Shown: piece by piece, positions 1 to 64,000 of the stretch
Numbering within the stretch: the stretch's first letter is position 1
How the letters are laid out: every line of letters begins with the position of its first letter
Assembly: GCA_023974075.1 (NCBI GenBank)
Contig: JAMFTG010000740.1
Location: 1-64,000, forward strand
Source: Chaenocephalus aceratus
Lineage: Eukaryota; Chordata; Actinopteri; Perciformes; Channichthyidae
Length of the DNA: 64,000 nt
Reading direction: 5' to 3'
The notes under the pieces: generated by a model
The model's input: only the letters and a program-made list of their open reading frames with translations
Told to the model about the DNA's origin: nothing
Databases searched by the model: none
Position numbers and translations under genes: made by a program

Positions 1-330
1 TGCCATGGCAACGCATCCCTCGCCATAAATGACGATATTGCTATAACTCCTATGAAAATTGACAAAAGTGGCTCCAACTTCACATATGTGCTAACCAGTC
101 CAGCCGTGAAGACATTTACGTGACAGTTTTGAGATTTCTTCAAATGCCGTTGCCATGGCAACACAATGCTCACCATGAAACACGGTTTTCTCCATAACTT
201 CAGTGAAAATGCTCCAAACGGCCCAAAACTTCACAGGTTGGTACCGATGCAGCCATCAACAGATCTAAGCGTATTTATGGGGTTCATCAGATGCTGTTGC
301 CATGGCGACAGATCACTCGCCATCAAGTTA
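1..330. repeat. ~148-bp divergent tandem repeat carrying RFX-type palindromes
   Basis: Three copies of the palindrome GTTGCCATGGCAAC or a near copy recur at regular spacing: 1-12 (first two bases lie outside the window), 149-162 (exact) and 296-309 (one change). Sequence between them is similar but diverged: each unit holds a 'cgccat/caccat' motif just after the palindrome and 'aacttca' further on. The palindrome matches the known X-box consensus bound by RFX factors. Whether it is functional is not shown. Confidence 0.6.
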
Positions 331-807
331 GTTCAAACGTTTGCAGTTAAAATATTCTACTGCTTTTTCAAAGCCTTTTTACTTTATTTTCTCTTCTTAA
401 TACCACATTCATTCACCTACTACTTACATCTGATATGTAACTCATTGAGCCTACTTTCAGCTACAGAACCATTCAGCTATTTCAGGACATTGAGGCTATA
501 GGCCTACATGTTGTTGTTTATACCTTTTATTAAACCTTTTCTTTTAAATATTAAGCTTCTTCACTATTTTTCCTACTTTGCCAGTTTAACATTTCACTTT
601 CAAGTTTTCAACAAAGTCATTGCAATGCAATTTGAGCTGTAACAGTTTTCATTCACTTTTCTGCATTTCTCCGCTAAGTTCAGCAATACACTTACTTGGT
701 TGTTGTAGCTAAAAGCAGCTACAGAGACCATTCAACTAATAAAAATATTCAGCTTTTTCAGCCACAAATGTTCAGTTTACAGCATTCACACACATTTTCT
801 GCAGGAA
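331..807. other. AT-rich non-coding stretch
   Basis: I see no convincing gene, splice pair or mobile element end here. Open frames are short and of low complexity. Confidence 0.5.
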
Positions 808-814
808 ATGCATT

Positions 815-1082
815 TTCTAGTTAGTCTCGTCTTCCCCTGTGCTCCATGTCTGTTCGTCGTCTCTTCATGTCCATGTTCCCTGCCTCGCCTATGCTCGTCT
901 GTGCTTGTCCATGTCTCCTGCCTGTTCCCGTCTGTAAGTTTGTTCCTGTCTGCTCCCCGGTTTTGTCAATTAGTTTCTTGTTTTTCATGTCTTCGGCTTT
1001 TTTTTAATAAAGCTCGCTTTTTGTTAACAAACCTTTTTATATTTTTTAACTGCACTTGGGTCCTATGTTCCCCAACCTGACA
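815..1082 (+). mobile_element. 3' part of a Ty3/Gypsy-like LTR (R-U5 side)
   Basis: The stretch has a polyadenylation signal AATAAA at 1006-1011 and ends in CCTGACA at 1082, followed by a leader and an ATG-AACCCAGCAG start typical of fish Gypsy internal regions. Bases 822-866 match, in inverted orientation, the inner end of 34945-35197. That fragment begins (minus strand) with TGTCA, complementing the TGACA end here. Together these look like the two halves of one LTR family with TGTCA...TGACA termini. The U3 part is missing here. Confidence 0.55.
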
Positions 1083-1985
1083 GTACGAACAGACCAGAAA
1101 GTATGAACCCAGCAGTACTTTTTGAGGATGCTCTTGATGAGCTTTCATACAAGATGTTGTGTATTTTTGGAGTGTGGAGGAGGGCTCCTTGTAAAGAGGC
1201 TCAGGAGGATGCTCTTTCACATGCCCGCCGGTAAGTGGCAGAGAAGCCCTGGCTGGGAAGCTCACTGCCAGAAATGTTGAGGACATTTGTGACTTCCCCA
1301 GACAGTCTGCATGCATGCCTGCCTCATTTCTTTTTTCATCGGAGGTCCGCCGCCTCATGTCCCAACTCCATGCTTTGTCCCGTTGGGGGTCCCCCCCAAC
1401 TGCTGTCCTGCCGGGGTCCTGCCAACCCCATGTTCTGTTCCATTGGGGGTCCAGCCGACACCTGTTTCGTCTGGGGTCCTGCCAACTCCATGTCCTGTTT
1501 CGTTGGGGGTTCTGCTGGGGGTCCTGCCAACTTCATGTTCTGTGCTGTTGGGGGTCCAGCCGACACCCGTTTCGTCGGGGGTCCTCCCAACTCCATGTCC
1601 TGTTTCGTTGAGGGTTCCACTGAGGGTCCTGCCAACTCTGTGCCCGACCTCGAGCCCGGTCACCTGACTTTCGCCGCTGCGGCTTTCGCCCTCGAGCCCA
1701 GCCCCCTGACTCTCCCAGCCGCTGCCTTCACCCTCATGCCCGGCCCCCTGAGTTTGCCCGCTGTGGTCTTCGCCCCTTCTTGAACTCTGCCTTGCCCCGG
1801 GCTGTCCGCCCGAGACCCCCTTCTCGAATTCTGCCTTGCCCCCGGGCCGTCCGCCCTAGACCCCTCCATGAACTCTGCCTTGCCCCCGGGCCGTCGCCCT
1901 TCCTGCCCCTCGTGCCCCGGGCTGTCAGCCTAAACCCGTCCTCCAGACCCCCTCCACCCACCCTTTTGGCCCTAGTTATGCGCCA
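1083..1985 (+). mobile_element. degenerate internal region of the same LTR element, with a minisatellite and GC-rich repeats
   Basis: After the LTR end the sequence reads into a short gag-like start and then into decayed tandem repeats. Between about 1345 and 1640 blocks beginning GGGGTCCAGCCGACACC recur about 105 bp apart (1445 and 1550), mixed with GGGGTCCTGCCAACTCC blocks. From 1640 to 1975 a different proline-rich repeat (cccgggccgtccgcc type) follows. The last part, 1926-1975, reappears inverted at 34119-34170. No retroviral enzyme motif is visible, so this is a non-autonomous or shattered copy. Long open frames here are a by-product of the repeat composition. Confidence 0.5.
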
Positions 1986-3267
1986 AACACAAGTACTGAG
2001 GAGTAACAGTATTGACACATCGATAAATACTTACTTCTTCCATAATGCCTGTCTGATTTGATCACAACCATTCATCCTGCTGAAATGCTGGTTTGTTGTG
2101 CAAAACATTTCCTTCAAAGTCACCTTTGTTATTGTGTGATGTTAATGTGTGTAATAGTAGTCGACACACACATCCATGAGTCCCTTCTCTGTGGCACCAT
2201 TTGTACCTTGACTGTCAGCTCACATGCAATCAAATGCTTTTTTCTGCCATGAAATGTGTCATCTTAATCTCTCTCCGTTTCTTTCACACTCCCTCTCACA
2301 CTCACACACCCTGAAGGGCATGAATTCCTCTGCACTAACACAACTGCACTGAGTTATGTGAGGCAGGTGAGAGTTATGACACCGTCAATTTTGTGTATGT
2401 TGTCGGTAAGGTGTGCGTGTGTGCGCGTGTGTACAAGCTGCATAAATCAGGCTTTCTTGGTGTGGCGGGGGGGTGGTCGCAGAGCTGCCAAAATGCCTGA
2501 CAATGCCACCTGTGGAATTTCACTCCAGGAAATATTTAATTTACACCTCAGAAATAAGAAGGCTCTACAAGTTCGTGACTGGCACAAGACAGAGACGTGG
2601 TTCAATTTATAATGAAAAAGTATAACAGTTTATTTCAAAATGTCAATCACATGTATTTGTTTTTTCTTGGTAAAAACACTTTTTATATAGAACATTACTA
2701 AATTCAATGAGGGGAAAAGGGGGGTGGGCACATGCAAGCCGGGGGAGGCAGTCTAACAGGGCTGTCTCCCACTTACCCACCACAGGTGCTCACTACAAAC
2801 TGTGTCCCAGTGCTCCTACCACTACAAGCCGCGAAGGGAATCAGACTGTGTGCCTAGCCTCCACCCCTAGCTGGCTCCAACTCCACAACAAGGTGCAAAG
2901 AAACAACAAATTAGTATAATCAGAAGAAACAATTATCCAGTTGGTCCAAACGAGCAAACAGTAAAATACACTAAAATCCTAAATATAAGACGGCAAAACT
3001 AAACTGTAGCTGATACCACCTAGTAGGAAAAAACACATTGTACATTAGATTACAATACAGAAGTACACATTTAAATCTTTTAACTTAGTTAATTATAACT
3101 TAGTATGATTAACACTAAAGTACTACGCAGCGCCAGGGGGGAACAACACAGGTTAACAGGAACTTCAGGCATCACACTTGGCCAAAGGAACACCAGGTGG
3201 ACCAGGACAACAAGCTGTCAGTAGGCTGATCAAACATGACATCCAGTATCTGACAATTTACCTACCC
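1986..3267. other. unassigned intergenic or intronic DNA
   Basis: No recognisable coding region. 2150-2450 is rich in short CA/GT runs, and 2590-3260 is AT-rich. I cannot assign the 2700-2900 'gccgggggaggcag' stretch to any family. Confidence 0.5.
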
Positions 3268-3765
3268 TTAAAGTGGACTATCATGCTATATTTGAATAAT
3301 ATTTGTAGGGCCATACCCATATAAAACATGTCTGCTTAGTTTGTTTTTCAAAATACCAAACAGACCATGCATTTTAGCCATGCCTCATTTCGCTCTATTT
3401 GCTTTTTTAGCCCTGTTTTTGCAGGGGCTGAATCTGTGAGAAGTCTTCTTCGCTGCTTTTGTGTCAGACTACAGCGCCACCTACAGGCCTGGCATATGTA
3501 CTACAGCGTCTCCAGCGCTTTCGATCGCCAATAGCCGTTGCTGTCTCCTCCTGATAGGTGGAGAGTTGCCCATATTGGCGGAGCTCCTCGTTTCTGACTT
3601 ATTTCAAGTCTGGATCAGTCTGTGTCAGATCCGTTGCAGCCCCGTTTTTAGAGATTTGGGTACGGAGGAAAAGAGAGAAGGTTGTGTTTTTCTGACACAC
3701 CGGGGACACATATTCATGTATAAAAGACGTACAAAAGTGCATTTAGCATGATAGGTCCCCTTTAA
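3268..3765. mobile_element. TTAA-target MITE, 490 bp
   Basis: The element 3272-3761 is bounded by TTAA at 3268-3271 and 3762-3765. Its ends are inverted repeats: AGTGGACTATCATGCTA on the left and, on the right read backwards, AGGGGACCTATCATGCTA. TTAA duplication is the hallmark of piggyBac and Kolobok transposases; I cannot decide between them. Internal bases 3442-3523 recur in inverted orientation at 36468-36550, showing a dispersed family. No coding capacity. Confidence 0.75.
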
Positions 3766-4888
3766 GGTGGCCATGTGGCAACAGGCAGGCAGCAACCGAA
3801 CCAAGGGCTGCCATGATGCCACAGGTGCCTTAAATACCCCTGAGTTAATTAGGGGTTGGCTCTGAGGAGGAGTTGACCTACTTTAGGTCATGGTGAGTTC
3901 AGGGCCAAGAGATGAGTGTGGGACAGTTACCTGAACCCAGTGTTCCTGCTACATTGGGAACACTGATTTCGATTTCAAACCGTTCCCTGGAACGCTGTTT
4001 AGAGGAAGGCTTATCAACTACGTGGGGTGACATCCTTCGCCAGATTTCAGATGAACGCTGCGTTGTTCTCTTGCATTAATGTACTGCTGGTGGAGCTTTT
4101 CAGCTTCATTAAAAACAGCTTTGCTGGGGCTCAGTGATTTTCATCAAAACTCACATAGTTTCCGACTTTCATCAGCTTCCTTTGCTATGTATTGCCTTTT
4201 CTTTGTGTGTTGTAGAAATCTTGTAACATGTGGACATTGTTTAAGTGTGTTAAGCCTTTGTTCCTCCATGGAAGAGCCAGTTCCAATTTCCCATCTACCT
4301 TGAGCTGCTCATTGTAACCAGTCTAACGCAACTGGGAGATGGCAAGCACGAACAACTGGAGTAAAGGTTCGCCAGCCTCGCACAAGGACACCTCACTTAG
4401 TTAACTATCCCTCCCTGTTCAAACTGCCCATGAGCTGCTTCTCAACTTTGAACCTTAAACTCTTCTCCCAGTTGGCAGCTGATGATAAGTGGCAGCTGTC
4501 AACATTTGCCATGTTGATAAAGACCCATGGCCACAAAGACAGAGCACTGACAAGTGTTTGAAAAATGTATGTGATGTAATTCCAATGTAAAGGTTGTAGA
4601 TCCAGTAATGTTTCACAGTCTGCATCACTTATTTACGCGCCGGCCTAGAGGATATATACTCATAGAAAAAGTCAAAACTTCATTTTTTTAAGATGTAGTG
4701 CTACCAAAATCTCTTAACACATCAATGGTGATGTTGTTGTTACAGTAGAACACTTATTTGAATAAATATGCTTTTAAATATTTTTCAGGCTTTTTTATTT
4801 CAAACTATTTTAAATGACTTTTACCTTTTACAATGTCGTGCAACCTAACCCCTTTCACACATCCATAGTACATTGTGCTCATACTAGT
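3766..4888. other. unassigned non-coding DNA
   Basis: No gene or element end recognised. A perfect 9-bp stem (cagtgttcc / ggaacactg, loop of 10) sits at 3938-3965 but has no terminator-like or other context. Confidence 0.45.
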
Positions 4889-5150
4889 CAGGGTTTTCCA
4901 AACTACGGCCCGGGGCCAAGTGCCCACATATGGCCCATACAATTAAACTTGTGCATGTCTTATTTGTACTTCTTAAATATATATGTGTATTACGTGTTAA
5001 TAAGCCCACATTTTCTAACAAATCAAACAAAGAAAAAAACAGGTTACATCCCCGCTCTCCATAAGTTTCATTTATTTTGTTGGCAGCTCTTAAAACAGAA
5101 GCTTCAGATTAATTATAATAAGAGGAAATATATGTTATGTAAATAAGTTA
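4889..5150 (+). mobile_element. 5' end of a Charlie-type hAT element (fragment)
   Basis: CAGGGTTTTCCAAACTACGG at 4889-4908 is the characteristic terminus of Charlie-like hAT elements, followed by 'cccggggccaagtgc'. No matching right end or target duplication was found, so this is a truncated copy. The right boundary is a guess. Confidence 0.45.
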
Positions 5151-8100
5151 TTGAGCTTTATTCTTATCAACAGATTGGTTAGTTAAATGTTAGTTAAAAA
5201 GTCAACACATGTTCAACACATGTTCTTGTAAGTCATCAACTACCTTTTCATTATTAAAAAAATGCCACAATTTGGTTGGACAGGAAGCAGAGACATTGTT
5301 GTCCCCTTAACATCCAGTGGCATTGGGGCAAACCCTAGCACAGCTGGTTTTTGTGGATCAGGGATTGTGGAGTGGCTGTGTGAACTCCCAAATGAGTAAT
5401 GGCAGATGATGTTATCACAATGATTAGTTTAGCCTGTTAGCATACACATGGAGGAATGTCATCATTACTTTCAAGTCTGTACACTCTGAGATTGGATCCT
5501 GCTTGCCTTAGGACCCTCTCTGCCACACCATATGCCCAGTCGGCCTGGTTCCGATCTGTGAGATGTGGACAGCATGTGGGCCCAATCAAAACGTATTAAA
5601 TGTAGTTTTGTGTCATCTTCCTGTCTCCGGAGCATGACTGGAAGCTTGTCTTAAATCACTGTTGTCCCACAGTACCTTGCAAGCTAAAATTAAAACAAGT
5701 TACAGAAATAAAGCAATATTGGAGGAAGTCAATGAAGAACAACGTAACGGAAGAAAATAAATCCAATGCTATCCGATCAGGCAGTTGAAAAGAGTAAGCA
5801 GGCAAATACAGTCCAGTCCGTATCTAGAGCATCTCACCACCAATGTCGCTTTGAAAAGACCATGGACGGATCAAAAGTAATTGACCTGAAGAATGGGCTT
5901 TTATGAAAAACAGAAGTTTTTACAGTTCCTCCAAAAGAAATACGGTAATGTCGGTCCCAAAGGTCATGGATGAATCTGAACTCAACATTAGAGGCGATAG
6001 GAAAACCCAGGATACATCATCAGGGAATCGTGAATGTTTATAATAGTCAGATCCAATCCCACTAGTATGTTAAAATATGTTTGGAAGATTATTGAAAATG
6101 TTGACCTCATGGTTGATCTGAATAGTGAGGTTTCAGTGAAGGTTTTTGAGGAATATAAACGTCTATTCCATATGTTACGGCATTTCAACCAATTGTTGCT
6201 TAAAGTCTCAATAGAAATGGAGAAAGAAACACACACGAACAAAACATGGCTGAAATCAAGCATTAGTTGGTTGTAAATATTCAAGGTACATTTGAAAAAA
6301 TAACTCAATTCAGTTGGACAACTTTGTGCTGTCAGTTTGGATATTCGTACATTAGTAGATTTAAAACTATGTGTGTAAACAATGCTGCATTTTCACTAAC
6401 TAGATTTGTATCTATCTTCTTCTTCCCAACTCAGTATCTGCTGATGCTCTTTGTGAATGTATACATACTAAATCGTATTTAAAAAGACCTCAGGAAATCC
6501 AACTCGTTTCCTCATTTTCTAACAAGCTGTCTTTTTGATGAGCTCAAAAAACCGAAACGTTGTGAGGGAACATCTGCAGTTAGAAAGTAAAAAACAACAA
6601 CTTGGTGTCGGGTCGCAAACAGTTCCAAGGCTCTCAGCCCCACAATATGAGCCAGCTGCTTTTTCTGCAGCCTTTGTAGCTTATTTTGTGACATGTTTCT
6701 GCTTTATCACATACCATATAATGAGAAGATGCAAAAGATGAAGGGATGATGGGACTAGTACACCAACTACACCCGGTAAGGTTCCGATGCCTTGCAGGGA
6801 TTGCAGCTAAGCGATGAACACAACACTGACAGCTCCTGTTCAAATCAAAGCACACTTTTTTCTCTCTCTCTTTTCTTCTTCTGTGAACTCCGGGCATTTA
6901 GGTCCACCACTTCCTATTTTCAGCCTCCCTCACATGTTTCCACCCACATGTCTGAACCTGTAAATTGCATTTAGCCGCTTCCAGCCTTTTACTTCTCCCT
7001 CAATTAACTCCCATTCTGATTTTTGTTCCTCCTTCATCTTAAATGTCTCTGTAGATATTTTAGCTCGGTCCCCTTTGACACAAGCACACACCCACAAGCC
7101 ACGCATTCACCACGGGTCACATGCATTGGGGTGGAAGTATGTTTGTCACTAAACTGTATAATGCCAGTGTGCTATCTTCTTGTTATATTAGTAGAGGAAA
7201 AACGGTTTCATGTTTTTAAAAGTAAAGAGTTTTAATGATCTTTAGTTGTAATTAACTACAGATGTAGCACCTCATTTCAGACTCCAGCTTCCTGCCTACG
7301 ACCTGCCTAATACTAGTATCGAGGAATGTTAAGCCCTCCCACTATTTTCCAAGAGGGCGTTGGCCAGATTTTCAATTTCAGGTTTTAACCAGGAGATGGC
7401 GCTTCATTCACAAATACAGAAAGACAAGTTTCATGCACTTTCAGTTTGTTTTGAAGAGCATTTGAACACATCAATATTTTAGATCAAATAAAGTATATCT
7501 AATCTTGTAATTCAATAATATATAGTCTTTATATATTAAATAATAATAATGTAAATCTTTACATAACACTTCTTTATTCGTTATGCTCAGACTTTTACAA
7601 TCGTTTGCTTTAATATGCAGTATATTTTTTGTATATTTTTGTGTTTGCTTCCTCCTGCTCCCTTTCGGACCAAAGAGACATTTCCCCTCTAAACGGCTCG
7701 ATTTTATTTCCAGATATGATGCAGTCCTACACGGCAGTGTTGATGAACAATTTTTTAAAGCAACTATTGTGGTGTTGCTATGACGTTCTGACCTGCCGTC
7801 AAAACAGCTTTCCACCTTTAAGGATGTTTGTCATGTCTCATGCTATTTGTGTGCAGTCTGGAAGTCAATGTTGAGTTATTTCAACTGACTTTATGGTTAG
7901 GGGTTATGATTGTGGATTTATTTTTAAAAAGCAGTGATTGGCAGTTTACAAATCCGGCTTTTTGGATACGACTTGGGGCATTTCCATACATGTTGTGAAC
8001 AGTCATCGGTGCGAGAGGCATACAGGTCATTTGCAGCGTTTACAAATCTGCGGCAGCCGATCATTTTTCAAAGGAACAAAAACATTTGGGATTTTTAAGC

Positions 8101-8540
8101 TGTTTGAGTTACTGGGTTCAATGTATCCACTAGGTGGCGCTAAAACCTATTTTCCCCAAAATCAGAATTACAGCATTATACATTTTAAACAAGACAATTC
8201 TGGCATTTTTATTCATTTCCGGATTTGAAAGTTTAACCGACTGTTATTCAGATGTTTGCCTCAAAAAAGGTCGTATTTGTAACGGAAATGTAAGTTCACC
8301 TGAAATGGCACTAGTTAGGATAAGTTTTTAAAAATTCCGTCACATACATCATTTATGTAACATTCACTTAAAAACGTGTATTCACAGAAACCATTACATA
8401 GTCCTAACCCTAACCCTTGTGTTGGCTCCTGACAGACTGTTGGTGCTCTGATTTACACATTTCATTCAGCGTCTGAGCACTCGCCTGACACTCTGGTTTG
8501 GAAAAGAGACAAGTAATGGCGAAACACTTTTCATGGTTAA
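5151..8540. other. unassigned non-coding DNA
   Basis: About 3.4 kb without a recognisable gene. Short open frames (for example 6034-6276) show no known motif. Fragments such as 8128-8145 (actaggtggcgct) are words common in fish repeats but too short to assign. Confidence 0.45.
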
Positions 8541-8565
8541 CAACACACACCACACACACACCACA

Positions 8566-8605
<40 letters not shown>

Positions 8606-8652
8606 ACACACACAAACACACACACCACACACACAACACCACACACACACAC
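8541..8652. repeat. interrupted (CA)n microsatellite
   Basis: About 110 bp of CACA with periodic extra C and AA interruptions. Confidence 0.95.
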
Positions 8653-8752
8653 GTGAAGGTTGCAGTATAAACCAATTAGCTGGGCTGATATCAAGCCAAA
8701 GAGATGAATCTTATTCTGTCTTCTCAATTCTCCCCTCTCTTTCCATCCTCAG

Positions 8753-8796
8753 CAGACGAGTCTCTGTGGGTAGAGATACTGCTGAACGCTGCCAAG
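8753..8796 (+). CDS. candidate isolated coding exon of an unidentified host gene
   Basis: A long pyrimidine tract (8718-8750) ends in tccatcctcAG at 8752, followed by 44 bp and then a strong donor AAG|GTAAGA at 8797. One frame of this short exon is open and reads DESLWVEILLNAAK; another frame is also open. The acceptor is of the NAGNAG type (cagcag), so the exon could begin at 8753 or 8756. I do not recognise the protein and see no neighbouring exon nearby. If real, most of the surrounding DNA would be intron of a plus-strand gene. A chance match of splice signals is possible. Confidence 0.35.
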
Positions 8797-9590
8797 GTAA
8801 GACAGAGGAGAGGCAAGGAGGGATGGTAAGAGGAAAAAAGTGGAGGGTTAGGAACAAGGGGATGAAACAATTGGAGGGTGGAACGAGTGAGAAAGAGGAG
8901 TGTGTGTGTGAAATGGAGCGGGGAGGATGAGTGAGGACAGATAAAGGGACACTGAGGAGTGATGGCGGTGGCTGGCACTGACAAGGTACAGCTGCTGAAC
9001 CTAGAGAGAAGGGGGAGAGACGTCGAGGGAACAGAGGAAGAGAGAGGCAGTACGAGTGAGGGGAATGCCAATGTTAGGCCATACAATCCAGGCATTCACC
9101 TCTGCCGCAGAGACACGGCTCAGAGACTCTTCAACCGCAGCTGCTGGAGAAGAGAGAAGAAGAAGAGGGCGCTGCACGTCAACGTTAGCTTGTTTGATGG
9201 GAGGGTTTTCAGGAGGAGGAGGAGAGGAGAAGCTAAAAGGACGAGGGGGTAAAAGGAAAGACGCGGGAGGTGACAAGCAAGAGGAGACCTACGTGTGAAA
9301 AGTTCAGAGACAGCCTGAACAGTCAACAGAACGGGGGGGCGAGACGGAGAACCTCTGTGTGTCCAATGGGAGGCCCTCAGACCCTCAGCATCCTTTAACC
9401 TGAGCACCGAGGATTAGTCGAAGGGCGTTGTCCTCATCCTGAACCTTTCCTCGCCAACATAGAGCCAGTCCCGACCCGTCGCTCACTGCCAGGGAGGAAT
9501 TGTGAAGGGCCAGCCAGGTCAGGGAGAGAAAGGTCCCACGATGGCATTAGATTGTACTTATACGGCGTGCCATCCAGTGTTTAACGAAGA
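8797..9590. other. purine-rich non-coding stretch
   Basis: From 8800 to 9300 the plus strand is strongly biased to A and G (gagg, aggagg, agagaag). Long open frames on both strands here follow from this bias. No gene recognised. It directly follows the candidate exon donor and could be intron. Confidence 0.5.
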
Positions 9591-9830
9591 ACATATACTT
9601 TATTAATCCATTACACACATGCACACACATAACCACATGCAGATAGGAGAGGTGGCAGAGCAGAGAGGCTGCCAGGTACCCGACGCCAAGGGAGCAGTTT
9701 TGAGGGTAGGTGCCTTGCTAAAGGGCACCTCGGCAGGGCACGCTCTTCATACTACAACTCATCATTACCCGTCATACAGAGCAGTGCCATTTGCTCAAGG
9801 AAGCTAGCCTTCAAAGAACACATTCACACA
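9591..9830. repeat. fragment of an old dispersed fish repeat
   Basis: The stretch around 9685-9750 (gggtaggtgccttgc, agggcacctcggcag) resembles wording common in old fish LINE/SINE-derived repeats. The assignment rests on resemblance only; no terminus or target duplication is visible. Confidence 0.3.
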
Positions 9831-9959
9831 CCGTTGGCGTACCTTTGGAGGCAACTCAGGGTTAAGTGCCCAAGGATACATCAACCGCTCTGTCACTGTC
9901 TGCTTCTTACGTTACCTGCACGGCTTTTCCATACGGCTTTGAGTCCTGGAGAGGAGGAG

Positions 9960-10189
9960 ATGGAAAGCGCATCTGAAGGAGAAGGAGGATGGAATGAAGT
10001 AAGAAAGAAGATGGACATGTCAAGTGACAGTCTCAGTGAATCTGATTCGCAGAATGAAATGAAAAGGGTAAAGCAAAGGATTGAGAATAAAGAGTGGAAA
10101 GTGATTGTGGAGTTCTGTGAGCAATCCGCAGCTGAGCTACATCCAGTGGCCCTCACTAAAGCGATTCACAAAGAAATTGGATCGATAAA
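9960..10189 (+). pseudogene. I-clade LINE ORF1 (gag-like), N-terminal piece
   Basis: The ATG at 9960 opens an acidic, serine-rich N-terminus (MESASEGEGG) followed by the conserved block VIVEFCEQSAAELHPVALTK and HKEIGSI. This matches the general layout of I-clade ORF1 proteins, which bind the element's RNA. The reading frame runs by chance straight on into the inserted L2 endonuclease, giving a false fused frame to 10529. The true continuation starts at 13685: with one copy of GATAAA kept, the frame reads IGSIKKARFLSKGRMLVEM. Upstream in-frame sequence back to 9834 shows no ORF1-like motif. Confidence 0.7.
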
Positions 10190-10275
10190 ACGATTTAAGG
10201 TAAAACCTAATAGAGGTGTCATACATAATAACCTAATAAAAGTAAATGTAACAACTACAGTGCAACAAAACAGGA

Positions 10276-10936
10276 AGATTAAATGTGGTCTCTTAAACAT
10301 AAGATCTCTAGCATCTAAAGCAATATTGGTAAATTATTTAATATCAGATTATAATATTGATATATGCTGTCTCACTGAAACTTGGTTGAGACATGAAGAA
10401 TATGTCAGCATAAATGAGGCCACTCCACCCAGCCATGTCAACACTCATATTGCTCGAGGCACGGGCCGAGGAGGTGGAGTTGCAGCAATCTTTGACTCAA
10501 GTTACTTATCAATACTAAACCAAAATTAAATTATACCTCCTTTGAAAGTCTCGTTTTTAATCTTACGCATCCGACCTGGAAAACTTTGCAGCCAATCTTA
10601 TTTGTTACAGTGTATCGTGCACCAGGTCCTTATTCAGAATTCTTATCAGAATTCTCTGAGTTTTTATCAACTTTGGTTCTTCAAACAGATAAAGTAATTA
10701 TCGTAGGTGACTTTAATATTCATGTTGACGATGATAAAAATAGCCTTACTGTTGCATTTAACTCTATATTAGATTCTGTTGGTTTCTGTCAGAGTGTAAA
10801 TAAACCAACCCACTGCTATAATCACACTCTCGACCTTGTTCTGACTTATGGTATTGAAATTGAGCAACTATTAGTCGAACCGCATAATCCTGCTTTATCC
10901 GACCATTTCTTAGTAAGTTTTGAAGTACTGTTATAG
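10276..10936 (+). pseudogene. L2 ORF2: apurinic/apyrimidinic endonuclease domain
   Basis: This domain nicks target DNA to start target-primed reverse transcription. All usual catalytic landmarks can be read: LLNIRSL (Asn), CLTETWL (Glu), VTVYRAPG (Tyr/Arg), VGDFNIHV (Asp, Asn) and LSDHFLVSFE (Asp, His). The frame breaks once near 10526, between AIFDSSYLSIL and the Tyr motif, so the domain is split into two frames. A stop follows at 10936 and the linker to 11147 carries several stops. Otherwise conservation is good, suggesting moderate age. Confidence 0.85.
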
Positions 10937-11146
10937 ACTACAAAGCATTAGTCAAAAGCTCTTGCAGCAGAAACCTATCTGTTAGTGCTATAGCCACATT
11001 TAAGGAAGAGATTCCACCAATACTTAACTCGATAGCATGTCTGCATGTAGGGGAGGAAACTTATACAAAATGTACACCACCCCAAATTGATCATGTTGTT
11101 GATAGTGCTACAGATGCGCTGCGAATAAAATGACTCTGTTGCTCCT

Positions 11147-11506
11147 TTGAAAAAGAAGAAAATAAAACAACATAGATTAGCTCCATGGCATAATGCCGAA
11201 ACCCGCAAAATAAAGCAAAAGTCGAGACAACTTGAAAGGATATGGCGTTCCACTAAACTTGAAGAATCTCGTTTAATTTGGCATATTACTCTCAATGAAT
11301 ATAAGAAAGCACTGCGTAAAGCGAGAGCAGCCTACTACTCTTCATTAATAGATGAGAATAAGAATAATGCAAGATTTCTTTTCAGCACTGTAGCCAGGCT
11401 GACAGAGAGCCACAGCTCCATTGAGCCTTCTATTCCCATAGCACTCAGTAGCAATGATTTATGTGCTTTTTTAACGATAAAATTGTTACTCTTAGAAACA
11501 AATTAA
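11147..11506 (+). pseudogene. L2 ORF2: linker between endonuclease and RT
   Basis: A lysine/arginine-rich segment with the conserved PWHNAETRKIKQKSRQLE and the EYKKALRKARAAYYSSLI block, which in L2/CR1-type LINEs precedes the reverse transcriptase. It ends in a frameshift around 11500 and continues in another frame at 11519. Confidence 0.75.
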
Positions 11507-11518
11507 TGACCTCTTGCC

Positions 11519-13061
11519 TTGACCAGTATAGTGTTATCAACAGCTCCCGGAAACGTAAGTTCTAATATTACACTAGATAGTAAACTAGAATGCTTTTCAG
11601 CCATAAACCTTGAACCATTACATTCCATGATTCTCTCTTCTAAACCATCAACGTGCATGTTAGACCCAATTCCAACTAAGCTGTTGAAGGAAGTTTTTCC
11701 ATTAATTAGCACTTCTTTATTAAATATTATGAATATGTCTTTATTATCAGGCTATGTTCCACAATCATTCAAAGTAGCAGAGAAAGCGGTCGCAAAACAG
11801 TTGTGTGATTACTTAAAAAACAATGATTTATTTGAAGATTTTCAGTCTGGCTTTAGAACACATCATAGCACAGAGACAGCTCTGGTTAAAGTCACAAATG
11901 ACATTCTAATAGCCTCAGACAAGGGACTTGTCTCTATTCTTGTTTTGCTCGATCTCAGTGCTGCATTTGATACTATCGACCATGATATCCTATTGCAAAG
12001 ACTCGAGCACTTAGTTGGCATACAGGGAACTGCTTTAGGCTGGTTTAGGTCCTATCTATCTGAACGCTCTCAGTTTGTACGTGTTAACGATGAATCTTCC
12101 ACGCAAACCAAAGTTAGCCATGGAGTGCCACAGGGCTCAGTGCTCGGACCTATTTTGTTCACATTATATATGCTTCCGTTAGGCAATATTATAAGGAATC
12201 ATTCTGTAAACTTTCATTGTTATGCGGATGATACTCAACTATATTTATCAATCAAGCTTGATGAAATGAATCATCTAAATAAAATTCAAGACTGCCTTAA
12301 GGACTTAAAAAGGTGGATGACCTTAAACTTTTTGAGGTTAAACACGACCAAAACTGAAGTTATTGTACTTGGCCCGAAGAATCTACGAAACAAATTATCT
12401 AAAGATATACTAACTATGGATGGCATTAATTTGGCCTCCAGTGAGACTGTAAGGAATCTTGGTGTTATATTTGATCAGGATTTATCCTTTAACGCCCACA
12501 TAAAATCAATTTCAAGGACCGCCTACTTCCATCTACGTAACATTGCAAAGATCAGGCATCTTGCCTCAAAACGATGCAGAGAAACTAGTCCATGCATTTG
12601 TTACTTCTAGGCTGGATTATTGTAACTCTTTATTATCAGGGAGTACCAAGAAGTCAGTCAAGTCGCTTCAGCTGATTCAAAATGCTGCGGCTCGTGTACT
12701 AACCAGAGTTAGGAAAAGGGACCACATTACTCCTGTTCTGGCTGCCTTACACTGGCTCCCTATAGAACACAGGATAGAATTTAAAATTCTTCTTCTCGCC
12801 TACAAAGCCCTTAGTGGGCAGGCGCCATCTTACCTTAAATAACTCATTATACCCAACTGTCCTACTAGGGCATTGCGTTCCAAGAATGCAGGGTTGTTGG
12901 TTGTTCCTAGAGTCTCTAAAAGTACAATGGGAGCCAGAGCCTTTTCTTATCAAGCTCCACATTTGTGGAATCAGCTTCCAGTTTGTGTTCGGGCGGCAGA
13001 CACCCTATCCGTTTTTAAGAGTGCGCTTAAGACCTTCCTTTTTGATAAAGCTTATAGTTAG
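11519..13061 (+). pseudogene. L2 ORF2: reverse transcriptase and C-terminus
   Basis: Motifs in order: [15 protein letters not shown] (motif A, catalytic Asp), [18 protein letters not shown] (motif B), [10 protein letters not shown] (motif C with the intact double Asp), then the [10 protein letters not shown] thumb and the C-terminal [10 protein letters not shown] ... [10 protein letters not shown] ... HWLPI ... LWNQLP block that ends L2 proteins. The frame shifts near 12590 and again near 12840. There is an in-frame internal loss just after QSFKVA: the segment that normally carries the 'NYRPIS' motif is absent and the protein resumes at EKAVAKQL. Although YADD is intact, the copy cannot encode a full protein. 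Confidence 0.85.
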
Positions 13062-13643
13062 GGCTGATTAGATTCAGCCCCTAGTTTTGCTGATATAGGC
13101 TTAGTTTGTCGGGGGACATCTTACTTCTTCCTTCTCTCTGTCTGTACCTGTGTACTCTCATGTTCCCATTAACCCAGCTTCCCCACATGTCTTTCTTTTG
13201 GTGTCTATATACGCCGGGATCCGGAGTCATGGATGATCCTGCGGTCCTGTGTCCTGGATCGCGAGCCCTGGATCGCGAGTCGTGGCTGTGGTCCTGGATC
13301 ATCGGTCCTGGATGGATATCCTCGTGGATTCATCTTCCTATTATACACACATGCATTTCCAAACATTTGGACTACCTATGTTGCAAATGTATTATCTTTT
13401 CAATTTACACACGGCATCTATTGCACGTCTGTCCGTCCTGGGAGAGTGATCCCTCCTCTGTTGCTCTCCCTGAGGTTTCTCCCTTTTCCCTTTAAACTGT
13501 GGGTTTTCTTCGGAAGTTTTTCCTTGTACGATGTGAGGGTCTAAGGACAGAGGGTGTCGTATTGTCATACTGATATTCTGTACACACTGTGAAGACCACT
13601 GTGACAAATGTAACATTTGTGATATTGGGCTATATAAATAAAC

Positions 13644-13678
<35 letters not shown>
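13062..13678 (+). repeat. L2 3' UTR and TTGA tail
   Basis: About 600 bp with duplicated 'ctggatcgcgag' words (13255-13280) and a final stretch (13390-13660) shared with a second copy at 48150-48520. The tail is a run of TTGA units after a polyadenylation-like TATAAATAAACA. Confidence 0.8.
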
Positions 13679-13681
<3 letters not shown>

Positions 13682-14640
13682 AAAGAAAGCAAGATTTCTG
13701 AGCAAAGGACGGATGTTGGTAGAAATGATAAATGCAAAAAACAGCAGGAAAAGTTACTGAAAACGAAGACCTTGAAAGAAGTTCGAATTAAATGCCATGT
13801 TCCCGGAGCAAATGGGAAAAGACTTGAGTTATCAGTGGAGCTCCCATAGAAATCAGCATGGAAGAACTCAAAGAAATGAAAGGGGGAAAGTGTCCGTAGT
13901 TAAGCGTCTCCCTGCTACATCAGGGTAAGCTAGTGGACAGTTTGTCTGTTCCTCTTCAGTTTGAAGAAACAATTCAGCAGAAGATAATGATCGGTTGCAT
14001 GAGCTTTCCAGTAAGAGAATTCATCCCCAAACCTCTGCGCTGTAGGTTTGGGCATGTGGCAGACAAGTGCAAAGCAACTAAGCCCAGGTGTCCAACATGT
14101 GCGGGCGAACATGAATACGGTAGTTGTGCTGCAGGTGCTAAGGTGACATGGTGTAACTGTGGAGGGGAACGTAGTGCTGCGTGTCAGGGCTGTGAAGTGC
14201 AGACAAAGGCCAAGGAGGTGCAGAGATACAAAGTTTCATATGCTGAAGCAACAGAAAAGGTTTCACTAAACATAGCTAGGAAATCAAGTAGCAGCAAGTA
14301 TTTTCTCTTCAAAAGATTTCCCCAAACTCCCACAGGCAAAGGAAAGCTCCACAAAGTGTTCACATCAGTGTGTGATAGGAGAGGATGCAGTGATTGTAGT
14401 AGGTCAAGACTGAAATCAACAGCAGGTGCATTTTTGGGGATAAAGGATATAAGCGATGAAATGATACATGATATGCTAGCCTCCAATAATGATGATTCAC
14501 AGCTTAGTGAGTCGATGAATGGCGTTTCTCATTCTGCAGTGGGAATGCTAGAAGCCTTCTTGCAAATGGACAATAATTCAAGACCTATATCAGATCAAAG
14601 AAAAACCAGACGTTATTTGTATTGAGGAAACATGGCTGAA
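13679..14640 (+). pseudogene. I-clade LINE ORF1, second part with zinc knuckles
   Basis: Continues ORF1 after the L2 insertion: ARFLSKGRMLVEM, then (other frame) KLLKTKTLKEVRIKCHVPG, a stop at about 13848, then IGCMSFPVREFIPKPLRC. A row of cysteine/histidine knuckles follows (CKATKPRCPTCAGEHEYGSC, WCNCGGERSAACQGC). The first knuckle is damaged: after PLRC the usual spacer and second cysteine are missing and the text goes straight to RFGHVADKC. The role of the family protein is RNA binding and packaging. Ends near 14625 where the endonuclease ORF overlaps. Confidence 0.75.
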
Positions 14641-15135
14641 GACTCACTTGGACTTCATAATTGGGGGATATAGTGCTATAAGACAAGATATAAATGATGG
14701 CCAGGGAGGGGGATGTGCAATCTTTATCAGAGAAGTCATGTCTTATAGTAGACTAACATTTAAGAACAGTCATGATGTAGTGGGTGTAGAAGTTTGGATT
14801 AATAAAAGGAAAATTAGTGTCCTGAATTTTTATAATCCATGTAATAAACTCAAAATAGAGGAATTAGACAGTCTTTGCCAAGGAAATGAAATGATATGGT
14901 GATTTTAATGCACATAACACGATGTGGGGAGGGAGATCAACAGATTACAACGGACAGGTGGTGGAGGACTTCATGGAGGCAAAGGAATTCGTTTGTTTAA
15001 ATAATGAGCAAGACTCAATTTTAGAGATGGAACAGAGTCTGCGATCGACCTAAGTCTTGTAACGAGTGAATTAGCTTCGGGTAGCAGTTGGGAAGTATTG
15101 GATAAAAACAGTTTGGGAGTGATCATCTTCTGATT
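14600..15135 (+). pseudogene. I-clade LINE ORF2: endonuclease domain
   Basis: Catalytic motifs are spread over different frames: CIEETWLKTHLDF (Glu) near 14611, GQGGGCAIFIRE, the FYNPC block, GDFNAHN near 14899 and GSDHLLI near 15116. At least three frameshifts occur between them. The family enzyme nicks DNA to prime insertion. Confidence 0.75.
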
Positions 15136-15159
15136 ATAATCAAGTTTGATATAAGTCAT

Positions 15160-15974
15160 GTGGTTGAGCTAGACGGTATCATGAGATGGACCTTTTCTAG
15201 AGCAAATTGGGAGGTGTTTGCTAAATTGTGTGATAATGAATTGGATCAGATTGATATGGCAGGAAGTATTTTTACTTCAAATATAATTAAAAGCGCTAAT
15301 CAAACTATTGGGAATAAACTGGTAAACTTAGTAAATGTGTTAAGATGGTACCATGGTGGAACAAAGAATGTAATGATGCAATCCGAAACAAAATCAGGCT
15401 GTTTGGAAAGCTAAGAAAGACACATTCATTACACCATGTATTAGAATATAAAAAGGCTCAGGTAAGGAACATTGTTAAAAGAGCAAAAAGGGAGTGTTGG
15501 AGAGGATTCTGTTCAAGTATTGGGAGAACTACGCCATTAGATAAAGTATGAGGAATGGTTAAGAAGAAGAGGGGAATAAGACAGCAGAGTAACCTGCCAC
15601 TGGTGCTATGGAGAAGGCAGACATTCTAGCTAAGAATGTTGTCAAAGTTCATTCTTGGGAAAATTTGACAGAAGAAGGTGAGATCAGGAGGCAGGAAGTG
15701 TTAGATAGACATCCTGATGTATATGAAGAAAGACATTCGTCGCAGAGTGTTGTAAATATACCTTTTTCTATTCAAGAGTTGAGAAGAGCATTAAGTAAGT
15801 GTAACATGACTGCTCCTGGGAAAGATAATGTATGTTATATAATGTTGACCAAATGAAGTGATTTTGCATTAGGAAAGCTGCTGGAGATGTATAATAAGAT
15901 ATGGGAGAAAGGGAAGCTGCCAATAGTATGGAAAGAGTCTGTCATTATTCCTGTTAGGAAACCTGGGAAAGATC
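15160..15974 (+). pseudogene. I-clade LINE ORF2: pre-RT linker and start of RT
   Basis: Decayed coding sequence with recognisable VPWWNKECNDAIRNKI, YKKAQVRNIVKRAKRECW and KCNMTAPGKDNVCY (the RT entry motif), then WEKGKLPIVWKESVIIPVRK. Stops and frameshifts occur near 15413, 15550 and 15856. It ends at KPGKDP, directly before the tandem array. Confidence 0.75.
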
Positions 15975-18900
15975 CAACCAGTGCAGGCAGTTATAGACCA
16001 ACCAGTGTAGGCAGTTATAGACCAACCAGTGCAGGCAGTTATAGACCAACCAGTGCAGGCAGTTATAGAGCTAACCAGTTATAGACCAACCAGTGCAGGC
16101 AGTTATAGACTAACCAGTTATAGATCAACCAGTGCAGGCAGTTATAGACCAACCAGTGCAGGCAGTTATAGACCAACCAGTACAGGCCGTTATAGACCAA
16201 CCAGTGCAGGCAGTTATAGACCAACCAGTTATAGACCAACCAGTGCAGGCAGTTATAGACCAACCAGTGCAGGCAGTTATAGACTAACCAGTTATAGATC
16301 AACCAGTGCAGGCAGTTATAGACCAACCAGTGCAGGCAGTTATAGGCCAACCAGTACAGGCCGTTATAGAACAACCAGTGCAGGCAGTTATAGACCAACC
16401 AGTTATAGACCAACCAGTGCAGGCAGTTATAGACCAACCAGTCCAGGCAGTTATAGACCAACCAGTTATAGACCAACCAGTACAGGCCGTTATAGACCTA
16501 CCAGTGCAGGCAGTTATAGACCAACCAGTTATAGACCAACCAGTACAGGCCATTATAGACCAACCAGTTATAGACCAACCAGTACAGGCCGTTATAGACC
16601 TACCAGTGCAGGCAGTTATAGACTAACCAGTTATAGATCAACCAGTGCAGGCAGTTATAGACCAACCAGTGCAGGCAGTTATAGACCAACCAGTACAGGC
16701 CGTTATAGACCAACCAGTGCAGGCAGTTATAGACCAACCAGTTATAGACCAACCAGTGCAGGCAGTTATAGACCAACCAGTTATATACCAACCAGTGCAG
16801 GCAGTTATAGACCAACCAGTTATAGACCAACCAGTGCAGGCAGTTATAGACCAACCAGTGCAGGCAGTTATAGACCAACCAGTTATAGACCAACCAGTGC
16901 AGGCAGTTATAGACCAACCAGCTATAGACCAACCAGTGCAGGCAGTTATAGACCAACCAGTGCAGGCAGTTATAGACCAACCAGTGCAGGCAGTTATAGA
17001 CCAACCAGTTATAGACCAACCAGTGCAGGCAGTTATAGACCAACCAGTTATAGACCAAACAGTGCAGGCAGTTATAGACCAACCAGTGCAGGCAGTTATA
17101 GACCAACCAGTTATAGACCAACCAGTCCAGGCAGTTATAGACCAACCAGCTATAGACCAACCAGTGCAGGCAGTTATAGACCAACCAGTCCAGGCAGTTA
17201 TAGACCAACCAGTGCAGGCAGTTACAGACCAACCAGTGCAGGCAGTTATAGACCTACCAGTCCAGGCAGTTATAGACCAACCAGTGCAGGCAGTTATAGA
17301 CCAACCAGTCCAGGCAGTTATAGACCAACCAGTTATAGACCAACCAGTGCAGGCAGTTATAGACCAACCAGTCCAGGCAGTTATAGACCAACCAGTTATA
17401 GACCAACCAGTGCAGGCAGTTATAGACCAACCAGTCCAGGCAGTTACAGACCAACCAGTGCAGGCAGTTATAGACCAACCAGTGCAGGCAGTTATAGACC
17501 AACCAGTTATAGACCAACCAGTCCAGGCAGTTATAGACCAACCAGTGCAGGCAGTTATAGACCAACCAGTTATAGACCAACCAGTGCAGGCAGTTATAGA
17601 CCACCAGTTATAGACCAACCAGTGCAGGCAGTTATAGACCAACCAGTTATAGACCAACCAGTGCAGGCAGTTATAGACCAACCAGTACAGGCCGTTATAG
17701 ACCAACCAGTGCAGGCAGTTATAGACCAACCAGTGCAGGCAGTTATAGACCAACCAGTTATAGACCAACCAGTGCAGGCAGTTATAGACCAACCAGTGCA
17801 GGCAGTTATAGACCAACCAGTTATAGACCAACCAGTGCAGGCAGTTATAGACCAACCAGTGCAGGCAGTTATAGACCAACCAGCTATAGACCAACCAGTG
17901 CAGGCAGTTATAGACCAACCAGTCCAGGCAGTTATAGACCAACCAGTGCAGGCAGTTACAGACCAACCAGTGCAGGCAGTTATAGACCTACCAGTCCAGG
18001 CAGTTATAGACCAACCAGTGCAGGCAGTTATAGACCAACCAGTCCAGGCAGTTATAGACCAACCAGTTATAGACCAACCAGTGCAGGCAGTTATAGACCA
18101 ACCAGTCCAGGGCAGTTATAGACCAACCAGTTATAGACCAACCAGTGCAGGCAGTTATAGACCAACCAGTCCAGGCAGTTATAGACCAACCAGTTATAGA
18201 CCAACCAGTGCAGGCAGTTATAGACCAACCAGTTATAGACCAACCAGTGCAGGCAGTTATAGACCAACCAGTACAGGCCGTTATAGACCAACCAGTGCAG
18301 GCAGTTATAGACCAACCAGTGCAGGCAGTTATAGACCAACCAGTTATAGACCAACCAGTGCAGGCAGTTATAGACCAACCAGTGCAGGCAGTTATAGACC
18401 AACCAGTTATAGACCAACCAGTGCAGGCAGTTATAGACCAACCAGTGCAGGCAGTTATAGACCAACCAGTTATAGACCAACCAGTGCAGGCAGTTATAGA
18501 CCAACCAGTGCAGGCAGTTATAGACCAACCAGTTATAGACCAACCAGTGCAGGCAGTTATAGACCAACCAGTGCAGGCAGTTATAGACCAACCAGTTATA
18601 GACCAACCAGTGCAGGCAGTTATAGACCAACCAGTGCAGGCAGTTATAGACCAACCAGTGCAGGCAGTTATAGACCAACCAGTGCAGGCAGTTATAGACC
18701 AACCAGTTATAGACCAACCAGTGCAGGCAGTTATAGACCAACCAGTGCAGGCAGTTATAGACCAACCAGTTATAGACCAACCAGTGCAGGCAGTTATAGA
18801 CCAACCAGTCCAGGCAGTTATAGACCAACCAGCTATAGACCAACCAGTGCAGGCAGTTATAGACCAACCAGTGCAGGCAGTTATAGACCAACCAGTTATA

Positions 18901-21265
18901 GACCAACCAGTACAGGCCGTTATAGACCAACCAGTTATAGACCAACCAGTACAGGCCGTTATAGACCAATCAGTGCAGGCAGTTATAGACCAACCAGTTA
19001 TAGACCAACCAGTACAGGCCGTTATAGACCAACCAGTTATAGACCAACCAGTACAGGCCGTTATAGACCAACCAGTCCAGGCAGTTATAGACCAACCAGT
19101 CCAGGCAGTTATAGACCAACCAGCTATAGACCAACCAGTGCAGGCAGTTATAGACCAACCAGCTATAGACCAACCAGTGCAGGCAGTTATAGACCAACCA
19201 GTGCAGGCAGTTATAGACCAACCAGTCCAGGCAGTTATAGACCAACCAGTGCAGGCAGTTATAGACCAACCAGTCCAGGCAGTTATAGACCAACCAGTGC
19301 AGGCAGTTATAGACCAACCAGTGCAGGCAGCTATAGACCAACCAGTCCAGGCAGTTATAGACCAACCAGTCCAGGCAGTTATAGACCAACCAGCTATAGA
19401 CCAACCAGTGCAGGCAGTTATAGACCAACCAGCTATAGACCAACCAGTGCAGGCAGTTATAGACCAACCAGTGCAGGCAGTTATAGACCAACCAGTCCAG
19501 GCAGTTATAGACCAACCAGTGCAGGCAGTTATAGACCAACCAGTCCAGGCAGTTATAGACCAACCAGTTATAGACCAACCAGTGCAGGCAGTTATAGACC
19601 AACCAGTGCAGGCAGCTATAGACCAACCAGTGCAGGCAGTTATAGACCAACCAGTGCAGGCAGTTATAGACCAACCAGTGCAGGCAGTTATAGACCAACC
19701 AGTCCAGGCAGTTATAGACCAACCAGTTATAGACCAACCAGTCCAGGCAGTTATAGACCAACCAGTTATAGACCAACCAGTGCAGGCAGTTATAGACCAA
19801 CCAGTGCAGGCAGCTATAGACCAACCAGTGCAGGCAGTTATAGACCAACCAGTGCAGGCAGTTATAGACCAACCAGTCCAGGCAGTTATAGACCAACCAG
19901 TGCAGGCAGTTATAGACCAACCAGTGCAGGCAGTTATAGACCAACCAGTTATAGACCTACCAGTGCAGGCAGTTATAGACCAACCAGTTATAGACCAACC
20001 AGTGCAGGCAGTTATAGACCAACCAGTTATAGACCAACCAGCTATAGACCAACCAGTGCAGGCAGTTATAGACCAACCAGCTATAGACCAACCAGTGCAG
20101 GCAGTTATAGACCAACCAGTGCAGGCAGTTATAGACCAACCAGTCCAGGCAGTTATAGACCAACCAGTGCAGGCAGTTATAGACCAACCAGTCCAGGCAG
20201 TTATAGACCAACCAGTTATAGACCAACCAGTGCAGGCAGTTATAGACCAACCAGTGCAGGCAGCTATAGACCAACCAGTGCAGGCAGTTATAGACCAACC
20301 AGTGCAGGCAGTTATAGACCAACCAGTGCAGGCAGTTATAGACCAACCAGTCCAGGCAGTTATAGACCAACCAGTTATAGACCAACCAGTCCAGGCAGTT
20401 ATAGACCAACCAGTTATAGACCAACCAGTGCAGGCAGTTATAGACCAACCAGTGCAGGCAGCTATAGACCAACCAGTGCAGGCAGTTATAGACCAACCAG
20501 TGCAGGCAGTTATAGACCAACCAGTCCAGGCAGTTATAGACCAACCAGTGCAGGCAGTTATAGACCAACCAGTTATAGACCTACCAGTGCAGGCAGTTAT
20601 AGACCAACCAGTTATAGACCAACCAGTGCAGGCAGTTATAGACCAACCAGTTATAGACCAACCAGCTATAGACCAACCAGTGCAGGCAGTTATAGACCAA
20701 CCAGCTATAGACCAACCAGTGCAGGCAGTTATAGACCAACCAGTGCAGGCAGTTATAGACCAACCAGTCCAGGCAGTTATAGACCAACCAGTGCAGGCCG
20801 TTATAGACCAACCAGTCCAGGCAGTTATAGACCAACCAGTGCAGGCAGTTATAGACCAACCAGTCCAGGCAGCTATAGACCAACCAGTGCAGGCAGTTAT
20901 AGACCAACCAGTCCAGGCAGTTATAGACCAACCAGCCCAGGCAGTTATAGACCAACCAGTGCAGGCAGTTATAGACCAACCAGTGCAGGCAGTTATAGAC
21001 CAACCAGTCCAGGCAGTTATAGACCAACCAGTCCAGGCAGTTATAGACCAACCAGTCCAGGCAGTTATAGACCAACCAGTCCAGGCAGTTATAGACCAAC
21101 CAGTGCAGGCAGTTATAGACCAACCAGTCCAGGCAGTTATAGACCAACCAGTCCAGGCAGTTATAGACCAACCAGTGCAGGCAGTTATAGACCAACCAGT
21201 GCAGGCAGCTATAGACCAACCAGTGCAGGCAGTTATAGACCAACCAGTGCAGGCAGTTATAGACC
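15975..21265 (+). repeat. 5.3-kb minisatellite expanded from RT codons TSAGSYRP
   Basis: The array has two interleaved unit lengths. The 24-bp unit encodes TSAGSYRP. The 15-bp unit encodes TSYRP and differs by loss of the nine bases gcaggcagt. Main variants are SPG (gtccag), STGRYRP (tacaggccg), CTATAG for TTATAG, and GTTACAG. By length it holds roughly 240-250 units (estimate, not counted). Left flank KPGKDP and right flank [17 protein letters not shown] show it lies exactly in the conserved 'SYRPI' motif of the I-clade RT. Most units are multiples of three, so two plus-strand and two minus-strand frames stay open for kilobases; the 1,771-codon plus frame and the large minus frames are artefacts of unit composition, not genes. 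Indels sit near 16069 (+1), 17603 (-1) and 18111 (+1). Confidence 0.95.
19558..20840 (+). repeat. higher-order duplication inside the minisatellite (~0.63-0.65 kb period)
   Basis: Rare variants recur in the same order: ggcagctata at 19611 and 20259 (648 bp apart) and gacctaccag at 19954 and 20578 (624 bp apart). The difference is one 24-bp unit. Another such pair is gttacag + 'gacctaccagtcc' around 17221 and 17955 (734 bp apart). An approximately 270-bp repeat is seen at about 19118 and 19388. These are traces of block-wise unequal exchange. Confidence 0.75.
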
Positions 21266-22120
21266 TATAGCTCTGACATCGCACTTGTGTAAAGTTATGG
21301 AAAGAAGGATAACAGAAAGGCTGACATACTACGTTGAGAAATGAAATGAACTAATGACTCCTTATCAGAGTGGGTTTAGAAGAGGGCGGAGAACTTTCGA
21401 TCCACTGCTGTGCCTGGAGTCTGAAGTCAGGAAAGCCCCAGCGAATAAGGAGTGTGTTGTGGCTGTATTCTTTGATGTGGAAAAAGCTTACGATGTGATG
21501 TGGAAGGAAGGATTATTAATAAAAATGGACATTATGTGGCCAGGAGGTAACGCATATAATTGGATTATGGATTTTTTGTTTGGCTGTGCCATCAAAGTCC
21601 GAGTTGGCAATTCATATTCTCGAAGGCATGAAGTTGAGAATGGAACCCCGCAGGGGAGTGTAATTAGTCCTCTTTTGTTTTCTATCATGATAAATGATAT
21701 ATATACTCAAGTAGGGTCTGATTGGTTTGGTCACTTTTTGCAGATGGAGCTATTTGGAAAAGGGGCAGAAATGTAAAATTATTGTAGGTAAGATTCAGGA
21801 AGCCATTACGGAAATTGAAAGCTGGTCTCGGACGGGGGGGGTTTAGATTGTCGGTGGAAACAACTGAAACTTTATTTGTTACGAGGAAAAGGATAGGTGA
21901 GGAGGTTAGGTTAAAACTTTATGGACAAGAACTAAAGAAAGTGAAGACATTTAAGTTTCTGGGAATATGGTTGGACGAGAGAGTCACATGGAGTACTCAC
22001 ATTGATAAAGTAGTGGATACATGTAAAAGGGTTTTAAATGTTATGAGGTATGCTGTGGCGGGGGGGGGCAGTCAGACCAGTGTCGGCACTTCAGGTAGAG
22101 GTCGGAGAAATACCAATTGA
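21266..22120 (+). pseudogene. I-clade LINE ORF2: reverse transcriptase, post-array part
   Basis: Starts [19 protein letters not shown], continues MTPYQSGFRRGRRTFDPLLC, VAVFFDVEKAYDVMWKEG (motif A, Asp kept) and NGTPQGSVISPLLFSIMIND (motif B). Motif C is broken: in the best frame near 21735 it reads FADGAIW, with one of the two catalytic Asp codons missing, plus a frameshift. The thumb (KVKTFKFLGIWLDERVTWS) follows at 21940-22000, then the frame is lost in a G-run at 22060. A frameshift at 21344-21354 separates the first block. Confidence 0.8.
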
Positions 22121-22588
22121 TTTGAGGAGAAAACCGTTAATTGTTCATTACTGGGCAAATCTTCAGGGCCATGAAGATACTCACCCTACGAAACAAACTG
22201 TACAAACAAGTTGAGAAAGTAACAACATTAAAAAAGAAAGTTTTTGTGTTTCGGAAATATGTAAGGAATTCAAAGTTAAAGAATGGAATATTAGTCCGAC
22301 GGTGTTGTATCAGCTGTTCCACCATGGTTGCTACCTCATCCTTATGGAAACGGTTACATTCAATGAAAAACAAAATCAATGTGCAGCTTTACGTGAACAA
22401 CACGGCACTTTGTACAAATATTTACTGATGGATCCAAAAGTCCAGAAAATGGTCTAACTAGTTGTGCATGTTATGTTCCTGAATTAAAGGTCAAAGTGGG
22501 AAAGCGAGTGATCACATGGCAGTGTACACAGTAGAGATGATGGCTATCTCTCTAGCACTTCAGTGGGTAGAGGAAGTGCAGCCAATGC
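22121..22588 (+). pseudogene. I-clade LINE ORF2: connection and RNase H, first half
   Basis: The connection (22141-22410) is decayed. From about 22417 the RNase H domain reads IFTDGSKSPENGLTS (first catalytic Asp) and VEMMAISLALQWVEEVQPM (Glu), with a small deletion near 22505. RNase H within a LINE is diagnostic for the I group. The domain stops at AATGC, where the solo LTR is inserted. Confidence 0.75.
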
Positions 22589-22993
22589 TGTCAGGGTTTA
22601 GTGCTAGTATCCTGTTAGCTGTTGTGTTTTAGTGTTTATCTATCTGTCTTATGATGTTAATTACTCTACTCTCTCTCCAGGTGTCGGCACTTCCTGTCCG
22701 TGTGGCACCTGCTAGACTGATTGTTGTTCCCGCCCCTGATTGTGTCCACCTGTGCCACATTACCTAATGTGTATATTTAGTCCTTCTCTCCCTTTGTCTG
22801 GTGTTGGTTCGTCTTGTCTTGTCGTTATCTCCATGCCTGTGTACCAGAGAACCATGTTACAAGACCTAGTAGAACCTAGTGATTCGATGTAGATCCTAGT
22901 AGTCATTATTGGATAGCTTGGTTTATTTACAATAAAGAATATTACCAAGCAAACGGAATCGAGCATCTGAGTTCTTACGAGGTCATCGTAGCA
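22589..22993 (+). mobile_element. solo LTR (Ty3/Gypsy-like), 405 bp
   Basis: Begins TGTCAGGGTTTAG and ends CGTAGCA, with an exact 5-bp target duplication AATGC at 22584-22588 and 22994-22998. It contains a TATA-like tatatttag (22772-22780) and an AATAAAG polyadenylation signal near 22931, the plan of a fish Gypsy LTR. Removing the LTR and one AATGC restores the RNase H frame exactly (VQPMRVVLCSDS). No internal region is left, so it arose by LTR-LTR recombination. Confidence 0.85.
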
Positions 22994-23677
22994 AATGCGA
23001 GTGGTCCTTTGCTCTGACTCCAGCGCAGCTCTGGAGAGTATAAATAACTTCTCTTCAGAATGTCGTCAGGATATTTGACATGACATTTTACACATCATGT
23101 TTAGGTTAGTTCATCTGGGAATTGTTGTTCAATTTGTGTGGGTTCCAGCGCATGTGGGTATTAGAGGGAATGAGGTCGTGGATCAACCGGCAACATGTGG
23201 TTTGAAAGCAAACCAGATTGATATAATGGAACCCATCAGTAGAGCAGAAGTCAAATCTGTTACAAAAGTGGTTATCAAGCAACAATGGCAAAAACTATGG
23301 GACAGTAACCGTAAAGGAAGACATTTATAGCAGATACAAAGGGAAGTGGGAACAGGAAGCACTCGGGGAGTAGTAGAAGAGAACAGAGCATTAACAGCAG
23401 GATAACATTGGGACACTCTGGATTAAACTCATCAATGCATCTGATTGGAAAACATCCAACTGGCAATTGTGATGGTTGCCAACAACCAGAGACAATACAT
23501 CATGTATTTGTTAGCTGCCCGGATTATAACAGACAAAGACTCATTCTGAAAACTGCACTGGAACAACTCAACGTCAAGGACATGGATTTCAAGTCAATAT
23601 GCGAAAGTAAATCAAATGAAGCAAACAAGCTGATCTTCAAGTTCCTCAAAAGCACTGGTCTGAGGACAAGCATTTAA
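22994..23677 (+). pseudogene. I-clade LINE ORF2: RNase H second half and C-terminal Cys/His motif
   Basis: Reads VVLCSDSSAALESINNFSS (third Asp), then VQFVWVPAHVGIRGNEVVDQ (last Asp), and after a frameshift the C-terminal HPTGNCDGCQQPETIHHVF with VSCPDYNRQRL, a Cys-Cys-His-Cys pattern common at the end of I-clade ORF2. The ORF ends at 23675-23677. Confidence 0.75.
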
Positions 23678-23760
23678 TATGAACATTTAATAACTCAACA
23701 GTAGGTGGCGATATATGCTCCAAGTGGAAGCGATTCGCCATTAAAGAGAAGAAGAAGAAA
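23678..23760 (+). repeat. I-clade LINE 3' UTR and GAA tail
   Basis: Short UTR with 'aacagtaggtggcgatatatg' style wording ending in attaaagagaagaagaagaaag. The GAA-rich end is the LINE tail. No target duplication could be paired because the 5' end is unknown. Confidence 0.65.
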
Positions 23761-25110
23761 GAGAGGAGAAAGAACCAAGAGGAAGGAAGGAGGAAAGTGG
23801 ATTCTTGAGGACTTCATCAGATAAATCAGGCTATTTTTGGGAGTGTCTGCTACTGAACCCAGGAGCTGTTGGGGAAACATCTAACTTTCCCCTTCCCAGT
23901 TAAAACCTGCAACCCAGTGATCTACTCTGGCCTGTCACCCTCAGATATGTTATTCTCACTACCCCAATATCATTTCCCCTCCTCTTGCACTCTACACCCA
24001 CACCCCACACTCTGGAAAAACAGAACTTTACAACTTTACTTTCACACATCCCTATCCCCTGAACTACACCCTGAGTGACAAAGGATAAAAAAGACTTCTT
24101 CCCCCCCCCCACATTCACTCAGTCAATCCACATGATGTAAACAATCGTAAGCTCTCGGAGTCCCATAAGTGGTTGATGTTTTGTGAGTGATGTATTATTG
24201 GATTTAAGTTTTTCTGGTAAATGTATTTTGGACGTTCTGCCTCTGCCTCCTTGCTTGGTCGGGCCGCTCGACGGTCAGCTTCACAGTCTGTGACATGAGT
24301 TGTTTGTTTAATGTACTGATTATTATTTGGGGTTAAAAAATAGACATTTTATGTTGAAAGTGAATTGGTTGATTATTATTTCGAATCTCACTCAACATGT
24401 GTCAAGCCTTACAAACAACACAAGACATACTTATAATTAGCTTATAACTATTATATTTTTCTTTTGTGGTACACTCTAATGCAACACATAGGCTACATTT
24501 TCCCTTTCCCTACTAGCAATTAGGTATCTTGCAAACACTCGCTTCAAAGGCATGGAAGAGAGGAGTTGTGGAGTTGTGCGGTTCTCCAAAGTGTAATATG
24601 ATACACACTGTGTTGTGAAACCTTTACTTTGTGGTCACTAATTATGAAGTAGTCCGTCACTCTGCTACTCTCTTCTTTGTCAGTTGAATGCATCAAACCA
24701 GTCAGCCAGTCATCAAGTCATTTCTGGATGTATTTTTAACACACCCTTTTGAAACTCTGAACAGACAGTGCTCCAAGTGGACGGATGGAGCTAAAGGAAT
24801 AAAGGGAAGGGAGAGAGATGAGTCGGATTCAATTGGCTTTAAACATGCTGTCGTGAGGCCCTTCATCGTTCAAGATGGATCCATCCAGCTAAGTCCTTTA
24901 ACAATGAGACAATGGAGGCACTTGTTCCAGGAAGTTGTACCTCTGGATCTTTGTTTAATGAGTTTTAAAAAAACAAACAGAGTTCAGTTAAATGAGCTGG
25001 AAACAGTTAGTACAAGAACTTTTTGAGAAATCCCTGTCCTCAGATTGTCCAGATTGTCCAGATCATTCACTTCTGTGTGAAAATGTGTTCTTTTGTTGCT
25101 AAATAAGATA
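23761..25110. other. unassigned non-coding DNA
   Basis: No recognised gene. The open frame 24688-25026 has no motif I know and no splice or start context that supports it. Confidence 0.45.
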
Positions 25111-25129
25111 TCTAATGCTCAGGTTCATA

Positions 25130-25340
25130 TCAGTCTTTACATGTCTCCATGCTTTAATGCTTAAAAAGCTCTTTATTCTTCTCATACTGCCTGTGCTGCA
25201 GCACCTCTTTTCACCCTCCGTCTGAAACCAGAGCCCAGTCGGCTCTGATTGGTTAGCTGGCCGGCTCTGTTGTGATTGGTCAACCGCCTAGAGATGGGTC
25301 ATAAATGCCCCTCCCCTTAACATTTCAAGTTCATTGTTAC
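25130..25340. repeat. dispersed fish repeat fragment
   Basis: Contains 'ctgcctgtgctgcagcacc' and two 'tgattggt' words flanking gctggccggctctg, a wording common to non-autonomous fish DNA elements. No terminus was identified. Confidence 0.35.
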
Positions 25341-26489
25341 ATTATATGTTACATTATACAATCAGCTTATATTTCAAGCCTAGTTTACCACTCTTAAACC
25401 AGACAAAGAGAGGAGCGGTTAATGAAGTGTGTCCTCTAAATATTTACATTTCCCAACCAAACAAAATTCTAGACAAACTTTGACTGGATTCTCAAAGTTA
25501 TAACAAAAAAAACGCCCTCCAACAAAAGCACAAACACAAAATATAACTGGAGTAATGTTCTTTTTAAGGTTCTCAGCAGGGGCTCGGAAGCAGGGGGGTC
25601 AAGGGGCCATTGGCCCCCCCACTTTTACAACACCCTGCCCCACATTTCCGCAACGGTGGATGCCGCGGGAACACTGTACATCCCGTTTCAATATTCCCCT
25701 CTACTCTAAAGTCGCATCGAAAAATAACGCGATCTGATCTAGCTGTGTATATTTTTGTTATTTTTGCAAATTGAGGAGATAAGGCAATCTCATTTGCTAC
25801 AGCAGCGACAGAGGCTCATATATTGCATTAGGGAAAATAAGCAGGCAAACATAACAGGAAGAATATGTACATTTTGATCGAATCAAAGAGGACATTGTCA
25901 CACCATTGAAATGTATCCATGTAACATTCCAACCAGTGGCGGCCGGCCCATAGGGGCCCGCCCACCCTCTTCCCACATGTTTGATTGTCATTAAAAATTT
26001 AAAAATTAAAATATATATTTAAAAAAATATATATTTTTATTTTTAATGAACAAGGTAAATATTATATAGATGGTATCAGTAAAATGTATAATCTACAATA
26101 AAATCTCGTTTAAAATAGTTTTTACGATGTCTAAAATTACTGATAAGTCACATGTTTCCTGCCTGGCCGCAGCGTGTATCATTACCTCTCTCGTCCGGGC
26201 GGGAGAAAGGAGCCCTCAGCCAGAGCAGCAGCAGCCAACAAGCTGACTGTTGCTATCTGTAAACTATGCCGCCGAAACATAATTTCAGCCAATCAGCGTT
26301 GTCAGATCTGATGCTCAAAGGGCGCCGTGTCAGCGCCCTGGCCTGTGTGTCTGTGAGTTGTTTGGACTCGTATCCAAGGTGACGCTACAGTAGTTGTCTG
26401 CAGGTGGAGACTCCGGGTGCTAGTAGATCGCCGGAGCTGTAGATTAACATTTACATGCTTATTGTAGTTGTAAGGGCAGTGCCTGTATA

Positions 26490-26800
26490 GCACCATGGAG
26501 CGTATGTGTGGGCTGGACCTGTGTTTTACAGGAAAGGAGTGAGCAGAGGGTGGAGTGGTCGATTCTTGTTCAGTTTTCATCTTCCTCACCCTCTCAAACT
26601 TTGAGTTGCGCTCGCTGCTAAAGAGACGCGCTACCATGGAAACCAAACAATGGTGTAGCTGTATTAAAGTCCGAGTGGAAACAGTTCGTGAGTAAATCTG
26701 ATTTTGTCAGAAATCGGGAGAAATATGACCCGGGAGGAAACCGGGGAGAGGGCAATGAAATCGGGAGTCTCCCGCGAAAATCGGGAGGGTTGGTAAGTAT
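26490..26800 (+). repeat. dispersed repeat, copy 1 of a direct pair
   Basis: About 300 bp from 'tgtgtgggctggacctg' to 'aatcgggagggttgg' is repeated, clearly diverged, at 28030-28390 in the same orientation. The shared block includes accatggaaaccaaacaatg and several gggag words. The right end resembles hAT termini of the 'ttgccaaccctccc' type. Confidence 0.7.
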
Positions 26801-26802
26801 GA

Positions 26803-27050
26803 CGGCGGGTGGCGCAGTGGTCTGTGCGTTTGATCATCAGATCAAGGGGGTGTTGGGGAACTCCAGTTCGAAACCCGCTCCCGCCCCACTGCGTCAGGCC
26901 GTTGTGTCCTTGGGCAAGACACTTCACCCGAATTTGCTCCTGTGGGTATTGTCCACAGTAGATGACCATTACATGTATGTATGATCTGTACTGTATGTGT
27001 AATGTTGTATTTGTAAAGCGATATAATAAATATAAGGATTATTAGTATTA
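26803..27050 (+). mobile_element. tRNA-derived SINE
   Basis: Pol III promoter boxes are visible: A box TGGCGCAGTGG (26810-26820) and B box AGTTCGAAACC (26865-26875). A conserved central part follows with 'gtgtccttgggcaagacac', similar to the V-SINE core, and then a LINE-like tail (gtaaagcgatataataaata). A CA run follows. The element is inserted in the inner hAT. Confidence 0.8.
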
Positions 27051-27689
27051 TGACACACACACACATATAATGTTCGTATTTAGTTTCCTGATTTTTAATG
27101 GGAATTAAATCATTTGAGTGTTTCCCAAAGCACCAGTGTTCTGCAGTTTGTGTGGGCCTACTGTACTGTTGCACAGTTTTGGAAGAGCTAACCACACTGA
27201 AGATTATGGATTATCTCATATTTTTAAGCCTCAAAGTTGTCCTCCCCCCCACCCTCTAACATCACCAGATAATTTAAGGGGTCACTTCTCAAAATGTCTT
27301 CCGGGGGAGGATCCCCCCGGACCGCCTTAGTATGGTTTGGTCCCTATTTCCATAGCCCCACCAAAAATATTTTCCACCAGCCGCCACTGATTACAACCAA
27401 TAAAAAAGCTTAGATTTGTTTCTTTGTTACGTTGTTCTGTGTCAGCCGTTAACCTAGAAGATAAACGTAGCTATTGATATCGCAAACATGTCAGAAGAAC
27501 CAGCGCATGAGAAATAAAATACAGTCAAACAAAACTGAACTTCTGCAACTTCAATGTCACATCCCTGACATCCACAACTCCGGAGCCTGGCCCTTCAACC
27601 ATAGAACCAGCGCAGCCAGATGAACCCCAAAGCAGCAGCTCTGCAACCGCTGAGACTGTCAAAAACCGCCGGCATTGTTGAACCGAAAC

Positions 27690-28010
27690 AGGCAAGAGAA
27701 AGGTACTTCAAAGCAGAATGGTACAAAAACAGAGAGTGGTTAATTATTTGCAAAAACCACTGAACGAGCCTTCTGTGAAATATGCAGATTTGCTGCGGTC
27801 AAACATATTGTAACTTTCTCCACATGTGGAGATGACTGCTTTGTAAATACCGGAGTTAATAACTGGAAAAAGTGCCCAAGCCTCCTAGACAGCCACGAAA
27901 AGTCTCATTTTCACAGAGTGTTCAAAGAAAGTGCGCTTACTTCAGTCAAACACCAGTCAACATTCAGCTTGTCAAACAAGAGCGTATTGAGCAGGAACAA
28001 ATAAGTGATG
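27690..28010 (+). pseudogene. hAT transposase N-terminal TTF-type zinc finger (fragment)
   Basis: One frame reads RYFKAEWYKNREWLIICKNH; after a one-base shift RAFCEICRFAAVKHIV and NTGVNNWKKCPSLLDSHEKS with HFHRVFK follow. This is the W..C..C...G.NNWKK...H...H pattern of the TTF-type finger found in hAT transposases of the ZMYM-related group, where it binds element DNA. The catalytic part is gone, replaced by the repeat at 28030. Confidence 0.65.
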
Positions 28011-28029
28011 GAATGATGGAGCAACTGGC

Positions 28030-28390
28030 GCTGTCATGTGTGTGGGCTGGACCTGTATAGTTGAATGTACAGGAAAGGAGTCAGCAGAGGGTAGAGTTGT
28101 CCATTCTTGTCCTGTTTTCTGTGACTATCTTCCTCCCCATGCTGAACACCCTCTCAGACTTTCAGGTGGGCGCGCTACTAAAGAGACGCGTTACCATGGA
28201 AACCAAACAATGGTGTAGCTGTATTGAAGTCCGGGTGGAAACATTAACTATTATTTGGAGCGTTATGTTAGAATGAAACAGGTCGTGACTCACAAATCAG
28301 ATTTAGTCAGAAATTGGGAGAAATGCGGGATAAATATGACCCCGGGAGGAAAACGGGAGAGGGCAATGAAATCGGGAGGGTTGGCAAGCA
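28030..28390 (+). repeat. dispersed repeat, copy 2 of the direct pair
   Basis: Second copy of the 26490-26800 family, sharing gtgtgggctggacctgt, ccatggaaaccaaacaatgg and gggagggttggcaag. It interrupts the transposase remnant of the outer hAT. Confidence 0.7.
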
Positions 28391-28771
28391 CTTTTTGCCC
28401 CCCCCACTTGTGAAATGAATCCGGCGCCGCTGGTTCTCCGACAATGTCCAACTCAAGATGCCCTCTTCTTAAAGAAGCTGAACAATCCAATCTAAATAAT
28501 AATAATCCAAGTGCCTTGCAAAAAGAAGAAAAAAGGTTATGGGCTTTTGCGGCTCTGTCCTTTCCGGCCCTTAGACTCCTTTGGTTTACATGTACCTTAA
28601 GCAGCCTGAAGTAACACCATCACATAGGGCTGAAAGCTTCCTTAAAACCTCTTAAGCCCCGAGCCTGTTTTTCAGGTTTCAGGCTCGAAAATGACATTCC
28701 CAGAACAAATGACCATATCTTCTAAAAGGGTTCAATTAATAATCTTTTTTCTCAAAGTAATGATAAACCTG

Positions 28772-28981
28772 TGTGGTGACACGTTATTGGACATAATTCA
28801 CCTCTCGTATTGTGTTGCCACACGGACCTTTTAGTGGGAACACCTGTAGTGTTAGCTTCCATTCCTGCTAGCTCGTCAAGCAGAGCAGTTCATGTGATAA
28901 CCTCTCTGTTATTAATGGCTAATACAGATTGGAACTCTGTTCTTAATACACCGCCTCCGACTCCCTTTTCCTGGCACTACA
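28772..28981 (+). repeat. 5' LTR of the Gypsy element
   Basis: 210 bp, TG...CA. The polyadenylation signal, AATAAA in the 3' LTR, is changed to AATACA here (about 28921-28926). It is followed directly by ctggtgacc, the probable primer-binding region. Confidence 0.9.
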
Positions 28982-29028
28982 CTGGTGACCTTGACTTTTC
29001 CGAGAAAGTTTCCGGGAAATTAACGAGC

Positions 29029-29465
29029 ATGGCTGAACGCGATGTGTTCGTAAAGCTGCCGGAATTCTGGGAGCACGCATGGAGGCGCACTTCACCTGCC
29101 GACAGGTCTGTGACGGGGACCTGAAATACTACCATGTGGTAGTAGCGCTGGGCAGCTCTGCGTCGTCCAGGTTGGTGGGATTCATCGCAGCCCCCCCACA
29201 TCATGGCAAATATGAGGCGATTAAGGCTCTTCTCCTTAAGCAGATCGTTTTTTCCTGGCTACACAACAGCTCGGTGCAGAGACGTTAGCCGTGACGCTCA
29301 GCGGCCCACCTGCAGTCAAGAAAGCGTGGCGGACATGGCTGTGGCGAGCCGGCGTGGAGACGCTGGAGAGTGCGTTTACCATGCACGTTTTGGGACAAGG
29401 GTGAAGAGATGCATCGCTCCGTGCAGCTACAAACCCCCAGGAAACGGAGGGGCCGGCGCTCAGTA
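29029..29465 (+). pseudogene. Gypsy gag remnant with zinc-knuckle-like end
   Basis: The ATG at 29029 opens MAERDVFVKLPEFWEHAW. After a frameshift or small deletion the capsid-like AHFTCRQVCDGDLKYYHVVV and GKYEAIKALLL are in another frame. The second half of gag is mostly deleted, and the text resumes near 29355 with ECVYHARFGTRVKRC, the knuckle-like end seen in fish Gypsy gag. Gag would form the particle; this copy cannot. Confidence 0.7.
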
Positions 29466-30207
29466 GGGGCTCTGAGCGTCGGCGGCACGTGCATGCTCCT
29501 CTTCGTCAGCGACAGCGTTTCGGGGAGCCTGTTTCTGTGTGACACGGGCGCTCAACGGAGCGTAGTTCCAGCGTTGAGTGAAGACTTCGCCCGTGGGGGG
29601 CACGGACCGCGATTGACGACGGCTAACGGCGGTCCCATTCGCACGTACGGCGTGAGGCCTATGTGTCTGTGCATCGGAGGACAGCGTTTCAGCTGGGATT
29701 TCGTGACAGCGGACATTTCTTTTCCCCTCCTCGGAGCGGATTTTTTGTGTGCTCATGGACTCTTAGTGGACGTTAAGAATAGGCGTTTGGTTGATGCCTT
29801 AACGTTTTCTTCCCTCGTGTGCACACTTGGCAGCGCAGCGTACGTCGGGCTGTCGGGCTCGCTGTTGGGGGCAGACACGTTTCTCAGACTGTTGGCCGAG
29901 TTTCCAGACCTGTCGCTGCCCACCTTCTCTGCGCTTACCACTAAGCATGGCGTGGAACACCACGTCACTACCGAGGGGCCTCCTGTCTACGCCAGGGCCC
30001 GGCGGTTGAACCCTTCTAAGCTGGCTGTAGCGAGGGCGGAGTTCTCAACCATGGAGCGCCTGGGCATTGTCCGCCGCTCCGACAGTCCTTGGGCTTCCTC
30101 CCTGCACGTCGTTCCCAAACCGAACGGCGGGTTCCGCCCGTGCGGGGATTACCGCCGACTCAACAACGCCACTACGCCTGACCGCTATCCGGTGCGTACT
30201 TTTCGCC
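29466..30207 (+). pseudogene. Gypsy protease and N-terminal RT
   Basis: The aspartic protease motif LFLCDTGAQRSVVP is near 29530-29570 with the flap partner FPLLGADFLCAHGLLVD. The RT start follows with YARARRLNPSKLAVAR and KPNGGFRPCGDYRRLNN. The frame breaks at about 30200, before the first catalytic Asp motif, which is missing or shortened. Confidence 0.8.
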
Positions 30208-30831
30208 GCATCTGGACGGTACGGGGGTATTTTCCAAGGTGGACCAGGTGCCCATGCACCCCCTGGACATTCCCAAGACAGCAGTGATAACGCCTTTTGG
30301 ACTTTTTGAGTTCCTGCGGATGCCCTTTGGACTCAAGAATGCCGCTCAGACGTTCCAGCGCCTGATGGATTCGGTGCTGCGTTCCCTGCCGTTTGTGTTT
30401 GTCTACCTCAACGACATACTCGTCGCCAGCGCTTCAGTGCAGGAGCACCTGTCCCACCTCCGAGCCCTTTTCACACAGCTCAACGAACACGGATTAATCA
30501 TCAATCCTGCAAAGTGCCAGTTCGGGGTGTCGGACATCAATTTCCTGGGGCACCGCGTCACCAAGGGCGGTGCGACACCTCTGCCAGCGAAGGTGGAGGC
30601 TGTTGCAGCTTTTCCTCGCCCGCTCACAGCCCGGTCGCTCCGTGAGTTTCTGGGGATGGTGAATTTCTACCACCGTTTCATCGCCCGGGCCGCACACATC
30701 ATGCGGCCGCTGTATGAAGCGTTGAAAGGCAAGACCCCCGTCCAGGAGATCGACTGGACAGCAGAGGCGGACGGCGCTTTTGCTGAGGTCAAGACCGCGT
30801 TGGCTCAGGCGGCTTTGCTGGCACACCCATA
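30208..30831 (+). pseudogene. Gypsy reverse transcriptase core
   Basis: Reads MHPLDIPKTAVITPFGLFEF, RMPFGLKNAAQTFQRLMD and then FVYLNDILVAS. The catalytic YxDD box has one Asp replaced by Asn (YLND), which should inactivate the enzyme. The connection GMVNFYHRFIARAAHIMRPL follows. A stop codon at 30829-30831 ends the frame before RNase H. Confidence 0.85.
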
Positions 30832-31250
30832 ATCTACGGCTCCCATCTCCATCACCACGGACGCGTCGGACTACGCGGTCGGCGAAGTGCACGAGCAGTG
30901 GGTGGAGGGCGCTTGGCAGCCGCTCGCCTTTTTCAGCCGCCAGCTGACGCCTAGAGAACGCAAATACAGCACCTTTGGCCATGCGGCACTTCCGTTTCAT
31001 GCTGGAAGGCCGTGAATTTATGGCGTTTGTCGACCACAAGCCGCTCACCTTCGCCATGTCAAAAGTAGCGGAGCCTTGGTCGGCACGTCAGCAGCGGCAG
31101 CTGTCCTATATATCGGAGTTCACTACGGACATTAAGCACGTGGCTGGCAAGTCGAACCTGGTTGCTGATTGCCTCTCCAGGGTCGTCATCGGTGCCGTCC
31201 AGTTGGGCCTGGACTATACTCGCATGGCGGCGGACCAGGTCACAGATCCC
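30832..31250 (+). pseudogene. Gypsy RNase H
   Basis: Reads SITTDASDYAVGEVHEQW (Asp), FFSRQLTPRERKYSTF (Glu region), then after a frameshift near 30978 HFRFMLEGREFMAFVDHKPL and HVAGKSNLVADCLSRV (last Asp). Order and spacing are normal for Gypsy. Confidence 0.8.
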
Positions 31251-32038
31251 GGCGTCCAGGCTCTGAAGGTGGAGAGCGCGGGGCTGCGCTTGGAGGACAT
31301 GGTGTTCGGCGTCGCGGGCATTACTCTCCTGTGTGACGTCTCTACGGGCCTGGCGCAGCCTGTCGTCCCTGACAGCTGGAGGCGTCCTGTGTTCGAGGCT
31401 GTGCACGGCCTGTCACACCCCGGCGTTAAACCTTCGGTACGTTTGGTAGCGGCAAAGTTCGTGCCCCTCGAGGCCGCCTTACGGACGGTAACTGGGTCGG
31501 CAAGCTGCCCTGGGTGATGCTGGGCCTGAGAACCGCACCTAAGGAAGATCTGCAGTGTTCTACAGCGGAGATGGTCTACGGTCAGCCGCTGAGAGTTCCA
31601 GCCGCTCCAGTCCCGACTACTCAGCACGGTGCGCCAGGGTCTCAAGTTCCCGCGGAGCTACGCTCGGCTGGGCACGTCTTAATTCGTCACGACGCACACA
31701 GAGGCCCCTTGCAGCCCCCTTATGATGGACCTTTCTGGGTTTTGGAACACGGTGAAAAACACCTGGTGGTCGACATGGGCGGTAAGGCTGAGCACGTCTC
31801 GGTTGACCGGGTGAAGGCTGCTCACTTGGACGTGGACCGGCCGGTGGTGCTGGCTCGGCCGCCGAGACGGGGCCGATCCCCGGCTTTGATTCCTGTCAGG
31901 GAGTGTGGACCTGTTGTTCCGGTCCCTCCTCTGTCAGGGGCCGCACGGGCGGAGGTCGCTGTACCGACTCCGGTGCGCAGGTCTCGTGGGGGCAGGCGGA
32001 TTGTTCCTCCCCGCCATACGGATTTTGTTTACTCGTGA
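31251..32038 (+). pseudogene. Gypsy integrase with the catalytic core deleted
   Basis: The N-terminal zinc region is present as VHGLSHPGVKPSVRLVAAKF, ending near 31460. The next recognisable part, GNWVGKLPWVMLGLRTAPKE, belongs downstream of the DDE core, so nearly the whole catalytic core is missing. The C-terminal PYDGPFWVLEHGEKHLVVDM (GPY/F-like) module and a basic, proline-rich tail end at the stop 32036-32038. Confidence 0.8.
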
Positions 32039-32054
32039 ATTCTTGGGGGGCTTG

Positions 32055-32264
32055 TGTGGTGACACGTTATTGGACATAATTCACCTCTCGTATTGTGTTG
32101 CCACACGGACCTTTTAGTGGGAACACCTGTGGCGTTAGCTTCCATTCCTGCTAGCTCGTCAAGCAGAGCAGTTGATGTGATAACCTCTCTGTTATTAATG
32201 GCTAATAAAGATTGGAACTCTGTTCTTAATACACCGCCTCCGACTCCCTTTTCCTGGCACTACA
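32055..32264 (+). repeat. 3' LTR of the Gypsy element
   Basis: 210 bp, with an intact AATAAA signal. Preceded by a short purine tract ttggggggcttg. Same termini as the 5' LTR. Confidence 0.9.
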
Positions 32265-33219
32265 ATAGATGTTTTTTATTTTAAAGAAAATTCAGATTGA
32301 ACATGGTAAAAAAAACATGTTGTACTTATAGTGAAAACTAACCTTGGATGATGGGTTAGTAGACTAAAAGCTTTAGGAATCCAAAGTACAACATATAATA
32401 AGTACCCTGTATCAAGATTGATGCAAAACAAGTGATATTTGACCTTTTTAGACAGATTTAGCAAAAAAAACCTCTTCTGGGGCCATTTGGGTGGATTTTC
32501 CTTATCTCTGGCCCCCCTTCTTCGATTTTGACACGTGACATCTCTTTCTGACCGTTAGAGCCAATAGAATCGAAGGGAAATCGTCCCGCACACACTCATG
32601 TTAAAAAAAAGGTTGCGTCTTTGCGCATTCAATCTTGCTACAGAGCGTAGGAATGGCCTGCTCTACTATTTGAAAACCGAAAAGCTGTTTTATTGCTTAT
32701 AGATTATTAGAACATTTCAAAGGGGACACAGACACATTCGATATTAACCTATGGATTAACTACATCATCGTTGTTATCGTTTTAATGCCATTGAAGACCA
32801 GTTTGACCAGACAAAACCGAGGTAAGCCATGTTAGCGTTAATGTTTTGATGTACGTTTTTGTTGATAACGTCGCAAGTTTGTATCTTTCAGTGTTGAGGT
32901 GGGCACCGTTAGATTCTGTGTCTTTACGATCATAAACGATGTGTTGGATGTGCAGCTAGGATAAGTAATAAGGGAGCTAGGAATGATTTTCGGTGCAGTA
33001 ATAGGTTAGCATTTTTCGCTCGGGGCTAATTCAGAGGCTCACTGTTAGCATTGTGTGTTTTTTTTAAATGAAAAAGATCAGTTAAATGAGTTTTTTTCCC
33101 GTTATATGGATATAAAATATTCATAGTTTATTAAATATTAAGGTTCCTTAGACGTTGTTTCCTGCAAATGATTCAATTTCAGCCCCGGAACTGGGTCCGT
33201 GGGGCTTAAGAGGTTTTAA

Positions 33220-34110
33220 CTCCCTTTAGCAAGCTGCCGGGATCCATTCTCCTGCCTCTGGCCCCTACGAAGCAAAACTCCTCCAGAGCAAACATTTCCC
33301 TCTCCCTTTGTTCCCCAGGGCACTTTGTGATGTTATCCTTTGCAGACCATTCACACCAACACACTCCACAGCAAAGGGAATATCCCAAAAAGCAAGTGAT
33401 TCATGTTGGGCGCAGGCATAAAGTAACTTCCACTCAGCCTACTAGCCCTTTGTTGAACTCCAGCTCTGCATCCGAGGCTTAATAATCTGTCCAAGTACCA
33501 GATCATATTTTGTTCCTCACAATTCTGGGTCCTCTTTATGTAATTGCTTCTGTCACCAGCCCCCCTGAAGCCATAACAAAGAATGCTGCTGCCCTGAAAA
33601 ATATGAGCAGTGCCTGAATGATTTAGTAAAGAGGTGGAGAATATCAAGCCTGCTGCCCCTTCCCTTTGTGCCCTCCCTCAACACATCAGTGCTTTGCTGC
33701 TTACAAGTCATTACTCTTTGGCATGAGAGGAAACTATTTTCCACAGTCCTGCATTTCCCCCATTATACACGTTTCTAAAGACAGGGTCCATTTGGAGCAG
33801 ATCATTTAATAGCTGTTGATATGTTCCTATCTAATGGCCTTTCTTCTCCCGTTTAAAACACACTTTGGCCATGATTCATTTAACATTTCCACTTAAGATA
33901 ATTTTGTTCTGAGAAGCTTCTTTAGCAATTATTCAGTGACATCTTCAATGGAGGAATAAAACGTTCTTTTTTAATTCAAGGTTCCCGAGATAGTATCCCG
34001 TCTGCTGCTCGGAATATAGCAATTTTAATAAACGATGACCCTTCTAAGCCTCCACAATACTGACTGTCATTCTTACAATGTGTTTCACTTGGTAAGGGCT
34101 AACGGAAAGA
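33220..34110. other. unassigned non-coding DNA
   Basis: No gene or element end recognised between the TTAA element and the repeats at 34.1 kb. Confidence 0.45.
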
Positions 34111-34188
34111 AAGAAAGAGAAACTAGGGCAAAAAGGGTGGGTGGAGGGGTCTGGAGGACGGGTCTCGGGTGGACTGCCTGTTCGTACC
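34111..34188 (-). mobile_element. inverted fragment of the Gypsy-like internal repeat of 0.8-2.0 kb
   Basis: 34119-34170 (gggtgggtggaggggtctgg ...) is the reverse complement of 1926-1975 with few changes. It ends in gcctgttcgtacc, whose complement resembles the cagtacgaacag leader after the LTR at 1081. It therefore probably belongs with the LTR piece at 34945-35197. Confidence 0.55.
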
Positions 34189-34640
34189 TTTTCAGGTCTC
34201 AGGCTCGAAATGACATTCCCAGAACAAATGACTATATCTTCACTTAAAAGGGGTAAATTAATAATATTTTTTTCTCAAAGCAATGATAAACCTGTGAGTT
34301 GGATGTAGAAAAGTCAGAATCAATATAGATGTTTTTATTTTAAAGTAAATTCAGAGTGAACATAGTAAAGAAAGTTAAATTATAGTGTCCGTCCAAAAAG
34401 AAAACATTACTTAGAGTGAAAACCACCCTTGAATGATGGGATAGTAGACTAATAGCTTTAGGAATCCAATATATAACATATAAGTACCCTGTATCAAGAT
34501 TGATGCAAAATTATTATTTTTAGAGAGATTTAGAAAAAAAAAAACACTTCTGGCTCATTTGGGTGGATTTTCCATATCTCTGGAACCCATCGGTCGATTT
34601 GATGATTGACATCTCTTTTGAATCGTTAGAGCAAACAAAT
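34189..34640. mobile_element. second, truncated copy of the 28.6-33.2 kb TTAA element
   Basis: Starts caggtctcaggctcgaaatg and runs colinear with 28672-28771 and then 32265-32580 (shared words: gacattcccagaacaaatga, tgataaacctg, gaatgatggg, gtaccctgtatcaag). It is uninterrupted and so represents the site before the Gypsy inserted. It has an extra ~30 bp (tgagttggatgtag...) between the parts that flank the Gypsy. The ends are lost. Confidence 0.75.
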
Positions 34641-34649
34641 GGACCAATC

Positions 34650-34944
34650 CGGAGCACCTTACACACCAGGATCCCTTGGCTAACTAACAGGGAGTCGCCA
34701 TTGACTTGCACTAGCAACGAGCCACGCAACGAGCCTCGCAACGTCCCGACCAATCAGAGCACACTGGGCTCACAGGGAGGGGGGGCAGGAGCTCCAACAA
34801 GCTGTGTAGGACAGAGAGTGAATACACATACTATACAGAGATGCTGTGAGAAACCAATGTGAGTTTGGAACATTGCACAATATCATATATTCTAGTCGAC
34901 CTCAACAATGGAAATATGATCAGTAGAAATGGCATGGACCTTTA
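34650..34944. repeat. dispersed element ending in TTAA, inverted relative to 53461-53640
   Basis: 34745-34940 matches 53461-53640 in inverted orientation (shared words: gaatacacatactatacaga, gtcgacctcaacaatgg, gatcagtagaaatggc). It ends catggacctttaa, equivalent to the ttaaaggtcc terminus of a TTAA-target family. Confidence 0.65.
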
Positions 34945-35197
34945 AGAGACGACGAACAGACATGGAGCACAGGGGAAGACAAGACTAAATACACAGAAGG
35001 GTAATCACAGGACAAGACACAGCTGGGCAGGGGAGGCAGAAACACAGGGGCAACAGGTGAACACAATCAGACACACCAGGGAAACTAAAGACAGGGAGGC
35101 AGACACAGGAAGTAGGACCAGACAAGACACAAGGGGGAACACATTTCAAAATAAAAAGGTGGAAAATGAAAGAACATAAATCCAAAACCATGACAGG
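34945..35197 (-). mobile_element. 5' (U3) part of a Gypsy-like LTR, inverted
   Basis: Read on the minus strand it begins TGTCATGGTTTTGG and runs through CA/CT-rich U3 sequence to gtcttcccctgtgctccatg, matching 822-866. It therefore supplies the LTR half missing at 0.8 kb, in the opposite orientation. It is abutted by a TTAA-type element at 34944. Confidence 0.55.
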
Positions 35198-36360
35198 TTG
35201 TGTTGTGTGAAGATAATGTGCTTGCGTTTTGCTGTTTCTCATTTGTTTGCATTTGAGCTCTAAGGGCCACCGTAGATTTCTGCTGGCACAACATCTAGTT
35301 GTCAGTGTGTTCATTTACACACCACAGACACAGGGCAGATTTAAATGTATTTCAAAAGGTAGTCCTGATGAATGTAGTCAAAGTGATGGCACTATATAAA
35401 GTGCACTGATTGTTTGTGCATTTCAGAAATAGTTTTACATTTCCTTATTAATTATTAAGGTTTGTGTTGGAATGGTACTAGTTTAAAGACATGTACTCAT
35501 ACATCCAAAAGTATCTTCCCTGAATCATGTATCCTGCATGGAGGAACAAACACTTCTTACAAACCTGCAGTCTTCGATAAGCCGCAGCTTTTCCTGATTG
35601 TTGATTTTCACAAATGCTCAGTGGCCACCATGTTTAATCATGGTAATTGGAAAGTGGCAGCTGCTGGATCCTACCTCATGCCAAATCATGGCTGCAGGTG
35701 TTCCAGCAGACATTCATTCGGTATTTTGCATCATGCAAAAAAGGTTAGGAATTAAGCATCACATGCTGCCGGGCGCTACTCAGAAGGAACACCGTTGGGC
35801 TTTGTTAAATAGCTGCGACTCTACCTCAATACAATTGTTTAAATGTTCAACACCATGAGAGATGTCTCAACTCTGACACCTCCCTCAGTACACTGCCATG
35901 TCGAACACTGAACCTGTGTGCTAATAGCCAGTTTGCCTGCCACCAATGATCTTTTGAGGATCTAAATCATTAGAAACTTCTCAATTGAACGTTGGGTTAA
36001 CATTGGATTATTTTCGGTACCAGTCTTGTGGTACGTTACTTAATTAGTGAAAAAACACGTTTAACTTTAATTTGTAGTGTTTACTTGAGCAAACACAATG
36101 GCAGCTGTTCGTGTAACCTCCGTTAGCAGGATGGAGAGCTTTGACCGTGAGAAGTGTCCAAGTTTCCACACTACTCTTTCCACCATTATGAGCTGACCAT
36201 ACTTCACATCGGGATACACTTATGCATCAAAACATAACATGTAAGACCAGAAGTTCTCACTTTGAGACACAGCAATGGATTTCCTTAATGTCCTAAGGAA
36301 CATTCGGCCAATGTCTTATCTATTGGGAATGTGTATATACTGAATGTTCTCTTCTTAAGC
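35198..36360. other. unassigned non-coding DNA
   Basis: No recognised gene. Open frames at 35462-35755 and 35598-35858 show no motif. Confidence 0.45.
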
Positions 36361-36560
36361 CCGGCCACACGAGGACGATAACGCAAACGGACTGCTATCG
36401 TTATCAAAAAAGTCTTCCGCCCACACGCAACAGGCACCAGAAACGTGTCCGTTCACACGAGACCGCTCGAAAGCGCTGGAGACGCTGTAGTACATATGCC
36501 AGGCCTGTAAGTGGCGCTGTAGTCCTGCACAAAAGCAGCGAAGAAGACTTCCCGCGCATG
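36361..36560. repeat. fragment of a dispersed DNA element
   Basis: Begins cggccacacgaggacgataa and contains paired words (gataacgc, gttatcaa; cacacgaggac, gttcacacgag). 36468-36550 is the reverse complement of 3442-3523 with few changes, linking it to the MITE at 3.3-3.8 kb. Confidence 0.6.
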
Positions 36561-36589
36561 GTTGCCCTTCTGTTTATTCTCCGCTGTGG

Positions 36590-36857
36590 ACCTTTTATTG
36601 TGGCCAGCCTAAGGCACACCTGTGCAATAATCATGCTGTCTAATCAGCATCTTGATATGCCACACCTGTGAGGTGGGATGGATTATCTCGGCAAAGGAGA
36701 AGTGCTCACTATCACAGATTCTTTCAGATTTGTGAACAATATTTGAGAGAAATGGTTATTTTGTGTATATAGAACATGTTTTAGATCTTTGAGTTCATCT
36801 CATGAAAAATGGGATCAACAACAAAAGTGTTGCGTTTATATTTTTGTTCAGTGTATG
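36590..36857 (+). mobile_element. 3' end of a Tc1/mariner-like element
   Basis: The right end reads gcgtttatatttttgttcagtgta, whose complement (starting acactgaacaaaaatataaa) is a known vertebrate Tc1-like terminus. The preceding text (ggccagcctaaggcacacc, caaaggagaagtgctcacta) fits that family. No transposase or left end is present. Confidence 0.6.
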
Positions 36858-37167
36858 AGACAACGATTAACACGATGATTCAGCCTCGATGGAGAGAGAC
36901 ATATGACTGTCATGTTTATTGCTTACGCAAGCCTTAGCTAATCTGAACTAAACATTGAATACCGCTTTGAACCTTTTGAATTCCTGCATCTTGTGACTGA
37001 AACCCTCTCTTGTATAAAAGCAAGTCAAGCACACTGTTCTGGGAACTATCTGTCCCACGCAGCTCTGTATGTGATGACTACTTCCATTCGTGCAAGGACA
37101 ATACATACATGTATCCTGAGCCGGTGACGAGTGAACAACTGGCTCCTAGTGTCCATTAAAATGTTCA
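36858..37167. other. unassigned non-coding DNA
   Basis: Nothing recognised. It ends at the terminal inverted repeat of the next element. Confidence 0.45.
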
Positions 37168-37767
37168 ATATCGTCACCTTCTTAAACTAATGGCCTAAGT
37201 CATATTTGAAGGTTTTTCAAAAAACAGAAAAAACTTAACCAAATATAGAATATATGATATATATTAATTATTTCACACAAAAAGGTTATGACAATATATG
37301 ACTATTGAAATACACATAACACTGTCTGTCAATTGTGTAAAATAAGAGATTTAGATGACTTAGGCCAATTTACGAACATGTTGTTGTGACTTAGGCAATT
37401 TGAAACCTGACTTAGGCCTTATTACTTCTGGAGTAAGTGACTTAGGCAAAACAGTGCACTTCTCTTTCCCGCATTACTGTGACAGACCATGGCTGGGTCA
37501 GCAACTAACAGTTTAACATGCTAGAAGAGCATACAGAGACTCAGGAAACAGAGGGCAGTTCGGCCCTTTAATTCAATATAGCAAACTCAAAAGCTACAAC
37601 TTAAATCACTCTTAGCTAAATAAAACAAAAGGCAAGTAAATCAAACCCTGAGGAGGCATGTGCCTCTCCTCACTACTCCCTCCAGCTCTTCTTTGCTGTG
37701 TTTTTAATTGTAGCTAACCCTTTTCCATTTAAATCAGTTTCTCCCCTGAACCTTTCTCAGTCATCTT

Positions 37768-37987
<220 letters not shown>

Positions 37988-38299
37988 TAATTATGTGGCA
38001 AATTGTCAAAAAGCTGATGACACTCGAAGGGCATGACATGTTTCATGGACGGAAGGTCCTGAAACCTCCTCGCCTTGATTGGCAGAGCGTCAACTTCAGC
38101 AGTTGCAGCTGCCTTTTGAGATTCCCGATGTAGATGGGAGATGGTTGTGCCTGGGTGAAGGAACTTCTTGAAGGAAATCTGTCACAGCAGTTTCCAGCTT
38201 TGCATTTTTGCCACTCTTAGGGCCAGATGTAGTTGACGGGTCTGCCACTTGTTCGTCATGGTCGATGGTGTCTTTGTTTCAGTTGGTAGGAAAATGATG

Positions 38300-39345
38300 A
38301 ACTGCGCCTGGATCCCTCACCAACTTTCTTTCTTTCGCTTCATGGTAACCTTTGTGACCAAAGTGGTGATGTATAACCGATGTTCTTCCCAGTTGTCCAT
38401 TGACCACACTTTCTCAAATATCCACTGCCTCTGCTCTTCTGTAATGGATTGACAGTCTCGAGTTGTGACTCGCTGACAGAACTTCGAATTGCAGGGAAGG
38501 CCCATAGCCTTTGCAGCTATTTCTTTGCCACCTTTGGCCTTGTATGCCATTATTTTGAGATGTTTCTTCTTGGATTCATTTTGCTTCCATGTTTCTGGGC
38601 TGAGGTATTTATGTTGTTTCCTTTTGATCGTATTGTTTTCATACATCCTCTAGATGAGGACCATAATGTTCTGAAGCTGCTGCCAGACTGTCTTCATTTT
38701 CAGGGACAGAGGACTCATCAGAGGATGGATTGTAGTTTGGGTCAATGATAACATCATCATCATCTAAGTCTTCTTCATGGTGTGGACGGGTCTGCTAAGG
38801 CATCTTCAGCAACACTCTCTTCTTCAATGAAAGTGTTTAGGTTATTGTCTGCTCCATCTGAATCAGGGTGTTTCTCAATGTTGAGTAACGCTGCTCCAGA
38901 GCCACTATTTCAAGGATACTACTTAATCGAGTCCCGCCGAAGGACTGTTCCAATGTCCAGGATCCTTGGAATTCTACCGAGGCCGGCGTAATTCGTTGCT
39001 GGAAATTTCGAGGCTGCACATGTGTATCCTCCGCGGTCTTAAAATCCGCACAATGCTTTGCGCACGGACCAATTCCCCAAATCTTTGTCGGAAAATGTAA
39101 GGCAGGGCCTCTCATATGACGCACACCTGCACACTTGCTAGCCTGTTCCATTCTTCACTCTCCGAAAGCCAGGAATGATTCTTGCCTAGCCTCTGATGGA
39201 CCTGACTCGGAGGACAAGGAAGCGTCCTCGACATTGAGAAACACCCACAGTGTCTTGGCCTGGTACATGCTGCTCCACCTCTTTAACGACAGTCTCATTT
39301 TCATTGGATGATTCCTGATCGGTGTCTGAAAAGTCAAGTGCATCT
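38300..39345 (-). pseudogene. minus-strand coding remnant of the unrecognised transposon
   Basis: Reading on the minus strand from about 39345: an acidic N-terminal part (ALDFSDTDQESSNENETVVK), interrupted by a 381-bp MITE, then more acidic sequence (DDDVIIDPNYNPSSDES), a stop, and the open frame 38646-38317 with SPETWKQNESKKKHLKIMAY and a basic/cysteine part (GLPCNSKFCQ) followed by EEQRQWIFEKVWSMDNWEEH. This acidic-then-'W.rN..K' layout resembles uncharacterised multicopy proteins in animal genomes that I associate with transposons. I cannot name the domain. The catalytic region is not visible. Confidence 0.5.
38866..39246. mobile_element. 381-bp MITE nested in the transposon coding remnant
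   Basis: Terminal inverted repeats GGGTGTTTCTCAATG (left) and CATTGAGAAACACCC (right), extending about 20 bp with one or two mismatches. It splits the minus-strand acidic coding sequence. A target duplication is uncertain (tca on the left, aca on the right). Confidence 0.7.
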
Positions 39346-39654
39346 CCTACCAAAAAGGAGTAGGTGTACGGTCACAACTGTGTGATCATTGTGAAAAACA
39401 TTTTTGTAATTGCACTGTGGTCCTATGTATTAATACATTAAAGCTATTTAATGAATATTATTTGGCCAAATTCAGTTAAAAAAACATGTAATCTTTCCTA
39501 ATAAGATGGAAATGTAATGTGGAAAAAGGACAATATTAAGAATTCAAACAGACAAAGGCAAAATGTAGTTTTCCTTATTTATAATTATGCTGTAATTGTA
39601 ACCGTTAGTTTTGAAAGATGAGATTCGTTTTTAGATGAGTCTTTATTGTCCCAG

Positions 39655-39745
39655 AGGGAAATGTGTGCAAGCTTCATGGAGCTACAGTAGCTACATTAGC
39701 TTCAGTAACTATAGTACCTACAGTAGCTACATTAGCTACAGTAAT
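39655..39745. repeat. short AGCTACA(N)TAGCTACA minisatellite
   Basis: Irregular repetition of gctacagtagctacattagct words inside the 37.2-40.1 kb element. Confidence 0.75.
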
Positions 39746-40147
39746 TGTGAAATTAAAAGACTAAATAACTACACAACATTTATAGCCTAGCCTATAGTAT
39801 AGTAAACATCACTTACCAACAGGGGACAAGCCCTGAACCATGAAAATAACTTAATTTATCTGTTAGTTTTTCTTTCTTCTTGAAGCAGCCATTTTGTAAA
39901 GCTTGTCAAATGGCCTAAGTCACAAGATAATGTGACTCAAGCCATTTTCTTTTTTAAATATATTGCCTAAGTCACACTCTTGACATAGGCCATTATACTA
40001 TCAGGGTAGGAACAGCACTTTCTTTTCAATAAGGATGTAGGCAATTTTACCAGAGGTGGCCAGCATCAAGAAGAGATGATTTAGGCAAAAAAAACATTTT
40101 CTCCAAAATATGACTTAGGCCATTAGTTTAAGAAGGTGACGATATTT

Positions 40148-40263
40148 AATATACTTGATTGTATCTTATTGTATCTAACATGTTTACTTTGTACTGTTGT
40201 GCTTGACACTGCTGCTGGAACAAATTCCTTTCCCAATTTGGGTTGAATAAAAAAATCTATCCA
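40148..40263 (+). mobile_element. LINE/SINE 3' tail fragment
   Basis: 'acactgctgctggaacaaat ... ttgggttgaataaa' followed by atctatccatct resembles the 3' end of fish RTE/Rex-type elements with an ATCT tail. Fragment only. Confidence 0.4.
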
Positions 40264-42320
40264 TCTTAAATATGTTTGTTATTGCAAAGGGTATACTGTA
40301 TGCACTTTGTTTTTGAAGATGCTTTCACATGATTCACGGTAAAACAGCTGTCCTGGCTTTTCCGTTGAGTCTCTCAGCGGACACCCTACGCTCAGCTGTG
40401 CCACCGAGCAGAGAAGGTAACCATAGAAACAAAACAAAACTGTTTTTTTCCCACAGCAAGGCTCTGGGCCCAGCATTGTGGTGAGCAAAGAGCACATTGG
40501 GTATTTATATTTTTCCATATAACTTTGTTTCCCAGGGAGACTTCTGTGCACAGAATACGTCTTTTTCAAAAAGGCTTCTTGACTTTTGCAGCATTTTGTT
40601 TACATGTTTCATCGAGGCCTTTCCCTCCGACTCTTTCAATGTAATGAATCAGAACTCTTTCTGAAATAATCAGAAGTAGTTGTAGTTGAAACTTTGGAAA
40701 CACATATCGAGAATATAACGTACAAAAGAGAATAATCTGATTTCCAACGTTTCCCTAAAACCTTAACTTCTCCTATGTGTGTATAATGCCGCTGAGTATG
40801 AAGTCAGTGCAGAGGCATGGACTGGGATGCCTCGGCAAGTAAGCAATCTAATTGAGAGGCGGAGAGTAAGATGGCTTCTGCTCCGTATTGACTGCACAGC
40901 TTGTTTGGCTGCTGTTTTGATTTGTCATGTATCAGAAGTTCACTACCCCAGTGGTTTGGCAGTTATTCTCATACTAGCAGTCTGAATCATACATGATCAC
41001 CTGCCCACTGTGGTGGTGCACATGTTTGGCTGTTTGGAGTTCATCCAGGCATAACAAACCGAACGAGAACACAGAGTAGTAGTCAGTCGCTGCTATTGAC
41101 TGATTGAACATGATTACAAAACGGTTGCATCGGCCACTATTCAGCGCAGTGAATGTAATGCATTGTCAACAGGTTTCCATGCCACGGTAGATTTTATAAC
41201 ACAAACAGGTTATGTTCAGTTATTTGGAAGTGGGGTTGTATGAGGTATTATCCAATGTCAGTGTGTTCGACAGCACATCAGCAGTTTACAGAAGACACAG
41301 GAACATCTGTGACAGCAATACTTTAGTTTGTTGCTGTCATTACATCTGATTGGATAATGATGGTTAGACATCAACATAGGCTATGATTACCTGAGACCAC
41401 TTGTGTTAGCAATGTGTATAATCATCCATTGGTCCTATATGCTAATTGTAGCCTGCATGATTTTTAATTGTTTTTTTCAGCACTCCCATACACAAATAAA
41501 TGCGAGATACCAGTGGATTAATGGCTATAGTGCCAATGTAAACAGCTGTTTAAAGGGCTTTTGTTTTATACACTTAGCTTCTGCCCTGTTCCCAACAGTA
41601 TATTGATGTGCGGTGACGGTACTGTTTCTTTGACCTCCAGCTAATACATTTGATATGGATAAGTACCTTATACAACCCCAATTTAACAGACGTGAATGCA
41701 AACAATGGCTACGGTGCTCACAGAGCTAATCTGAGGTGAATCATTACTCTTCCAAGACAACGCCGCCAGTTCAGACGGCATTAACAGTGGTAACTTCACC
41801 AGGAGCGCAGTGAGAGCTACAGATACTGGCTAGCCAGTGAAGCAACAGGACACACATGCGGTAACATTGACATTTGACTCAAACTCTCTCTCTCTCAATT
41901 GGTTGGACCAATCTCATCCTCACTGCTCCGAAAGCCCTTCAAACATCCAACAAGCAGTTCTGATGGAATATACCGGCACCTTACCAGTCCTGACCGCTGA
42001 GGGAATAATGAATTAGAGTATCCAAGATACAGAAAGATATCTTTTGAGCTGTCTCATTTCACATTTGACTGATTACATTTGTACTTTTCCACAAAAGACA
42101 TGTAGGTTTGACGGTACAAATCTCCATGTCCAATGAAGTAACTGTCCCGTTGATAACTGACCAACTGTCAGTACAGTATGTCACCAAGCTTTCAGGAGCC
42201 GCGCAAAGTCATTGAGCCGTAATCTGGGCTCATCTTAACACACTTGCCAGTAGCCCATGGAGGACCATTGCTTGATGTTGACCACCTCTGCTGCTCCTAG
42301 AACTGGGCATCAATGACTTA
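40264..42320. other. unassigned non-coding DNA
   Basis: About 2 kb with no gene or element recognised on either strand. Confidence 0.45.
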
Positions 42321-42945
42321 CGGCCCGTCCACACTACAGCGTCGACAGCGTCGAAAACTCCAATCTGCCCATTCACTTTCAATGGGGTGACGTCACGTTG
42401 CCTCGCTTTTTCGCCGAATTGAATTGTGGGTAGCAGAGCGGTCCGTCTCCGCCGTCTCCGGCGTCAGAAGTTGAACAATGTTCAACTTCGCCGGAGACGC
42501 CGGAGTAGCCAGCGCCAGCCAATCAAATCCCGTTTCGGAAAATCTGACAGCTCAAGCCGTAGCCAATCAAACCGCGTCTAAGCTGGGAGAGATATCCCGC
42601 CGTTCATTTCTATATTTCAAAAAAAGTTGGAGGAGAAACTAACTATCGCCGTAGCGAATCACCCGGTTTTGTATGACCAGACCCTCTTCACCTACCGGGA
42701 TACAAACCGGAGGAACCAGGCATGGAGGGAGGTGGCAGAGACAGTGGGGGAAACTGGTAGGTTTTCGCCTGTTTGGGGAGTTTATATATATATTGCTCCC
42801 ATAAAATCCCCGGGGTTTTTTGCTTTGTATGTCGGGGTGGGAGATTCATGTGATTGGTTGTTGGTCGTGTTGCTTGAATAAAATCCCCAAGCTCCAGACA
42901 CGCCCAGCTCCAAGCTATTTTTGAAGCTGTAGTGTGGACGCTCCG
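42321..42945 (+). mobile_element. internally deleted PIF/Harbinger element
   Basis: Left end CGGCCCGTCCACACTACAGC and right end GCTGTAGTGTGGACGCTCCG form 20-bp inverted repeats with two mismatches. The flanking trinucleotides are TTA (left) and TGA (right), near the 3-bp TWA target expected for PIF/Harbinger. A further internal inverted pair lies around gttgaacaatgttcaac (42471-42487). It contains a MADF exon, which fits this superfamily's second protein. Confidence 0.65.
42627..42760 (+). pseudogene. MADF/Myb-SANT-like domain exon of a Harbinger element
   Basis: The protein begins MEEKLTIAVANHPVLYDQTL and continues FTYRDTNRRNQAWREVAETV. This is the N-terminal half of a MADF domain: an acidic start, the 'hPvLYD' strand, and the 'r..AW..va..vG' helix. 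In PIF/Harbinger elements such a DNA-binding protein works with the transposase. The sequence after GETG is no longer domain-like and ends at 42881; the open frame is longer than the conserved part. The transposase gene is absent. Confidence 0.65.
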
Positions 42946-45465
42946 TGACAGACACCTATTGGAGGTGCGGCCCTCTCAATGCGTTTGGTCTCTGGCTGCA
43001 GCCAGGTGTTCACACTAGTGAAGGGATCATTGAGCAAGTCAGCATCATCCCGTAGGTGACGTATGGATGGTTCGAGAGCCAAGAGTGGCCCAGCTGGGCA
43101 GTGACGCACCATGATCCCAATTAACCGTGTCCTATATCTGTCTCGCAGTGTGTGGGGAGGTGTGCCAACATACAGCAGAGAGGATTATGTTTGATTTAGG
43201 CCAAGGGATCATATTGATAGGCCTTGCTTGCATTGGCTCCTGCTTTCCAGATGGCTGGACCTCATACCGAGATGGAGTGTGTTGGGTTGTACCTGCCGAG
43301 TTAATTACTGAGATGAGTCGGACCTCTGCAGCCGGCTGAGCACACGCATGCTGCATGTGCTCTTATTCAGAGAGCATTAGTGAGGGTAAACATTGCTTCT
43401 GTGGGTGTTTCTGTTCATCCCTAATGTGCTGGATGGGATTGAAGTTATTACAAATAGAAATGTTGTAAATAAGCAATTCTCCCTTGTGTTTGAGCACTTT
43501 TAACTTACAGCACTTCTGTCATAATTGAAATAACTCAAAAGCCCAGAGGTGTCACATTAAGCATTGTTGTTTTTAACATGTTAGCGTGTAGCTGGAAGCA
43601 CAGCGTCACAGTGCTGCTGGCATCGCTGTAGACTGTTGTCTCGTATTATCATGCAGTTTTCTTTCAATTGAAATACATTTGTGAAGTACATCCATTTGCT
43701 GCAGAGGACAGATGCGTATGACTTCGATGATTCCTTGACATGCATTGGTCATTCAGGGTGGCATGATGCTAGGGACAACACATTGAAAGCCCATGGTCAG
43801 GCAGCGGGTTGGATTCTTATTTCAAAACACAATCCATTGTTCTAGGCTAAAAACACGTGTTCCTTTATGTTCTATTGCCCCAGGTTTACCGTCTCAAGGG
43901 TTGTTTTGTATAAAAAGGTAAATCAAAAAATTACAGATATCAATGATCTTCAGAGCTGTCCGACTTTTTATAGTCATGTGTTGGTTTTATTATTACTTCT
44001 CGATAGCAATGTGTTGGATTTATATTTGGTGCAGACAATCATGTTCCCCTCAGGATGAACTGTGATCACGCTAACACGATAAACTGCACTATCTTAATAT
44101 GTACATCTCAAGGCATCGAAACACAGCTTCATAAAGCACTGGAATGGCTGTGACCTCTAACTCTTGTGTGCAATTCATGTCCTGCCAACTACTTTCCATT
44201 TATTTTTACATATGAAAACATAACATCGCTTCATGCTTTCAATTTCCTTTCATCGGCAAATGTTGCTTATTTTGAAAGGACAACAAGCTTACTTTAGTGC
44301 CAGCACGATGTACGATGTAGATGCTTTTGGAAACCTCTCACAAAGTGAAAGGGTTTTAAAATAAATGCTATCACCATTATGATTTGATACCTGAGGATTG
44401 TCATGACATTTTAACATTGAATAACACACAGCAGAACATGTCCTTGTTAACGCCTATGACTGTTGCTGCAGCAATGTTTTAGTATTCATATCAGAGAATG
44501 GGCATTCGTAACAGCAACATGACATCTCATTAGAAAGGTATGGCTTTGTTCCAGTGCCACCAGTCTGCTGTCTGTTTACTACCTGCTGACTCACTTTAGA
44601 AATGAGCCTGGAGTCTTGAACTCCCACATGTCTTCAATCTTGTCTGGGGTATACAGAATGGGAGGGTGGTGGTAACTGAATTATACTTTTTTTAAGGGTA
44701 AATATAATATGTATGATAAATGGAGCTGCTGCTTACAAATATGTTAGACTGGGAGGTGGAACATCGAGACTGAAAAATCGCTATGAATTCAGCCAGTCAG
44801 CCAATTGAATTTGCCTTTCTAAACCCTATTACCCCTATTCTGAATACCTGCATGAGTCATCCTATGCTTTCCGCTAGATCCATTACTCCATTCTTTTTTT
44901 AAACTAATACTTTCTAATAGCAGCACATGCACATTTCCATCACATTGCTGAAACTATATAAGAGAGAGAGTTGTGTGTGGGGCAAGTGCAGTGTGTCTGT
45001 TTTGCTCCATATCGTATATCATCATCGTAGACGGATTTTCATCATGTTTTTTTTCTTTTTTTTCGATGTAATGAACTTGCACTGAACTTTGATTTTTTTA
45101 ACACATGTACGAACAAAACAGTGACTTCTGTATACCATCATACCCCTAGTTGGTAGCCTGTTGTTACCTAGAACTCTTTCCTAAACTTAATCCCTATGCA
45201 ATTAGCTTAAATGGCTAGGAGGCTAACTTCAGTGTATACTCTTGTTCAGTTATGAGATATCCAGGAAGCCTATCTAGGTTTTAAAGTCCCGGTTACCTAG
45301 TGTTGCTAGGATAGAATTGTAGCTTTATATTTAAAATGGGTCAAATAGAGCAGTGGTGGTTCAGTTATGTTGGGGTAACCTTCATAACGTCAAACTTAAC
45401 ACCAGTGATCCACTAAACTACAAGTGAAAGTATCAAGACGCATGGTCTACTAAACAAGTCCGATT
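42946..45465. other. unassigned non-coding DNA
   Basis: About 2.5 kb without a recognised gene or element. Short open frames at 43127-43339 and 43867-44058 show no motif. Confidence 0.45.
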
Positions 45466-45562
45466 TCAAACCTTAACTGGATGTTTTTTTTGTTTTGTTG
45501 CTTCCCATTGTAAAGCGTCCTTGGGTTTCGTGAAAGGCGCTATATACATTGATATTATTATG
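45466..45562 (+). mobile_element. LINE/SINE 3' tail fragment
   Basis: 'gtaaagcgtccttgggtttc ... aaaggcgctatatacattg' followed by atattattatg is the stem-loop-like tail used by several fish LINE-SINE pairs. Only the tail is present. Confidence 0.5.
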
Positions 45563-45876
45563 TTTGTTTGTCCATGGAAAGTTTTGAAAGATTTTTTCAA
45601 AACATTTCATCAAGAAAACCACTTTACGATTCCTAGTCCCTTGGGAAGTTTCACGTGTGTTATTCTCTTTCAATCTGCTGCCTCATCATTTTCAATATTG
45701 CTATTTAATGTAGCTAAGAATTGTCTGTAAATGCTTAGAATGCCTGGCATCAGATTCTAGGAAGCAGTCACCACCCTAGTCTGCACACACAGCTGACATA
45801 TGCAGTACCAATCAATCTCACACACACTGGGCCAAAATGCACATAAATAGAAAAAACTAACATCTTAGTACACCAG

Positions 45877-46521
45877 AGGCCTGTACTACGAAGCCGGATC
45901 TTCTCTTAGCCGGATGTTCTCTTAGCGGCTAACTTCAGGGAAAACTCTGGGTTTCCGGTCCTACGACGCTGGTTCTCTTCTTAGCGGCTAGATCTCCATG
46001 GTAACTTATGCTGAACGGCTAGCCTGCTCCGGAGCAGGTTAGGTTGCAGGCTAAGAGATCAAGTCAGTGAAAGCACCGCCTGCTGACCAATCAGAGCTCA
46101 GTGTGCGGAGTTTAAAGCGATCAAGTCATATTACAGGAGAAAGGAAATACAGAAAAACTGCCGTCGCAGGAAAGACGGCCGGCAAAAATCACCGACTGTG
46201 TGAACGTGAACATGAATATAATATCACCTCCATCTTCAGAGCAATCTGACTATTAGAACATTAGCGTTAAGAAAGCTTACTTAAATATATGCCACAACAT
46301 AAGTAACCGGATCAGAGTACATTAAGTACAGTCCGCGGCACTGTGAGTGCAGACGTCGATGTGTCCCATTATCATTCATATCACATCATAATGTATCATA
46401 TCTCCTTATCTGAGTCAGCTGAGCCGTATCTGGCCGTGCGACACAGTGTCACAGACTGTATGCAGAAGTATTAACTCAAATATATCCAGGTTATGTTGAA
46501 CCGGCTTCGTAGTACAGGCCT
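45877..46521. mobile_element. 645-bp MITE with 3-bp CAG target duplication
   Basis: Ends are perfect inverted repeats, AGGCCTGTACTACGAAGCCG at the left and its complement at the right (21 bp). CAG occurs at 45874-45876 and 46522-46524. The first 130 bp hold repeated 'ctcttagcggcta' words. A longer, broken relative lies at 56785-58856. The superfamily is uncertain; a 3-bp target would suit PIF/Harbinger-like systems. No coding capacity. Confidence 0.8.
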
Positions 46522-46524
46522 CAG

Positions 46525-47203
46525 GACTAACAATCAGCCTGTTGATAAAAACCCTTTCGACTGTTAAATGGTATTTCGGCCTTGAAAACACAAGGGAGTT
46601 TCGGTCTCAGACAGTATTTGATTTCCTAGGTGAAGCTATCGCCCATATCTATCCAGGCATCTGTTTCCATTCCTCTGTTTCAGGAAAGAGTTTTCCTCTG
46701 AGAGTAAATACAGCGACACATTCTCCATCTATTGCTTTTTTGATTTGCCAATCACATGTTGTGTTTTTTCTACAGGAGTGCCAACAATTGATGGTGTATG
46801 GACCCGAAGCCCATGTTTTGATCAGATTGCATTTGTTTATCTTCACATGTTCACATAACAGCACAAACGATGAAATGTAGACTCTGAGGAATAATTAAAG
46901 ATAGGCTTTTACCTTTCTTCCTGTTCAAGAGACCCGACAAGAAACGAACATAAATCCAAGTAAACCATTGGTCAGTCAGAATGATGGACGCACACACAGT
47001 ATGTCCTAAAGCAGATGCCACGGCCAGCTAACCAATACACCCTGTTTATTACAATAAATATCATGATGGATTATCAGTAATCATTTCAAAAGAGACACAG
47101 AGACATTGGATTAACCTTCAGCCTCGTTTGATCACGAAACAGGTAAGACATCTTTATTGTTGTTTTCTTGCTCTTTCCTGGCTGCTAGTTTAGTGAGTTT
47201 TGG
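46525..47203. other. unassigned non-coding DNA
   Basis: No recognised gene or element between the MITE and the hAT element. Confidence 0.45.
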
Positions 47204-47516
47204 TCGTACAGTAGTGGTGTAACGGTATTCGTACCGAACATATTCGTATGGGCCCTTCGGTTCGGTACACGTGTGAACGAATATAACGTTAAACGTAAAA
47301 AATTGAGAACGTGAAAAACTTTCTGGAAGTAATGTCAGGTGCTGCGTTGCAGCGTTCGAGTAGAATGTTCCTGCTCCGGCTGCAGGAACGCAGCGTTCAG
47401 TGTAATTTCAACGCGTTATAGAGCGACCAAGTCATTTCATTGGACGAGAGGCATACTATGAGAGCTGGTCACAGGGATGCGTTCAAATGTAGTCAGTTGT
47501 TTGAGGAACTGTCGAA

Positions 47517-47815
47517 ATGGTGAACGCAGATGAAGTTGAGCTCGAAAATCCTCCAGCATCATTGAAGTCTCCGGTTTGCGAACATTTTGGTTTCGCAGTT
47601 ACGAACAAGGGTGACGGACAAAGACAGGTGGACCGAACCAAAGCTGTTTGTCGGCATTGTTCAACTAACATTGGTTACGCGGCTGGCAATACATCAAACT
47701 TGCACACTCTTGAAAAGGCATCATCCGAACGTGAATATCACCGGTACCAAAAGACTGAAGTGCAAACCCAACTCCCGCTAGCATGTAAGCCTCCACCACT
47801 CGCAACAAGTTCAGT
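47517..47815 (+). pseudogene. hAT transposase: BED zinc finger (N-terminus)
   Basis: The ATG at 47517 reads MVNADEVELENPPASLKSPV, then CEHFGF, then RTKAVCRHCSTNIGYAAGNT. Next comes SNLHTL; after a one-base shift LKRHHPNVNITGTKR follows. This is the BED pattern (aromatic, C-x2-C, H-x4-H), with the usual Trp before EHFGF replaced by Cys. BED fingers bind hAT ends. Closely similar to ZBED1/Ac-like fish elements. Confidence 0.75.
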
Positions 47816-47832
47816 ATCACTGCCATGGTAGC

Positions 47833-47962
47833 AAAGCGCTACCTGGCTGTATCTGCTACCTCTGTCCCTAGAGAGGGTGTTCTCCACAGCAGGAGACATT
47901 GCTAGTGCCAGCAGATCTGCCCTTTCGGCAAGAAATGTGGACAAGTTCATCTTTCTTTAAAC
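47833..47962 (+). pseudogene. hAT transposase: C-terminal hATC motif
   Basis: In two frames: AKRYLAVSATSVP, then after a shift ERVFSTAGDIASASRSALSA and RNVDKFIFL, ending in a stop. This is the conserved hAT C-terminal dimerisation region. It sits only about 20 bp after the BED finger part, so the RNase H-like catalytic domain is wholly deleted. Confidence 0.75.
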
Positions 47963-48149
47963 AAACATGAGAATACAATGACAAGCAAGCTGGCTGCTTA
48001 GTTGAGTACTAGTACTATACAGTTCAAGTACAGATTATTTCAGTTCATCGAAATGCTGCACCTTAATGTTTATTTTATTATATTTGTATGTATTGGAGTG
48101 AATACTAGTTTTACTAGAACTATTAATAGTTCGGTCTATATGCTGTAAA

Positions 48150-48520
48150 ATGTATTATCTCTTCGATGTACACACGGCATCTATTGCACGTCTGTCCGTC
48201 CTGGAGAGGGATCCCTCCTCTGCTGCTCTCCCTGAGGTTTCTCCCATGTTCCCTTAAACTGTGTGTTTTCTCTGGAAGTGTTTCCTTGTACGATGTGAGG
48301 GTCTAAGGACAGAGGGTCTAAGGACAGAGGGTCTGAGGACAGAGGGTCTAAGGACAGAGGGTGTCGTTTTTCTCATACTGATATTCTGAACAATCTGTGC
48401 TGTTGTATTTGCTGTAAAGTGTCTCTACTGTAGGCTATTTTTATTATATGTACAGCACTTTGGCTCCACCAAACATCCTTTGTAAATGTGCTATATAAAT
48501 AAAACTTGATTTGATTTGAA
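48150..48520 (+). mobile_element. L2 LINE 3' end inserted in the hAT element
   Basis: Matches the 3' UTR of the L2 at 13390-13660 (shared acacggcatctattgcacgt, cttgtacgatgtgagggtct) and ends in tataaataaaacttgatttg with a TTGAT-type tail. A 16-bp unit (gtctaaggacagaggg), single in the other copy, is repeated four times at 48300-48363. Confidence 0.8.
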
Positions 48521-48745
48521 TACATTATTCACAGTTTAATAATAATTAAAAACATCCCAAAAATATTTTATGTTTTGCGATCATTTTTTCTGCTAAAAAC
48601 CGAGGTACGTACCGAACCGAAATGTTTGTGAACCGTTACACCCCTATCGTACGGTGATGAGACTTATACCAATGGAATCTGTGGAATCCCAGCTTTCATA
48701 CGATATGTACGGATCATATATCAAAAGATGTCATAGTGCCACCTC

Positions 48746-49146
48746 AAGCTCAACCTTGACAAGACTGAACTGCTTTTCCTTCCGGGAAAAGATTGTCCCA
48801 CTCTTGACCTGACCATCAACATCGGCACCTCTGTTGTTTCCCCGACTCAGACTGCAAGGAATCTGGGTGTGACCCTAGATAACAATCTGTCCTTCACTGC
48901 AAACATCGCTGCTACAACCTGTTGCTGCAGATACACGCTTTACAACATCAGGAAGATACGCCCCCAGCTGACCCAGAAAGCGACGCAGGTTCTGGTCCAG
49001 GCTCTCGTCAGCTCACGCAACTCCCTCCTGGCTGGTCTACCTGCATGTGCCATCCGACCTCTGCAGCTCATCCAGAATGCAGCGGCTCGCCTGGTCTTCA
49101 ACCTTCCTACATTCTCCCACACCACGCCGCTCCTCCGCTCCCTTTA
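48746..49146 (+). pseudogene. fragment of an L2-type LINE RT (thumb and C-terminus)
   Basis: Reads LKLNLDKTELLFLPGK, NLGVTLDNNLSFTANIAATT, RYTLYNIRKIRPQLTQKATQ and [20 protein letters not shown], the post-YxDD region of an L2/CR1-type reverse transcriptase. It is a different subfamily from the 10-13.7 kb copy. It is cut off at LLRSL, where the following gene remnant begins abruptly; the UTR and tail are missing. Confidence 0.75.
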
Positions 49147-49718
49147 GTTGGTTTATGGACCATGCGATTTGAGGCCAAGCACAGCTTCTTCAAGCAAGTA
49201 GCAAGACACACAAACTGCTTTAAGAATGTGACATACTCACTGTCAGTTAACATCAGTTAATGGTTGGCTATTACATTCATTCATTCATCCAGTCTCAAGA
49301 AATCCAGCTTGGAGGTCACCAGTGTCTCAACAGTGCCTGTTGACGTCCTTAATGAGGAAGTGGCATTATCAATCAAGAGGAAATACCCAGATGTGACAGA
49401 GGTTAATCGAGCCAACAATGTCTCAAGTAATGGTTTAAACTACAGAAACGGAATGATAGTTGCTCATGGCTCTGCTGGTGGGCTGCCAGCATTTGCTGAG
49501 ATTCTTCAAATGTGTATTGTTAAGGACCAGTTGAGCTTCATTGTAAGGGTGTTGTGTGCATGGTAGAGGGACCATTTTAGAGCTTTTCAGTTGACCCCAT
49601 CACCCAGTAAAGAGGTTGCCCTGATCGAGCTTGCAGAATTGGCGGATACATATCCACTTGCTGACTACATGGTTGGAGGGATCCGAATGGTAACCCTAAA
49701 AAGGCACATAATCGTCTG
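49147..49718 (+). pseudogene. C-terminus of a multicopy transposase-like fish protein
   Basis: Reads WTMRFEAKHSFFKQVARHTN and CFKNVTYSLSV; after a short CATT-repeat shift LEVTSVSTVPVDVLNEEVAL, NYRNGMIVAHGSAGGLPAFA, EILQMCIVKDQLSFIV and finally ADYMVGGIRMVTLKRHIIV with a stop. I know this C-terminal layout from large uncharacterised zinc-finger proteins present in many copies in fish genomes. Their middle part resembles Tnp2-type (CACTA or KDZ-like) transposases. That assignment is from memory of family layout and should be tested. An in-frame stop occurs after VRVLCAW (49564). The N-terminal three quarters are absent, replaced by the L2 fragment. Confidence 0.55.
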
Positions 49719-50053
49719 AGCTGTTGAGTATGTCATTAACATATTACTTATACACATATGGATTTCCTGCAAGTACTGAGCCATGTCTTCATTACACTCT
49801 CTGAAACGGTTTGTCTTTCTCTTCAGGATGAATGAAGGCTGGACCTGTGACACTGCGTGTTGTCTTTGAAGAGAATGATGCAAGAAGACGTATCCTCCAG
49901 TCAGGAATGCCGGCTTCTCTTTGAGATCAAGACATTCTTTGGGTTGGATGATGTTGAATTTAGGATCCAGTACATGGAGGTTGACTTTGACAACCAGTAT
50001 GTTAACCTAACATCAACGAGTGAAATCAAAGACAAAAGTACTTTTAAGACTGA

Positions 50054-50225
50054 TCACAACACACACCCAACACACGGGCATCGGTCACGAGGACGTCCCG
50101 CACAAACATACGTGGACGTACTCAAGCATGACGTAGGAGCACAAAGTACCAATGAACTGGCCAGATGTAGGGAGAACCGGGATGACTGGAAGCAACGATG
50201 GAGGGCTCGTCTGAGGACGACCGAG
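50054..50225 (+). pseudogene. inserted C-terminal fragment of a reverse-transcriptase-like ORF
   Basis: HRSRGRPAQTYVDVLKHDVG followed by ELARCRENRDDWKQRWRARL is a tail seen in many LINE-type RT polyproteins ('RGRP..TYVD'). It lies between the PB1 part and the linker of the SAMD3-like pseudogene and does not belong to that family. Confidence 0.5.
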
Positions 50226-50400
50226 AGAGATCACCGTTCAAGCCCCGGTCCTCATATTCCAGCCATGTCTCTCAACTTCATATCTGGAATCAGAGGACGC
50301 CTCCTCCGTTTCATCACGTGGCACCAATGATACAGTAATACTGTCATCCTCTCCCGAGTCAAGATCATGCACCTGGCCGGATGTCTTTGTTATTCCCTCG

Positions 50401-50475
50401 AAATCAATGTTGATATGGCGTGATTTAAATTAAATAGTGTATTTAATTCAAATTACGCCAGATCAACATTGATTT
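50401..50475. repeat. 36-bp near-perfect inverted repeat (hairpin)
   Basis: Left arm 50401-50436 and right arm 50440-50475 are complementary at 33 of 36 positions with a 3-base loop. The arms begin aaatcaatgttgat and end attaaata. It sits at the junction between the linker and the main exon of the SAMD3-like pseudogene. Confidence 0.9.
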
Positions 50476-51519
50476 TAATTTCTAACAATACGGAGATGCA
50501 GCTTGAAAAAGGAAACCAAGACTTACAAGCAAATGGCACGCCACTTATTCCTGGCCCTAAGATGAAATCAGTCGAAGGCCTATCAGAGAAAATGTTCAAG
50601 TACACATCGTACCCCAACAATGTACAGATAAGCAATGTAGCTGAAGCTTTGGTCAAGACCCATCCATGTTTGACAGAGCGAGGGTCCACAACAGGCTTTG
50701 AAGGTTGGAAGCAGAGCTTGAAGTACAAGATGGCAAACTTCTGTTCAAGGCTTGGCAACCTCGGCTGCCCTGAAATCTGTGTCAACGCCCTCAAATCACA
50801 AGACCAGGACAAGGCAGCCTTAGATGTGAAGAAACCAAAGAAGGCTGAAGTGAATTACTGTCCACTGAAAACAAAAGAAAGCCTTGAAAATTAAAGACTT
50901 GCACTGCTGACTGAGGTACAGAAGAGAAACAACCAGGTGGTTGTGAAGGAAAACATGGAGAGGACCTTCTCATACCGATGACAAGAGGTTGTCCAGGACA
51001 AGCCACTGGTTGCAGATTTTAAAAGCAGATGGCCGGCTCTGTTTGAAATGAATGAAGTAATATGCTATTCAATTTTGCACCATATGTTAATATTTTGACA
51101 CTGGATATTTTGATTAAATGACCAATTTAACTCTGCTTTTGGATGTTGCCATCTTCATGTGTTTTCAGATCAACAGGGAGTTCATGCGAATTACCACTGT
51201 CCCTCTGACATCAAAATGCCTATCTCAACTGGATGAGTGGTCTGACCAGCTGGTAAAAGTCTTCATCAACAAAGGAGGTGCTGCAGGAAAAGAAATCTGG
51301 AGCACCATTGCAGTCATGGAAAAGGTAAATTATTCTGCTTTATTAATCTATCAAACTTAATCTTTACAGGCAGGCAGGCTGGCTGATACGTAGGGGAGCA
51401 GGTAGGCTGGCAGGCAGGAACCACTATTAGTAACCAGGTCATAGATACATAACATATAAAAGAGAGCCAGCAGAACTAACGTGAGAGTAAGAAAAGCCGG
51501 GGTTGATACTGCATGAGTT

Positions 51520-52105
51520 GCGTTCACACCAAAAAGTCCCAGGAACTAAATTAATTCGAAAGAACCTTTTTTACCCCTTTTCCGTCCCTGCTAGAGAGCA
51601 GGGACTTTCCTGTGTCTGATTGGCTGGGCGGATTGCAAACCACGCCCCGTCAAACTCCCAAAAACGTTTGTGAAGCCGCCATTTTATTATCCTTGCATTG
51701 CATTATTAGCATTAGCATTAGCCCAGCGCAGAAACGCAGAGAGACTAACTTATGGCAACACAAAATAAAACATGGGAGCGGTGGAGATGAGGAGGTGTCG
51801 GCGTTCTGGCGATTTACTCGGAAGGCTTCAGTAGAAGCTGCTGGGACTCCCAGCAGCTTCTACTGAAGCCAGTCCCCAACTCCAGGGACCTCCGGCCGGG
51901 GACTTTGGGTGGCAATATACGCCGTGAAGTTGTTTGCGGCCTGCCAGTAAACCCAAAGCAGAAGAAGAAGAAGTGACGTCAGCAGCTTCATTTGCCTAAT
52001 CCTCCCCCAGGAACTAATTTCCGGTGTGAACGCGATCTGTACTTAGTTCATGAGAACTAAAGAGTTCTCAGGAACCTTTATGGGAAAAGTACTTGGTGTG
52101 AACGC
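51520..52105. mobile_element. 586-bp MITE in an intron of the SAMD3-like pseudogene
   Basis: Inverted ends GCGTTCACACCAA (51520-51532) and TTGGTGTGAACGC (52093-52105). Subterminal ggtgtgaacgcg is repeated at about 52023, and an internal palindrome (agcagcttctactgaagcc / ggcttcagtagaagctgct) lies near 51826-51870. Style resembles non-autonomous PIF/Harbinger elements. The target duplication was not resolved. Confidence 0.7.
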
Positions 52106-52359
52106 GCCTATGGTGGTGATAAGAGAGATGATGGACCACTGATGGATGTATCAACTGGAGCCTGCAGCCACGCCCACACAGAGACCAGAGAGGAGAGCGA
52201 GGTGGAGGGCGTGACAGGTTCAACACACATTTTCAATTGATCTATTCTTCCTTTGTGCAGAGTGATGACATTGAAGTAAGACAGGAGTGCATCCTCAAAT
52301 GTCTCTGTACATACCTCCATGAGGACAGTGGAAAACTTGTTGGGGAGTATTTGGTAAGT

Positions 52360-53110
52360 CATTTTTATCTTCTTTTGTATTCATTACCTTGGAGGAGAGT
52401 AATATTTCCGGTCGCGTGTATGGATTTGTCTGTTAGTCTGCAGGATTACACAAAGTACCAGACCAATGTTCATGAAACTCAGTGGAAGGGTGGAGCATGG
52501 GTTAAGGAAGAACCCATGTTGCAGCGGATCCGAATCACGGGGCGGATCCCCAAATTAAAACAAAACAGCTCCCAGTGTGGGGGCCCTAGAGACACAGGGT
52601 TTAGCCTGGGGTGCGTGGGGGGAGTGCATCGAACCGCTGGCTGCGCCACGAGGGGGGCGCCACAGAGCTGACCAAACATGGCCGGTGGGAGGGGGGTTGA
52701 AACGGCCATATCTTAACGTGGGAAGGTCACAGAGACACATGGTTTTGACTGGCATAAAGCTCTTGACCTAACAAATGCAGCAATACCAACCATGTCCTGC
52801 TCACATGCACGTGCATAGAGCCACACAATGCATTCATGGGCGGAGGTCTCTGCACCATTTCTAGTTTAAATTATTGTGGTGACCATGAAAAAGGAGTCAT
52901 CAGTAAAATAAAATGGTTTATTAAACAACAAAACTAAAATACACACAGCACCAAAACGCTCTTGAATACACAGACTAGGAAGGGCAATACATACACACAT
53001 GAGGGAGCGAGAGACAGAACAGGAAATATGGTCCCTTTTTATGTGCAAGCAGGACCCCCCCCGGCAGTTCCACCAATTAGGACCCCCGTCCTTGCCAGTT
53101 CGCTACATTA
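52360..53110. other. intron with unassigned repeats
   Basis: The last intron of the SAMD3-like pseudogene. 52440-52790 is a GC-rich stretch of unknown type. 52880-53060 contains 'aaaatggtttattaaac', which on the minus strand would be a polyadenylation-like TTTAATAAACC of a possible inverted LTR; this is weak. Confidence 0.35.
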
Positions 53111-53678
53111 TTATGCAGATGTCTTAGTGTTCAAGGGTGTTGAACTATGTCATCCGAAAAGAGGGAGTGGATGTCACAGAAAAGCCTGAGGACATCGGAA
53201 TTGCCATAGAGGGTGTAGTAGTTCTGAATGACCTGGGGAATGTGCCTTGCTGTTTTGATGTATGCACTTAACCTGAGCTACCCATCGAACCTTAAGTTCA
53301 CCTTAGAAGTCTTCCAAAAGTTGTTGATGAACCTGGATGGAAACAAGCTTTCAACCAAAGTCCAAGCGCTCAAAATAAAAATGGCCCAATGAGCCCAATG
53401 TAATAGCTGACGTTGGACAGTTTCTCTGTTAGGAATGTTTTTGAGGGTCAGTTATGTCAAAGGTCCCATGTCACGGCCATTTCTACTGATCATAATTCCA
53501 TTGTTGAGGTCGACTAGAATAGATTTACATTACTCACATTGGTTTCTCATACAGCATCTCTGTATAGTATGTGTATTCACTCTCTGTCCTAAACGGCTTG
53601 TTGGAGCTCCTGCCCCCCCCTCCCAATGAGCCCAGTGGCCGTCAGCAAGACAGCGAAACCCAGTCCGAAACCAGCCCG

Positions 53679-53681
<3 letters not shown>

Positions 53682-53743
<62 letters not shown>
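53682..53743. repeat. (CA)n microsatellite
   Basis: About 60 bp of pure CA. Confidence 0.95.
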
Positions 53744-53746
<3 letters not shown>

Positions 53747-53844
53747 GCCTGGCTGGGAGTTTGTGTGTGTGCTCACACACCGACTCACAGCCTCGCCGCG
53801 TCTCAGGGATGAGAAATCGGCGGAGCTGCAGCTGAGAAAAGATT

Positions 53845-53845
<1 letters not shown>

Positions 53846-53875
<30 letters not shown>
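53846..53875. repeat. (GT)n microsatellite
   Basis: About 28 bp of GT, opposite in orientation to the CA run 100 bp upstream. Confidence 0.9.
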
Positions 53876-53878
<3 letters not shown>

Positions 53879-54545
53879 AAGTCTGCGGATTGGTCCATTT
53901 GGACCAATCCACACACTTAACGTAACGGCTCTGCGGATGTAACGGCTCCACGGATTGGTCCAATGGGTCCATCTGGGTATGGGCACGTCACTGTACCCAG
54001 GAAGAAAAAGAGAAATCTCCAACGAGGCGTTCTGGGGCAGCAGACAGGTCTTTTCTGTGTTAGAGTTTTACTCGCTACAGGGTGCACTTTGAGGGTCTGT
54101 GACTCTGCAGACCGTTTACATGCAGAAACACCTTCATAACACACAAGGGGACGGGTGATAACGCCGGGTTACGTATTGTAACCCTTGTCATATTAACACA
54201 GGCGGAGCCCTCTACTGGACTCTATGGGTACACCTTATCATGCAAGCATTCACCTACTGAGATTTCTATAGACGTAGCCGGCCCCCGGCTCATGAATATT
54301 AAAAAGTATTCTGAACTTGCCACAATCATCCAACATTCATGAAATGCTAATTAGACCCTCCAGAAAAACTGCGGGCTAAAACCCTTGATTATGCGATCAA
54401 ACATGCGGGGTTTTATGTGATTTTATGCGGTGAAATTATTCACTTATTTATTTATTCTCTCTCACACACAACCTGCCACTAACGTTCAACCCCTTTATTA
54501 TTCAATTAAACACATTCAATGTTTATTTATTGTACATTTAATCAC

Positions 54546-54693
<148 letters not shown>

Positions 54694-54769
54694 CTCCGCC
54701 TCATTCGGTTTTAATTTACTCGTTCGTTATCTGACCAGCTTCAATCTTGTAGGCAACTCACCTCGTTTC

Positions 54770-55097
54770 TTGTAGCCCTCGAAAGGGTTTTGGAGGTCGA
54801 TGCCTCGGTGAACGTGAGTTGTTTGGCTTTCTTGTCCGCAGCAGCAGAAAGCATTTTTAAATGTTTGAGTGAATCAAAGTGGGTCGTCCCCGTCAATGTT
54901 CTCTTATGCTCCAACACACAGTTGCACGGGGTGCAGAATAGTTTCCCCCCACTTTCATGCAAGACATCGGGGAACTGCTTTGCCCGGTCTTTAGCAGAAA
55001 TGTTCGTCGGTAAATTAGATGGATTCCACACGTTCACTCTACGGTGTTGTTTACCTTCTGTGATGCGCGAGGTGATGACGTCGTGCATCATCATCAC
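54770..55097 (-). pseudogene. CGGBP1-like BED-type zinc finger fragment
   Basis: On the minus strand the frame starting at 55097 reads ISAKDRAKQFPDVLHESGGK, then LFCTPCNCVLEHKRTLTGTT and HFDSLKHLKM. This is the C-x2-C...H-x5-H finger and surrounding text of CGGBP1, a small nuclear protein known to derive from a hAT transposase; the finger binds CGG repeats in that protein. The frame continues to KAKQLTFTEA and SKTLSRATRNEV and ends at 54741. The rest of the transposase is absent. Given the hAT ends around it, this is a transposon exon rather than the host gene. Confidence 0.65.
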
Positions 55098-55249
55098 TGC
55101 ACGTCAAGACGAGTTACTTTTTTTTTTCAACTTTGTGTGGAAAAATGCGGGGATTATGCGGCCTTTTGATAAATATGCGGCTTTTTAAAAATCTGCACCA
55201 TTTTGCTGATTATGCGGAAAATTCTGCGATTCTGGAGGGTCTAATAATA

Positions 55250-55545
55250 GTCATGAAAAGTTCATGAAATGCTCATGCAAACTTTTTGGGGTTTTAATTA
55301 TAATGTTGTGATTGGCTGGATCATGAACAGTTCATAAATTGCTCATAAAAGTCTGTCATGAGCAAAACAGGAACTTTATATGAATGAACAATGTTCATAA
55401 ACATTTCATGAACTGCTCTTTAAAATGGTTCATGAGCATTTTAAGAATGTTGGTTCATGAACATGACAAGTGAACATATAATGAGTTGTTCATGAATGTT
55501 TCATGAGTGCTCATGAACAGCTCATAAAGTCATGAACTCCATCTC
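55250..55545. repeat. TCATGA-rich imperfect repeat
   Basis: The palindrome TCATGA occurs about eleven times within 290 bp (for example 55251, 55262, 55321, 55406, 55429, 55456, 55490, 55501, 55511, 55530), with variants such as TTCATAA between. The copies have alternating contexts (gttcatgaa, gctcatgaa). No coding meaning seen. Confidence 0.8.
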
Positions 55546-56784
<1,239 letters not shown>

Positions 56785-58011
56785 ACTCAGTGTGCGGAGT
56801 TTAAATCTCTCAAGTCATATTACAGGATAAAGAAAATACAGTTTAAACTGCCGTATGCAGAGAAGACGCCGACGTGTCGCACTTATCATTCATATCACAT
56901 CATCAATCAGATCATCGATCATATAATATCATAATATATCATATATCTCCTGATCTGAGTCAGCTTCTCCAGCCGTATCTGGCCGTGCAACACTCAGTGT
57001 CACACACTGTATGCAGAAGTATTATTTTAAGCAACACATTATGTTGACGAAACACTCAACACACAAATGTAATTCAAGTCAGATCCACTCGTGTCTTAGA
57101 CGGGGCAGTGATATCATAAAACTATACGCTTTCAAACACTCGGTAGGCCAGTGGTTCTCAAACTTTTTCTGTCATTCCCCACTTTGAACAGGTGGGCCTT
57201 TTCAAGCCCCACCTGTTCCTCGCCGCTCCAATGAAATGGTAGGCCAAGCTTAAAATGGTCAAATGTATCGTTCTATAACATGGGTCTCCAACCTTTTTTA
57301 GGATGAGAGCTACTTTCAAAAAACTTAAACAAGTCGTGAGCTACTTTTACTCCTCTTTTTTGTTTTTTTGCAGTGTATATATTTAGCACATTTTAACATT
57401 ATTATATGCTTACCTTTAACCTTTGTGTGCCGTTTGGGTCTGTGGGACCCGTTTTCAGTGAAAAGAAAATGTATGATTTTTTTTTAAATGTTGAAGTTAA
57501 ATGCATCAATCTGGAGCACTTTGAGCACAAAATTAATGTATGTATACATCTCTCAACACTCTATGAAAGGGAGCTGTATACTTTTCAATAATCCAAACAT
57601 CTTTAGAATATGATCAAGATAACAAATCATTTAAACTTGTGTATTCTTATCTTATGTTACCTAGTTAGCATTCTTTCTTTTTATTTATGCATTACTAATC
57701 ACTCCCCTTTTAAACTGTTTACTGTCCTATAGTAGCCTACACATTGGAATGATTTCTTACTTTATTTTGTACTAGGCTATATTAAATAGATAAAGGTGTG
57801 TTCTCTCTCTCGGTCTCTGTGTCTCACTCGCTCACAGAGGCTGTGTGCTCCTCCGTGGCGATGATGGCTTGCGTTAAAAGATAATAATAAACATAGGCCT
57901 ATTTGTAAAGCGGGGGGACACAAACGGGATTTCGAAATGTGTCACGGTTAAACTCCTTATGAAGTGGTGAGGTGCCGCTCCACATTGCTTTTCTTCCTGA
58001 CTGCAACGCTG

Positions 58012-58031
58012 TTGTGTGTGTGTGTGTGTGA
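58012..58031. repeat. short (TG)n run
   Basis: About 20 bp of TG within the hAT element. Confidence 0.8.
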
Positions 58032-58329
58032 GAGCGTTTCACATGTGTGTACGAGAGCTTTTTACATATGTCTGCAAATGAGTATGGTTTCAGTTGTGTG
58101 TGTGTGAGCAGGCTCGGATTGGCCATCAGGAGATTCGGGACTTTTCCCGTTGGTGGGCCGCTGGCTCTGGCATAGGTGGGACGTGGACTTTCACAGCGCC
58201 GCTGCGCCAGTACCGCATCCGCCGCCGCAAACACCCGCCGTTGCGAGGCTCTGGCGGCTCCGGCAGGTCCGGTGCAGCGGTGCTATGAAAGTCCACCACC
58301 GTTGCGAGGCTCCGGCTGTAATAATCCAC

Positions 58330-58382
58330 TACCGCCCGTGACGACCCAGGTTCGATTCCGACCTGAGGTCCAAAACATTTAT
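58330..58382 (+). repeat. SINE fragment with pol III B box
   Basis: GGTTCGATTCC at 58349-58359 is a perfect B box. No A box is found at the proper distance upstream, so this is the 3' part of a tRNA-derived SINE or a chance match inside the hAT. Confidence 0.4.
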
Positions 58383-58856
58383 TTTTAAAAAAAAATTAAA
58401 AAAAAAAATCTCCCGTTCATCGCGACCCACCTATCACATCTCTGCGCCCCACCAGTGGGGCGCGCCCCACACTTTGAGAAACGCTGCGGTAGGCCTAATT
58501 ATTTCTTAACCAGTTGTTCTGTATTCACCTTGCAGGTGCAACTATGTGGCTTGTATCCTGGATTATATGTTTAAGCTCATATTTGTCTAATATTAGTTTA
58601 CTTTTCATTAATGAAGTATGACGCTGCGCTGTCGGTACACTTGTCCCTGTTTCTGATTGGTCAAATGTAGCTAACCCCGCCCCTTTCACGTGAACGCGCT
58701 CTCAGCTGGAGAGAGAAACCCTGGCTTGATTTACCGAGTTGATAACCAGCGTCGTAGGACCGCTTAGCGAGATTTTGTTTGTTAGTTTGTTGTTGTTAGT
58801 TAGTTTGTTACTCAAACATATCCAGGGTCTGTTGAACTGGCTTCGTAGTACAGGGC

Positions 58857-59399
58857 ACAGGTGGCTAGCAGCGCTAAGGTCAAAGACACAGACATTATAC
58901 ATTATATTTGTATTTTACCAGGATGCAGTGACACAAATATTTGGGAAGGCTTAGCCTACAGCACCCGCCGCCCCTGGTCGACCCTATATCATGTGAAGCC
59001 ACCGGTCCCCGGGGGAACCGGGCCTGGGGCAAGGCTCGTGGACCAAGCTACTTATTCAGCCTTGCGGCCCACTAATCGCTCTGACCTGGTGAGGCAGGGG
59101 CATCTCTAGCAATAAGCGAGTAGCCCACGCACCCGCCGCCATGATCATCACCCAGGGAGAGTACAGCCCTGGGCAGTGAACTTCCATGGACGCCGGACTC
59201 GCCCGCTATTTAAGCAAGGGCACGATTTCAAAAAATACTTGTTTTCTTTCTTTCTATTTCTTCCTTTCCCTAAAAAAATACGTCTCGGACTCAGTGCTAG
59301 GCTACCACCTCCGCTCGCTGAAGAGTAAAGCATGATGGTCAGGAGGCGGGGCTTCCTTTTATACGGAAGTGAGATGCGGATGCATTCAGGTAGGCCCGC
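58857..59399. other. unassigned GC-rich part of the composite insertion
   Basis: 58950-59220 is GC-rich with clusters such as cccgggggaaccgggcc. No gene recognised on either strand. Confidence 0.4.
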
Positions 59400-59534
59400 C
59401 CGGGGCCGGCTACGTCTATAGAAATCTCAGTAGGTGAATGCTTGCATGATACGGTAGTGCCCATAGAGTCCAGTAGACTAGAGGACGGAGCCTGTGAGAG
59501 ATATAACCGGAAAAGCATGACATTGGACCTTTAA

Positions 59535-60090
59535 GTGTTTTCAGACATTTGCTATTTTAAATTGGAACATTTGATGTCATAGTTGTTGTTCTCTATGTAC
59601 AACAAATCAAATTCAAAGTCTTTAAAAGTACCTACCAGAATCTGCCCATGTACCCCAGAGGTTTCTACATGCACCTGAGGTTCCTGCATTAGGGGCAGAG
59701 AGTACACCTGTCCACTAGGGGGCAGAGTGAGTCCTCCAGGATGCAGGGAGTCTGTGCGCACACGCACGCACGCACGCACACACACACGCACACACGCACG
59801 CACACACACACTTTTTATTTTAGTATTGACTGCGATGAGCCTGACAATTGGCTTGTAGGGTAATTTGCTTGTAAACATGCCTAACAAGGTTCTCTGTTAG
59901 GAATGTTTTTGACTTTTGAGTTATGTTTAGTGTTTTCAGACATTTGCTATTTTAAGGAAAATGTCTGATTCCCTTTGAATGACATTTGTGATACCATTTT
60001 TGAGGTCGTTTTATAATGTGTTTTAATCAGTCAATGTTTGAGAGACAATGTTAACTTCTCATTTTGTGCTAATAAAGGTTTTTATTAGAC
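59535..60090 (+). other. 3' UTR of the SAMD3-like pseudogene, with a ~390-bp tandem duplication
   Basis: The UTR starts at 53393 and is split by the ~6.1-kb insertion. The phrase gtgttttcagacatttgct occurs at 59533 and again at 59931; ctctgttaggaatgtttttga occurs at 53423 and 59891. This shows that the UTR was tandemly duplicated before the insertion hit the first copy. A polyadenylation signal aataaagg lies at about 60071. Confidence 0.55.
59757..59812. repeat. (CA/CGCA)n microsatellite
   Basis: About 55 bp of CA with CG steps, inside the duplicated UTR. Confidence 0.9.
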
Positions 60091-60196
60091 AAATTGTGTT
60101 TCTGTGACGTAATGGTTCTGTTGTGTATGCTAAATGTATGTGTCCAAAGTCCATGCTATTGGATTAAATAGAACCAACATGGTAAAAACATGTTAG

Positions 60197-61159
60197 TTAA
60201 GGCGAGACACTACAGGTGGATAGGGTCATTTGTTTTACTTGAAGATATCAGCTAGACATTTCTCCAGTTAATGACTTAAGACATTTGTTTATTATTATCC
60301 ATTATCTCATTAAATATGCGCATATTAACTTTGGATAACTCATATATAACTTTGGATAAAGCCAGGTTCAAAATTCTTGTTTCATTTTGTAGTCATATTA
60401 GAATCTAAGGATTTTACAGAAGGGATTTTGGATATCTCTTTTTATCACTCCATAACTCAGAAAATACTGTCAATAGCCCTAAAATATTCATAATATATTT
60501 CGCCATGTTTTTAGGTATAAAATGTTGTATAATTCAGGCTATGAATGATATATGAACAAACCCTTCTGTAAAAGCCTTCATAATATTGATAGGAATATAA
60601 CTTGAAGGTGTGGTGTCTGTACGTGCTACTGAAGTGGAAATGTCAGACTCAGAATATGAGAAAACGACCTTTACAGATTGCAGTGAGGCGCTAGCTAAAC
60701 CCTCCTGTTCTTTGCAGCTTGCACATCGACGCACTCCGTGAAGGTAGTTCATGTTCGGGGTCATTTGTTTTTTGTATAACCTTGCTTCGTGCAAGTGACA
60801 ATTGTTGTCGTCTTCTCTGTGAACGTTTTTTTCGCCGTTCTTTTGCCATTTTGAGATTTTAATTTCCAGCGGAAAGCTAACCAGGAAGTGTTTTAGCACA
60901 CCACGTGACGCATCTGAACGAATCACGTTGTCAGAAATTGACAGCAGCCAATGAGATTTTGTTTCTTGGTGTAAGACCCCGATTGGTTGCTGATACAAAG
61001 GAAATGACCATATTTGGAGATTGTGCAGGAGAGACGGAGCTTTCCAACGATATGTCGCGGTACTTTGTTACGTTACCCCCACCAATCAAAATAGCACAAA
61101 ATCTCAAAATTGACCAGTGCATGAAAAACGATGTTTTTGCCTGCCGTGTCTCGCCTTAA
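60197..61159. mobile_element. TTAA-target DNA element, 955 bp
   Basis: Ends GGCGAGACACTACAGG (60201 onwards) and CCTGCCGTGTCTCGCC (to 61155) are inverted repeats with two mismatches, flanked by TTAA at 60197-60200 and 61156-61159. On the minus strand a 52-codon frame from 60849 begins MAKERRKKRSQRRRQQLSL, very basic, but has no partner domain; it may be a transposase exon remnant or chance. Confidence 0.8.
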
Positions 61160-64000
61160 GCTAAAGTAAAATATGTCAACCTGAAGTATTAATTTGAAAT
61201 TGAATCGATGAGAACCACATGAAGTATTACTTTTACATTGGATGAATGAGATAAACTTATGTTGGGTTAACAACAGTGAATCATGTATTATGTACATGAT
61301 TTCATGTAAATTAGAGCAACATAATGTAGTCGCGTGGAATTTTGTCACGTAATTAAATCATGTTGGTTTAGCAAATCATTGTTTTTAGTGTAATGCAGAT
61401 GAATAATCAGTCTTGTTTTTGAGCAGTATTGGCAGGAATGCCAAGGTCAATAAATGAGAGCTGAGAGGCAGAGAGGATGACTCTCTTTTACACTTGTGGT
61501 TCTGTCTATACATCGGTTTCAATGCTTACTTTCTTTTATTCCTTTGCTAAAACAATTATGTGTATGTCTCTATCACGATGTTCTCTTTAGGTTAAAGCTG
61601 CAAAGCGCTGTTCTTTTTCCAGCATTCTGTCTTTGTGATTGGTTCTAGCCCCTCTCACGCTGAGCCCTTTTTTTGTTCAGTTAGTTCCTGTGATCTTTTC
61701 AGGGAGAAGGCTCAAGGTGCTGTGAAAGAAAATAGCATTTTAGTCTTCTCATAACACTTTTACTGGTCTCGCTTTACCGGCTTTGCTCAGAGTGAGGCAC
61801 CATGCTTACTTTATTTCCTCACTGTTTCCATGACAGTTGTTGTCACTGTCAGTAAATGATCATCCTCCATCGCAGGTGTGTGTGTGTGTGTGACCTTTGC
61901 TGCAACACCTCCAGGAACGTGCCAGAACATTACCCTTCCATCACACACATTTGTTCCACAGCATCTCACCTAATATTTTCCCACCTCAATTACCATGCTG
62001 CTCCCTGCCTCGTCCTTCTGTCATGGGTTGGTACCTTTGGTTACACCGAGACCTCCATAATATTTGCACTTTCACTGGAATATTCCATTTAAACTACTTC
62101 AGTCTTTTTCACCTCGCATATTTTTAGTGTTAAGCTCCGGTTGCATATTCAAAGGCTTTCTTGTCCGTTAACCAAACCCAGAAAACAGACATTGAGGAAA
62201 GAATGGACGTCATCAGGTAACAAATAGATTGTTATTGGACCGCTCAGCTTCCAGAACTTGCTGCGTGAGTCACAATGCAGACATTCTCAAATAAGTTGAT
62301 GCTTGTTTGACAACAAATATTTATTGGGACAGATGACCACCAGGCTATACTTGTATAACGAGAACTGGTTACTGCTTGGAGGAGTGGCTTTGTTTATTTC
62401 ATTACAGATGCTCAGTGGCGCAAAAAGCCAAAACAGCCAGATCTTCCCTGGATCTTTCACATCAATGGGCCATAGAGCATGCACACGTACGTCTTCCTTA
62501 AACCAAGTCTAATGAATGGAGAGGATAGAAAAGTTGATTTGGCTTTGAACGCATTTTACAACCGTTAAGGTCCCAATGATTCAGGAAAGAGCTGTTCTAC
62601 CTTGAAAGTTGAATAACGTAGAAAAATGATTAGCTGATTTGTAAGTCAATGGGAAAAGGTATTCTTGGGCCCAATGACGTCATCTGACTGACTCATAAGT
62701 GGAAGTACCACAGTTTGATCACTATGCCAGTCTCAGTTCCCAGTGGGGCCACAGAGAGCTGCTAATCACGCTATTTTCTAAATGATACTTATTGTCATCA
62801 GCCCCTAGCTAAGCTGACTTAAACATGTTTTTAAAAGTTTAAGAAACCCCACACAGCTCAGTAAACACTGTGAAATGTTGACTTTATTTGATCATTTCAG
62901 TAAAAACTAACATTCATATTTCTCCTTTCGATTATTATAGTGATGAACATTAAAAACAAAGCATTTTGGACCCCCTCACTATTTTAAAGGATCAGTCTTT
63001 GTGTCGAGGGGCAACTAGAAACCCCTCCTTTACAGCCATGGTCCGGTCTGACAGCGCTCAGCATAAATATGCAAACCCAAACTTTACTGCTGGAGAAGAG
63101 AGATCACAGGGGGGGTGGGACCTGAGAGCTGCCGTTTTCATTCAGACTATTTATAAAAACAATGGTCTGATTTTAACATTGCACAACAATGAACTCAATG
63201 TGTGATTGTTATGGCAGTAATATTAAACACTAATAAGATGGTAAACTATTAACACTGTAAATATGATTGTTTGCCCGTGGGGAGATGACGAGGCTCCATT
63301 AAAAATAAACCTCTTTTTAGTGAATTACTGAGTTTAGGCACCCTAATGAAGTTGACCACAGCAAAGTCATGATTGTTAGTGCTTTCATGTCAATTCGGCG
63401 AACATATGAAACATTAAATGATCGTTTGTTTGAGCCGGGCTGGATTTCCTGATGAAAAAACAAACCGATGATTTTTGTAGTTGTAGTACACCAACGTGGA
63501 TTAAACAACATTATTTAGTTAAATAAAAACATGGTGATGTTTAGTATATGATTACATATCTCTTATTTAGCACAGAATATGATCCTATCCGTGACATATA
63601 TGGATCTTAACAAATATCCGCTATGTCAGATTCCTGTAGATCAGCTGTTTATTTCACATGAGTTCCAGTGTGGCAGCTTTGTAATCACTGCTCCCCCTGG
63701 TGGATCCATGATCCATTGCAGCTGGTTTCATTATAATTTATCAAGGGGGCGTATAAATTCATGCGGGGGGTTTTCCTTTCAGCGAGGATCGACTCCGTGC
63801 CGATCGCGGCCCCACTGCGGGAGGGACGTCCGAAATTAGGTGCTAAATCTGTAGAGCTGCTGTGATGCAAGAACAATTTCAGACTCGATCTGACAATGAA
63901 GTCTTATCGTATCGTATATTTTTTCTTCATTTTTTGAAGATCTGACGACGGGTCTGGTTGGTTAGCTTTAACTTTGCCCTCAGGTTCTGGACTGATTCCC
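61160..64000. other. unassigned non-coding DNA
   Basis: 2.8 kb with no recognised gene, element end or long repeat. A short GT run is at 61875-61891. Open frames are short and motif-free. Confidence 0.45.

Follow-up and report, generated by a model that had tools for sequence, protein, structure and literature searches.

A tandem array of 24- and 15-bp units within the reverse transcriptase sequence of a LINE copy in Chaenocephalus aceratus

The LINE that hosts the array and its neighbours

The window, that is, the whole stretch of 64,000 nucleotides from Chaenocephalus aceratus analysed here, contains a LINE in which a long tandem array interrupts the reverse transcriptase (RT) sequence. All of the features of this element lie on the forward strand. 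The left part of its ORF2, extending from the endonuclease part to the start of the RT, is located at 14489..15972, where tblastn with the protein P0030 gave 64–85% identity, depending on the piece. This part contains stops and frame changes, including an in-frame TGA at 15854..15856, just left of the array, that is common to all three contigs of the locus (described below). On the other side of the array, the right part of the RT domain occupies 21264..21776, as found by tblastn and by the RVT_1 Pfam match over 21345-21773 (E = 4.1e-16). The RT catalytic site at 21735..21757 reads FADG, identically in the three contigs. Among the sibling copies of this LINE in the same assembly, the site is FADD in 14 of the 16 copies in which the search word matched (L036 and L040 differ), six further siblings without a match to that word being left out of the 16. 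The RNase H part and the 3′ end of ORF2 are located at 22992..23674 (tblastn with P0006, P0010, and P0013). In addition, the open-reading-frame list contains a frame with cysteine-rich stretches at 13900..14625, which is probably ORF1 of the same LINE; it has no Pfam match.

In a Pfam search of ten window pieces, RVT_1 alone passed the cut-off. The endonuclease, RNase_H, and other matches were weak and fell below it, and five pieces had no match. Relatives possessing an endonuclease, an RT, and an RNase H yielded collinear tblastn matches across 14.5-23.7 kb, in several frames. The endonuclease–RT–RNase H order of a LINE is thus seen through the collinear tblastn matches, with Pfam supporting RVT_1 alone, and the sequence on both sides of the array is, by this homology, one LINE. 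The protein relatives considered are the best 120 of 690; those with names are mostly from fish, and a few bear prokaryote names. A search of the window with Rfam gave no match.

Because the TGA at 15854 and the FADG site are present in all three contigs, this LINE copy is dead. Other lesions are distributed differently: a stop at 21342 occurs in the window contig alone, and a stop near 15550 occurs in two of the contigs (C739, which contains the window, and C2025) but not in the third (C269). Some of the other frame changes in the LINE copy may be assembly errors.

Several other repeats lie in the window. Another LINE-like element spans 9633-13681; it has an open RT frame at 11510-12610, with the motif YADD, and ends in (ATTG)n at 13644-13681, directly 5′ of the array-bearing LINE. 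Open frames resembling a Ty3/gypsy-type pol in pieces, as judged by eye, are located at 29295-32038. TRF also found three adjacent tandem arrays at 1413-1900, with units of 105, 42, and 44 bp, and a perfect (GT)109 microsatellite at 37769-37986.

Structure of the array and its three versions

The array spans 15974..21263 on the forward strand and consists of 244 units, as defined by TRF (whose call is 15974-21265), a unit parse, and a comparison of pattern counts with shuffles. When up to three mismatches are allowed, a 23-base piece of the unit matches the window 180 times, always within the array, and 100 shuffles gave no match. A sequence-only reading of the window had counted over 200 units between RT-like flanks, and this description is correct for the window contig: KPGKDP is read directly 5′ of the array, and the RT sequence resumes 3′ of it. 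The site within the LINE RT can be written as KPGKDP[TSxGSYRP]IALTS. The amplified segment is located upstream of the RT catalytic motifs, rather than inside one of them.

The unit parse also revealed a class of units that was absent from that earlier description. While 181 of the units belong to a 24-bp class near CCAACCAGTGCAGGCAGTTATAGA, the other 63 belong to a 15-bp class near CCAACCAGTTATAGA. There are 25 distinct unit sequences, the commonest of which occurs 107 times. Translated in the RT frame, the long unit gives PTSAGSYR and the short unit PTSYR; 41 long units have TSPG and 12 have TSTG. Minisatellites, or VNTRs, are defined by tandem units of about 10-100 bp and arrays of up to some kb. 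The 24- and 15-bp units and the arrays of 5.3, 4.2, and 1.8 kb in the three contigs are of this size.

Does the array encode a protein? It remains readable in frame since both unit lengths, 24 and 15, are divisible by three and no stop interrupts the unit in this frame, and a 1777-codon open frame crosses most of it, as would be expected if the repeat were kept as the coding sequence of a new repetitive protein. However, three of the 244 units, of 16, 14, and 25 bp, deviate in length and change the frame inside the array, the reverse strand is also open for 1120 codons, and the surrounding LINE carries its stops and frame changes, one stop being common to the three contigs. The frame-changing units and the stops rule out coding selection. 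The probability of a retained coding sequence is negligible, and the array has no coding role.

In the whole assembly, the array query matched only C739, C2025, and C269 (49 of 49 rows). An exact 30-base junction between units has 81 matches (39 in C739, 33 in C2025, and 9 in C269), and 315 matches (151, 109, and 55, respectively) were obtained for a 22-base junction when one mismatch was tolerated. These counts are whole-assembly totals, with places listed for the first matches alone; since the three contigs account for 81/81 and 315/315 of them, there are no junctions elsewhere in the assembly. The three contigs are short (76.9, 36.3, and 185.6 kb for C739, C2025, and C269, respectively). 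Positions 1-29025 of C739 align with C2025, and positions 1-45122 are collinear with C269 up to the end of the latter contig, with insertions and deletions. As this alignment extends far beyond the LINE, the three contigs are versions of one locus.

Outside the array, the alignment of C739 with C2025 contains 3 mismatches and 28 gap openings over 11.1 kb on the left; the corresponding numbers for the 7.8 kb on the right are 10 and 35. Between C269 and C739, the LINE flanks differ at 21/2278 and 18/1315 positions (0.92% and 1.37%), and the other long pieces outside the array differ by 0.1-1.9% (e.g., 30 differences in 22 kb on the right). We infer that a single haplotype was assembled twice, as C739 and as C2025, and that C269 is the other haplotype or a duplicate.

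Two further differences between the contigs can be described here. The contigs C739 and C2025 (L009, L010, L013, L019, and L020) are near-identical, differ mainly by short gaps, and look redundant, with uncorrected indels. About 400 bp within the RNase H part (22589-22990) is missing from C269, which has other insertions nearby; one version would have gained a young insertion here, or the other would have undergone a deletion.

The array itself differs far more strongly. It contains 244 units in C739, 194 in C2025, and 82 in C269, with lengths of 5291, 4153, and 1816 bp, respectively, each with a single base of the left flank counted in. The unit number of a VNTR differs between its alleles; the three contigs are candidate alleles in this sense, with assembled lengths that may not be exact. 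The unit order is common to C739 and C2025, which differ by blocks: their longest common run is 31 identical units, compared with a maximum of 10 in 200 shuffles. In contrast, no common unit order beyond chance was found between C269 and either of the other two, as the longest common run is 5 units with C739 (200 shuffles: mean 5.1, maximum 8) and 6 units with C2025 (shuffles: mean 4.7, maximum 8). C269 lacks the TSPG and TSTGRYRP units that are present in both C739 and C2025, and 24-bp units with CAGCTATAGA make up 18 of its 82 units, versus 6 of 244 in the window. The array was rewritten over the time that it took the LINE flanks to diverge by about 1%.

Blocks of units also recur within the arrays. 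In C739, the block of 24 units at 19386..19916 on the forward strand recurs exactly 648 bp further on (at most 10 units in 100 shuffles), and C2025 contains an internal repeat of 18 units (at most 12 in shuffles). Both are block duplications. C269 has no block repeat beyond chance (6 units, a length reached by 36 of 100 shuffles), and no period of the whole array was detected, as shuffles reached a unit-lag score of 0.38 and the array scored 0.36 at best. The array of C2025 includes four units of odd length, which point to uncorrected errors.

An assembly artefact might then account for the array or for most of its length: C739 and C2025 have near-identical flanks around arrays that differ by 50 units, and the flanks themselves combine few mismatches with many gap openings. 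For this reason, the array length, seen in the assembly alone, is uncertain. However, the array is present in three contigs, and the distinct content of C269, with no TSPG and many CAGCTATAGA units, is unlike the collapse or stutter of one sequence. We consider an artefact to be very improbable.

The single-copy state and the growth of the array

In order to examine the ancestral state of the site, we used the 383 bp left of the array to search the same assembly (1,064,297,438 bases, 1.06 Gb, in 3032 contigs). The search returned at least 30 rows, three of which are the array locus and 27 of which are others. From the latter, we left out L050 and L051, which have no left edge, L041, which breaks off before the site, and L046, in which the alignment is too poor, and we counted L048 and L049 as one copy. 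The site was readable in 22 distinct siblings (the LINE family may be larger than these at least 22 copies, as the search scores the best candidates). The segment is single in all of them, and the repeat-junction word occurs at none of the 22 loci. Thus, one unit is ancestral, and the amplification took place within this element. The segment also occurs once in P0030, the closest of the listed protein relatives (84% identity over 58% of the query). The proposal in the sequence-only reading that one 24-bp stretch of RT coding sequence was amplified in place is therefore upheld.

Most siblings (18/22) have GTCCAGG, the TSPG form, including L038, in which a neighbouring codon differs. GTGCAGG, the TSAG form, is found in two (L026 and L035), and L034 and L045 differ from both. 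The founder of the array was probably of the TSAG form, as this form opens and closes the array in each of the three contigs and TSPG units are missing from C269. At the flanks, the window LINE differs from 23 sibling loci at 4.4-9.6% of the aligned bases, and the divergence of L036 and most siblings from one another is smaller than that of the window LINE from them. We compared the siblings by pairwise figures, as a tree of their flanks is distorted by truncated or interrupted copies.

Among 125 fetched proteins, SYRP occurs once in 67, not at all in 55, and more than once in three (P0002, P0003, and P0124). These three were found via the array queries and carry another Pfam domain, PF11655.

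Could the LINE have arrived already repeated? The array is present in every version of the locus seen, consistent with its production by template jumping during reverse transcription. However, all 22 readable siblings have one unit, and we regard this origin as improbable. Since the locus versions differ completely in content, turnover after the insertion is needed in any case.

The site contains short repeated words. In the single-unit state, CAGT occurs twice, 9 bp apart, as does TCCA, and a loss of the 9 bp between the two CAGT words yields the 15-bp unit. The sibling L034 (G000:C7:35703366-35706746) has an independent 9-bp loss at the amplified site, in a segment that is otherwise single; the site therefore slips even in the single-copy state. 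Hairpins were considered as a driver of the growth, but lack folding support, with four segments failing to fold better than shuffles (z 0.52 to 1.45).

Taken together, we favour, with a probability of roughly 0.85, a hypervariable minisatellite that is confined to one locus, within a dead LINE, that grew by slippage and unequal exchange, and whose three versions would be haplotypes. We infer the order of the events and the recombination mechanism as follows.

Founding: A copy of the LINE family would have been inserted at this locus and then decayed. The first duplication of the 24-bp RT stretch may have occurred by a rare slip or by end-joining, with little homology at the ends. The sole homology is the CC at both ends, a poor explanation for the first duplication that counts against the proposed course.

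Growth: Once two copies were adjacent, they could have expanded by replication slippage together with unequal exchange or gene conversion; slippage and unequal exchange are the usual way to account for such growth. The 15-bp unit would have arisen from the 24-bp unit by the 9-bp loss between the CAGT words, and the later growth would have proceeded by the copying of whole blocks of units. The content of the array would thereby turn over much faster than the flanks.

A stronger reading, which we think rather unlikely, is that this is a newborn, extremely unstable minisatellite with a readable history, which would include the ancestral unit of the 22 paralogs, the substitution in the founder, the earliest length variant, and a pair of locus versions that have LINE flanks about 1% apart but no unit order in common. 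Such an array may be a germline hotspot of mutation or recombination, and could give rise to a satellite upon reaching another locus.

Minisatellite, satellite, and known LINE-derived repeats

The sequence-only reading had described the array as satellite-scale and as a possible seed of a satellite, and this part of its interpretation, unlike the amplification in place, did not hold. In the sections of PMC7004042 used here, satellite arrays extend over tens of kb to Mb, while the present array is 5.3 kb at most in the assembly and occupies one locus. Instead of the many arrays or the large genome share of a satellite, there is one locus within the assembled DNA; the search of the source genome for other arrays of the unit led to the three contigs of this locus, all with the array in the LINE, and the junction with up to one mismatch is found nowhere else in the assembly.

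The more than 200 units, their high identity to one another, and the block duplication would suit satellite DNA, or an array spreading to other loci. However, all 315 and all 81 junction matches lie within the three contigs, which rules out a satellite or dispersed repeat in the assembly. No array-bearing protein was detected among the scored candidates: one search gave 3 matches among 7993 candidates (proteins of about 275-875 residues), and another gave 4 matches at E≤10 among 7994 (about 139-443 residues). The proteins P0001-P0003, considered as possible array-bearing proteins, are unrelated repetitive proteins on reading. There was also no match in viral or prokaryote contigs, which are weak tests for such a repeat. 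We therefore consider the satellite interpretation to be most improbable, and the array is a minisatellite rather than a satellite because of its length and its single locus.

Tandem repeats related to LINE coding sequences are already in print, and the window array is a new, unusually readable example. A list of 7276 transposable-element-derived minisatellites in human is given in PMC9659126. Like the present array, they consist of short tandem units with an origin within a transposon copy. In the part of that paper drawn on here, however, the cases mostly involve non-coding or terminal parts of the elements, whereas our array has its source in LINE coding sequence, with the ancestral unit seen in 22 siblings. 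The same portion names satellites related to LINE ORF2, i.e., PROsat and Pvc 20 (L1), and HinfI (CR1). These are likewise tandem repeats matching LINE ORF2 coding sequence, but they are named genome satellites, whereas our array occupies one locus and its unit is very short. The length polymorphism region of the mouse L1 ORF1, described in PMC3600994, resembles our array in having two unit lengths (66 and 42 bp) within LINE coding sequence; it differs in having 2-3 units and being carried by active families, in contrast to hundreds of units in one dead copy. The Ogre-derived repeats of Lathyrus, in the cited sections of PMC7004042, are also tandem subrepeats in a retrotransposon, proposed as a step before a satellite. 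They reside in many copies of an LTR retrotransposon, some of them expanded, while here we see one LINE copy and no spread. A LINE fragment in the relevant passage of PMC8392823 is said to be non-tandem.

As this case shows, a transposon copy can contain a few hundred repeats that do not become a satellite. The value of the array lies in the completeness of its history, rather than in the kind of object it is. In most tandem repeats, the trace of the beginning is lost. Here, the start sequence is given by 22 siblings, the bounds of the amplified segment are sharp, and several versions of the locus are at hand, so that the individual steps of the growth from a single unit to hundreds are testable.
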